NCBI GenBank assembly: GCA_003556325.1
Contig: PWRF01000120.1
Location: forward strand, 1 to 43,779
From: Bacteroidales bacterium
GTDB taxonomy: Bacteria; Bacteroidota; Bacteroidia; Bacteroidales; UBA7960
Direction: 5' to 3'
Length of the DNA stretch: 43,779 bases
Position numbers and translations under genes: made by a program. The stretch's first letter is position 1. The number at the start of each line of letters is the position of its first letter. The notes beneath the pieces were generated by a model that saw only the letters and a list, made by a program, of their open reading frames with translations, ran no database searches and was not told the DNA's origin. This document shows, piece by piece, positions 1-43,779 of the stretch.

Positions 1-122
1 CACAGGTGCTCGTGTTCCGCAACCCCGAAGCATCCCGGACGCAATACGAACACAAGATGGGCGGCAGAAACCTGCAGCTGGATATTTTCCTGCCGGGCGA
101 ACGCTTTAAAATCGTGCATTAA
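1..122 (+). CDS. C-terminal fragment of an unidentified protein truncated by the window edge
   Basis: Open frame from position 3 to TAA at 120-122 (QVLVFRNPEASRTQYEHKMGGRNLQLDIFLPGERFKIVH*). Confidence 0.5.
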   Translation, partial: QVLVFRNPEASRTQYEHKMGGRNLQLDIFLPGERFKIVH

Positions 123-175
123 CGGGTGGTCCTTCAAAAAATGCCTGCCCCCGTTAACCCTGTAAAAAAACAAGT

Positions 176-300
176 GTGTTTATTTGGCGTTGCACAGGTC
201 CTGACTCATGCGCTCTGAAACCTAATGAGGATAAGGGTTATAGGACGTGGCGAAAAGCCGAAACCTGTCAACCTGGCATTAGTGACGAGAAGACTTTTTT
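176..300 (+). promoter_or_regulatory. Candidate structured 5' leader RNA upstream of the YfcC-family carrier
   Basis: Nested complementary segments: acag 194-197/ctgt 265-268, gtcct 198-202/aggac 242-246, ctcat 205-209/atgag 225-229, ggc 249-251/gcc 257-259, possible pseudoknot aacc 219-222/ggtt 236-239; T-run at 295-300. Confidence 0.3.
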
Positions 301-370
301 AACGATGCTGCGTTCAATCGGTCTGCGGCTTTTACAGAGAAACTTTTTTCAACAAATAAATACCTGATCC

Positions 371-1984
371 ATGCTCAAGAAGATACCCCACACCTACGTT
401 ATCGTTTTTTTCATCATTATCGTAGCTGCCATTCTCACCTGGATCATCCCGCCGGGAAAATATATCGAGGAGACGGTCCTGATCGACGGGAAAGAGCAGC
501 GCACCATGGTCTTCTACTACGAAGACCAGCTGCCGGAAGGGCACACCCTCGACAGCCAGCCGCAGACATGGCATGTGCTTTCGGCCCTTTTTAATGGCTT
601 CGTCCGCCAGTCCAACATCATCGTGTTCATCCTGATGATTGGCGGGGCTTTCTGGATCATGAACCAGACCAAGGCCATAGATGTAGGCATTATGTCCTTT
701 CTGAAATATGCGCGAAAGCTGGAGAAAAACGCCACCATGCGCCGCCTGGGCGTGGACAATATCATTATCGTGATGGTGATGCTGCTGTTCAGCGCCTTCG
801 GGGCCATCTTCGGGATGAGCGAGGAAACCATCGCGTTTGTGATCATCCTGATACCGCTGGCGATCTCCATGGGGTACGACAGCATCACGGGGGTTTGTAT
901 GGTATATATCGGTGCCCACCTGGGCTTTGCCGGGGCCATCCTGAACCCCTTCACCATCGGCATCGCCCAGGGCCTGGCAGATCTGCCGCTGTTCTCCGGA
1001 CTCGAGTACCGCCTGTTTGCATGGGTGGTGATCAACATAGTGGGCATCGCCTTTGTGTTACGCTACGTGGCAAAGATCCGGAAAGACCCCACCCGTTCCA
1101 TCATGTACGAGGAAGACAGCTACTGGCGAAAAAGAGAGGCAAGCGACGTCAACAACATTACGTATTATACACCCAGGATGGCCTGGTTCGTGTATGGAGC
1201 GGTATTGATCGTACTTGCCATCTTTTCGGTGATGCACCCTGTGTCCACCCTTACCGTGGGGGCGTCGTCGGCCACTATCACCGTGATCCCGGTGGCCACC
1301 GCCATCTTCGCCCTTGCCGGAATATGGACACTGCGCAAGTCCGTGCATTTCTTCATCCTGCTGCTCCTGGCCTATACCATCCTCTTTCTGATAGTGGGAG
1401 TGATGGGATACCAATGGTACGTGATGGAGATCGCCACCCTCTTCCTGGGCATGGGAATTGCTTCGGGCCTCGCCGTCCAGAAAGATGCCAACGACATTGC
1501 CAACTCCTTCCTCGACGGGGTGAAAGACATCATGTCGGCAGCCATAATCGTGGGCCTTGCCGGCGGCATCATCGTAGTGCTTGAAGACGGCGGCATCATC
1601 GACAGCATACTGTATGGGCTCAGCCGGTCGCTGGGGCAATTTGGAAGTGTCACGTCGGTAGGGGTGATGTATGTGATCCAGACGATTGTCAACATTGTCA
1701 TCCCGAGCGGATCCGCCAAAGCAGCGATCACCATGCCCATCATGGCGCCCTTCAGCGACCTGATCGACATCTCACGGCAAGCCACCGTGATGGCCTTCCA
1801 GTTCGGCGACGGCTTCACGAATATGATAACTCCCACCTCCGGCGTGCTGATCGCCGTGCTAGGCGTGGCAAGGATCCCTTACCACAAATGGGTAAAATGG
1901 GTAACCCCGCTGATTGTCATCCTCATCCTGCTGGGGTTCCTGCTGCTCATCCCCACGGTGACAATGGAACTTAGCGGGTTCTAG
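371..1984 (+). CDS. YfcC/C4-dicarboxylate anaerobic carrier-like (DcuC superfamily) membrane transporter
   Basis: 537 aa, polytopic; motifs such as IPSGSAKAAITMPIMAP and FGDGFTNMITPTSG typical of YfcC family. Confidence 0.85.
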   Translation: MLKKIPHTYVIVFFIIIVAAILTWIIPPGKYIEETVLIDGKEQRTMVFYYEDQLPEGHTLDSQPQTWHVLSALFNGFVRQSNIIVFILMIGGAFWIMNQTKAIDVGIMSFLKYARKLEKNATMRRLGVDNIIIVMVMLLFSAFGAIFGMSEETIAFVIILIPLAISMGYDSITGVCMVYIGAHLGFAGAILNPFTIGIAQGLADLPLFSGLEYRLFAWVVINIVGIAFVLRYVAKIRKDPTRSIMYEEDSYWRKREASDVNNITYYTPRMAWFVYGAVLIVLAIFSVMHPVSTLTVGASSATITVIPVATAIFALAGIWTLRKSVHFFILLLLAYTILFLIVGVMGYQWYVMEIATLFLGMGIASGLAVQKDANDIANSFLDGVKDIMSAAIIVGLAGGIIVVLEDGGIIDSILYGLSRSLGQFGSVTSVGVMYVIQTIVNIVIPSGSAKAAITMPIMAPFSDLIDISRQATVMAFQFGDGFTNMITPTSGVLIAVLGVARIPYHKWVKWVTPLIVILILLGFLLLIPTVTMELSGF

Positions 1985-2316
1985 GATAATGATAAGGTTA
2001 AGATTAAGATTGAGATTGAGGATGAGGATGAGCGAGAGCGAAGCACTGTGGGAGAGGTGATTTAGGATTAAGATTAAGGTTAAGATTGAGGTTGAGGCTG
2101 AGGTTAAGGATGAGCGAGAGTGAAGTACTGAGAGGGTTGTGATTTGGGATCAAGATTAAGGTTAAGATTGAGGTTGAGGTTAAGATTAAGATTAAGGTTA
2201 AGATTGAGGCTGAGGTTGAGGATGAGGATGAGGATGAGCGAGAGAGAAGCACTGTGAGGGAGGCGATTTGGGATTAAGATGAAGGATAATATTTAGGTTA
2301 AGATTAAGATTGAGGG
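1985..2316. repeat. Hierarchical degenerate hexamer repeat (GATTAA/GGTTGA/GATGAG) with a ~100-120 bp higher-order unit
   Basis: Long runs of 6-nt units (aagatt, aaggtt, gaggat); three copies of gatgagcgagag.gaag.actg near 2028, 2110 and 2233; plus strand nearly C-free. Confidence 0.9.
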
Positions 2317-2373
2317 GGGTGTTGGGAGGAAGAGGGGGCGGGCTGGTTGAATTTTTTTATAAAAAATAAAAGT

Positions 2374-3678
2374 ATGTACAGGTTATTGACGATCTTGCTG
2401 ATATTGATTGCGATGCCCGGATGGGCGCAGGTAATTTACCATACGGGGAACGAAGACCCGGTGGAGACGAACCACTTGCCGGGCCTGGTGCTGGCGGGCG
2501 GAAGAAGCGATAACAACGACGCCATGCAATGGATGCTGGAGCGGGCCGATGGCGGCGATGTAGTAGTGTTGCGCGCCAGCGGATCGGACGGCTATAACGA
2601 CTATTTCTACAGCGGCCTGGGCGTCGGCATTAACTCGGTGACCTCCATCGTGATCACAGGCCCGGAAGACACCGAAAGCCCCGAAGTGCTCGAAATCCTT
2701 GGCAATGCAGAAGTGGTCTTCATTGCAGGGGGCAACCAGTGGCACTATGTGAACGAATGGCAGGACAGCCCCATGCTGGACCTGCTTAACGACCTGATCA
2801 GCGACAAGCAAATCACCATTGGCGGCACCAGCGCCGGAATGGCCGTGCTGGGGGAAGTGGTTTTCTCTGCAGAAGAAGGCACTGTCTGGTCGTCAGAAGC
2901 ACTCGGAAATCCTTATCATTTTCGGGTAAAGCTGGAAAAAGACTTCCTGGATGTGCCGTTTATGCAGCAGACCGTTACCGACAGCCACTATAACCGCATC
3001 CACGACGACGGGATGGACCGCCACGGGCGCCACGTAACCTTCATGGCACGAATGGTGGCCGACTGGGACATGGACGCACGTGGAATTGCCGCCAATGAGT
3101 ATACCGCCATTGCAGTGGACGAAACCGGAAAGGCCCGCGTCTTTGGCCACCCCAATTTCGACGACTATGCCTATTTCCTCCAAAAATACGGGGGCCCGCC
3201 GGAAACATGCACGCAAGGAGAACCCCTGCACTGGGAGCAGGGCCAGGAAGCCTTAAAAGTCTATAAAATAAAAGGGGACTTTGAGGGAACCGGCTGGTTT
3301 AGCCTGGACAACTACGAAGAAGGGGACGGCGGAGAATGGCAGTACTGGTATGTTTCGGAAGGAGAGCTGGTAGTGGTTACCGATGATGACACCCATGTGC
3401 AGGAACCGCTGTCACGAGAAAAGAACATGAAGCTCTTTCCAAACCCTGCTGCCGACATTCTGACTGTTACGCTGGCAGAGCCTGCCATGAAAGCACCGGG
3501 GCGCAACCCTGAGATCCGCATCTTTTCCGCCGCCGGAACCCTTGTCAGGAGAGAAATACCCGCAGACCCTGCCGCGGTGGTTCATACAATCAACGTAAGC
3601 GATCTGCCACCGGGGACCTATATCCTCACCGTGAGCAGCGAAAACGGGTCGTTCAGCAAAAGCTGGACCAAAGAATAA
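2374..3678 (+). CDS. Secreted cyanophycinase-like peptidase (S51) with T9SS C-terminal sorting domain
   Basis: Signal peptide; nucleophile elbow TIGGTSAGMAVLGE; PFMQQTVTDSHYNRIHDDGMDRHGR; C-terminal LFPNPAADILTVTL...PPGTYILTVSSENGSFSKSWTKE. Confidence 0.85.
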   Translation: MYRLLTILLILIAMPGWAQVIYHTGNEDPVETNHLPGLVLAGGRSDNNDAMQWMLERADGGDVVVLRASGSDGYNDYFYSGLGVGINSVTSIVITGPEDTESPEVLEILGNAEVVFIAGGNQWHYVNEWQDSPMLDLLNDLISDKQITIGGTSAGMAVLGEVVFSAEEGTVWSSEALGNPYHFRVKLEKDFLDVPFMQQTVTDSHYNRIHDDGMDRHGRHVTFMARMVADWDMDARGIAANEYTAIAVDETGKARVFGHPNFDDYAYFLQKYGGPPETCTQGEPLHWEQGQEALKVYKIKGDFEGTGWFSLDNYEEGDGGEWQYWYVSEGELVVVTDDDTHVQEPLSREKNMKLFPNPAADILTVTLAEPAMKAPGRNPEIRIFSAAGTLVRREIPADPAAVVHTINVSDLPPGTYILTVSSENGSFSKSWTKE

Positions 3679-4099
3679 ATACCTGGACAAACTTTGCGCA
3701 ACTCCGGCGACTGTCGCAACAGGCTCCCCCCAAAAGCCCTCATACACTGATCCGGCGGCAAGGTGCCGTTATAAATGGCCGGCTGCAAAAACATGCTGCC
3801 GGCTGGCTCACCCTGCTTCACCTGAAAAGGTCCTGAGGCAAACGGGAACCCACTGATAAAAGCACCCCGAAAAGGCCGCATCTACTTGAAAGATGGACAA
3901 TACGCATACGAAAAACGAGTTTTTGTAACTTTTTTTGTAACTTTTCCCTGCCAAACCACGTCTTGTAATCAAAGAGTTGCCTGGCACCATCCCTCCAGAT
4001 GCGAGGATCGTTTTAAACAACCTGAAAAAGGGGTGCAGCCAGGGGCGGGCAAGCAGGATATCAGCCTGCCTAAGAGAACAGACGGTTGAAACAGAACGC

Positions 4100-4585
4100 A
4101 TGACAACGGCCCAGTACAATAAATGTGTAGACCTGTATGCTGACGGCGTATACCGCTTCATCCTGAAAAACCTGCGTGACGAAGACAGGGCGCAGGATGT
4201 TGTCCAGGACAGCTTTGAAAAGCTCTGGATACGGCGTGAAGACGTTCACTTTGACAAGGCACGCTCCTATCTGTTCACCACAGCATACCATACGATGATC
4301 GATTCGATCAGGAAGGAGAAAGACAAATACAGGGTGGAGAGCAGGGAGTTGCCGGAAACAGGATACAACCTGGAGTATCACGGGCTGAAGGAGATCCTGG
4401 AAAAAGCACTTGGCAAACTTCCTTCGGTTCAGCGCTCAGTGGTTCTTTTGCGCGACTACGAAGGATACTCCTACCAGGAGATCGGCGAGATAACCGGACT
4501 TACTGAGTCACAGGTGAAGGTCTACATCTACCGGGCCAGGGTAGGGCTTAAAAACTACATCGGCAGCATGGATGCAGTGATCTGA
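4100..4585 (+). CDS. ECF-subfamily RNA polymerase sigma factor
   Basis: RDEDRAQDVVQDSFEKLWIRR (region 2) and LPSVQRSVVLLRDYEGYSYQEIGEITGLTESQVKVYIYRAR (region 4). Confidence 0.92.
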   Translation: MTTAQYNKCVDLYADGVYRFILKNLRDEDRAQDVVQDSFEKLWIRREDVHFDKARSYLFTTAYHTMIDSIRKEKDKYRVESRELPETGYNLEYHGLKEILEKALGKLPSVQRSVVLLRDYEGYSYQEIGEITGLTESQVKVYIYRARVGLKNYIGSMDAVI

Positions 4586-4744
4586 GAAACAGAAGCAAAG
4601 GGCAGGGCTTGATGGAACACACGGCCTGCCGGGGAGCGGGAAAGCAAAAGGTAAAAGCAGAGGGTTAAAAATGCAGGGCTGATAAAAGGCAACAGGATGC
4701 AATCACCAGGCCAACGGATGGGTTGGTCAACAAATAACAATACC

Positions 4745-6019
4745 ATGAATATCACCAGGGAAAATTATCCGCTTTTTTTTCTTGACTACTTCGAAGGAAG
4801 GCTTTCGGAGGGGTGCAAGGCAGAGCTGTTGTATTTCCTGGAGGAGCACCCCGACCTGAAAAAGGAGTTTCTGTCTTTTGAAATTGTTCACCTTGAAAAG
4901 GACACACAAGCCCGGTTCCCCGGCAGGGAAAACCTGAAAAAGCACACCCCGGCAGCCGCTCCCGGGCCCCACTGGCCCGATTTTGATGAGGGCGACATAA
5001 GCCTTATGTTCAGCAGGGATGAGAACGGCGCTTTAGCGGTAAACCATGACCACCATGAGCTGGCCCTGGCTGCTTATATTGAAAACGACCTCGATGATAT
5101 AGAGCGGGCTGCCGTTGAGGCATATGTGTCTGGCAACCCCGTGAGGGAAAGGGAGCTGGCAGCAATGCAGAGATCAAAGCCGGATGCAGGGGAGGAGCCT
5201 TAAGTCTTTCCGGGGAAGCGTTCGTTAAAGCGCTATTTCCTGAGGGCCACGGTACAGGAATGGAAAAACATTGCTGCGGCTGCTGCTGTCATCATGGTTG
5301 CTTTTGTTTCGTGGTATATGTACCAATCCCTCGACCAGGAGGGTTTTCACGATATGCTTGTTGACGGGAGCGGGGACGTTCCGGAGGCCGTTGCGGAAGC
5401 CCCGTTCCGGCAACAAGTTGTTGAGGCAAGCAAGAGGCCCGAACTTCTTGAGCCCGGCCATACGTTTACGCTGCCCTTAAGGAAAGAGGCCCCGGAAGAG
5501 ATCCCATCCCTTGTTGCACAGGTAGAAACGCAAACGCCGGTGCTGGAGCTGTTGTACGAGGACGTGCCTTCGTACCCGGAAGAGCCCGTGCTCTTCAGCT
5601 CGCTGCAGGTAGCTTCCATGGCATTGATCCGTCCGGTCTCTCTTCCCGTGGAAACAGAAACGGCCCGCGTTCAGCCGGAGCGCCGGCAGGAATACTATTG
5701 GCTGGCCTATCGTGACCGGTCAGATCTTTTTGATGACGAAGACGGCGGGGAGAGGGCTTCATTGGTCAGCGGCCAGCTCTCCCGGTTAGAAGCGGCGCAG
5801 CAGGAGCTGGCAGAGAGGACTGAAGGGCCGCGGGCCTTTCTTGACGAAGCTGCCAGTACCGAGATGTCGGTCTTAGGCAGATATGCCCGCCGCGGCCTCG
5901 CCAGCATCAACAACCTCCTGGGTCAGCCAGTGGTGATAGACGGCCAGACCAACCCCGAAGGAAGAAGGGTGGAGTTAGCCATAGGCGACTTTTTCGAAGT
6001 GTCAAAAAGCAAAGACTAG
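4745..6019 (+). pseudogene. Anti-sigma-like membrane protein gene interrupted by one in-frame TAA (5201-5203)
   Basis: ORFs 4697-5203 and 5294-6019 share a frame (offset 90 nt). Translation through the stop gives ...KPDAGEEP*VFPGKRSLKRYFLRATVQEWKNIAAAAAVIMVAFVSWYMYQ..., i.e. linker then TM helix. Confidence 0.7.
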
Positions 6020-6912
6020 CTGTCAACGGACACGCTGTGCTTTTTGTGCTTCCAGCGCCGGTGCGACCAGAGCCAGCTGCGGGGGTCAGCCTGTATCTCT
6101 TTTTCCAGCAGGGCCATAAACCGGGCCGAAATCTCCCCCTCTTTCATCTCCCCCGGGCGATCAGCAATCTTCTCAACATGCAGCAGGTAGTGGCCTCTCT
6201 TCTGCCGGCGCAGCGCTACAAACACCACGGGTGTTTTCAGGCTCCGGGCAAGCTTTTCCGGCCCGGAATAAACCGGCGTATCCTGTGAAAGAAAACGGGT
6301 CCAGTAAGCATTTTTCGGCTTGGGTGCCTGATCGGCGATCAGGCCTAAAACAAAGGGTTTTCCTTCGCGAAGGTATCGGACCACCGCCCTGCTGACCTGG
6401 CTCCTGGGAACCAGCTCGTGTGCGTGCCGGCTCCTGGTTTCCAGCATGAGCCTGTCAAACGCCTTGTTTGACAGAGGCTTGTAGGCAGGCACAACAAGAT
6501 AGGGAAGGTGGCGGGAAACAACACCGGGCACCCACTCCCAATTGCCAAAATGGCCCAAAAGCCCTGTAATATTATACCCCTTTTCAAAATAATCCTGGAG
6601 GATAACCTTGTCTTCTTCCGCGATTGTGCATCGGCTCAGAAAGTCGTGGTCCCTGATGGTGTTAAGCTTAATGGTTTCCACTATCACATCGGCAAGATGC
6701 CGGTAGAAGCCGCGGGCAATCGCCCTGATTTGTCTTTCCGGCTTCTCCGGGAAGGCATTTTTCAGGTTGCTGATGACGACAGCACGCCTGTACCGGATGA
6801 TATAGATCATCCAAAAAGCCAGAAAAGAGGAAATAGCATGGAGTGCCCCCATGGGCAACCTGGACATCAGGCGAATGAGTGCTGCAGTTACTTGGCTAAG
6901 GATCATATTCAC
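6016..6912 (-). CDS. Lipid A biosynthesis (lauroyl/KDO2) acyltransferase-like, LpxL/HtrB family
   Basis: HFGNWEW motif, IADQAPKPKNAYWTRFLSQDTPVYSGPEKLAR, RSWLWSHRRWKHKK C-terminus. Confidence 0.9.
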   Translation of the reverse strand: MNMILSQVTAALIRLMSRLPMGALHAISSFLAFWMIYIIRYRRAVVISNLKNAFPEKPERQIRAIARGFYRHLADVIVETIKLNTIRDHDFLSRCTIAEEDKVILQDYFEKGYNITGLLGHFGNWEWVPGVVSRHLPYLVVPAYKPLSNKAFDRLMLETRSRHAHELVPRSQVSRAVVRYLREGKPFVLGLIADQAPKPKNAYWTRFLSQDTPVYSGPEKLARSLKTPVVFVALRRQKRGHYLLHVEKIADRPGEMKEGEISARFMALLEKEIQADPRSWLWSHRRWKHKKHSVSVDS

Positions 6913-6935
6913 GGGGATTACACACCAGGTGGTTG

Positions 6936-8132
6936 TTAGTACAGAAAATGGTCATATGGATACCTCTGCTGGTGGATCTCCACTACGGTATCATATAATA
7001 GCCTTCTGAACGGCTCCAGGTTTTGTTTCTTTTTTGCCGAGATGAAAATACAGGGCGCATTCATTGTGGCCATCCAGGTTTCTTTCATCTCTTCAAGGCT
7101 GATGTTTTCGCGTGTTGACGGCGTCAGGTCATCTTCTTCTTTTTCTACCCAGCTGTATTTATCCATCTTGTTGAACACCACGATGGTCTTCTTTTCTTCG
7201 TTGCCGGTGATCTCCGCCAGGGTGTCCCTTACCACCTGCAGCTGCTCTTCAAAGTTAGGATGCGAAATATCCACCACGTGGAGCAACACATCTGATTCGC
7301 GCACCTCGTCGAGGGTCGACTTAAAAGACTCGATCAGGTGGTGTGGCAGTTTGCGGATAAAGCCAACGGTGTCTGACAGCAGGAAGGGCAGGTTGCCGAT
7401 TACGACCTTCCTCACGGTGGTGTCGAGGGTGGCAAAAAGCTTGTCTTCAGCAAAAACATTTGTTTTGCTGAGCATATTCATAATGGTTGACTTTCCCACG
7501 TTGGTATAGCCTACCAGGGCTACCCTTACAAGGTTTCCCCGGTTGGATCGCTGGGTTGCCTTTTGTTTGTCTATCTGTTCGAGCTTTTTTTTCAGAAGGG
7601 CAATTTTGTCGCGCACGATACGCCGGTCTGTTTCGATCTCCTTTTCGCCGGGCCCTTTGAGGCCGATCCCTCCTTTCTGGCGCTCCAGGTGAGTCCACAT
7701 CCCGGCCAGCCGTGGAAGAAGGTATTGATACTGTGCCAGCTCCACCTGTGTGCGGGCATGTGCCGTGCGTGCACGCATGGCGAAAATGTCGAGGATGAGG
7801 TTGCTGCGATCTATGACACGGGTTTTAAAGGCCCTGTCGAGGTTGCGTTGCTGCGACGCGGTAAGCTCGTCGTCAAACACGACGAGGTCGGCCTTGTGCT
7901 CTTCTATATATGCTTTTATTTCCTCTGCCTTCCCCTTTCCTATGTAAGTTGCGGGGTCAGGTTTGTCCATTTTCTGGGTAAAGGTCTTCAGCACCACGCC
8001 TCCTGCCGTATCGGTGAGAAAGGCGAGCTCTTCCAGGTACTCTGCCACAGCTTCTTCCGTTTCTCCACGGGTGATGGCCCCAACAAGTACTACGCGTTCC
8101 TTCTCTTTTTTGATCTCTATGTTTTTTGGCAT
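6936..8132 (-). CDS. hflX: GTPase HflX
   Basis: DELTASQQRNLDRAF, GPGEKEIETDRR, GYTNVGKSTIMNML, DTVGFIRKLPHHLIESFKSTLDE; ATG at 8132 preferred over ORF start 8168. Confidence 0.93.
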   Translation of the reverse strand: MPKNIEIKKEKERVVLVGAITRGETEEAVAEYLEELAFLTDTAGGVVLKTFTQKMDKPDPATYIGKGKAEEIKAYIEEHKADLVVFDDELTASQQRNLDRAFKTRVIDRSNLILDIFAMRARTAHARTQVELAQYQYLLPRLAGMWTHLERQKGGIGLKGPGEKEIETDRRIVRDKIALLKKKLEQIDKQKATQRSNRGNLVRVALVGYTNVGKSTIMNMLSKTNVFAEDKLFATLDTTVRKVVIGNLPFLLSDTVGFIRKLPHHLIESFKSTLDEVRESDVLLHVVDISHPNFEEQLQVVRDTLAEITGNEEKKTIVVFNKMDKYSWVEKEEDDLTPSTRENISLEEMKETWMATMNAPCIFISAKKKQNLEPFRRLLYDTVVEIHQQRYPYDHFLY

Positions 8133-8142
8133 GTATTTCCTG

Positions 8143-9144
8143 TCATCTGTTAAGGGATGAAAACCCAATGATCTCCCGAACTTCGCTTATCGTCTTCCTG
8201 GCGCTCTCTGTTGCTTTTTCTGCCCCCATCCGGGCCACTTTTTGCAGGTACTCGTTGTCTGCGTCAAGGGCAAGGATGCGTTCACGGATTGGCCCGGTGA
8301 AACGAACCATGTCTTCCGCCAGCTGCTTCTTCATGTCGCCATACCGGATGCTTGCCTTGTTGTAGGCATCAAGGAAGTGCGTGTGGGTGTCTTTGTCGCT
8401 GACGATCTCCATCAGGTTAAAAAGGTTTTCCACCGCCTGCGACATGGGCTCGCCCGGCTTCCCGGGTCCGGAATCTGTTTTTGCACGCATGACCTTTTTG
8501 CGTATTTGATTCGGGTCGTCGGCAAGAAAGATGGCATTGCCTTCCGCCTCCGACTTTCCCATCTTTGTGCTGCCGTCGAGTCCGGGAACCTTTACAAGCG
8601 CGCTGTCAAAGTTGTATGCATAGGGCGGGGGGAAGCAGTCCGTCTTATACATGCGGTTAAAGCGGTTTGCAAAGGTGCGGGCCATTTCCAGGTGCTGCTC
8701 CTGGTCTTTGCCGACCGGCACCTTGGATGCTTTATGGATAATGATGTCGGCCGCCATAAGTACCGGATAGGTAAGAAGGCCGGCATTCACATTGTCGGGC
8801 TGCTTGCGCACCTTGTCCTTAAAAGAGGTGCAGCGTTCCAGCTCCCCTTTGTATGCATTCATGCTGAGCAGCAGGTAAAGTTCTGCCACCTCGGGCACAT
8901 CGCTCTGAACATACAATGTGGCCACCTCCGGGTCAATGCCTGCAGCGAGGTATTCAATAAGCACCTGCCTAACGTTGCGGTGCAGGTCGCCGGGTGTCGG
9001 ATGGGTGGTAAGCGAATGATAGTCGGCGATGAAGAAGTAGCACCTGTGCTGATGCTGCATCTTCACAAAGTTCCTGATGGCACCAAAATAATTGCCGAGA
9101 TGAAGGTGCCCTGTAGATCGTATTCCACTGACAACTGTTTCCAT
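8143..9144 (-). CDS. trpS: Tryptophanyl-tRNA synthetase
   Basis: SGIRSTGHLHLGNYFGAI (HIGH region), KMGKSEA (KMSKS-like), class I aaRS. Confidence 0.95.
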   Translation of the reverse strand: METVVSGIRSTGHLHLGNYFGAIRNFVKMQHQHRCYFFIADYHSLTTHPTPGDLHRNVRQVLIEYLAAGIDPEVATLYVQSDVPEVAELYLLLSMNAYKGELERCTSFKDKVRKQPDNVNAGLLTYPVLMAADIIIHKASKVPVGKDQEQHLEMARTFANRFNRMYKTDCFPPPYAYNFDSALVKVPGLDGSTKMGKSEAEGNAIFLADDPNQIRKKVMRAKTDSGPGKPGEPMSQAVENLFNLMEIVSDKDTHTHFLDAYNKASIRYGDMKKQLAEDMVRFTGPIRERILALDADNEYLQKVARMGAEKATESARKTISEVREIIGFSSLNR

Positions 9145-9452
9145 ACCGCAAAATTACTATTAATTGTCAAATATGCGGCCAAAGGAAGTCGTGTGCCCGA
9201 GGAGGCCACCAGGGCAAACAATCTCTTTGTCCTGGTGGCCCAGGCCTTGTTGTTGCATAACCCGCTGCTCTGCCTTGCCCGGTTGGTCTGGAAATAAATA
9301 AGTGGCCCCATTATGGGTGTGAGAATGATTAACAGAATAAGAATCTTATTCTGTCCGGTTGTGATAATGTTCCTAATAGTCATTATCCACAAAACAACCG
9401 TGAGCAGAAACAGAAGAATGCCCAGGAAATAGTACGCTAAAGAGGCGCTCAT
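9063..9452 (-). CDS. Small membrane protein with PLDc_N-like two-helix N-terminus; C-terminal extension doubtful
   Basis: MSASLAYYFLGILLFLLTVVLWIMTIRNI...LILLIILTPIMGPLIYFQTNRAR; frame runs on into the trpS start. Confidence 0.5.
   Translation of the reverse strand: MSASLAYYFLGILLFLLTVVLWIMTIRNIITTGQNKILILLIILTPIMGPLIYFQTNRARQSSGLCNNKAWATRTKRLFALVASSGTRLPLAAYLTINSNFAVWKQLSVEYDLQGTFISAIILVPSGTL
9149..9183 (-). promoter_or_regulatory. Candidate Bacteroidota promoter for trpS (TTTG-N23-TAATTTTG)
   Basis: Minus strand TAATTTTG at 9156-9149, TTTG at 9183-9180; predicted start of transcription near the trpS ATG. Confidence 0.4.
9204..9240. other. Strong intergenic hairpin
   Basis: ggccaccagg (9204-9213)...cctggtggcc (9231-9240), with inner caaa/tttg pairing. 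Confidence 0.7.
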
Positions 9453-9575
9453 GGGTTTTGTCTTTTGTTTATAGTCCAACCGGGCTCTGTTTCTCTCGTT
9501 TAAGTGACAGGTCACCATGTCTTAGTCAAAGCACAACATGAGCATGCAGTCCCTGGTGAACGGTTCTGTAAATTA

Positions 9576-9779
9576 CTATTTGCCTGTCTTTCTGATTATC
9601 AACCAGAAAACGGTGGATGAAATAACTCCGGCTATACTGCTTTGCAGCAATATCTGCCACTTGAAGCCATCATACAGAAAAAGGACCTGTGCCAGGCTCA
9701 GGAGTGCCACGAAAATGAAAAAGAACAGGAATACTTGTTTTTTCATAACAACATCTTTTGCTTCGTCCATTTGTTTCAT
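9576..9779 (-). CDS. Small two-helix membrane protein, hypothetical
   Basis: MKQMDEAKDVVMKKQVFLFFFIFVALLSLAQVLFLYDGFKWQILLQSSIAGVISSTVFWLIIRKTGK. Confidence 0.55.
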   Translation of the reverse strand: MKQMDEAKDVVMKKQVFLFFFIFVALLSLAQVLFLYDGFKWQILLQSSIAGVISSTVFWLIIRKTGK

Positions 9780-9808
9780 CGTTCTAGCCTGCAAGCTACG
9801 AAAAATGA

Positions 9809-10660
9809 TTAATCAATTATGTGGTTGACGATTTGTATGACTGCGTCTGTGGCCGAAACGCCTACAGCGCCTCCCAATGCGCCAGCTATGGCTCCCGGAC
9901 CGGCACCAACTCCCCCGGCGATCGAGCCGGTGATGGCGCCTGCGATAGCCCCTCCAATTGCTCCGCCAATGTCGCTGGCTACAATACTACCCCAATTGAA
10001 CCATTTGTGCATCTCCGCCTGTTTGCAAGAATCGCCGTTGGCTACCGCATTAATCCAATCATCCATATTGTTGGCCCAATAGTTTGCAGACTCAATGCCG
10101 ATGGTGGTAGCTGCATAAATCACATAGCGCTCCTCTTCCGGCAATGAAAGACAGTCAACATTTTGAATATGTGTCAGCAAGGGAACTATTTCCTCTGCGG
10201 TGCTGTAGGACTCCATGATGTTGTTAACGGATTGCAGCAGGTCGTACTGATCTTCGCTTAAGTCATCAATATGCTCCTGGATGGTGAAAAACAAAAAATC
10301 ATTGTATGTATATTCACCTTTGTAGTTAGGATCGCTCACCATTTTCCTGAAAAGGAACAAGCGTTCAATTTCTTTGCTCAGCTTATTATTTCCAAGGGCA
10401 TGACATAGATCCGGCAAGGAGCTTTGTGCTAAATGCTTAACTGCCACTTCTTCAACGAGTAACAGCAACCCGGTTTCATCAGATGTGTCTGTGGACTTTA
10501 TTGCCTTAAGACATACCTCCATGGCCTCTGTGTGTACTGCAGCCGCTTCAATAAAATCCTGTTTAAAGTCCTCTGTCCTTACTTCGTCTTTCTCGCATGC
10601 ATACAGTATTAGAAAAAAGCCAAGGCTGATAGCAAAGCTGTAAGTATAAAATTTTCTCAT
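9809..10660 (-). CDS. Lipoprotein with C-terminal glycine-zipper (bacteriocin-like) segment, unknown function
   Basis: Lipobox ...LGFFLILYAC; C-terminus DIGGAIGGAIAGAITGSIAGGVGAGPGAIAGALGGAVG. Confidence 0.8.
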   Translation of the reverse strand: MRKFYTYSFAISLGFFLILYACEKDEVRTEDFKQDFIEAAAVHTEAMEVCLKAIKSTDTSDETGLLLLVEEVAVKHLAQSSLPDLCHALGNNKLSKEIERLFLFRKMVSDPNYKGEYTYNDFLFFTIQEHIDDLSEDQYDLLQSVNNIMESYSTAEEIVPLLTHIQNVDCLSLPEEERYVIYAATTIGIESANYWANNMDDWINAVANGDSCKQAEMHKWFNWGSIVASDIGGAIGGAIAGAITGSIAGGVGAGPGAIAGALGGAVGVSATDAVIQIVNHIID

Positions 10661-10936
10661 TTTCTCTTCTTTTGTGTTTGCGCGTACTCTTTCGATTTTC
10701 GGCTTTCTCGGCTACTCGTTTTTTTAATGCCGTTTTTCGCTCTCACATCCCCGGCGTTGGGCTGACAGCCCCCTTTCTGTCGTGTTTTTGCTTTGGAGAT
10801 ATTTTGCGGCTGCTCTTCACGAATTTAACCGCGTCTTCCTCCGCAAAAATACGCCAAAAAACAAAAATATAACAACAAATAAGCATAAAATATAGCCAAA
10901 CGACAAAAGAGCCGCTTGTGTGGCAAGAATGCACAA

Positions 10937-10969
10937 AAAAACCCGCCGGAATCATTCCGGCGGGTTTTG
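10937..10969. terminator. Rho-independent-type terminator (bidirectional)
   Basis: aaaaacccgccggaat-c-attccggcgggtttt, perfect 12+ bp inverted repeat with A/T flanks, downstream of minus gene 11001-11297. Confidence 0.85.
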
Positions 10970-11000
10970 ATAATCATCAGATGTTGTTCACCCTTAAAAG

Positions 11001-11297
11001 CTATTTCGTTTTCATTGCTTGCTTGAACATGCTTCCGAGGTCGAAAGGAAGTTCTTCTTCCTCTTCCGGCTTGGTCATCGAGCTCAGGTCGAAATGATAG
11101 TAAGCCAGGTTGATGGTTTGTTGTGCGGTTAACTGCTTGACCTCTTCAGGGAGCTGCTCTTCTTCCACATCAGGCATTATGGGCTGAGTGAGTTCAATGC
11201 CGTTGCTGGTTGTGAATGTCAGCTGAGAGCCTGCAGAAGTGGTTGCCATTCCGAGAGAAAAAATAAAGGCTGCGGTGATCAGGATACGTGTTTTCAT
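11001..11297 (-). CDS. Small exported acidic protein, hypothetical
   Basis: Signal peptide MKTRILITAAFIFSLGMATTSAG; 98 aa; terminator downstream. Confidence 0.7.
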   Translation of the reverse strand: MKTRILITAAFIFSLGMATTSAGSQLTFTTSNGIELTQPIMPDVEEEQLPEEVKQLTAQQTINLAYYHFDLSSMTKPEEEEELPFDLGSMFKQAMKTK

Positions 11298-11440
11298 GAC
11301 TTGGGGGTTTTTTATGTTTTTTTAGGTTCTTTCGTTTGTTTGTTTCTGCTTTACCTTGATCCAGAACTGTGCCAAAACCTGTAACAAAATGAAAATTAAA
11401 ATATTATGAGGGTTGGTGGCGCACAGCAGCCGTCAAAAAA

Positions 11441-11476
11441 GTGTTCGCCTGCGAACACCTTGTTCCGTTTGCGAAC
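11441..11476. promoter_or_regulatory. Tandem dyads, candidate regulator binding sites
   Basis: GTGTTCGCCTGCGAACAC (11441-11458, perfect) and GTTCCGTTTGCGAAC (11462-11476), about 19-20 bp apart. Confidence 0.6.
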
Positions 11477-11565
11477 GATTAATTAAACGGTTGTTTGTAT
11501 TGACCTATGATTCTTTTTCTTATATTTGAAAGTGTAGAACCGCTTCCACAACACAAAGCAACACC

Positions 11566-12915
11566 ATGGCCACCATATTAATAATTGACGATGATATTTA
11601 TATCTGTAAGCGGCTTGAGAAGTTGCTGAAAACCAAGGGGTATAATGTTCGCATTGCCCATACTGCCAATAATGGCATTAAAGAGGTAAAAAGAGGCGGC
11701 GTTGATTTTGTGTTGTGCGACTATCGCTTGCCGGACACCGACGGGAAGGAAACATACCGGCTGGTCAGGAAGTACGAACCTCATATTCCGGTCGTATTCA
11801 TGACGGCATATGCGGATGTGCGTACGGCAGTCCAGATGATACGTGCCGGAGCACTTGATTATATTACCAAACCTTTCCTGCACGAAGAGATCACCAAGCT
11901 CATTGATAAGGGGCTCCGGAAAGGAATGCACGACCCCGGGAGTTTTGAAGATCGCTTTGTGGAGGGAGAAGACCCCGCCATGCAGAATATCATGAAGCAT
12001 GTGGAGATGGTTGCGCCTACCGACCTGAGCGTGCTGATTGAAGGAGAAACCGGATCGGGAAAAGAGTTTATTGCACGCAGCATTCATTATCGCAGCCATC
12101 GGAAGGACAAGCCATTTGTTGCCCTTGATTGCGGCGCCCTGCCGGGCGAACTTGCCAACAGCGAGCTGTTCGGACACGTCAAAGGTGCATTTACCGGTGC
12201 CATCAAGGATAAGGCAGGATGTTTTGAAGAGGCTGAAGGCGGCACCCTGTTCCTTGACGAGATCGGGAACCTCTCGCACGAGAACCAGGTAAGGCTGCTG
12301 CGAACCATACAGGAAAAATCCATTAGCCGGCTGGGCGACAACAAGATCAAACAGGTTGACGTGCGCATCATTTCCGCCACAAACGATGACCTGATCGGCG
12401 ACGTGAAAGCAGGCCGCTTCCGGGAAGACCTGTATCATCGAATCAACGGGTTTACGATACTGGTCCCGCCCCTTCGGGAACGAAAAAACGATATTTTCGC
12501 TTTTGCAGAGCGCTTCCTTGATGATGCCAACGCAGATTTCGGAAAACGGGTGAAGGGCTTTGACCAGGAGGTGCGGGAGGCGTTCCTGCGCTATCCCTGG
12601 CCGGGAAATATCCGGGAACTGGAAAATGTTGTTCACCGGTGTGTTTTGCTTGAACAAGGCCAGAAAGTCACTGCGGACACGCTGCCTGCTGAAATCACAG
12701 AATACACTGAAATATCGGAGCCCATCGGCGAACTGAACAACAGGCCGGGCCTGCCGCTGTCTTTAAAGCAGGCCGCCATGATGGCAGAGCGGGACACCAT
12801 CATAAGGGCACTTAAAGAGTCGGGATATAATAAATCCAGGGCGGCTCAAATGCTCAAGGTGGACAGAAAAACGCTGTACAACAAAATGCGCGAATACAGC
12901 ATCCAAATGGATTAA
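11566..12915 (+). CDS. NtrC-family sigma-54-dependent response regulator
   Basis: REC domain (DDD, D at DYRLPD, K at TKPF), GETGSGKE, ELFGHVKGAFTGA, WPGNIRELENVV, Fis-type HTH at C-terminus. Confidence 0.95.
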   Translation: MATILIIDDDIYICKRLEKLLKTKGYNVRIAHTANNGIKEVKRGGVDFVLCDYRLPDTDGKETYRLVRKYEPHIPVVFMTAYADVRTAVQMIRAGALDYITKPFLHEEITKLIDKGLRKGMHDPGSFEDRFVEGEDPAMQNIMKHVEMVAPTDLSVLIEGETGSGKEFIARSIHYRSHRKDKPFVALDCGALPGELANSELFGHVKGAFTGAIKDKAGCFEEAEGGTLFLDEIGNLSHENQVRLLRTIQEKSISRLGDNKIKQVDVRIISATNDDLIGDVKAGRFREDLYHRINGFTILVPPLRERKNDIFAFAERFLDDANADFGKRVKGFDQEVREAFLRYPWPGNIRELENVVHRCVLLEQGQKVTADTLPAEITEYTEISEPIGELNNRPGLPLSLKQAAMMAERDTIIRALKESGYNKSRAAQMLKVDRKTLYNKMREYSIQMD

Positions 12916-14048
12916 TACCTGAGGGTGGCAGCCATCAACGCTTCTTTTTCGGGGAACTCTTCCTTGTCGAGAAGATATACCCTGCCTCCCTGCAAAAACG
13001 TATTTTTCGCGGCCATATCCAGCAGGCAGTAGTTTGTGGCATTCTTCTCCTTATGTATCTCCACACGGCCATTCTCTTTATCATAAACACCAAACAGCTG
13101 TTTGCCCTTCTCTACAAAAAGAGTTTCAACACGCCCTTCCTCGGAGGCATTGTATATGTCGTCTATAATGGTAGCGGCGCGTCCCTTGCTCGAAAGGAAA
13201 TCGTATAGCTTCAACGCTTCGTCCCGGTGCTTCATAAAGTATTTTTCCAGGAGCGGCCAGGCCTTTTTGTGGAGTTCCTGCATGGACAGTTCATCTGGAT
13301 TTCCTGAAATATTTTTTTTGAACAGCGGGCTGTAGGAAGACACTTTACGGTAAAGCGAAAAGATGCTGTCAACGCATGCCAGCACAAGCGGTGCATTATG
13401 TCCCTGCAACACCTCCATCAGGCTTTTGTCGACCTCGCGCAGGTGTTTTATGATCTCATCCTTTTTGAAGTCCTTGCCTCGCCCCTGCCCGTGATACATC
13501 CCCTGTGCCCCTCCGGTCTGACCCGACCTGAATTGCAACGACCTCTCCTCGTAATCGCTTCCCACCGTATCCTCCAGTGTCTGCGGGATGAGGTCGTCAA
13601 CCGGGATCTCCGTTACATGGTCGCGTGTGCCTTCCAAAAGACGAACCTGGTTAAGGCTTAATGGAAGGATGAAAAACCGTCCGTCACCGTTAAAAACCGG
13701 CATCAATGGCAGCAGGTAAAAACGGGTGTTCACTTCGGCATAATCTTTAAAACGAATGGGAAATGTCGAATAGGCGAACTTGCCGGGGTTGAGAAATACG
13801 GCGAGTCCGTCAGACATATGCCTCCATATCTCTGTGTCCTCATACAGCATTTCGAGCGGGTGCGTCATCTCCAGCACGTGATTTCCCTGCATGCCCCTCT
13901 GATGCAGCTCGTCACGCACATTCTGTATCTGGTTTTTAAAGCGGATGCGCGTCTTTTTGTTATCTCCCGCGCGCTCTGTGGGGATATAGATAGAAACACA
14001 AGGATATTGCTGTACTTCAGCCAGCTCCTGGAAAATCTTCCTTGTCAT
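12912..14048 (-). CDS. Bacterial archaeo-eukaryotic release factor-like protein (baeRF, eRF1/Pelota-like)
   Basis: YPCVSIYIPTERAGDNKKTRIRFKNQIQNVRDEL, W..MSDGLAVFLNPGKFAYSTFPI, FFILPLSLNQVRLLEGTRDHVTEI, ATIIDDIYNASEEGRVETLFVEKG. Confidence 0.75.
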   Translation of the reverse strand: MTRKIFQELAEVQQYPCVSIYIPTERAGDNKKTRIRFKNQIQNVRDELHQRGMQGNHVLEMTHPLEMLYEDTEIWRHMSDGLAVFLNPGKFAYSTFPIRFKDYAEVNTRFYLLPLMPVFNGDGRFFILPLSLNQVRLLEGTRDHVTEIPVDDLIPQTLEDTVGSDYEERSLQFRSGQTGGAQGMYHGQGRGKDFKKDEIIKHLREVDKSLMEVLQGHNAPLVLACVDSIFSLYRKVSSYSPLFKKNISGNPDELSMQELHKKAWPLLEKYFMKHRDEALKLYDFLSSKGRAATIIDDIYNASEEGRVETLFVEKGKQLFGVYDKENGRVEIHKEKNATNYCLLDMAAKNTFLQGGRVYLLDKEEFPEKEALMAATLRY

Positions 14049-14142
14049 TATAGCCATTTCTAGAAGTTTTTTATTCCAGTACATTCAAACGGCCAGCTTG
14101 CATGACAGTCTGGTATCCGGAAAACATGAAACAATAGTTATG

Positions 14143-14172
14143 CCTTCTGCCCGGGATATCCCGGACAGAAGG
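14143..14172. terminator. Hairpin downstream of DJ-1/PfpI lipoprotein gene
   Basis: ccttctg-c-ccgggatatcccgg-a-cagaagg; no long U tract. Confidence 0.5.
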
Positions 14173-14214
14173 GTGATAAGTGCAAAAATGGTGAAAAAAC
14201 AGGACATTAACCCG

Positions 14215-14859
14215 CTATATTGAAGGTTGCGGTGGGATGTCCTCTATTGTGGGCTCCAGCATGATGGCCTGTTCTATGGCCAGGGAAAAATCATACAGGT
14301 CCGGCGGGGTGCGCGAGGTGATCAGGTTGTCGTGGATCACCACCGACTCGTCCTGGAAGTTTACACCGGCCTCTTCCATCTCATCCTGGATGCCTTCAAA
14401 GGCGGTGGCATTTTTCCCTTCCATCACACCCGCAGTGATCAATATCTGCGGCCCGTGACATATTGCAGCAACTGTTTTGCCCGAGTTGTAAAACTCACGG
14501 GCAAAATCTACCACAGAACTGTGTTCCCGGAGCATCGACGGGGCCTGGCCGCCTGGTAATATGAGTGCATCGAATCGTTCGACATCAACATCATCAACAG
14601 TTTGTTCCACATATATCGTGAAATCACTGTTGTAGGCCGTTGCCAGGCCTGTCTCCGCACCAATGACGGTTATCACTGCCCCGCGGTTTACCAGGTAACC
14701 TATGGGCATGAAGGCTTCTCCATCATGGAACCCTTCACCTGTCAAAACAGCAACATGTATTGGTTCAACAACATCAGCTTCGCGGTGGACCTCCGGCTGG
14801 CAGGCCATAAAAACCATTACCAATCCCAGCAAGGGAAATACTTTTCTTGTCTTTTTCAT
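14215..14859 (-). CDS. DJ-1/PfpI family protein with lipoprotein signal
   Basis: LGLVMVFMAC lipobox; ALILPGGQAPSMLR; nucleophile AAICHGPQILI. Confidence 0.88.
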   Translation of the reverse strand: MKKTRKVFPLLGLVMVFMACQPEVHREADVVEPIHVAVLTGEGFHDGEAFMPIGYLVNRGAVITVIGAETGLATAYNSDFTIYVEQTVDDVDVERFDALILPGGQAPSMLREHSSVVDFAREFYNSGKTVAAICHGPQILITAGVMEGKNATAFEGIQDEMEEAGVNFQDESVVIHDNLITSRTPPDLYDFSLAIEQAIMLEPTIEDIPPQPSI

Positions 14860-15116
14860 TTTCTCAGGGGTTTAAAGGTTCTTGCTGTGGAATACTATCA
14901 AAATGTCGTGCCACAAACGGGCGATCCGTAGGTGCAAATGAGTGCTGTTGTGGCTGTCAGCTAGTTATATGGAGGATGAGCTGATGTTGTAACCGGCAGG
15001 CCTTGTGGAAGCACTCCACAATGTGGGGAAGCAATGCCACAGTTCTGTTGTTTGCGGGGTGCATGGACAGCAGGTACAGGGTGGTGCTTTTCTGGCAGAA
15101 CCAAAGGGTTTCTGCG

Positions 15117-16493
15117 TCAGCCAAAGAGCAGGGAAAAGACCTCGTCGATGCGGGTGACAGGGTGCAGGTTTATGTTATTCAGGTTGTCTGGGATGCTTTT
15201 CATGTTGTATTTTGAGACGAACACCTCGCTGAACCCCAGCTTGGACGCTTCTGTAATACGTTGTCCGATGCGGGTGACCGGCCTGATTTCTCCGGTGAGG
15301 CCAACTTCGGCTGCAAAACAGCATTTTTCGTTTACTGCGATATCTTCGCTTGAGGAAAGCACGGCGCAAATAACCCCCAGGTCTATGGCCGGGTCATCCA
15401 CCCTGATCCCGCCGGTAACGTTAAGAAACACGTCTTTAGCTGCGATGCGGAACCCGCATCTCTTTTCCAGCACGGCCAGCAGCATGTTCATGCGCCTGAG
15501 GTCGAACCCTGTAGCCGACCGCTGGGGTGTTCCGTAGGCGGCTGAGCTTACCAGCGCCTGTGTCTCGATCAGCATGGGTCTCATCCCCTCAATGGTAGCC
15601 GATACGGTTACTCCGCTCACGGGGTCGTCGCGTTGCGAAAGAAGCAGCTCAGAGGGGTTGGCCACCTCTCTGAGCCCTTTGTCATGCATTTCGTAGATCC
15701 CCAGTTCGCTGGTGCTGCCGAAACGGTTTTTTGCGGCTCTCAGGATGCGGTACATGTGGTTGTGGTCGCCTTCGAACTGCAGCACGGTGTCGACCATGTG
15801 TTCCAGCAGCTTGGGGCCGGCAAGGGCTCCCTCTTTGGTGATATGGCCTATGAGAAATACCGGGACGGCAGATTCCTTGGCATAGCGCTGAAACTCCGCA
15901 GCACATTCCCTGATCTGTGAAATGCTTCCGGCGGCGGAATCCAGCTGGGGGGTGGTAAGGGTTTGTATGGAGTCAATCACCACGATTCCGGGGCGCATTT
16001 CTTCCAGGTGCCTGAAGATAGTGGCGGTGTCGGTGGCCGTGAGCACATAGCATGCCGGGTGGCTGTATCCCAGGCGCTGTGCACGCATGCTCAGCTGCAT
16101 GTCGCTTTCCTCGCCTGAAATGTACAACACCTTCTGGTCCTGCATTTGCATCGCCACCTGCAGCATAAGGGTTGACTTGCCGATTCCGGGTTCGCCGCCA
16201 ATCAGCATCAAAGCTCCGGGCACGATACCTCCTCCCAGCACCCTGTCGAGCTCAGCGCTGCCCGACGGAACACGGGAAAGCACATCGCCCTGAACCTCAT
16301 GGATAAGCCGCGGCGCGGAAGAAGCTACGCCTGCCCCAGTGCCTGCCGTGCGCGGCCTGCCACCCCGCGACTCCTTTTGTATAACCTCTTCCACAAACGT
16401 GTTCCACTCACCACAGGCCGTACACCGGCCCATCCACTTGGGCGACTGCGCCCCGCAGCTGCTGCAGAAAAAGGCTGTCTTTACCTTCGTCAT
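15117..16493 (-). CDS. radA: DNA repair protein RadA/Sms
   Basis: C4 zinc motif CSSCGAQSPKWMGRCTACGEW; Walker A GGEPGIGKST; RAAKNRFGS; Lon-like C-terminal domain. Confidence 0.96.
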   Translation of the reverse strand: MTKVKTAFFCSSCGAQSPKWMGRCTACGEWNTFVEEVIQKESRGGRPRTAGTGAGVASSAPRLIHEVQGDVLSRVPSGSAELDRVLGGGIVPGALMLIGGEPGIGKSTLMLQVAMQMQDQKVLYISGEESDMQLSMRAQRLGYSHPACYVLTATDTATIFRHLEEMRPGIVVIDSIQTLTTPQLDSAAGSISQIRECAAEFQRYAKESAVPVFLIGHITKEGALAGPKLLEHMVDTVLQFEGDHNHMYRILRAAKNRFGSTSELGIYEMHDKGLREVANPSELLLSQRDDPVSGVTVSATIEGMRPMLIETQALVSSAAYGTPQRSATGFDLRRMNMLLAVLEKRCGFRIAAKDVFLNVTGGIRVDDPAIDLGVICAVLSSSEDIAVNEKCCFAAEVGLTGEIRPVTRIGQRITEASKLGFSEVFVSKYNMKSIPDNLNNINLHPVTRIDEVFSLLFG

Positions 16494-16651
16494 ACCTGCT
16501 GATTTTAAAACAAGAAAGGGAAAACCGCAACAGTTACGTATATTGGCTTTCCCTCTGCAACCATGAAAACAAGACTGTAAATATACAAATAATTGCCGAC
16601 ATAACTAACATGCATGAATAATGAAGCCTAAACGATCTCTGAAGCTGCATG

Positions 16652-17509
16652 TCACCCGGCAAGCAGGTCTTCAAAGGCATCGTCGAGGGTGGGGAAGCGA
16701 TAGGTGAAACCGGCTTCCTGTAACCGGGCGGGCACTGCACGCTGTCCTTTGGTCAACACAATGGCCCCCTGCCCGAAAACCAATTGTAAAGCCAGGGCCG
16801 GAACAGGAATAAACGCCGGCCGTTTGATTTTTTCAGCCAGAGTGCGGGTAAACGTTTTGTTGTCGACGATTTCTGGCGCACATACATTGACAGGGCCCTT
16901 CAGGTTTCTGTTGTGCACACCAGCCTTAATGACGGCCAGGGCGTCTTCAATGTGGATCCAGGGCATCATTTGCTGCCCGCTGCCAATCCTGCCCCCAACA
17001 CCCAGTTTGAAAGGAGGCAACATCTTTTTCAGGGCTCCTCCATCGGTGCCAAGGATAATGCCGAAACGAAACATCAGGGTGCGGCAGGATGCCGGCGCCT
17101 TTTGGGCTGCAGCCTCCCAGTCGCTGCATACCTTACCCAGGAAATTGTCTGCCACAGCTTTGCTTCGCTCATCGTGGGTGCCCGACTCCGGGTAAATGCC
17201 CACGGCAGAGGCACTGATGAAGGTGTGCGGCGGAATGGCCATCAGGTGCATGGCGTCGGCCAGCTTTGTGGTGGTAAGAATACGGCTGTCGTAAATGGCT
17301 CGCTTGTGACTGGCTGTCCAGCGTTTCATAATGGGCGCCCCCGCAAGGTGGATTACAGCATCCACATCGTTAAGGTCGTCGGCAAGGACCGCTGCATCTT
17401 TTTTAAAATGCTCCCGGGTAAGGCTCATCACCTCGTGCCCCTCTAACTCAAAAAGGCTGCTCACCTTGCTGCCTACAAAACCGGTTGTTCCGCTGATTGC
17501 AATTTTCAT
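16652..17509 (-). CDS. TIGR01777 family NAD-dependent epimerase/dehydratase-like protein
   Basis: ISGTTGFVGSKV, HLAGAPIMKRWT, SASAVGIYPESG, HIEDALAVI. Confidence 0.9.
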   Translation of the reverse strand: MKIAISGTTGFVGSKVSSLFELEGHEVMSLTREHFKKDAAVLADDLNDVDAVIHLAGAPIMKRWTASHKRAIYDSRILTTTKLADAMHLMAIPPHTFISASAVGIYPESGTHDERSKAVADNFLGKVCSDWEAAAQKAPASCRTLMFRFGIILGTDGGALKKMLPPFKLGVGGRIGSGQQMMPWIHIEDALAVIKAGVHNRNLKGPVNVCAPEIVDNKTFTRTLAEKIKRPAFIPVPALALQLVFGQGAIVLTKGQRAVPARLQEAGFTYRFPTLDDAFEDLLAG

Positions 17510-17516
17510 GGTTTAA

Positions 17517-17615
17517 AAAAGGTCAAAAAGACAAAAAGGTCAAAAAGACAAAAAGACAAAAAGACAAAAAGACAAAAGGACAAAAGGACAAAAGGACAAA
17601 AGGACAAAAAAAAAT
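17517..17615. repeat. Octamer tandem repeat (GACAAAAA/GACAAAAG)
   Basis: aaggtcaaaaagacaaaaaggtcaaaaagacaaaaa... followed by several gacaaaag units. Confidence 0.92.
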
Positions 17616-17827
17616 ATAAGACACAAATGCTCTAAGGTAAACAATTTTTGCAAGCAGGCAGTTCAAAAGTGGTGACCGGTATTGTTTGTTTGTTATTTTT
17701 GTAGGTTAATAAAATACCATGCACAGGTTGCGTGTGTTTTTCGTGGCCTGCAATAAAGGCTATCGGTGGCGGGCAGTGTTGAATTGCCCGTAAAACTAAA
17801 AACGAGCATAATAAATATTACTGTCCC

Positions 17828-19264
17828 ATGAGAACAATCTTAAGCAAGCTTATCTTTTTAATAACCGGCATGGTGTTGTTTCCCCTGCTTCTTGTTGCTG
17901 AGCATCCCGGGGTCTGGACGCTGGAAGATTGCGTAAATCATGCCAGGGAGAATAACCTGCGCATACAGCAGCAACGGCTGGGAGTGGATGTGGCCAGGGA
18001 AAATTTGCGCCAAAGCCAGGCCAACCGTTTCCCGTCGCTGAACGCCGGGGCCAGCCACAACTACAACTGGGGGCGTACACTCGACCCCGTTACCAATGAG
18101 TTTGTCACCGAAAGGGTGCAGACCAACAATTTCAATGTGTCCAGCGGGGTGACATTGTTTAGCGGGTTCCAGGTGCGTAACAGCATAGAAAGAGACCGCT
18201 ACAACCTGGAGTCGGTCCGTTTGGACGTGCAGACCATGGAGGACGACATCTCCTTGGCCGTGGCCAGCGGCTACCTCCAGATACTGTTCAGCAAGGAGCT
18301 TGTTGAGGTGGCGGCCAACCAGCTTGATATCACGCGCCAGCAACTGGAGCGTACCGAAAAGCTGGTGAATGCCGGAACCCTTGCGCGCGGCAGCTTGCTG
18401 AACATCGAAGCCCAGAAGGCATCAGAAGAAGTGCTGCTGGTAAACGCAGAGAACCAGCTGCGGCTGGCCTATCTGGACCTTATGCAGTTGCTGGATCTTC
18501 GGGAAGATATTGAATTTGCCATTGAGGTCCCTGAGATTGAAATACAACCCACCGAAACAGTGGATTATTCTCCGCTGCAGCTCTACGACACTGCCGTCAG
18601 GATACAGCCGGACATAAGGTCGGCCGAAATGCAGGTTCGCACTGCCGAAAAAGGGTATGAAATTGCCCGGGGCGGTCGTTACCCCCAGCTGACACTGCGC
18701 GGAAGCCTGGGCACCGGGTATTCTGAAGCAAGGCTCGAAATTGCCGAAATGATAGAAACAGACCCCGAACAGATCGGCCAGACAGCCTCAGGCGAAGCTG
18801 TTTTTGCCCCTTCTTTCGACATAGAAACCAGGATCATTCCCTTCTGGGATCAAATTGACGATAACCTGAACAGGAGCATCGGCCTTAACTTGCAAATCCC
18901 GATCTTTAACAACTACCAGGTGAGAACACAGATCAGCCAGTCGAAAATATCTCTTGAAAATGCACGCCTTCAGCGTCAGATCGTCCGGGACGAACTCTAC
19001 AAGACCATCGAGCAGGCTCATCAGGACGCCCATGCCGCCATGCAGCGCTATGTTGCCACTGAGAAGAATGTGGAAGCCCTCGAAGAGTCTTTCCGCTATA
19101 CAGAAGAACGGTTTAATGTAGGCATGGTGAACACCCTGGAGTATAACGATGCGAAAAACAGGCTTGCCGAAGCGCAATCCGAGCTGCTCCAGGCAAAATA
19201 CGAGTACGTTTTCCGGGTGCAGATCCTGGACTTCTATATAGGAAATCCTCTGACTTTACGTTAG
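17828..19264 (+). CDS. TolC-family outer membrane efflux protein
   Basis: Signal peptide; WTLEDCVNHARENNLRIQQQRL; repeated TolC-type helical segments; ERFNVGMVNTLEYNDAKNRLAEAQSELLQAKYEYVF. Confidence 0.92.
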   Translation: MRTILSKLIFLITGMVLFPLLLVAEHPGVWTLEDCVNHARENNLRIQQQRLGVDVARENLRQSQANRFPSLNAGASHNYNWGRTLDPVTNEFVTERVQTNNFNVSSGVTLFSGFQVRNSIERDRYNLESVRLDVQTMEDDISLAVASGYLQILFSKELVEVAANQLDITRQQLERTEKLVNAGTLARGSLLNIEAQKASEEVLLVNAENQLRLAYLDLMQLLDLREDIEFAIEVPEIEIQPTETVDYSPLQLYDTAVRIQPDIRSAEMQVRTAEKGYEIARGGRYPQLTLRGSLGTGYSEARLEIAEMIETDPEQIGQTASGEAVFAPSFDIETRIIPFWDQIDDNLNRSIGLNLQIPIFNNYQVRTQISQSKISLENARLQRQIVRDELYKTIEQAHQDAHAAMQRYVATEKNVEALEESFRYTEERFNVGMVNTLEYNDAKNRLAEAQSELLQAKYEYVFRVQILDFYIGNPLTLR

Positions 19265-19287
19265 ATGTTTAGAAACATTATTTCATC

Positions 19288-20604
19288 ATGAAAAGAAGAA
19301 AAGGACTTAAAATAGCATTGATCGTTGTCGGCGTCATCGTCGTTTTCAGCCTGATAGGCCGGTGCGGCGGCTCCGGCGACGGCCGCCGCGTATCTGTTGA
19401 GCCGGCAGAAACCCGCGATATTGTAGAGATCGTCACCACCAACGGTAGAGTCCGGCCCGTTACCGAGGTTAAAATGGCCCCGGATGTGTCGGGTGAGATC
19501 GTTCAGTTATACGTATACGAGGGCGAATATGTGGAACGCGGCCAGTTGCTGGCGCGTATCAACCCCGACATTTATGAGTCGGCACTCGACAGGGCCGAGG
19601 CCAGCCTGAACCAGGCAAGGGCCAACCTGGCCAATGCCCGCGCCCGCGTGTTGCAGAGCGAAGCCCAGTATGTGAACGCCCGCTCGAACTACCTGCGTAA
19701 CAAACGGCTTTTCGAAGAGAATGCCATCTCTGAATCTGAATATGAGACCGCCTATTCGCAATACCGTGTTGCTGAAGCAGAGGTGGAGGGCAGCAAACAG
19801 AACGTTGTCGGTGCCGAATACCAGGTTAAAAGCGCCGAGGCCGGCGTAAGGGAGTCGCGCGACAATCTCAGCAAGACCAACCTTTTTGCCCCTATGGACG
19901 GCACCGTGTCGAGGCTCGATGCCGAGGTAGGCGAGCGTGTGGTGGGCACACAACAATATGCCGGAACCGAGATCATTCGTATTGCCAATCTCAATGAGAT
20001 GGAGGTAAAGGTTGATGTTAACGAAAACGATATCGTGCGTGTAAACGAGGGCGACACCGCCTTTATCCAGGTCGACGCCTTTTTTGGGGAAGAGTTCCGT
20101 GGCATAGTGACCTCCATTGCCAACTCCGCCGACACCGATATGATGGGCAGCGACCAGGTGACAAACTTTGAGGTGCGCATCCTGGTGCTTCCCGAATCCT
20201 ATGCGCATTTGCTGCGTGAGGACCGTCCGCACCTGTCGCCTTTCCGCCCCGGCATGTCTGCCACCGTTGACATACAGACCGAGAGGGCCTCAAATGTGGT
20301 GTCGTTGCCTATCCAGGCTGTCACCACCCGGGATGCGGATGCCATTGCTGCCCTCTCTGAGGAAGACCGTTCCTCCGGCGGCAGCAGCATGGCCCGCCAG
20401 CGCGAGGTCATCTTCCTGTACGACGGAGGCAGGGTGAAGATTGCTCCGGTACGCACCGGGATACAGGACAATCAGTATATTGAGATCAGGGAGGGTCTGG
20501 AAGCAGGACAAGAGGTGGTAAGCGGCCCCTACAGGCTTATATCCCGCGAACTCAGGGACGGCATGGAGGTCGAAAAAGTGGGGCGCGACCAGCTGTTCCG
20601 GTAG
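19288..20604 (+). CDS. HlyD/MacA-type periplasmic adaptor (membrane fusion protein)
   Basis: N-terminal TM; VSGEIVQLYVYEGEYVERGQLLARI; coiled-coil; NLFAPMDGTVSRLDAEVGERV. Confidence 0.92.
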   Translation: MKRRKGLKIALIVVGVIVVFSLIGRCGGSGDGRRVSVEPAETRDIVEIVTTNGRVRPVTEVKMAPDVSGEIVQLYVYEGEYVERGQLLARINPDIYESALDRAEASLNQARANLANARARVLQSEAQYVNARSNYLRNKRLFEENAISESEYETAYSQYRVAEAEVEGSKQNVVGAEYQVKSAEAGVRESRDNLSKTNLFAPMDGTVSRLDAEVGERVVGTQQYAGTEIIRIANLNEMEVKVDVNENDIVRVNEGDTAFIQVDAFFGEEFRGIVTSIANSADTDMMGSDQVTNFEVRILVLPESYAHLLREDRPHLSPFRPGMSATVDIQTERASNVVSLPIQAVTTRDADAIAALSEEDRSSGGSSMARQREVIFLYDGGRVKIAPVRTGIQDNQYIEIREGLEAGQEVVSGPYRLISRELRDGMEVEKVGRDQLFR

Positions 20605-20617
20605 AGAAACGATTGAT

Positions 20618-21346
20618 ATGGCAGATATCCTTTTGCTTGAGACAACAACACGGGTATGTTCGGTCGGCCTGGCCCGCGACGGACATGTTATTGCGCTTAG
20701 AGAGGACCTGGGGCAGGAATATTCCCATTCTTCCCTGCTCACCGTATTTATGGAAGAGGTGCTGGAAGAAGCAGCACTGGAGCCAAAAGACGTTGACGCC
20801 GTGGCAGTAAGCCAGGGGCCCGGCTCATATACCGGGCTGCGCATAGGGGTTTCTGCAGCAAAAGGATTTTGCTTTGCCCGCGACATACCGCTTATTGCCG
20901 TCGACACCCTCAGGGCCCTCGCCGAAAACGGGCTTCACCATCTTGCCAGCACAGCCGGGCTTTTACCTCCGAAACAGGAAAATGTCCTGTTGTGCCCAAT
21001 GATCGACGCCCGGCGCATGGAGGTGTACTACGCCCTGTTTGACCTGCAACTGAATACCGTAAAGGAAACCGCAGCTGAGGTTATCGGCAGCAGCAGCTTC
21101 CAGCAGGATGAGCTGCAGGGCGCACACATTTTTTTCTTTGGCGATGGCGCCGAAAAATGCAGGGATGTGCTTCACCACGCCAACACCCGGTATGTCGGCA
21201 ACATAAACCCGGGAGTCAGGGGGATGGCAGCCTGCGCGGAAAGCCGTTACCGCCGGGAAGAGTTTGTTGACCTTGCCTATTTTGAGCCGTTCTACCTGAA
21301 AGACTTCGTTGCGGGAAAGCCAAGGGTGAAGGGGCTGTCTTCATAA
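20618..21346 (+). CDS. tsaB: tRNA t6A biosynthesis protein TsaB
   Basis: LLLETTTRVCSVGLARDG, SQGPGSYTGLRIGVSAAKGFCFA, MIDARRMEVYYALFD. Confidence 0.94.
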   Translation: MADILLLETTTRVCSVGLARDGHVIALREDLGQEYSHSSLLTVFMEEVLEEAALEPKDVDAVAVSQGPGSYTGLRIGVSAAKGFCFARDIPLIAVDTLRALAENGLHHLASTAGLLPPKQENVLLCPMIDARRMEVYYALFDLQLNTVKETAAEVIGSSSFQQDELQGAHIFFFGDGAEKCRDVLHHANTRYVGNINPGVRGMAACAESRYRREEFVDLAYFEPFYLKDFVAGKPRVKGLSS

Positions 21347-21376
21347 TTCATTACCTTTGCAGAAAACCAGGCTGCT

Positions 21377-21673
21377 ATGTGGACAAAAATTCCTCCTTTT
21401 CTGCGTAACAAATATTTCCTGGCCTTTCTTGTTGTGTTTGTCTGGCTGCTGTTTTTCGACAGCCACAACCTGATCAGGCATTGGCACACCCGGCGCGAAA
21501 TCCGTGACCTGCGGCGGCAACAGGAGTTCTACCTGCAGGAGATACGCCGCGACAGCATCGCCGTCGACCGCCTTGAGAGCGACCCGGAGGCACTGGAACG
21601 TTACGCGCGCGAAAAATACATGATGAAGAAAGAAGGAGAGGACATCTATATCATTATAGAGGATCCACGTTAA
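21377..21673 (+). CDS. Septum formation initiator (FtsB/DivIC) family protein
   Basis: 98 aa, one TM then coiled-coil; LERYAREKYMMKKEGEDIYII. Confidence 0.85.
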   Translation: MWTKIPPFLRNKYFLAFLVVFVWLLFFDSHNLIRHWHTRREIRDLRRQQEFYLQEIRRDSIAVDRLESDPEALERYAREKYMMKKEGEDIYIIIEDPR

Positions 21674-24146
21674 AGACCACTTTCACGGCTTTCCATTTGT
21701 TTTCCTGCCTGAACTTCTCTGAAACATCCACCAGCTTTTTCTTGTCCGCCATCAGGTGCTGCCCGCGGCTGCACTTTACCAGGGTGTTTTTAATGTACTG
21801 GTTGCGAATACGCGCCACGAGCGGGTATTCCGGCCCGAGCACCTTTTCCGGGAACAACTTCCTGATACGCCGGGTGAGCTCATTCGCAGCCTCGTCGAGG
21901 TAATCTTCGCGTGTGTGCAGCATGCTCACCTTTATAAGACGGGTAAACGGCGGATAATGGAACTCCCTGCGCTCGGCTATCTGCTTCCGGTACATGGCTT
22001 CGTAGTCGTTTTCGGTGACCTGTTTTATGATGGGATGGCCGGGATGGTGTGTCTGTATGATCACCTTCCCGCGTTTTCTATATCTGCCCGCACGGCCGCT
22101 GACCTGGGCCATCAGCTGAAATGCGCGTTCGTGTGACCTGAAATCGGGGAAGGTAAGCATGTTGTCGGCATTCAGGATGCCAACGACACCCACGTTGTTA
22201 AAGTCCAGGCCCTTGCTTACCATCTGTGTGCCCACCAGGATGTCGGTACGGCGTTCTTCAAAGTCTTCGATGATCTTTCGGTAGGAATGCCTGGAGCGTG
22301 TGGTGTCGAGGTCCATCCTGGCGACAGTGGCTTCCGGGAAAAAGACAGGCAGCTCTTCTTCAATTTTTTCTGTGCCAAAACCCTGCATCTTTATGGCAGG
22401 AGAGGTGCAAGAAGGGCATGTGGCAGGTGGCATCGTGGTATGCCCGCAGTAGTGGCATTTCAGGCGGTTTATCTTTTTGTGGTAGACGAGGCTCACGTCG
22501 CATTGATGGCATTCCGGCAACCAACGGCACACATTGCACTCGAGGCGAGGCGAAAACCCGCGGCGGTTCTGAAACAGGATCACCTGTTCTCCATCCTGCA
22601 GCGCCTCCTCCATACTTTTAAAAAGGATATGGGAAAAGTGCGACTTCATGGCTTTTCCCCTTTTGTCGTGACGCAGGTTGGCCACAAGGATCTCAGGCAT
22701 CTTCACCCCTCCATGCCGCCGGGCTATGGTGGCATAGGCAAACTTGCCGCTCTGGCAGTTGGAGTAAGCCTCCAGCGAGGGCGTTGCAGAGCCCAGCAAC
22801 ACCCTGGCACCATGCATGGAGGCCAGGTAGATAGCTGCATCCCTGGCGTGGTAACGGGGAGCCGGGTTGTGTTGTTTGTAGCTGGTCTCGTGTTCTTCGT
22901 CAACAATGATAAGGCCAAGCTTGCGGAAGGGCAGGAAAACAGCCGACCGCGGGCCCAGCACCAGGTCGTATCGAATGAGCTTATCGCCACTTTGTATGCC
23001 CCCCTGAAGGAGGTTGTTCCATACCTCCACCCGCTCCATGGGGTTAAACCGCGAATGGTAGATGCCTGCCCGGTCGCCAAAATGATGTTGCAGGCGGCGG
23101 ATGATCTGGGTGGTGAGGGCAATCTCCGGCAGGAGGTACAATACCTGCTCGCCCCGCTCCATGGTTTCTTTTATGAGCTTTATATACAGCTCTGTTTTGC
23201 CGCTCGACGTCACCCCGTGCAGCAAAACCGTATCTTTCCTGCGAAACCCGTTTTTGACCTCCTCCAGGGCTTTTACCTGGTACTCGTTCAGCGAAACCGG
23301 CTTCTTTTCAGCTTCGAGGTGGTCGAAATAGCTGAGCTCTTTCCCGGAGGTTTCAAAGACCCCTTTGCTTACCAGGGCCTGCAGGGCAGCATGACCGCCA
23401 TTTATGTTGCCGGTAACAAGCTGCCGGGGTACTTCCGGCCTGTCTGCCAGGTTTTTTGCTGTGCCGATGTAACGCATCAGAACCTCGAGCTGGCGGGGCG
23501 CCCGTTTTTCACAGTAGTCGAAAAGCTCTTTCATCTCCTGTTCGTCTGAGAACTTTTTGGCCAGGCGCACATGCGTGACAACCTTTGGCCTCCAGGGGTT
23601 ATCCAGCTCTTCCCTGGTCACCACAAGCCCCTTTTCCATCATGGTTTTGATAAGGGGGAGCACCTTAGGGAGGGAGGTGGTTTTTGAAGCCTCCGACAGG
23701 CTGAGCTGGCCTTTGTTGCCGAGTGCTTCCAGCAGGGCCTCTTCTTTTTCGTTCAGGCTATGTTGCTCAGGGCGTGCCGAAGGGTTCAGGGTGATGCGGG
23801 TCTCTCCGGCGAGCTTCATGGCGGGGGGGAGGGCAGCGGCCATTACCTCTCCCTCCGTACTCATATAATAGTTGGCAAGCCACTCCCAAAAGGAAAACTG
23901 CCGGGCAGTGACAACAGGCTTTTCGTCAAGCAGGCTGTGGATATACTTTATCCGGAAAGAAGGTGGCGGGTCTTCGTGAACCCTGCGTATCAGCCCGGAA
24001 TACACTTTGTTGCGCCCAAAAGGTACAACAGCACGCTGCCCGTCACAAACGTGCGCATTCAAAGCATAAGGCACGCGATAGGTAAAGGTGCCTTTGACGG
24101 GCAGGGGCAGCAATACATCTGCATATAAGGTACGGCGCTCAGTCAC
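21654..24146 (-). CDS. priA: Primosomal protein N' (replication restart helicase PriA)
   Basis: LLHGVTSSGKTELYI, DEEHETSYKQ, zinc-binding Cys cluster CNVCRWLPECHQCDVSL..CHYCGH..CPSC, VSGRAGR. Confidence 0.96.
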   Translation of the reverse strand: MTERRTLYADVLLPLPVKGTFTYRVPYALNAHVCDGQRAVVPFGRNKVYSGLIRRVHEDPPPSFRIKYIHSLLDEKPVVTARQFSFWEWLANYYMSTEGEVMAAALPPAMKLAGETRITLNPSARPEQHSLNEKEEALLEALGNKGQLSLSEASKTTSLPKVLPLIKTMMEKGLVVTREELDNPWRPKVVTHVRLAKKFSDEQEMKELFDYCEKRAPRQLEVLMRYIGTAKNLADRPEVPRQLVTGNINGGHAALQALVSKGVFETSGKELSYFDHLEAEKKPVSLNEYQVKALEEVKNGFRRKDTVLLHGVTSSGKTELYIKLIKETMERGEQVLYLLPEIALTTQIIRRLQHHFGDRAGIYHSRFNPMERVEVWNNLLQGGIQSGDKLIRYDLVLGPRSAVFLPFRKLGLIIVDEEHETSYKQHNPAPRYHARDAAIYLASMHGARVLLGSATPSLEAYSNCQSGKFAYATIARRHGGVKMPEILVANLRHDKRGKAMKSHFSHILFKSMEEALQDGEQVILFQNRRGFSPRLECNVCRWLPECHQCDVSLVYHKKINRLKCHYCGHTTMPPATCPSCTSPAIKMQGFGTEKIEEELPVFFPEATVARMDLDTTRSRHSYRKIIEDFEERRTDILVGTQMVSKGLDFNNVGVVGILNADNMLTFPDFRSHERAFQLMAQVSGRAGRYRKRGKVIIQTHHPGHPIIKQVTENDYEAMYRKQIAERREFHYPPFTRLIKVSMLHTREDYLDEAANELTRRIRKLFPEKVLGPEYPLVARIRNQYIKNTLVKCSRGQHLMADKKKLVDVSEKFRQENKWKAVKVVFNVDPL

Positions 24147-24232
24147 GAATACAGCCTTTTCATGATCAAGTGGGTTTTCATTAAGCTATCACCGCAGCAG
24201 AGTGCCGGAAAACAGACGGCCGGGGTTCGTTA

Positions 24233-25330
24233 TCAGTCACCCATGCAAATCCCTACGCCTCTGGCGGACTTTACCAGGTCGGAGTCCGGGTTTACGAAGT
24301 TGTAATGGCTTATCGCCTCGCTGAAGGGCACGGTGACGATATTCGGGTGGCGATAGGCGACCATTTTTCCAAACTCCTTGCGCAGCACCATTTCGAAGGC
24401 TTCAACTCCGAATTGTGTTGCCAGGATCCTGTCGTACGCGATAGGTGTGCCGCCACGCTGGAGGTGTCCCAGCACGGTTTCCCGCATGTCGGTTTCGAGT
24501 CCGGCATTTTTCAGCTCAGAGATAAGCTTGGATGCTACGCCTCCCAGCCGGACGTTCTTGTAGCCCACCTCTTCGCTTTCCTGGTAGTGTGTATCGCCGT
24601 CTTTGGGCTTTGCTCCTTCTGCGATGACAATGATGGCATAACCGCGGCCCCGGTGGAAGCGGGAATAGATCTTTTCCACCACCTTGTCGATATCGTAGGG
24701 AATCTCAGGGATCAGGCAAACGTCGGCACCACCGGCTACAGCGCTGTGCAGTCCGATCCAGCCGGCATAACGCCCCATTACCTCGAGGACAAACACCCTG
24801 TTATGGCTGGCTGCGGTGGTAACGAGCTTGTCGACGGCCGTAGTGGCCTCCTGGACAGCCGTCTGGAACCCGAAAGTGAAGTCGGTGGCAGACAGGTCGT
24901 TGTCGATTGTCTTTGGCACGCCGATGATGTTGCACCCTTTCTCAAAGAGTTTTTGCGATATCTGCTGGGAGCCATCCCCGCCAATGTTGATCACGGCATC
25001 GACGCCCAGGTATTGCAGCCTGCGCATCATCTCGTCCGAGCGGTCAGCCGTACCCCAGGTGCCATCCTTGTTTTTTATAGGCCACGCAAACGGGCCGCCC
25101 TTGTTGGTCGTGCCAATAATGGTTCCGCCTCGTATGTGCACCCCGGCAACTTGCTGTTCGTCCAGAATCACAATCTCGTTGGGCTCGTTCAAAACACCAT
25201 CAAACGCGTTTATACTGCCCACAACCTCCCAGTCTCTTTCTTGTGACGCACGCATAACTACCGCGCGTATCACAGCGTTAAGACCGGGGCAATCGCCACC
25301 ACCTGTGGCGATCAATACTCTTTTTCTCAT
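24233..25330 (-). CDS. pfkA: 6-phosphofructokinase
   Basis: TGGGDCPGLNAVIR, INIGGDGSQQ, IGVPKTIDNDL, MGRYAGWIG. Confidence 0.92.
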   Translation of the reverse strand: MRKRVLIATGGGDCPGLNAVIRAVVMRASQERDWEVVGSINAFDGVLNEPNEIVILDEQQVAGVHIRGGTIIGTTNKGGPFAWPIKNKDGTWGTADRSDEMMRRLQYLGVDAVINIGGDGSQQISQKLFEKGCNIIGVPKTIDNDLSATDFTFGFQTAVQEATTAVDKLVTTAASHNRVFVLEVMGRYAGWIGLHSAVAGGADVCLIPEIPYDIDKVVEKIYSRFHRGRGYAIIVIAEGAKPKDGDTHYQESEEVGYKNVRLGGVASKLISELKNAGLETDMRETVLGHLQRGGTPIAYDRILATQFGVEAFEMVLRKEFGKMVAYRHPNIVTVPFSEAISHYNFVNPDSDLVKSARGVGICMGD

Positions 25331-25450
25331 GCTGTCTTTCATAATACTGTTGAAATGTCAAAATAATATAATCATCCCCTGTTTGTCAATGTCTTTGTTC
25401 CCCTGCTGTCGGGACCCTGAGACATGGGCGTTTCATGTTAAACAATGCCG

Positions 25451-25487
25451 AAATGTCAAAAAGACAAAAGACAAAATGCCAAAATGT
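25451..25487. repeat. Short octamer-like repeat of the GACAAAA family
   Basis: aaatgtcaaaaagacaaaagacaaaatgccaaaatg. Confidence 0.75.
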
Positions 25488-25569
25488 TTAATCGTCATAA
25501 ACGCCTTCCTGTCGTCCGGCACCAGTAGCCGGGGTGTGCGGGAACCTTCTCCCCGCCGCGGGGTATGTA

Positions 25570-26496
25570 TTACCTCAGCGTGAAAGCTGTTTCGCCCAGG
25601 CGGAACTCGTCGGTGAAAAGTGCAATGGAATACGTGCCTGCCTCAAATTCTGCCATGCGCTCCCAGGTCAAACATTTGTTGGTGGCGCGGTTCGCATAGG
25701 TAAATGTTTCCCGGGCAGAAAACTGGAGTGTGTCGCCGTGGTGCACGAAAGCGTGGGAGAGTCCATCGCTCACCCTTAAAATATTACCGTTGGGGTCGGC
25801 TATTCGCATGTAGGCATTATACTCCCCGGCGGGTGTTATGGGGTTTTCTCCCACAACAAAACAGACACGGACCTGTTCAACGCGCCTGGCGCGGTCTGTC
25901 TCGTGCTCACGCCCTCTCCCGCGGATCCTGAAGGGGGTCACCTCAATTTCGTAAGCGCGCAGCCCGGAAGCCGCCTCTACTTTTGTCTCAAGCACCTGTT
26001 TGTCCTCGGCAAGTGCTGTGCTTCGGCGCTGGACCTGCTGGATCTCCTCCCGCATCTGTACATTCTCGGCACGCAAGACCTCATTTACCTGGTAAAGGCT
26101 GTCCATCTCATGAACATATTGCTGGGTGATGTCGCGCAACTGGTTCAGCTGCCTCCGGATCCTGTAATAGTCTGCCTGACGTGCAATCAGGTTCTGGATC
26201 TCCTCGGCGTTTGCATGAATTATACTGTCCTTGTCAGCAAGAATGCTGTCGTACTCCAGCCGTGTATTGTGGTAGTCATCAATCAGGGAGTCCAACTCCA
26301 GCTGAAGGTTATAGTTGCGTTCTGCAACAATCTCGCGCTCTTTCACGACTTCATGCAACGACTGCCGGGTGGTAAACCACAAAACCCCAAAAAGTATCAC
26401 CAGGGCACCCAGGATTAAAACGACCGTGCGATAGATCTTTTCCTTTTTTTTGCCGGACCCCTGGTTAGGATCGACTTTGATTTCTTTTGTTTCCAT
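25570..26496 (-). CDS. Membrane-anchored coiled-coil protein, hypothetical
   Basis: One N-terminal TM (TVVLILGALVILFGVLWFTT), long coiled-coil, C-terminal beta-rich domain. Confidence 0.75.
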   Translation of the reverse strand: METKEIKVDPNQGSGKKKEKIYRTVVLILGALVILFGVLWFTTRQSLHEVVKEREIVAERNYNLQLELDSLIDDYHNTRLEYDSILADKDSIIHANAEEIQNLIARQADYYRIRRQLNQLRDITQQYVHEMDSLYQVNEVLRAENVQMREEIQQVQRRSTALAEDKQVLETKVEAASGLRAYEIEVTPFRIRGRGREHETDRARRVEQVRVCFVVGENPITPAGEYNAYMRIADPNGNILRVSDGLSHAFVHHGDTLQFSARETFTYANRATNKCLTWERMAEFEAGTYSIALFTDEFRLGETAFTLR

Positions 26497-26577
26497 TTTA
26501 GTCTTTATAATAACAAGTTAACGTAACAACAACCCTGCCGGAATAAGCCAGTTAAAAGAGGCCTGTTTTGTGTTTTG

Positions 26578-26610
26578 TTTGTATAAAAACACAAAAAATC
26601 GCTAACTTTG
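26578..26610 (+). promoter_or_regulatory. Bacteroidota-type promoter (TTTG-N21-TAACTTTG) for comF
   Basis: TTTG 26578-26581 and TAACTTTG 26603-26610. Confidence 0.65.
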
Positions 26611-26692
26611 TGTTTTTGGTCTTATTTTGACTGTGTGCGTTGCTTACAAAAGGGCTGTTTTTTTATTTGTCCTGCAAATTTATACATTTTTC

Positions 26693-27409
26693 ATGGAAAG
26701 TAATTGTGTTTCTGATGCTGTTAAAGATATTTGGCGATCTTTTGTAACCCTGATATATCCCCGGAGCTGCTGTGGCTGTTACAAGGTGCTGGTGACAGGA
26801 GAAGAGCATTTGTGCGGATTTTGCCGGAAGGATATGCCCCGTACGGACTTCTATATGTACAAGGAAAACCCTCTGACGCAGCGTTTCTGGGGGAGGGTAC
26901 AGGTGGAGTCCGGCAGCGCCCTGTATCATTTTCAGAAAGGGGGGAGGGTGCAGCGTGTGATCCACCAGTTTAAATACCGTGGGAACCTCAGCCTTGGCGT
27001 TTTTCTGGGACGCCTTCTTGGCCTGAGCTTGTTGCAGAGTGAGCACTACGCAGATGTCGGCATGATCATCCCGGTCCCGCTGCATCCGGCAAAGCTTCGG
27101 GCGCGGGGCTTCAACCAAAGCGAAGTCATCTGCCGGGGCGTGTCGGAAGCTATGAACGTGCCCTGTTCTGCCGGTCTTCTTGTCCGGGAGAAGGAAACAG
27201 CTACACAAACCCGGAAAGAAAGGTTTATGCGCTGGGAAAATGTGTCAGCGGGCTTTAAAACACCCGACCCACTGGCGGTCACAAATAAAAACATACTGCT
27301 TGTCGACGATGTCGTTACCACAGGAGCCACCCTTGAGGCCTGTGCACAAACCTTGCTGCATATTCCCGGGGTCAGGATCTGGCTGGCCACCCTGGCTATC
27401 ACAGAATAG
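26693..27409 (+). CDS. ComF family phosphoribosyltransferase-like protein
   Basis: C4 zinc motif CCGCYKV...CGFCRKD, PVPLHPAKLRARGFNQSE, ILLVDDVVTTGATLEAC. Confidence 0.93.
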   Translation: MESNCVSDAVKDIWRSFVTLIYPRSCCGCYKVLVTGEEHLCGFCRKDMPRTDFYMYKENPLTQRFWGRVQVESGSALYHFQKGGRVQRVIHQFKYRGNLSLGVFLGRLLGLSLLQSEHYADVGMIIPVPLHPAKLRARGFNQSEVICRGVSEAMNVPCSAGLLVREKETATQTRKERFMRWENVSAGFKTPDPLAVTNKNILLVDDVVTTGATLEACAQTLLHIPGVRIWLATLAITE

Positions 27410-27613
27410 CCTGTTCACGTATGCCTCGCCGGCTGCCCCGGCCATCACAGAAGATACTGGCCCGCATAGCATCGCTGCCTCACGTCATCACAAAACATCC
27501 TGGCTGCCCGTGCCTTACCCCAATTGAAGATGGCATCGGGGCATAGCCTGTAAAGAAAGAGCCACAGCAAAAACAACACCCGGCATACAACTGCAGCCCG
27601 GGGAAATGCGTAG

Positions 27614-27647
27614 TTTGTTGCACGGATCGTACAAACACATATTTTTG
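27614..27647 (+). promoter_or_regulatory. Bacteroidota-type promoter (TTTG-N22-TATTTTTG) for GNAT gene
   Basis: TTTG 27614-27617, TATTTTTG 27640-27647. Confidence 0.5.
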
Positions 27648-27668
27648 TGGTATAAAAAGGGAAATAAT

Positions 27669-28112
27669 ATGTCTGTTATTGAAGAACCAGTAACCATTCG
27701 CGATTTCCTGCCGGGGGATTACGACCAGGTTATGTATGTGTGGGAGCGTACCGGGCTGGGAGGCGCTCACCGTGGAGACGACCTGCATACCCTTCTGCAC
27801 AGCATTGAGCTCGGAGGCAAGCTGCTGGTAGCTTGTACCCCGGAGGGTATAATAATTGGCACCAGCTGGATGACATATGACGGGCGCAGGATACATCTTC
27901 ATCACGTGGGTGTGCTGCCTGAGCACCAGAGAAAAGGGGTCGGCCGCAGACTCAGTGAACGGTCTGTCTGCTATGCAAAGGAAAAGAACACACAGATCAA
28001 ACTGGAGGTGCATCGCTCAAACCAGGGGGCTGTGGCCTTGTATCGTGAGCTTGGCTTCAGCTACCTTGGCGACTATGATGTGTATATCATGCGCGGGACA
28101 CAGAAGCAGTGA
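27669..28112 (+). CDS. GNAT family N-acetyltransferase
   Basis: HHVGVLPEHQRKGVGRRLSERSVCYAKEKNTQIKLEVHRSNQGAVALYRELGF. Confidence 0.92.
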   Translation: MSVIEEPVTIRDFLPGDYDQVMYVWERTGLGGAHRGDDLHTLLHSIELGGKLLVACTPEGIIIGTSWMTYDGRRIHLHHVGVLPEHQRKGVGRRLSERSVCYAKEKNTQIKLEVHRSNQGAVALYRELGFSYLGDYDVYIMRGTQKQ

Positions 28113-28117
28113 CAGTT

Positions 28118-30727
28118 TTACCGGAGATCTGCACCAATTACCGCCCATAGTTTTTCCTGTTTTACCTTTCCTCTTTCGTGGATCATTTCCACATGAATAA
28201 TATAAACGCCCACAGAGGCTTTTTCTCCCGTGTCGGTTGTGCCGTCCCATGTAATGGCTCCCGCGGTGGCGAGTAGCGTGCCCGGGGCTATGGTGCGCAC
28301 CAGTCGCCCCCGCCGGTCAAAAACCCGTATGTGCGCCACATAACCGGGTTCATCCAGCGAATAAGAGATGTTTAGCACATCCTTGTACCCGCTTCCGTCA
28401 GGCACAAAAACCCTGGGATAGACCTCCCAGTGGCGGGATGTTTGTTCCTGCGGGGATACATATTGGCTGTTTCGCCGCCCGGGTGTGCCATACCCCGCTG
28501 AAGCTGCGGCCGAATGCCACGACCAGGCCTTGTCTGAGGGCCTGTCGGGGTGCAGGCGCTCCAAAGCCACACCGCTGGGGTTGGCGATCAGGGGCAGGTG
28601 CATAGCCTCGTCGTATACAAGCTTGTCTATCATAAAAAGCCCTTTCGTCGCCACCACGATGACACCACCGGTATTGGTCATGCGCGGCATGCCGCTGAGT
28701 TCAGCAAAGATGTCGGGATGAGGCACACTGTAAAAGCGGGTCACTCCTGCTGTATCATTTGTCAACACGAGGTAGTCGCCGGGAAAGAACAAAAAGCTGT
28801 CTTCGCTGATATGCCGGACCGAGGTGATCTCGTTTTCGAGGGTGTCTGCAGATGCCAGGATCATCTCCTGGAGGTCAACGACCCTGTCGGAACGATTATA
28901 TATCTCCACGTACCGGGATCCGCCGGGGAACGTGTTGAATAGTATCTCGTTTATGACCACAGCTCCCCTCTGGGGCGACTCCGGGATGGCCACCCTTGCG
29001 TGGGTTCCTGCAATGGGGTTTCCGTCGAGGTCGCAAAGCGACTCTTTGGTGCTGACCTTATAGGTTTTCCCGGGTTCCAGGGGGTGTTCCAGGGCAATGT
29101 CGATTATAGTCAGATCGGGCGGAAAGGTTTTTACCGAAAGCGGACTTCCTATCTCTTTGTCAATCGTGTATTGTAAGGGGCAAGCCAGGGAGTCTTCATT
29201 CATAGGTTCTGAAAAGTGAAGCCGTATGGTGAGGGGGTCTGTCAGTCCTGCGCGTACCAACCTCGGGTTTGTCGTGTTCGGGTTTTCTCCGCGCACCGAG
29301 TTTGTTTCTCCGGGGGTGCCGCCCCTGGGGTCGCCGGATGCTTTCCAGTTTTCGGCACCCTGGCCGTAGTTATAGGGGTCAATTTTTTCCAGCGACCAGC
29401 CTCCGTTGGATTTGGCGTTGTCCCTGTACCAGCGGTCGCTGTAGTGTACGAAAGAAACGAGGCTGCCGTTGTCGTCCCAGAGAGAAAGAGAGGTGCCCCC
29501 AATGGTGAAAGCCGTGGCAGGCAGGCCCGGAACGGCCAGCACATTTCCGTAGGCCGTCATTTCAGGGTATGCTGTTTCTGTGGTCAGCACCAGGTAGCCC
29601 CCGGGTTCGATGAGGGCGTGGGGCAGGAGCCTTTGTGTGTCGCCGTGTTGCAGCACCCAGCCCTCCACGTCGACAGGCAGCTCCGTGGTATTGTACAGTT
29701 CGATCCAGTCGTGAGGAGGCAAGCTTACAGATGGCCTGCTGTTGGCCATGATTTCATTGAACACGACATCAAAGCGTTGTGGAACGTAGAGGGTAAAGGT
29801 GCCCGCAAAGGGCTCCATGGTCTGCCCGTCGAGGCTTTTCACGTTTGCTATGTGAATTGTATAAAGGCGGTTTTCCTCGAAAGCGGAGACGAACTGCAGT
29901 CTTACGATGTGAGGTTGAGCCGGGTCCTGGGCAGCGATAACAGGTTGTCCGATATCCGGGGAGGCCACATAGTTATCTGTGTTTGTCGCCGTCTCCGGGT
30001 CCAGCACGGTGGAAAAGTATACATCCAGCATGTGCGTTGATACTGCCTGAAGCCTGATCACCTCAGGGGGGTGTCCCGGCTGGATCTCCCCAACCCGGAA
30101 ATCATCAAAGTAGATCCGGCGGCTGTTGCTTACCGTATAGGTACATCTTACCCCGAACCACGACGTGGCCTGATGTGTGTTGTCGAAAACCTGCCCCTGG
30201 GGGAGCAGCAGCTCCCCGCCGTCAGGGTCCGCCAGAATACTCCAGTTGCCCGCCTCGTCCCTTATAACCCGCACTCTTAAGATGTTATTGGATCCATCTG
30301 CCAGGTTCATGGCCCCTGTCATGAGAAGAGTTGTTTCGGCACCGTCCTGGCGGAAAAAGAATATCCGCTTCATGTCGCCGCCGGTTTTTCCAATTTGCAG
30401 AAAATACCCATTCAGCGGCAGGGTAAGGTCAGCCTGGTCGCTTACCAGGTAAACACGTGCATGGTTGTTGTCGGAGGGTGTAAATGCCAGCCGCACCCAA
30501 AAATCCCATTGTGTGTTATGTAAAATGTGGCTTTGTGTGGAAAGCCACGACATGCCGGCTTCGTCATCAAACAGGCGTAACCTGCCGTCGTCAACAACAA
30601 ACTTATCATGATCACCCACCCAGGGAGGGTCGTCTGTGAAGTTTCCGTTGCTGAAATCATCCGCAAACTGGGCAAACGCTATGGAGGCGTAAGAAAAAAG
30701 GACTAAAAAACATAAAAAACGCATCAT
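28118..30727 (-). CDS. Secreted lamin-tail-domain protein with FlgD-like Ig C-terminal domain
   Basis: Signal peptide; VVFNEIMANSRPSVSLPPHDWIELYNTTELPVDVEGW (LTD), VVINEILFNTFPGGSRYVEIYNRS (second LTD), ITWDGTTDTGEKASVGVYIIHVE (FlgD-like). Confidence 0.88.
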   Translation of the reverse strand: MMRFLCFLVLFSYASIAFAQFADDFSNGNFTDDPPWVGDHDKFVVDDGRLRLFDDEAGMSWLSTQSHILHNTQWDFWVRLAFTPSDNNHARVYLVSDQADLTLPLNGYFLQIGKTGGDMKRIFFFRQDGAETTLLMTGAMNLADGSNNILRVRVIRDEAGNWSILADPDGGELLLPQGQVFDNTHQATSWFGVRCTYTVSNSRRIYFDDFRVGEIQPGHPPEVIRLQAVSTHMLDVYFSTVLDPETATNTDNYVASPDIGQPVIAAQDPAQPHIVRLQFVSAFEENRLYTIHIANVKSLDGQTMEPFAGTFTLYVPQRFDVVFNEIMANSRPSVSLPPHDWIELYNTTELPVDVEGWVLQHGDTQRLLPHALIEPGGYLVLTTETAYPEMTAYGNVLAVPGLPATAFTIGGTSLSLWDDNGSLVSFVHYSDRWYRDNAKSNGGWSLEKIDPYNYGQGAENWKASGDPRGGTPGETNSVRGENPNTTNPRLVRAGLTDPLTIRLHFSEPMNEDSLACPLQYTIDKEIGSPLSVKTFPPDLTIIDIALEHPLEPGKTYKVSTKESLCDLDGNPIAGTHARVAIPESPQRGAVVINEILFNTFPGGSRYVEIYNRSDRVVDLQEMILASADTLENEITSVRHISEDSFLFFPGDYLVLTNDTAGVTRFYSVPHPDIFAELSGMPRMTNTGGVIVVATKGLFMIDKLVYDEAMHLPLIANPSGVALERLHPDRPSDKAWSWHSAAASAGYGTPGRRNSQYVSPQEQTSRHWEVYPRVFVPDGSGYKDVLNISYSLDEPGYVAHIRVFDRRGRLVRTIAPGTLLATAGAITWDGTTDTGEKASVGVYIIHVEMIHERGKVKQEKLWAVIGADLR

Positions 30728-30822
30728 GCCATCATAATTTTAGACATAAAATTACAAAAACGCTTTTAAAACAGGTTCGTTTTTTTTGACGAAATTTGCT
30801 ACAGGTACAAAAAGCAAGTTGT

Positions 30823-31815
30823 ATGGTAGTAGCATTGATTGGCGCCACCGGTTTGGTGGGCGAGGTAATGATGCGTGTCCTGGAGGAGCGCAACTTTCCG
30901 GTTAAGGACTTTATCCCCTGTGCATCTGCCCGTTCAGCAGGGCGCGAGCTGATTTTCCGGGGCAGGGCCTACAGGGTGAGGACGGTGGCGGAGGGCCTGG
31001 CTGCCCGCCCGGATATAGCATTGTTTTCGGCCGGGTCGGCCATTTCGAAGGAATATGCACCGGCGTTTGCTGCGGAGGGCTGTGTGGTTATTGACAACTC
31101 TTCTGCCTGGCGCGGTGACCCGGCGGTGCCGCTCGTCGTGCCGGAGGTGAATCCGCATACAGTGACCGGGGAAACCCGTATCATCGCTAACCCCAATTGC
31201 AGCACCATCCAGATGGTGGTACCGCTGGCACCCCTTCACCGGGCTTATGGTATTCGCAGGCTCGTGATTGCCACCTATCAGTCGGTGACGGGCACCGGTG
31301 TAAATGCGGTGCAGCAGCTGCATGATGAACGTGCGGGAAAGCCGGGGGCAAAGGCATACCCGCATCCCATCGACCTGAACTGCTTCCCTCACGGCGGCGA
31401 TTTCCTGGATAACGGCTATACAGCAGAAGAAATGAAGCTGGTGAATGAGACCCGGAAGATCCTGGAGGCCGGCGACATACGCATCACCGCCACCGTGGTT
31501 CGCATCCCGGTGATCGGAGGCCATTCGGAGGCCGTCAACATAGAGTTTGAAAAAGATTTTTTACCGGAGGATGTGACCCGCCTGTTGAGGAACACCCCTG
31601 GTGTGGTGGTGCAGGACGACCCGGCGACAAACACCTACCCGATGCCACGCTTTGCCGAAGGCCGGGATGAAGTGTTCGTGGGCCGCATCCGGAGGGATAA
31701 CTCCGTACCCAGCGGCCTCGACATGTGGATCGTCGCCGATAATTTAAGGAAGGGGGCGGCTGTTAATGCTGTACAGATCGCGGAACTTACCAGGGAAGTA
31801 AGAAGTAAGAAGTAA
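30823..31815 (+). CDS. asd: Aspartate-semialdehyde dehydrogenase
   Basis: VALIGATGLVGEVMMRVLEER, NPNCSTIQMV, RIPVIGGHSEAVNIEF. Confidence 0.95.
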   Translation: MVVALIGATGLVGEVMMRVLEERNFPVKDFIPCASARSAGRELIFRGRAYRVRTVAEGLAARPDIALFSAGSAISKEYAPAFAAEGCVVIDNSSAWRGDPAVPLVVPEVNPHTVTGETRIIANPNCSTIQMVVPLAPLHRAYGIRRLVIATYQSVTGTGVNAVQQLHDERAGKPGAKAYPHPIDLNCFPHGGDFLDNGYTAEEMKLVNETRKILEAGDIRITATVVRIPVIGGHSEAVNIEFEKDFLPEDVTRLLRNTPGVVVQDDPATNTYPMPRFAEGRDEVFVGRIRRDNSVPSGLDMWIVADNLRKGAAVNAVQIAELTREVRSKK

Positions 31816-31901
31816 GCAGTAGGCAGCAAGATGGCTCGTGGCGCGTCCTGAAACAGGTTTGCTTTTTGTAACTTGCTTACTGCCTACTGCTTACTTCTTA
31901 C
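31795..31901. repeat. Inverted heptamer repeat (AGTAAGA/AGTAGGC) between convergent asd and glyS
   Basis: gtaagaagtaagcagtaggcag 31805-31826 is a perfect inverted copy of 31880-31901 (22 bp), with adjacent heptamers. Confidence 0.93.
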
Positions 31902-33416
31902 TGCTACTCTATCGCGCACAACATCAGCAATCCGCTCCGCCGGGATCCGCTCCTGCTTCATGCTATCCCGCTCCCTTATGGTGACGGTATCATCCTCCAG
32001 GGTCTGGTGGTCGATAGTGATGCAGTAGGGGGTGCCGATGGCGTCGTTTCTGCGGTAGCGGCGGCCGATGGCATCCTTGTCTTCGTACTGGCACATGAAG
32101 TCGTATTTGAGGCGGTCGAAGATCTCCCGCCCTTTTTCCGGCAGGCCGTCTTTTTTGACGAGCGGCAACACAGCCACCTTGGTTGGTGCCAGGGAGGGAG
32201 GGATGTTCATCACCACCCGTTCGCTGCCGTCTTCCAGCTTTTCCTCCCGGTATGCGTGGCTGACTACGGCCAGGAACATCCTGTCGAGGCCGATGGAGGT
32301 TTCCACCACGTAGGGCACATAGCTGTCGTTGGTGTCGGGGTCGAAATATTGCAGTTTCTTGCCGCTGAACTTCTGGTGTGCGCCCAGGTCGAAGTCGGTG
32401 CGCGAATGCACCCCTTCTATTTCCTTGAATCCAAAAGGAAACTCAAACTCTATGTCGACGGCTGCATTGGCGTAATGGGCCAGCTTTTCGTGTTTGTGGA
32501 TCCTGAAAAGGTGCTCCGGGATTCCCAGGGCAAGGTGCCACTGCATCCTTCGCTCCTTCCAGTACTCAAACCAGTCGGCTTCCTGCCCCGGCCTCACAAA
32601 ATACTGCATCTCCATCTGTTCAAATTCGCGCATTCGGAAGATAAACTGCCGCGCCACTATCTCGTTGCGGAAGGCTTTCCCGATCTGGGCAATGCCGAAA
32701 GGCAGTTTTTTCCGTCCGGTCTTCTGCACGTTCAGGTAGTTCACGAAGATTCCCTGGGCGGTTTCGGGACGCAAATAAATGGTCGACGCCGTTTCTCCCG
32801 TTGACCCCATCTGCGAGCTGAACATCAGGTTAAACTGCCTGACGTCGGTCCAGTTGCGGGAACCTGAAACCGGGCAGGCGATTTCAAGGTCTTCGATCAG
32901 CTTCCTGAGGTCACCGAGCTTGCCATCTTCCAGGGCCTTCACAAAGCGTGTGTTGATATCCGTGATTTTTTTCAGGTTCGCTTGCACCCGGGGGTTCGTT
33001 TCCCGGAACATCGCCTCATCGAAAGACTCCCCAAAGCGTTTAGCCGCCTTTTTCACCTCCTTGCTGATCTTTTCCTCCAGCTTGGCGATGTGGTCTTCTA
33101 TTAGTACGTCGGCGCGATAACGCTTTTTAGAATCTTTGTTGTCAATCAGCGGGTCGTTGAACGCATCCACGTGCCCGGAAGCTTTCCATACCGTCGGATG
33201 CATAAAGATGGCTGTGTCCAGCCCTACGATCTCTTCGTGGTGCTGAACCATCGACTTCCACCAGTAGTCTTTGATGTTGTTTTTGAGCTCCACGCCGTTC
33301 TGCCCGTAGTCGTAAACAGCACTCAGGCCATCATAGATCTCGCTCGACTGAAAAATAAAACCGTATTCCTTGCAGTGTGCAATGATTTTTTTGAAGGTAT
33401 CTTCGCCTTTGTTCAT
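31884..33416 (-). CDS. glyS: Glycyl-tRNA synthetase (homodimeric type)
   Basis: RPETAQGIFVNYLNVQKTGRKKLPFGIAQIGKAFRNEI, EMQYFV, ETSIGLDRM class II motifs. Confidence 0.95.
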   Translation of the reverse strand: MNKGEDTFKKIIAHCKEYGFIFQSSEIYDGLSAVYDYGQNGVELKNNIKDYWWKSMVQHHEEIVGLDTAIFMHPTVWKASGHVDAFNDPLIDNKDSKKRYRADVLIEDHIAKLEEKISKEVKKAAKRFGESFDEAMFRETNPRVQANLKKITDINTRFVKALEDGKLGDLRKLIEDLEIACPVSGSRNWTDVRQFNLMFSSQMGSTGETASTIYLRPETAQGIFVNYLNVQKTGRKKLPFGIAQIGKAFRNEIVARQFIFRMREFEQMEMQYFVRPGQEADWFEYWKERRMQWHLALGIPEHLFRIHKHEKLAHYANAAVDIEFEFPFGFKEIEGVHSRTDFDLGAHQKFSGKKLQYFDPDTNDSYVPYVVETSIGLDRMFLAVVSHAYREEKLEDGSERVVMNIPPSLAPTKVAVLPLVKKDGLPEKGREIFDRLKYDFMCQYEDKDAIGRRYRRNDAIGTPYCITIDHQTLEDDTVTIRERDSMKQERIPAERIADVVRDRVAVRSKQ

Positions 33417-33450
33417 GTTTTTTGTGATTTCATGTTTTTTTTGTTGTCAG

Positions 33451-33480
33451 GATGTCAAAACGTCGAAACGTCAAAAGGTC
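33451..33480. repeat. Octamer repeat GTCAAAAC-GTCGAAAC-GTCAAAAG-GTC
   Basis: Three 8-bp units in register. Confidence 0.8.
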
Positions 33481-33510
33481 TGGGCGTCCAGGATTTTTAG
33501 CCTTATTGCT

Positions 33511-33592
33511 TCGTGAACCTTGGTGCCCTGGTGTCTTGGTGGCAAGATAAATGCCGCTGAGTCTCAAAGGCACAAAGATTTCACTAAGCCAG
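33511..33592. repeat. Dispersed-type intergenic repeat with ~9-bp ACCAAGRCA-like units
   Basis: gaaccttggtgccctggtgtcttggtggcaagataaatgccgctgagtctcaaaggcacaaagatttcacta. Confidence 0.6.
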
Positions 33593-33720
33593 GTGTTCAT
33601 AGAATGGAAGTGTTAATCTACTGTGATTCAATCTGCACTAAAAGGTTAATTTGTTATGTTGCTTATAATAAACACATTGCAGTGTGTGTGCTTCTTCTGT
33701 TAAGATCCACTTAGGTCTTT

Positions 33721-34698
33721 TTAAACGGCCCGGGGCTGGATCTTGTTCGCCTGGCCCCACTTATTCTCATTCACAACCACTTTTACGCTTTGTGGAATGA
33801 TTTCGAACGTAAACGGGGAGTGCCCGAGGGATTCCCCGTCGGCTTCCAGCAAAATGGGTGTCTTGCAGTGCACGCTGATCTTTTTTCCCAGCATGGTTTC
33901 GACCTTGTGGTATTGTTTGATGGTGCCATCATAGAGACGGCGCACGTTGGCTATGATAGACCATTTGCTGAGGTCCTTGATCAGGGTCAGGTCAAAAAAT
34001 CCGTCGTTGGGGATGGCATCTGGCGCCTGCTGCATTCCTCCGCCGTTATATTGGCCGATGCCGACTCCGATGCTGAAATACAGGTTTTTCACCTCCTTGC
34101 CGTCAACGTTTAGGGAGGTGTTACAGGATCTGTACGAAAAAAGGGATCCCAGCAGGTGTTTAAAGTAGAGAAAGGGGTTTCCTTTGCCTCTTTTTTTGTC
34201 GGCGTTGGTCTTTTGTGCTACCAGCCCGTCGAAACCCAGTCCGGCCATGTTGACAAAATAGCGCCTGTCCTGCTGGTTGCTGTTGTAATAGCTGACGATG
34301 CCGGCATCCTGAAGCATGGTGTATTCTTTGCGCAGGACGCGTATGGCTTTTTCGTATTCCATCGGGATCCCAAAGGTGCGCACCCAGTCGTTGCCGGTGC
34401 CGACAGATATCATCCCGACGGTGATGTCGTGGGCCGCTACCTGTGTTTGTTTGAAGACCCCGTTGACAACCTCATTCATTGTGCCATCGCCACCCACGGC
34501 GAGGATCTTACGGAAGCCATCCGCAACATTGTCTGTTACCAGCTTAATGGCATGCCGGGGCCTTTCCGTGAATACAGCCTGATAGTCAAACCCATACCTT
34601 TCGAGCAACAGGGAGATCTTCCCCCAGTCTTTGCTCACCTTTCCAATGCCGGCATTGGGATTTACAATTACCAGCCATTCTTTTGCTTGCCTGGCCAT
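33721..34698 (-). CDS. Diacylglycerol/sphingosine kinase-like lipid kinase (YegS family)
   Basis: VNPNAGIGK, AVGGDGTMNEVVNGV, SVGTGNDWVR, GQYNGGGMQQAPDAIPNDGFFDL. Confidence 0.93.
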   Translation of the reverse strand: MARQAKEWLVIVNPNAGIGKVSKDWGKISLLLERYGFDYQAVFTERPRHAIKLVTDNVADGFRKILAVGGDGTMNEVVNGVFKQTQVAAHDITVGMISVGTGNDWVRTFGIPMEYEKAIRVLRKEYTMLQDAGIVSYYNSNQQDRRYFVNMAGLGFDGLVAQKTNADKKRGKGNPFLYFKHLLGSLFSYRSCNTSLNVDGKEVKNLYFSIGVGIGQYNGGGMQQAPDAIPNDGFFDLTLIKDLSKWSIIANVRRLYDGTIKQYHKVETMLGKKISVHCKTPILLEADGESLGHSPFTFEIIPQSVKVVVNENKWGQANKIQPRAV

Positions 34699-34943
34699 CA
34701 GCTATTTTTTTATCGAATGATTCGCCTGGAGCTTTGTTAGCGCAGATTTAACCGGGCCTCGCATCTCCTTTTCTTTTAAAAAAGACCCTTTAAGCAGCAG
34801 TTTGCTTGCCGGGATCTTTTTATTGCCGGGAGAAATCCTCTGCGACGTGCCCGATACAAAGGCATTAACTCTGCACCAGGATTAAGAAGGTGCAAAGGTA
34901 TAAAAAAATGGCTTTTGGCAGGACGGTTTTGGGATCAGGCCGT

Positions 34944-35237
34944 TCAGACCATCTCTTCGACGGGCCATTGAAAGGCCCTGATTCCCTGTTGGCTGGCTTT
35001 TTCTTCAATCGCCTTCACCCCGGCGAGCAGCTTTTTCGCTTTTTCTTCGTCTACCACCGAGAGGACGGCAGAGTTCATAGCCGGCCAGGTGTGTGTGCCC
35101 ATGTGGGGTTCACCGGTTTTCGTGCCCCGGCCCATCACATCTTCCCACTGCGTAAAACCCCGGGCTCCGGTTTTGTCAAGCAACTCCGCCACACGCTCTG
35201 TGAGTGCCTGGTTGTATACAATGAATATGGCTTTCAT
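34944..35237 (-). CDS. PII-like protein, last gene of the RND efflux operon
   Basis: 97 aa: MKAIFIVYNQALTERVAELLDKTGARGFTQWEDVMGRGTKTGEPHMGTHTWPAMNSAVLSVVDEEKAKKLLAGVKAIEEKASQQGIRAFQWPVEEMV; ferredoxin-like PII architecture. Confidence 0.7.
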   Translation of the reverse strand: MKAIFIVYNQALTERVAELLDKTGARGFTQWEDVMGRGTKTGEPHMGTHTWPAMNSAVLSVVDEEKAKKLLAGVKAIEEKASQQGIRAFQWPVEEMV

Positions 35238-35331
35238 TTGTTTGTTTATTTGGTAACTAGTTGTTATTGAGGCGCTTGTGTTCTCAGTAGAACAGCCAAC
35301 AGCCTTCTTAATCCCAACACCGTCGCGGTCA

Positions 35332-38300
35332 TCAGCTTCCATTCACCTGCCGGTGGACACGCTTCCGGTCCTTGTGCACCTTCCTGGCGCCAAACATCGT
35401 GTACACCACGGGGACAAACACAAGGGTAACCAGTGTGGAGAATGTCAGTCCGCCGATTACCGCTATCGCCATGGGCGCCCATATCTCAGATCCTTCTCCG
35501 GTAGCCATCACCATGGGGATCATGGCCAGCAGGGTAGTGAGGCTGGTCATGAGCACCGGCCGCAGACGCGACTTGCCGGCGGTGATCACCGACTGCACTA
35601 CGCTCATGCCTCTTGCGTACATCAGGTTGGTAAAGTCTATCAGTACGATGGAGTTCTTCACTACGATCCCCACCAGGATGATGCCCCCGATCATCGAAAT
35701 TACGCTGAGTTCCGTGCCTGTGATGAACAGTGCCAGTATCACTCCGGTGAAGGCAAAGGGCACCGCCAGCATGATGATGAAAGGCATCCGGAAGGATTCA
35801 AACTGGGCTGCCATTACCACATAGACCAGGAAGATGCTGAGGATAAGCAGCAGCCCCAGGTCGGCAAATGCCTCCTGCTGATCCTGGATCTGTCCTCCAA
35901 ACTCTACGAAGACGCCTTCCGGAAGATCCATTTCGTCCAGCTCCGCCCGTATGTCGGCAGTCACGTCGCCAAGCGATCGTTCGTGAAGCGAGCTGGATAC
36001 GGTAAGGTAGCGCACCCGGTTTTTCCTTTCGATGTTGGGCGGAGCGTGAAACTCCTGTACCTCGGCGAACTCTTTTATCCGCACCATTCTGCCCATGGGG
36101 TTTTGCACCGAGATGTTCTCGATGTGTTCAATGCTGTTGCGGAAGTCCTCCTGGTGCCTTACCACGACGTCGTACTCATATCCGTCTTCCCGGTACAGCG
36201 TGGCTGTCATACCTTCCACACGGTTGCGGATGGCTTGTGCCACGGTATTTGCGTTGAGGCCGAAGGCCGACATTTTCTCCTGGTCGGGGATGATTTGCAG
36301 CTCCGGACGTTCGGCGCCACGGCTTATGTTGATGTCGCGCACCCCGCGGATGTTTTCCATGCGCCGGGAAAGCTCCTCTGCCACAGAGTTGGTGGCGTCA
36401 AAGTCATCGCCAAAGATTTCCACTTCCACAGGGGCTCCCATGCCCATGCCGCCGCCACCTTCGGTGCTGACCGAATAGTTGACGATCTCGGGAAACTTGT
36501 CGAGCTCGCGCCGCAGCGATTCGGCAATCTGCCATACGCTGCGTTCACGCTCTGCCTGCGGCACCAGGCGCATGGTGAGGTCGATGGTGTGGCTGCCCTG
36601 GTCGCCGGCGAAAATCCCCATGCCGGCACCGGCACTCACACTATACAGGTCGATCTCCGGATACTGTTCGATGATGTCTTCAAGGGCCCGTGCCGTCCGC
36701 GTGGTCTCCTCGAGGCGCAGGCCTATGGGGAGTTCGATATCGGCATCGATCCGGTTCTGATCCGACTCCGGCATGAAGGCGGTGCCGATAAAGGGCATGA
36801 GTGCAAAGCTTCCGAAGAAGATGAGTACAGAGAGAATTACTATGAACACCCTCCTGCGAACAGCATAGGTGAGAATGCGTTCGTAGGTGTTATCTATGGC
36901 CTCCAGTGCGCCCACGATAGCGTTGGTGACCCGGGGGCCGAAGCCGCTGCTCCTGCCTCCGCCGGGCTTCATGAGTTTTGAGACAAGCATGGGGGTCAGC
37001 GAAAGGGCGGCAATCGTAGAGACAGACACCGTGATAGCCACAATGAATCCAAGCTGGCTGAAGAAAAGCCCCATCAGGCCGGAAATCATGGTGAGCGGCA
37101 GGAATACAGCCAAAACCGTTAACGTCGATGCCACCACGGCAAGGCCTACCTCGTTGGTGCCGTATACGGCGGCCTCCCTCGGAGAGGAGCCGCGCTCAAT
37201 GTGCCTGGTTGCATTTTCCAGCACCACAATGGCGTCGTCAACAACCATCCCCATGGCAATGGTCAGACTCGAAAGAGATATCAGGTTCAATGTGTTGCCG
37301 GTGAAAAACAGGAAGACAAAGGCCGCCACCAGCGATACGGGAATGGTAAGGATAATGATAAAGGTGGCACGCCATCGCCCGATAAAAAAGAGCACCACAA
37401 TGGTGACAAAGATGGCCGCAAAATAAAGGATGTTCACCAGGTTGTCGATGGAGTCGGTAATAAACTCCGACAGGTCTACAATGGTAAGAAGCTGCACATC
37501 AGGAGGCAGGTTTTGCTGTATCTCCGGGATCCTTGCGTTGATCTCCCTGGCGATCTCAACAGTGTTGGCACCCGACTGGCGCTGCACGATCAGGCGGAGG
37601 CCTTGCTCCTTGTTCAGCCTTTCCACGACAGTCAGCTCCCTCAGGGTGTCTTTCACTTCGGCAACGTCTTCCAGGTATACCGGCCGGCCTTCAAAAGTGC
37701 CCACTACCATGCCACGCATATGGCGGCTTTCCTCAAACTCTCCTACAAACCGAAGGGGGTAGTCTATTTGTCCCATCTTGATATTTCCGGAGGGCAGGTT
37801 GACGTTCTCGGTAGCGAGGGCAGTACCAATTTGCTCTACCGTCATGTTGAAGGCGTCGAGCTTTTGCGGGTCTACGTTAACCTGGATTTCCCTTATGGGT
37901 TCTCCGGTGACGACCACCGTACCTACTCCTTCGATGCGGCTCAGGGGGTTAACCACCTCGTCGTCGATGATCCTGGCCAGGGCGGGATAACTTTCTTCTG
38001 CTGTTGCCGCCATAACCAACACCGGGATCATCGCGGTGCTGAACTTAAAAATGGTTGGTTGCTCTATGTCTTCCGGAAGGATACGGGTGATACGGTCGAT
38101 CACGTCGCGGATCTCGTTGGTGGCCTCGTCAAGGTTGGTTCCGTATTCGAACTCCAGGAGGATTGTAGAGACGTCGTCGCGCGACACCGAAGAGATCTCC
38201 TTCAGGTCGGTGATCATGCTGAGGTTGTCTTCAAGGGGGCGGGTTACATTGGTTTCAATGTCCGATGCACTGGCTCCCGAATATACTGTAAACACACTGA

Positions 38301-38433
38301 TGATGGGCGGTTCAATTTCGGGGTACAGGTCGATGGGCAGGTTTCGCAGGCTGTACCCGCCGATAACCAATAGCGCCACAAACACCATCAGGGTGGTTAT
38401 AGGTCTTTTTACTGCAGAGCGATATAGTTTCAT
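35332..38433 (-). CDS. RND efflux transporter (AcrB/HAE-like inner membrane pump)
   Basis: 1033 aa; PITTLMVFVALLVIGGYSLRNLPIDLYPEIEPP, GMVVDDAIVVLEN, duplicated RND topology. Confidence 0.96.
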   Translation of the reverse strand: MKLYRSAVKRPITTLMVFVALLVIGGYSLRNLPIDLYPEIEPPIISVFTVYSGASASDIETNVTRPLEDNLSMITDLKEISSVSRDDVSTILLEFEYGTNLDEATNEIRDVIDRITRILPEDIEQPTIFKFSTAMIPVLVMAATAEESYPALARIIDDEVVNPLSRIEGVGTVVVTGEPIREIQVNVDPQKLDAFNMTVEQIGTALATENVNLPSGNIKMGQIDYPLRFVGEFEESRHMRGMVVGTFEGRPVYLEDVAEVKDTLRELTVVERLNKEQGLRLIVQRQSGANTVEIAREINARIPEIQQNLPPDVQLLTIVDLSEFITDSIDNLVNILYFAAIFVTIVVLFFIGRWRATFIIILTIPVSLVAAFVFLFFTGNTLNLISLSSLTIAMGMVVDDAIVVLENATRHIERGSSPREAAVYGTNEVGLAVVASTLTVLAVFLPLTMISGLMGLFFSQLGFIVAITVSVSTIAALSLTPMLVSKLMKPGGGRSSGFGPRVTNAIVGALEAIDNTYERILTYAVRRRVFIVILSVLIFFGSFALMPFIGTAFMPESDQNRIDADIELPIGLRLEETTRTARALEDIIEQYPEIDLYSVSAGAGMGIFAGDQGSHTIDLTMRLVPQAERERSVWQIAESLRRELDKFPEIVNYSVSTEGGGGMGMGAPVEVEIFGDDFDATNSVAEELSRRMENIRGVRDINISRGAERPELQIIPDQEKMSAFGLNANTVAQAIRNRVEGMTATLYREDGYEYDVVVRHQEDFRNSIEHIENISVQNPMGRMVRIKEFAEVQEFHAPPNIERKNRVRYLTVSSSLHERSLGDVTADIRAELDEMDLPEGVFVEFGGQIQDQQEAFADLGLLLILSIFLVYVVMAAQFESFRMPFIIMLAVPFAFTGVILALFITGTELSVISMIGGIILVGIVVKNSIVLIDFTNLMYARGMSVVQSVITAGKSRLRPVLMTSLTTLLAMIPMVMATGEGSEIWAPMAIAVIGGLTFSTLVTLVFVPVVYTMFGARKVHKDRKRVHRQVNGS

Positions 38434-38474
38434 GCGTTTATTCTTTTAGGAAATCGGCTCATTCCCTTAATTTG

Positions 38475-39515
38475 TTAATTAACCACTTCTACTTTTGTCT
38501 GATCCCTCAGGTTGTGCTGTCCTACTACTACCAGTTGTTCTCCGGCTTCAATCCCCGACAGGATCTCCAGCTTGTCGTCGAAGGTGCGTCCGAGGGTAAC
38601 GGGCCTTCTGTGGGCTACTCCGTCTTCCACGACAAACACAAAGCGCTCGTCTGAGCCAACCTGCTTGCGGACGGCCAGGGCGGGGACGAGCAGGCCCTCC
38701 AGTTCGCCCACATGCAGTGTTACGCGTGTGAACATGCCGGGACGCAGGGCGAGATCGCGGTTGTCAACCAGGATCTCCACCTTGAAGGTGCCTGTGGTGC
38801 GGTCAACGGTTGGATAAATCTTGTTGATATAGCCTTCAAACTCCCTGTCAGAGTATATATCTGACCGCAAGACAGCCCGCTGGCCTTTCTCTATCCTCGG
38901 GAAAAAGCGTTCGGACACCCCGATAGTGATCTTTACCGGCTGTATTTGTTTCAGCGAAACGATGGCCACCCTGCCTTCCGGCGTACTGGGCGACATGGTA
39001 AAGATCTCTCCTGCGCTGTTATACCTGCCGGTGATGATGCCGGGGATGTTGGCGCGGATCTGTGTGTTGTCGCGCAGGTTTTCGACGTTGCTGCTGGCAA
39101 CATCATACTGCGTTTTCAGCTGGTCAACCTGCTGCTGGGTTGTGGCACCGATGCGAAGCAGGGTGTCCAGCCTGCGAAGGTCTTCCCTGATGTTGTCCAG
39201 CTGCACCTTTGCCTGGAACAACTGGGTTCTGTCCATTTGTACCAGAAGCTGGTCTTTTTCAACCTGGTCGCCCACGTCAACAAGGATATCTTCAATGCGG
39301 GCAGGACCGGGGGCGCCTATGTAGGCTTCCTCGAAGGCTTCCACCGTCCCGGTGGTACGTATGTCGTCGCTCAGCGTGGTGAGCTCCAGCTCCTGCAGCT
39401 CTACCAGCACCACGTCGCGCTCTTCTGTTTCTTCCTCTTCAATTAGTGCACAGCCGCCGGCAACGAATGCAAGGGCTAGCAACCAGGCTGTTTTTGAAAT
39501 GAAACGTGTCTTCAT
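38475..39515 (-). CDS. RND periplasmic adaptor lipoprotein
   Basis: ATG at 39515; lipobox LALAFVAGGC; HlyD motifs ILVDVGDQVEKDQLLVQMD, DRTTGTFKVEILVDN. Confidence 0.93.
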   Translation of the reverse strand: MKTRFISKTAWLLALAFVAGGCALIEEEETEERDVVLVELQELELTTLSDDIRTTGTVEAFEEAYIGAPGPARIEDILVDVGDQVEKDQLLVQMDRTQLFQAKVQLDNIREDLRRLDTLLRIGATTQQQVDQLKTQYDVASSNVENLRDNTQIRANIPGIITGRYNSAGEIFTMSPSTPEGRVAIVSLKQIQPVKITIGVSERFFPRIEKGQRAVLRSDIYSDREFEGYINKIYPTVDRTTGTFKVEILVDNRDLALRPGMFTRVTLHVGELEGLLVPALAVRKQVGSDERFVFVVEDGVAHRRPVTLGRTFDDKLEILSGIEAGEQLVVVGQHNLRDQTKVEVVN

Positions 39516-39534
39516 GATGTGATTTTTGAATTTT

Positions 39535-40908
39535 TTATAATGGTTTGTTTTCTCCGATAAACTTGTCGTATTCGGCTTTTGCCTGCAGGATGTCGTATTT
39601 TGCCTGCAGCAGGTTGAAGCGGGCCTGGGTGAGCGACACCTCGCTGTCGTTAAGCTCCATGAGGGTTCCCTGGCCTGTTTCATAACGTGTTTTTGCGATC
39701 TCGAAGCCCCGCTCAGCCATCCGAACGTTGTTTCGTGCATTTGTTGTTTGTTCCATGGCCACCATCATATTTTTTAGAATGTTATCCAGCTGAATATTAA
39801 GGTTGTCTTCCAGGAAGTGCTTTTGCAGCCGGATCTGGTCTCTCGCTATTTCCAGCTGACGGGTTTGCTGGCGTACGGCAAAGCCGTTAAACAGCGGGAT
39901 GGTAAGGCGGAGACCGGCAGAAAAGGTTTCCACCCATTGGTAGTCGCCGAAGCGGAAGTGGTTGGCTTCGGTCTGGTACTGGTAGTTTCCCGCCAGGTTG
40001 AGCATGGGAAGCCCGCCCGCCCGTGCCGTTTCCTTTTGCTGGCTTACCAGGTCGAGCTGAAGGCTCATTTGGGCCAGCTCGGTGTTTTGCTGGAGGCTTC
40101 TGTCAGCATCCTGAACGTTAAAGTCAGAGATGCGTGTCACGGTCATATCGGAAAGGTTGCCATGGATGGCCAGGGGCTGTGTCCCCTCAACTCCTATGAG
40201 GGCTTTCAGGTAGTTTAACGCTACCTCGTAAGCGTTTTCGGCCTGCATGACACCGGGGCGCAGGTTTTCGGCCTGAACCTCTGCCCGTATCAGGTCGTAC
40301 TCGGCAACGGTGCCCTGTTCATACATGCGGCGTGTGCGCTGCAGGTTTTCTGTGGCGTTGGCGAAACTTTTGCGCATTACCTGCATAGATTCTTTGGCCA
40401 GCAAAACATCGAAAAAGGCCAGCTGTACGTTGTAGTCCAGCTCAAGCTTGCTGCCCCTGAACTGTTCGCCGGCGAGGGTTTTCTCCGTGCGGGCCACTCT
40501 CAGCGACCGGTTCAGGCCGAGATTTAGCAGGGGCATCTCCGTGGATAGAACGCCCATGAAAGAGTTCTCCGCCCCCACTTCGATAACTCCGCCAGGGCCA
40601 AACGGGCTGTCGTCAGGTAAAAAGATTACCGGGCGTTTGATGTTGCGGTTGTAGCTTCCGCTGATGTTAAAAGAAGGCAAATAGCTGCTCCTTACCTCCT
40701 GGATGCCCAGCTCCGCACTTTCGATGTCGAGCCTGGCAACTTCCAGTGTCGGGTTTTGAGCCCTGGCAATAGCCATGGCCTCATCGAGGTCGACGAACAG
40801 GGTGTCGCCGCCGTTTTGTGAGTGAACGTCCGGCGCCCCCGCGAAAAGCATGAACCATGACGCCAGCATGGTCAGCAAAAGCGATCTGTGTGTGCTCAGT
40901 TTAAACAT
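39535..40908 (-). CDS. TolC-family outer membrane efflux protein
   Basis: Signal peptide; VDLDEAMAIARAQNPTLEVARLDIESAELGIQE; ETGQGTLMELNDSEVSLTQARFNLLQAKYDILQA. Confidence 0.93.
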   Translation of the reverse strand: MFKLSTHRSLLLTMLASWFMLFAGAPDVHSQNGGDTLFVDLDEAMAIARAQNPTLEVARLDIESAELGIQEVRSSYLPSFNISGSYNRNIKRPVIFLPDDSPFGPGGVIEVGAENSFMGVLSTEMPLLNLGLNRSLRVARTEKTLAGEQFRGSKLELDYNVQLAFFDVLLAKESMQVMRKSFANATENLQRTRRMYEQGTVAEYDLIRAEVQAENLRPGVMQAENAYEVALNYLKALIGVEGTQPLAIHGNLSDMTVTRISDFNVQDADRSLQQNTELAQMSLQLDLVSQQKETARAGGLPMLNLAGNYQYQTEANHFRFGDYQWVETFSAGLRLTIPLFNGFAVRQQTRQLEIARDQIRLQKHFLEDNLNIQLDNILKNMMVAMEQTTNARNNVRMAERGFEIAKTRYETGQGTLMELNDSEVSLTQARFNLLQAKYDILQAKAEYDKFIGENKPL

Positions 40909-41524
40909 AGTCTTCTTGCTTATCATTGTAAAACAGGTTTTCTACTTCTTTGAATCCCTTTTCGGTGGAAAGCCCGCGAAGGAAGCCCGTAAGGATCTGT
41001 CTGAAAAGGTCGGATCGTGATATCCGGTCAGTGGGAAATGTCTCAGTGTCGGAAAGCAGGTCGACATGAGAAAACAAAAGCTTGCTGGCAATGCCGGGGT
41101 CTATGTCTTTGCGGAAATAGCCCTGCCTGATGCCCTCAGATATAAGCTGCATGGTATATTTCTCCCGGTCTTCAAGGAGGTCTGCCACCAGGTTGTTCCA
41201 AATATCCGGGTGGAACTTTTGCAACTCACTGACAAACCCCGGATGGTAGTCGTTGATACGAATCACATGGTAGCGGAAGTGCCGGTGCATGATGTCTACC
41301 GGGTTGGCCGCCTCGTCTTCAAGCTGCTCGATCTTTTTTCTGTGTGTGTGGTAGTGGCCCAGCAGGCATTGTTTGAGAAGCTCTTCCTTGTTGCTGAAGT
41401 GTTCGTACAACGTACGCTTACTTATGCCGAGGGCTTCAGCCACATCGTTCATGGTGACCGCCCTGATGCCCTTCCTGAAAAACAGCTCCGTGGCTTCCTG
41501 TATTATGCGTTCTTTTAATTCCAT
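40901..41524 (-). CDS. TetR-family transcriptional regulator
   Basis: ERIIQEATELFFRKGIRAVTMNDVAEALGISKRTLYEHFSNKEELLKQC. Confidence 0.94.
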   Translation of the reverse strand: MELKERIIQEATELFFRKGIRAVTMNDVAEALGISKRTLYEHFSNKEELLKQCLLGHYHTHRKKIEQLEDEAANPVDIMHRHFRYHVIRINDYHPGFVSELQKFHPDIWNNLVADLLEDREKYTMQLISEGIRQGYFRKDIDPGIASKLLFSHVDLLSDTETFPTDRISRSDLFRQILTGFLRGLSTEKGFKEVENLFYNDKQEDYV

Positions 41525-41555
41525 AATCGCCTGTATTGATGTCGTTTAGCCCTGA

Positions 41556-41593
41556 TCCCGGAAAACCCGGAGGGTGTTCCGGGTTTTCCGGGA
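41556..41593. other. Long perfect hairpin upstream of tetR
   Basis: tcccggaaaacccgga (41556-41571) and tccgggttttccggga (41578-41593), 16-bp inverted repeat with 6-nt loop. Confidence 0.85.
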
Positions 41594-41854
41594 CAATGGC
41601 CATGTTTGCATCAAAAAACATGCCAAGCATGCCGAAAAAACTTTAAAAACACACAACGGCCTGTGTTTTATAGTGTTTGGCGAAGGTAAGGAAACCAATA
41701 AAACGCTCCGGGTTTTTTGGGTTATTTAACAGTTCGGCTGAAAAATGTGCGGAATCGTACAGGGGTTGTGCGGATAGCGGACAGGGGGGCATTCGTAGTA
41801 AACCACTTCGTGGTCTTGCGGAGGCCGTGATCAGGGCACAACTGAACTCCGGCA

Positions 41855-42015
41855 AGAGACCCTCCGGGGGTTCAATGTGGATAGCACCTTATGTAATGCG
41901 GGGAGAAAAACGAGCGCCCCTAGCACGAACACTGCAAGGGATTCAACGTGGATAGCCCCCGTATGAAATGCGGCGTGCAGGATATTGAACCCTTTCAGGG
42001 TTCTGCGTGCTCCCC
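41855..42015. repeat. Mosaic intergenic repeat of alternating hairpins
   Basis: gggttcaatgtggatagcaccttatgtaatgcgggg (41869 on) and gggattcaacgtggatagcccccgtatgaaatgcggcg (41938 on), plus gaaccctttcagggttc hairpin near 41987-42003. Confidence 0.8.
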
Positions 42016-42064
42016 GACCAAGGTTACGGGCGAGCTACGCCAGGGGCTCAACGAACCGGCAGGA

Positions 42065-43771
42065 TCAGCCTCCGTAGTTGGTGATCTCTTTGGTAAGTTC
42101 GTAGTCAAACTCCGGGTATTCATAAATAGATGTGCGCGGTTCTGTCTCACCGATCGAATAGCCCCAGATGCTTTCGTAGTCTTTGCTGTCTTCGCCCATC
42201 CATTCGAGTTGTTCGAGGTATTTGGCAACAGACTTTGATTCAATGATCCTGAACTTCCCCAGTTTGTCGATCACCGGGCTGTGGCTCCGGGTATGGTCGT
42301 GATCAAACTCCAGGATGCGCCGTCCGTCGTGGGTGATGCCAATGACCCGGAAGGTCATACTTTTTCCGACGCCGGGCAGGTTGATCACATTGCGGTCGGT
42401 CGCCAGGAAGGGGATGTCTGCTTTTTGACGAAGGTCGTTTATGTTTTCCACCATGTTTTCGGCCTGTTCCGGGAAGCTGCGGATTGCCCTGCGGTGTTCC
42501 TGCGGGATCTCCCCGATAGCCTTTTCCTCCATCTGCTCCTGGACGGCACGGGCGTTGGTGGCAAATTTGAAGGAGTTTTCCCTGTACCCCTTTACGGAGA
42601 AGGTATAATAGGGCAGAACACCGATGTCGTTCAGCGACTGGCGCAGTTTATTGGTATGTCCGCGCCGGCTGGAGGGTGAAGTGAAGACCAGCTGGTTGGT
42701 AACGGTCCATCCGGCCGAGGTAAGCCGGTTGATTCCCTGTTTTGCTTCGGGGGTGACTTCCATGGGTGCCTGGAAGTGGGTTTGCACCACGAATTGTTTT
42801 ATCCCGATCTGTGAGGCACGGGCTTTAAAAGCGGCCAGGATGCGGGTCAGATTTTCGGTGATCCGCTGGGGCAGGTATACGGGGAGGCGGGTGCCAAGGC
42901 GGATCCGGAGGATCTCTGCATGTTTTTCGCCATCAGGGAGTGTTTCGTTACGCATTTTTTTCCTCCGGGCCATCCCGTAAACGGCGTCAAGGATTTTTTC
43001 AAGGGACTTGTCGGAGCTCATCAGTGCATCGCCACCGGTTATCAGGATGTCGCGCAGCATGGAGTCTTCTTCCCAGTATTTCATGATCATCTCCAGCTTT
43101 TCGTCCCAGGTTTGGTCGGGTTGCAGCTTGTCGAGGTCGAAATTCAGGTTGCCCCGCTGAAAATCGTACATGCGCTGGCAGGAGGCACACAATCCGGCGC
43201 AGGCCCGGCCCATCGTATCGGGGATCATAATGGCGACCTCCGGGTAGCGGCGGTGGATGTTGTGGCTGGTGGGAAGGATCCACCCGGCAGCATTTGGCTT
43301 GCCGGGCTCCACCAGGTCTTCTTTCTCCCATGCCACAATATGCCCGAATTCGTCTACCAGCTCCTTGGAGTATATTATATAATAGCGAATGGCCAGGTCT
43401 TTGCCTTCGGCAAAAGCAGGGGCGTCCACATTCAGGAGGGAGAGGTAGTAGGGGTTCACGAAAAACGGGATGCCCTGTTTCTGAGCCCGGTGAAGCAATG
43501 CCATCGTCTCAGATCCCAGTGAGTTGCCAAGCATTTCGTCGAGGGTGTCCGGGTCGCGCACGGCAAACTTCAGGTGGAACAGGTAGTTGTCCCACCACTC
43601 CTCCATCAGCCTTGTCTTTTCCTCCATCCCGGCACCTTCGGGAAACGAGAAACGCACGCTGGTCATGGCCCCCGAATCAATCTTGTCGATCAGTACCCGT
43701 ATGATGCGGGCTTTGTTCTCTTCACGGATCCTGACGACATCAGGATCCAGGCCGTCAGGGTAATCTGCCAT
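42065..43771 (-). CDS. KamA-like (lysine 2,3-aminomutase superfamily) radical SAM protein; N-terminus probably continues beyond window
   Basis: CAGLCASC (CxxxCxxC), LRDILITGGDALMSSD, RIRLGTRLPVYLPQRIT, NLPGVGKSMTF (PLP-lysine region); frame stays open upstream to window edge. Confidence 0.85.
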   Translation of the reverse strand: MADYPDGLDPDVVRIREENKARIIRVLIDKIDSGAMTSVRFSFPEGAGMEEKTRLMEEWWDNYLFHLKFAVRDPDTLDEMLGNSLGSETMALLHRAQKQGIPFFVNPYYLSLLNVDAPAFAEGKDLAIRYYIIYSKELVDEFGHIVAWEKEDLVEPGKPNAAGWILPTSHNIHRRYPEVAIMIPDTMGRACAGLCASCQRMYDFQRGNLNFDLDKLQPDQTWDEKLEMIMKYWEEDSMLRDILITGGDALMSSDKSLEKILDAVYGMARRKKMRNETLPDGEKHAEILRIRLGTRLPVYLPQRITENLTRILAAFKARASQIGIKQFVVQTHFQAPMEVTPEAKQGINRLTSAGWTVTNQLVFTSPSSRRGHTNKLRQSLNDIGVLPYYTFSVKGYRENSFKFATNARAVQEQMEEKAIGEIPQEHRRAIRSFPEQAENMVENINDLRQKADIPFLATDRNVINLPGVGKSMTFRVIGITHDGRRILEFDHDHTRSHSPVIDKLGKFRIIESKSVAKYLEQLEWMGEDSKDYESIWGYSIGETEPRTSIYEYPEFDYELTKEITNYGG

Positions 43772-43779
43772 CCACTGCA

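Follow-up and report, generated by a model that had tools for sequence, protein, structure and literature searches.

PII proteins are known to regulate trimeric transporters: GlnK acts on AmtB, and SbtB acts on SbtA, inhibiting this trimeric transporter (PMC10710835). According to a 2023 review, the use of PII proteins on transporters seems confined to trimers; the PII-controlled transporters that it gives are AmtB/Amt1, Nrt, Urt and SbtA, with no RND pump among them, and for direct control of RND efflux it cites small proteins, among them AcrZ and WatS1 (PMC10710835). P-II-domain proteins encoded with RND tripartite pumps have been described in proteobacteria, where PII-NG proteins, including Geobacter GSU2134, lie beside metal-type CzcABC pumps (PMC7726332). 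Within the Bacteroidales, the RND multidrug pump XepCAB of Porphyromonas gingivalis exports rifampin, puromycin and ethidium bromide (PMC4790292). In the literature searched, which lacks most subscription papers, we found no function for the NCBIfam 'PG0541 family transporter-associated protein' (NF045581) and no report of PII control of RND pumps; the name 'PG0541' was met only within gene lists, and the term 'PII-NG' in a single paper.

Here we analysed a locus in a window of 43,779 nucleotides, which is one entire contig of a Bacteroidales MAG that is 86% complete. An ORF check identified five genes on the minus strand (41524-34944; Table 1), in the order tetR, tolC, adaptor, RND pump and PII-like gene that the sequence-only reading had given, and the domains TetR_N, OEP, HlyD_D23/RND_mfp, ACR_tran and P-II all exceeded curated cut-offs in profile scans. 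The 8-bp overlap between tetR and tolC in that reading holds for a tolC start at the second ATG (40908), while the first ATG gives an overlap of 26 bp. Called mechanically, the adaptor ORF spans 39740-38475, and relatives begin to align at residue 76 of this long ORF. The adaptor probably starts at 39515 with the lipoprotein signal MKTRF..AGGC, in which an AGGC lipobox-like stretch can be read from the sequence. The ATG of the PII-like gene at 35237, located 94 bp from the pump stop codon, agrees with the length of the family, 173 of 187 members having 97 aa. Because the same order recurs across the Bacteroidales, the five-gene arrangement is not a matter of chance. In RefSeq plasmid records from Parabacteroides distasonis and Bacteroides finegoldii, the five genes stand in identical order and the PG0541 family name is already in use. 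Scanning the operon for promoters returned promoter-like sites at no more than chance level, and no terminator was recognised directly 3' of it. Elsewhere in the window, a second pair of TolC and HlyD-type adaptor genes lies at 17828-20604 with a TsaD-domain gene after it; a scan of neighbouring genes recognised no pump there. A bacterial archaeo-eukaryotic release factor-like protein (baeRF family 7/3) is encoded at 12912-14084.

Table 1. Genes of the operon and inverted repeats upstream of tetR (positions in the window).
Feature	Position	Strand	Evidence or remark
tetR, TetR/AcrR-family regulator, 207 aa	40901..41524	-	Pfam TetR_N 64.1 bits (cut-off 24)
tolC, outer-membrane efflux protein	39535..40926 (start 40926 or 40908)	-	Pfam OEP 187.5 bits (cut-off 22)
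RND periplasmic adaptor, probable lipoprotein	38475..39515	-	NCBIfam RND_mfp 198.7 bits (cut-off 94.9)
RND permease, HAE type, 1033 aa	35332..38433	-	Pfam ACR_tran 879.5 bits (cut-off 28)
PII-like protein, 97 aa, PG0541 family	34944..35237	-	NF045581 120.4 bits (cut-off 45); Pfam P-II 40.6 bits (cut-off 25)
26-bp inverted repeat AAAACC-N14-GGTTTT, candidate TetR operator	41562..41587		upstream of tetR
Second repeat copy, one mismatch	41691..41716		0.23 matches expected in window

As far as prediction can tell, the 97-aa protein has the PII fold proposed by the sequence-only reading, for which the lack of a predicted PII fold had been named as a refutation. The Pfam P-II match extends to 21 of 21 members of a diverse alignment. 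An AlphaFold2 monomer model has the order beta-alpha-beta-beta-alpha-beta with a mean pLDDT of 86.6, its uncertain part being the T-loop (about residues 37-54). Using Foldseek against the PDB, we found that the best matches were SbtB (E 9.9e-08) and CPII (1.9e-07), alongside a Thermus PII-like protein and GlnK proteins; CPII and classical PII were also matched in a profile search of PDB sequences. When compared with DUF3240 and DUF190, which are other PII-like families, 1 of the 21 members matched either, and only at E 0.07-0.08. NF045581 matched the protein over its full length (profile positions 1-91 of 91), and in the features tested we found no difference from a plain member of this family. 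Databases already know both the family and its link to a transporter; the pairing is not a new one, as NCBIfam names the family 'transporter-associated', and the window contributes a new member. SbtB and CPII are also small PII-like proteins of similar length. However, they are found beside bicarbonate transport systems, whereas the protein described here shares about 17-25% identity with them, neighbours an RND efflux pump and has a T-loop of its own (GEPHxGTHTWP).

The pump carries paired aspartates in TM4 (D399 and D400) and a lysine in TM10 (K926), as expected of HAE-type permeases. Together with T963, these residues, which we take to be the equivalents of the AcrB proton relay, are kept in every one of the 187 PII-linked main-clade pumps, in keeping with the HAE-looking pump of the earlier reading. 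The pump scored 459 bits against the CusA/CzcA model (cut-off 701), and it also missed the multidrug subfamily cut-offs, with 525 versus 940 bits for TIGR00915 (HAE-1) and 790.6 versus 1250 bits for the best model, RND_permease_2. Judged by its relay residues, the pump is of HAE type, closest to multidrug permease models. Its characterised relative is most likely XepCAB, likewise an RND pump of a Bacteroidales. The gene that gives the PG0541 family its name is numbered just after PG_0538 and PG_0539, which we take to be xep genes that PG0541 directly follows. This position is consistent with the listing of PG_0538 and PG_0539 as drug targets with a link to efflux (PMC12382797). Separately, many Bacteroidales RND pumps (G000:C38:1383-4451 (L200), L193-L199, L149-L151, L210-L212, L217 and L226) have a DN/N relay, in which the second Asp of the TM4 pair and the TM10 Lys are both replaced by Asn; this paired change suggests altered ion coupling, perhaps to sodium.

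We assessed the linkage between the PII-like gene and the pump in both directions. In loci with >3.5 kb of upstream sequence, collected via the PII-like gene and including a further Bacteroidales sample, the upstream partner was a same-strand RND gene in 194 of 195 distinct loci, at a distance of ≤700 bp in 193 and of 840 bp in one. The gap had a median of about 31 bp, with some 4-bp overlaps. The sole exception is an orphan PII-like gene without an upstream pump in a Marinilabiliaceae MAG (L114, 4358-4651). Since these loci had been found through the PII-like gene, a reverse test by pump sequence was needed: counting pumps with about 44% identity or more as members of this clade, we found the PII-like gene behind 29 of the 29 whose contig extends downstream. 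Of the 297 genomes examined from the phylum, 17 contained an above-cut-off PII-like match and all 17 adjoin an RND gene, while BLAST detected no RND gene in the 1.5-kb flanks of 13 below-cut-off hits. The pump was just upstream in 79 of 80 named loci, and the PII-like protein of a near relative is 98% identical to that of the window. In total, the gene was carried by 211 of 392 sampled Bacteroidales genomes, about half. Linkage of the PII-like gene to this pump clade is thus near-obligate; a missing association with RND genes had been set beforehand as a possible refutation of the sequence-only reading, and this Bacteroidales-wide survey found the association conserved.

In a pump tree, nearly all PII-linked pumps fall in one clade. 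In its sister clade, eight pumps lack a PII-like gene and three are accompanied by a divergent copy; seven more pumps, which form a clade apart, have another divergent PII-like copy. A divergent PII-like group (L011-L017 and L142-L148) has the motif GKGH-x-T-x-PHLG-x-R-x-FPG-x-N, and the pumps ahead of it form an RND clade of their own, at about 32-35% identity to the pump of the window.

Among the 187 paired homologues, G27, G36, G38, G42, H49, W51, P52 and G85 are 100% conserved, P44 is conserved in 99% and R87 in 90% (the rest mostly His or Lys). The short T-loop follows the conserved motif G-E/D-P-H/R-x-G-T/S-H-T/A-W-P-x-x-N, and R87 aligns with the phosphate-binding Lys90 position of PII in the PDB-sequence profile alignment. 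The stretch aligned with the canonical ATP B-loop TGxxGDGK reads Q-Q-G-I-R-A-F, and the chain, which stops near residue 97, does not reach the position of the C-terminal (C-loop) arginines; ligand sensing is uncertain because both elements are absent, but a nucleotide may be the ligand. The uridylylated Tyr51 is also missing, with no Tyr in the T-loop of the window protein and none conserved at any T-loop column. Position 45 is occupied by His in 64% of members and by Arg in 36%, the position of H49 is Arg in the divergent group L011-L017, and no Cys is conserved among family members. With His and Arg exchanged and no Cys conserved, a fixed metal site seems unlikely, and an anionic ligand or contact with another protein would fit.

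We propose, with a probability of about 0.5, that the locus is a tripartite RND efflux operon resembling XepCAB, to which a dedicated PII-like subunit belongs, a cytosolic trimer that would dock on the pump and, on binding a ligand, change its activity. From the operon, the predicted fold, the linkage and the T-loop conservation, we infer the trimer, its contact with the pump, the ligand and the direction of the effect. As with other PII proteins, the PII-like protein would be a cytosolic homotrimer; RND pumps are trimers, and docking would be three-to-three on the cytoplasmic face of the pump via the conserved T-loop. A small ligand, probably anionic or of nucleotide type, may enter the inter-subunit cleft (G36-x-G38-x3-G42, G85 and the basic residue 87), where its binding would alter pump activity. 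The amount of the system would be set by TetR, probably through the inverted repeat before tetR, and its activity by the PII-like protein. The proposal resembles GlnK-AmtB in that a PII protein is genetically linked to a trimeric membrane transporter, but differs in the lack of a conserved uridylylation Tyr and of a canonical ATP loop, in the shorter T-loop, and in the partner, an efflux pump instead of an ammonium channel. More tentatively, drug efflux may follow a metabolic signal, with a multidrug RND pump gated post-translationally by a dedicated PII-type sensor trimer that matches the threefold symmetry of the pump.

Analysis of coevolution between the PII-like protein and the pump (187 pairs, effective number 121) placed 53 of the top 100 couplings in cytosolic pump loops. 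The control proteins gave similar values (adaptor 48, TetR 40), and no signal set the PII-like protein apart from them. Cytosolic pump loops are not clearly more conserved in PII-linked than in unlinked pumps; the former show slightly stronger conservation at the N-terminus and in the TM2-TM3 loop, although the clades differ for other reasons too. That pumps of the sister clade are mostly without a PII-like gene counts against our main explanation.

An unlikely alternative is that the protein is a ligand-free subunit for assembly or stability, clamping the pump from the cytosol as a trimer without any sensing role. The missing canonical ligand residues of PII would fit such a clamp, as would near-absolute linkage, which is expected of a structural part. 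However, the residues of the PII ligand cleft are kept (G36, G38, G42 and G85 in 100% and R87 in 90% of members).

The PII-like protein might instead act on the TetR of the operon, and so control transcription and not the pump. In most loci tetR opens the operon, and there is a precedent for PII action on the TetR family, as adenylylated GlnK acts on AmtR in Corynebacterium, and in the 151 operons with more than 7.3 kb of upstream sequence, TetR, TolC, adaptor and pump all preceded the PII-like gene in 106. Yet in 38 of the 151 a tetR gene was not detectable by profile while the PII-like gene was still behind the pump. The PII-like gene therefore follows the pump, not the regulator, and we regard action on TetR as doubtful. 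As to how TetR itself may act, the tetR upstream regions show no overall alignment, yet aligning them revealed the inverted repeat AAAACC-N14-GGTTTT, which a test then placed upstream of tetR in 10 of 14 genomes, window included, with about 0.015 expected in all. The whole genome has two exact sites, the other lying inside a gene whose product reads as isoleucyl-tRNA synthetase. The repeat may well serve as the TetR operator, but the copy at 41562-41587 could also be a hairpin.

Of the eight RND matches above the cut-off in the genome, some of them fragments, none but this pump is paired with a PII protein. No P-II gene other than the pump-linked one, and no canonical GlnB/GlnK, was detected in this genome, which is 86% complete. 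This would suit a general signalling protein that is merely co-transcribed with the pump and acts elsewhere in the cell, but such a role is improbable for a gene that is almost never found away from the pump, with one orphan in 195 loci. Highly improbable is a relationship to PII-NG or CutA in which the protein senses metal and tunes a metal efflux pump: PII-NG adjoins CzcABC pumps, one being upregulated by cobalt (PMC7726332), H49 is invariant in 187 members and H45 common, but we rejected this reading on the DD/K relay and low CusA/CzcA score of the HAE-type pump and on the Arg variants and absence of conserved Cys described above. The kinship with PII-NG and the metal ligand suggested by the sequence-only reading are likewise not supported; the Bacteroidales host and the pump type set the family apart, and GSU2134 is first in its operon, whereas the PII-like gene is last here.

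If gating of the pump by the PII-like protein is true, a PII-like partner in about half of the sampled Bacteroidales would tie drug efflux to metabolism in a large order of gut and sediment bacteria. The linkage is strong enough for this question to be tested directly through one small gene.
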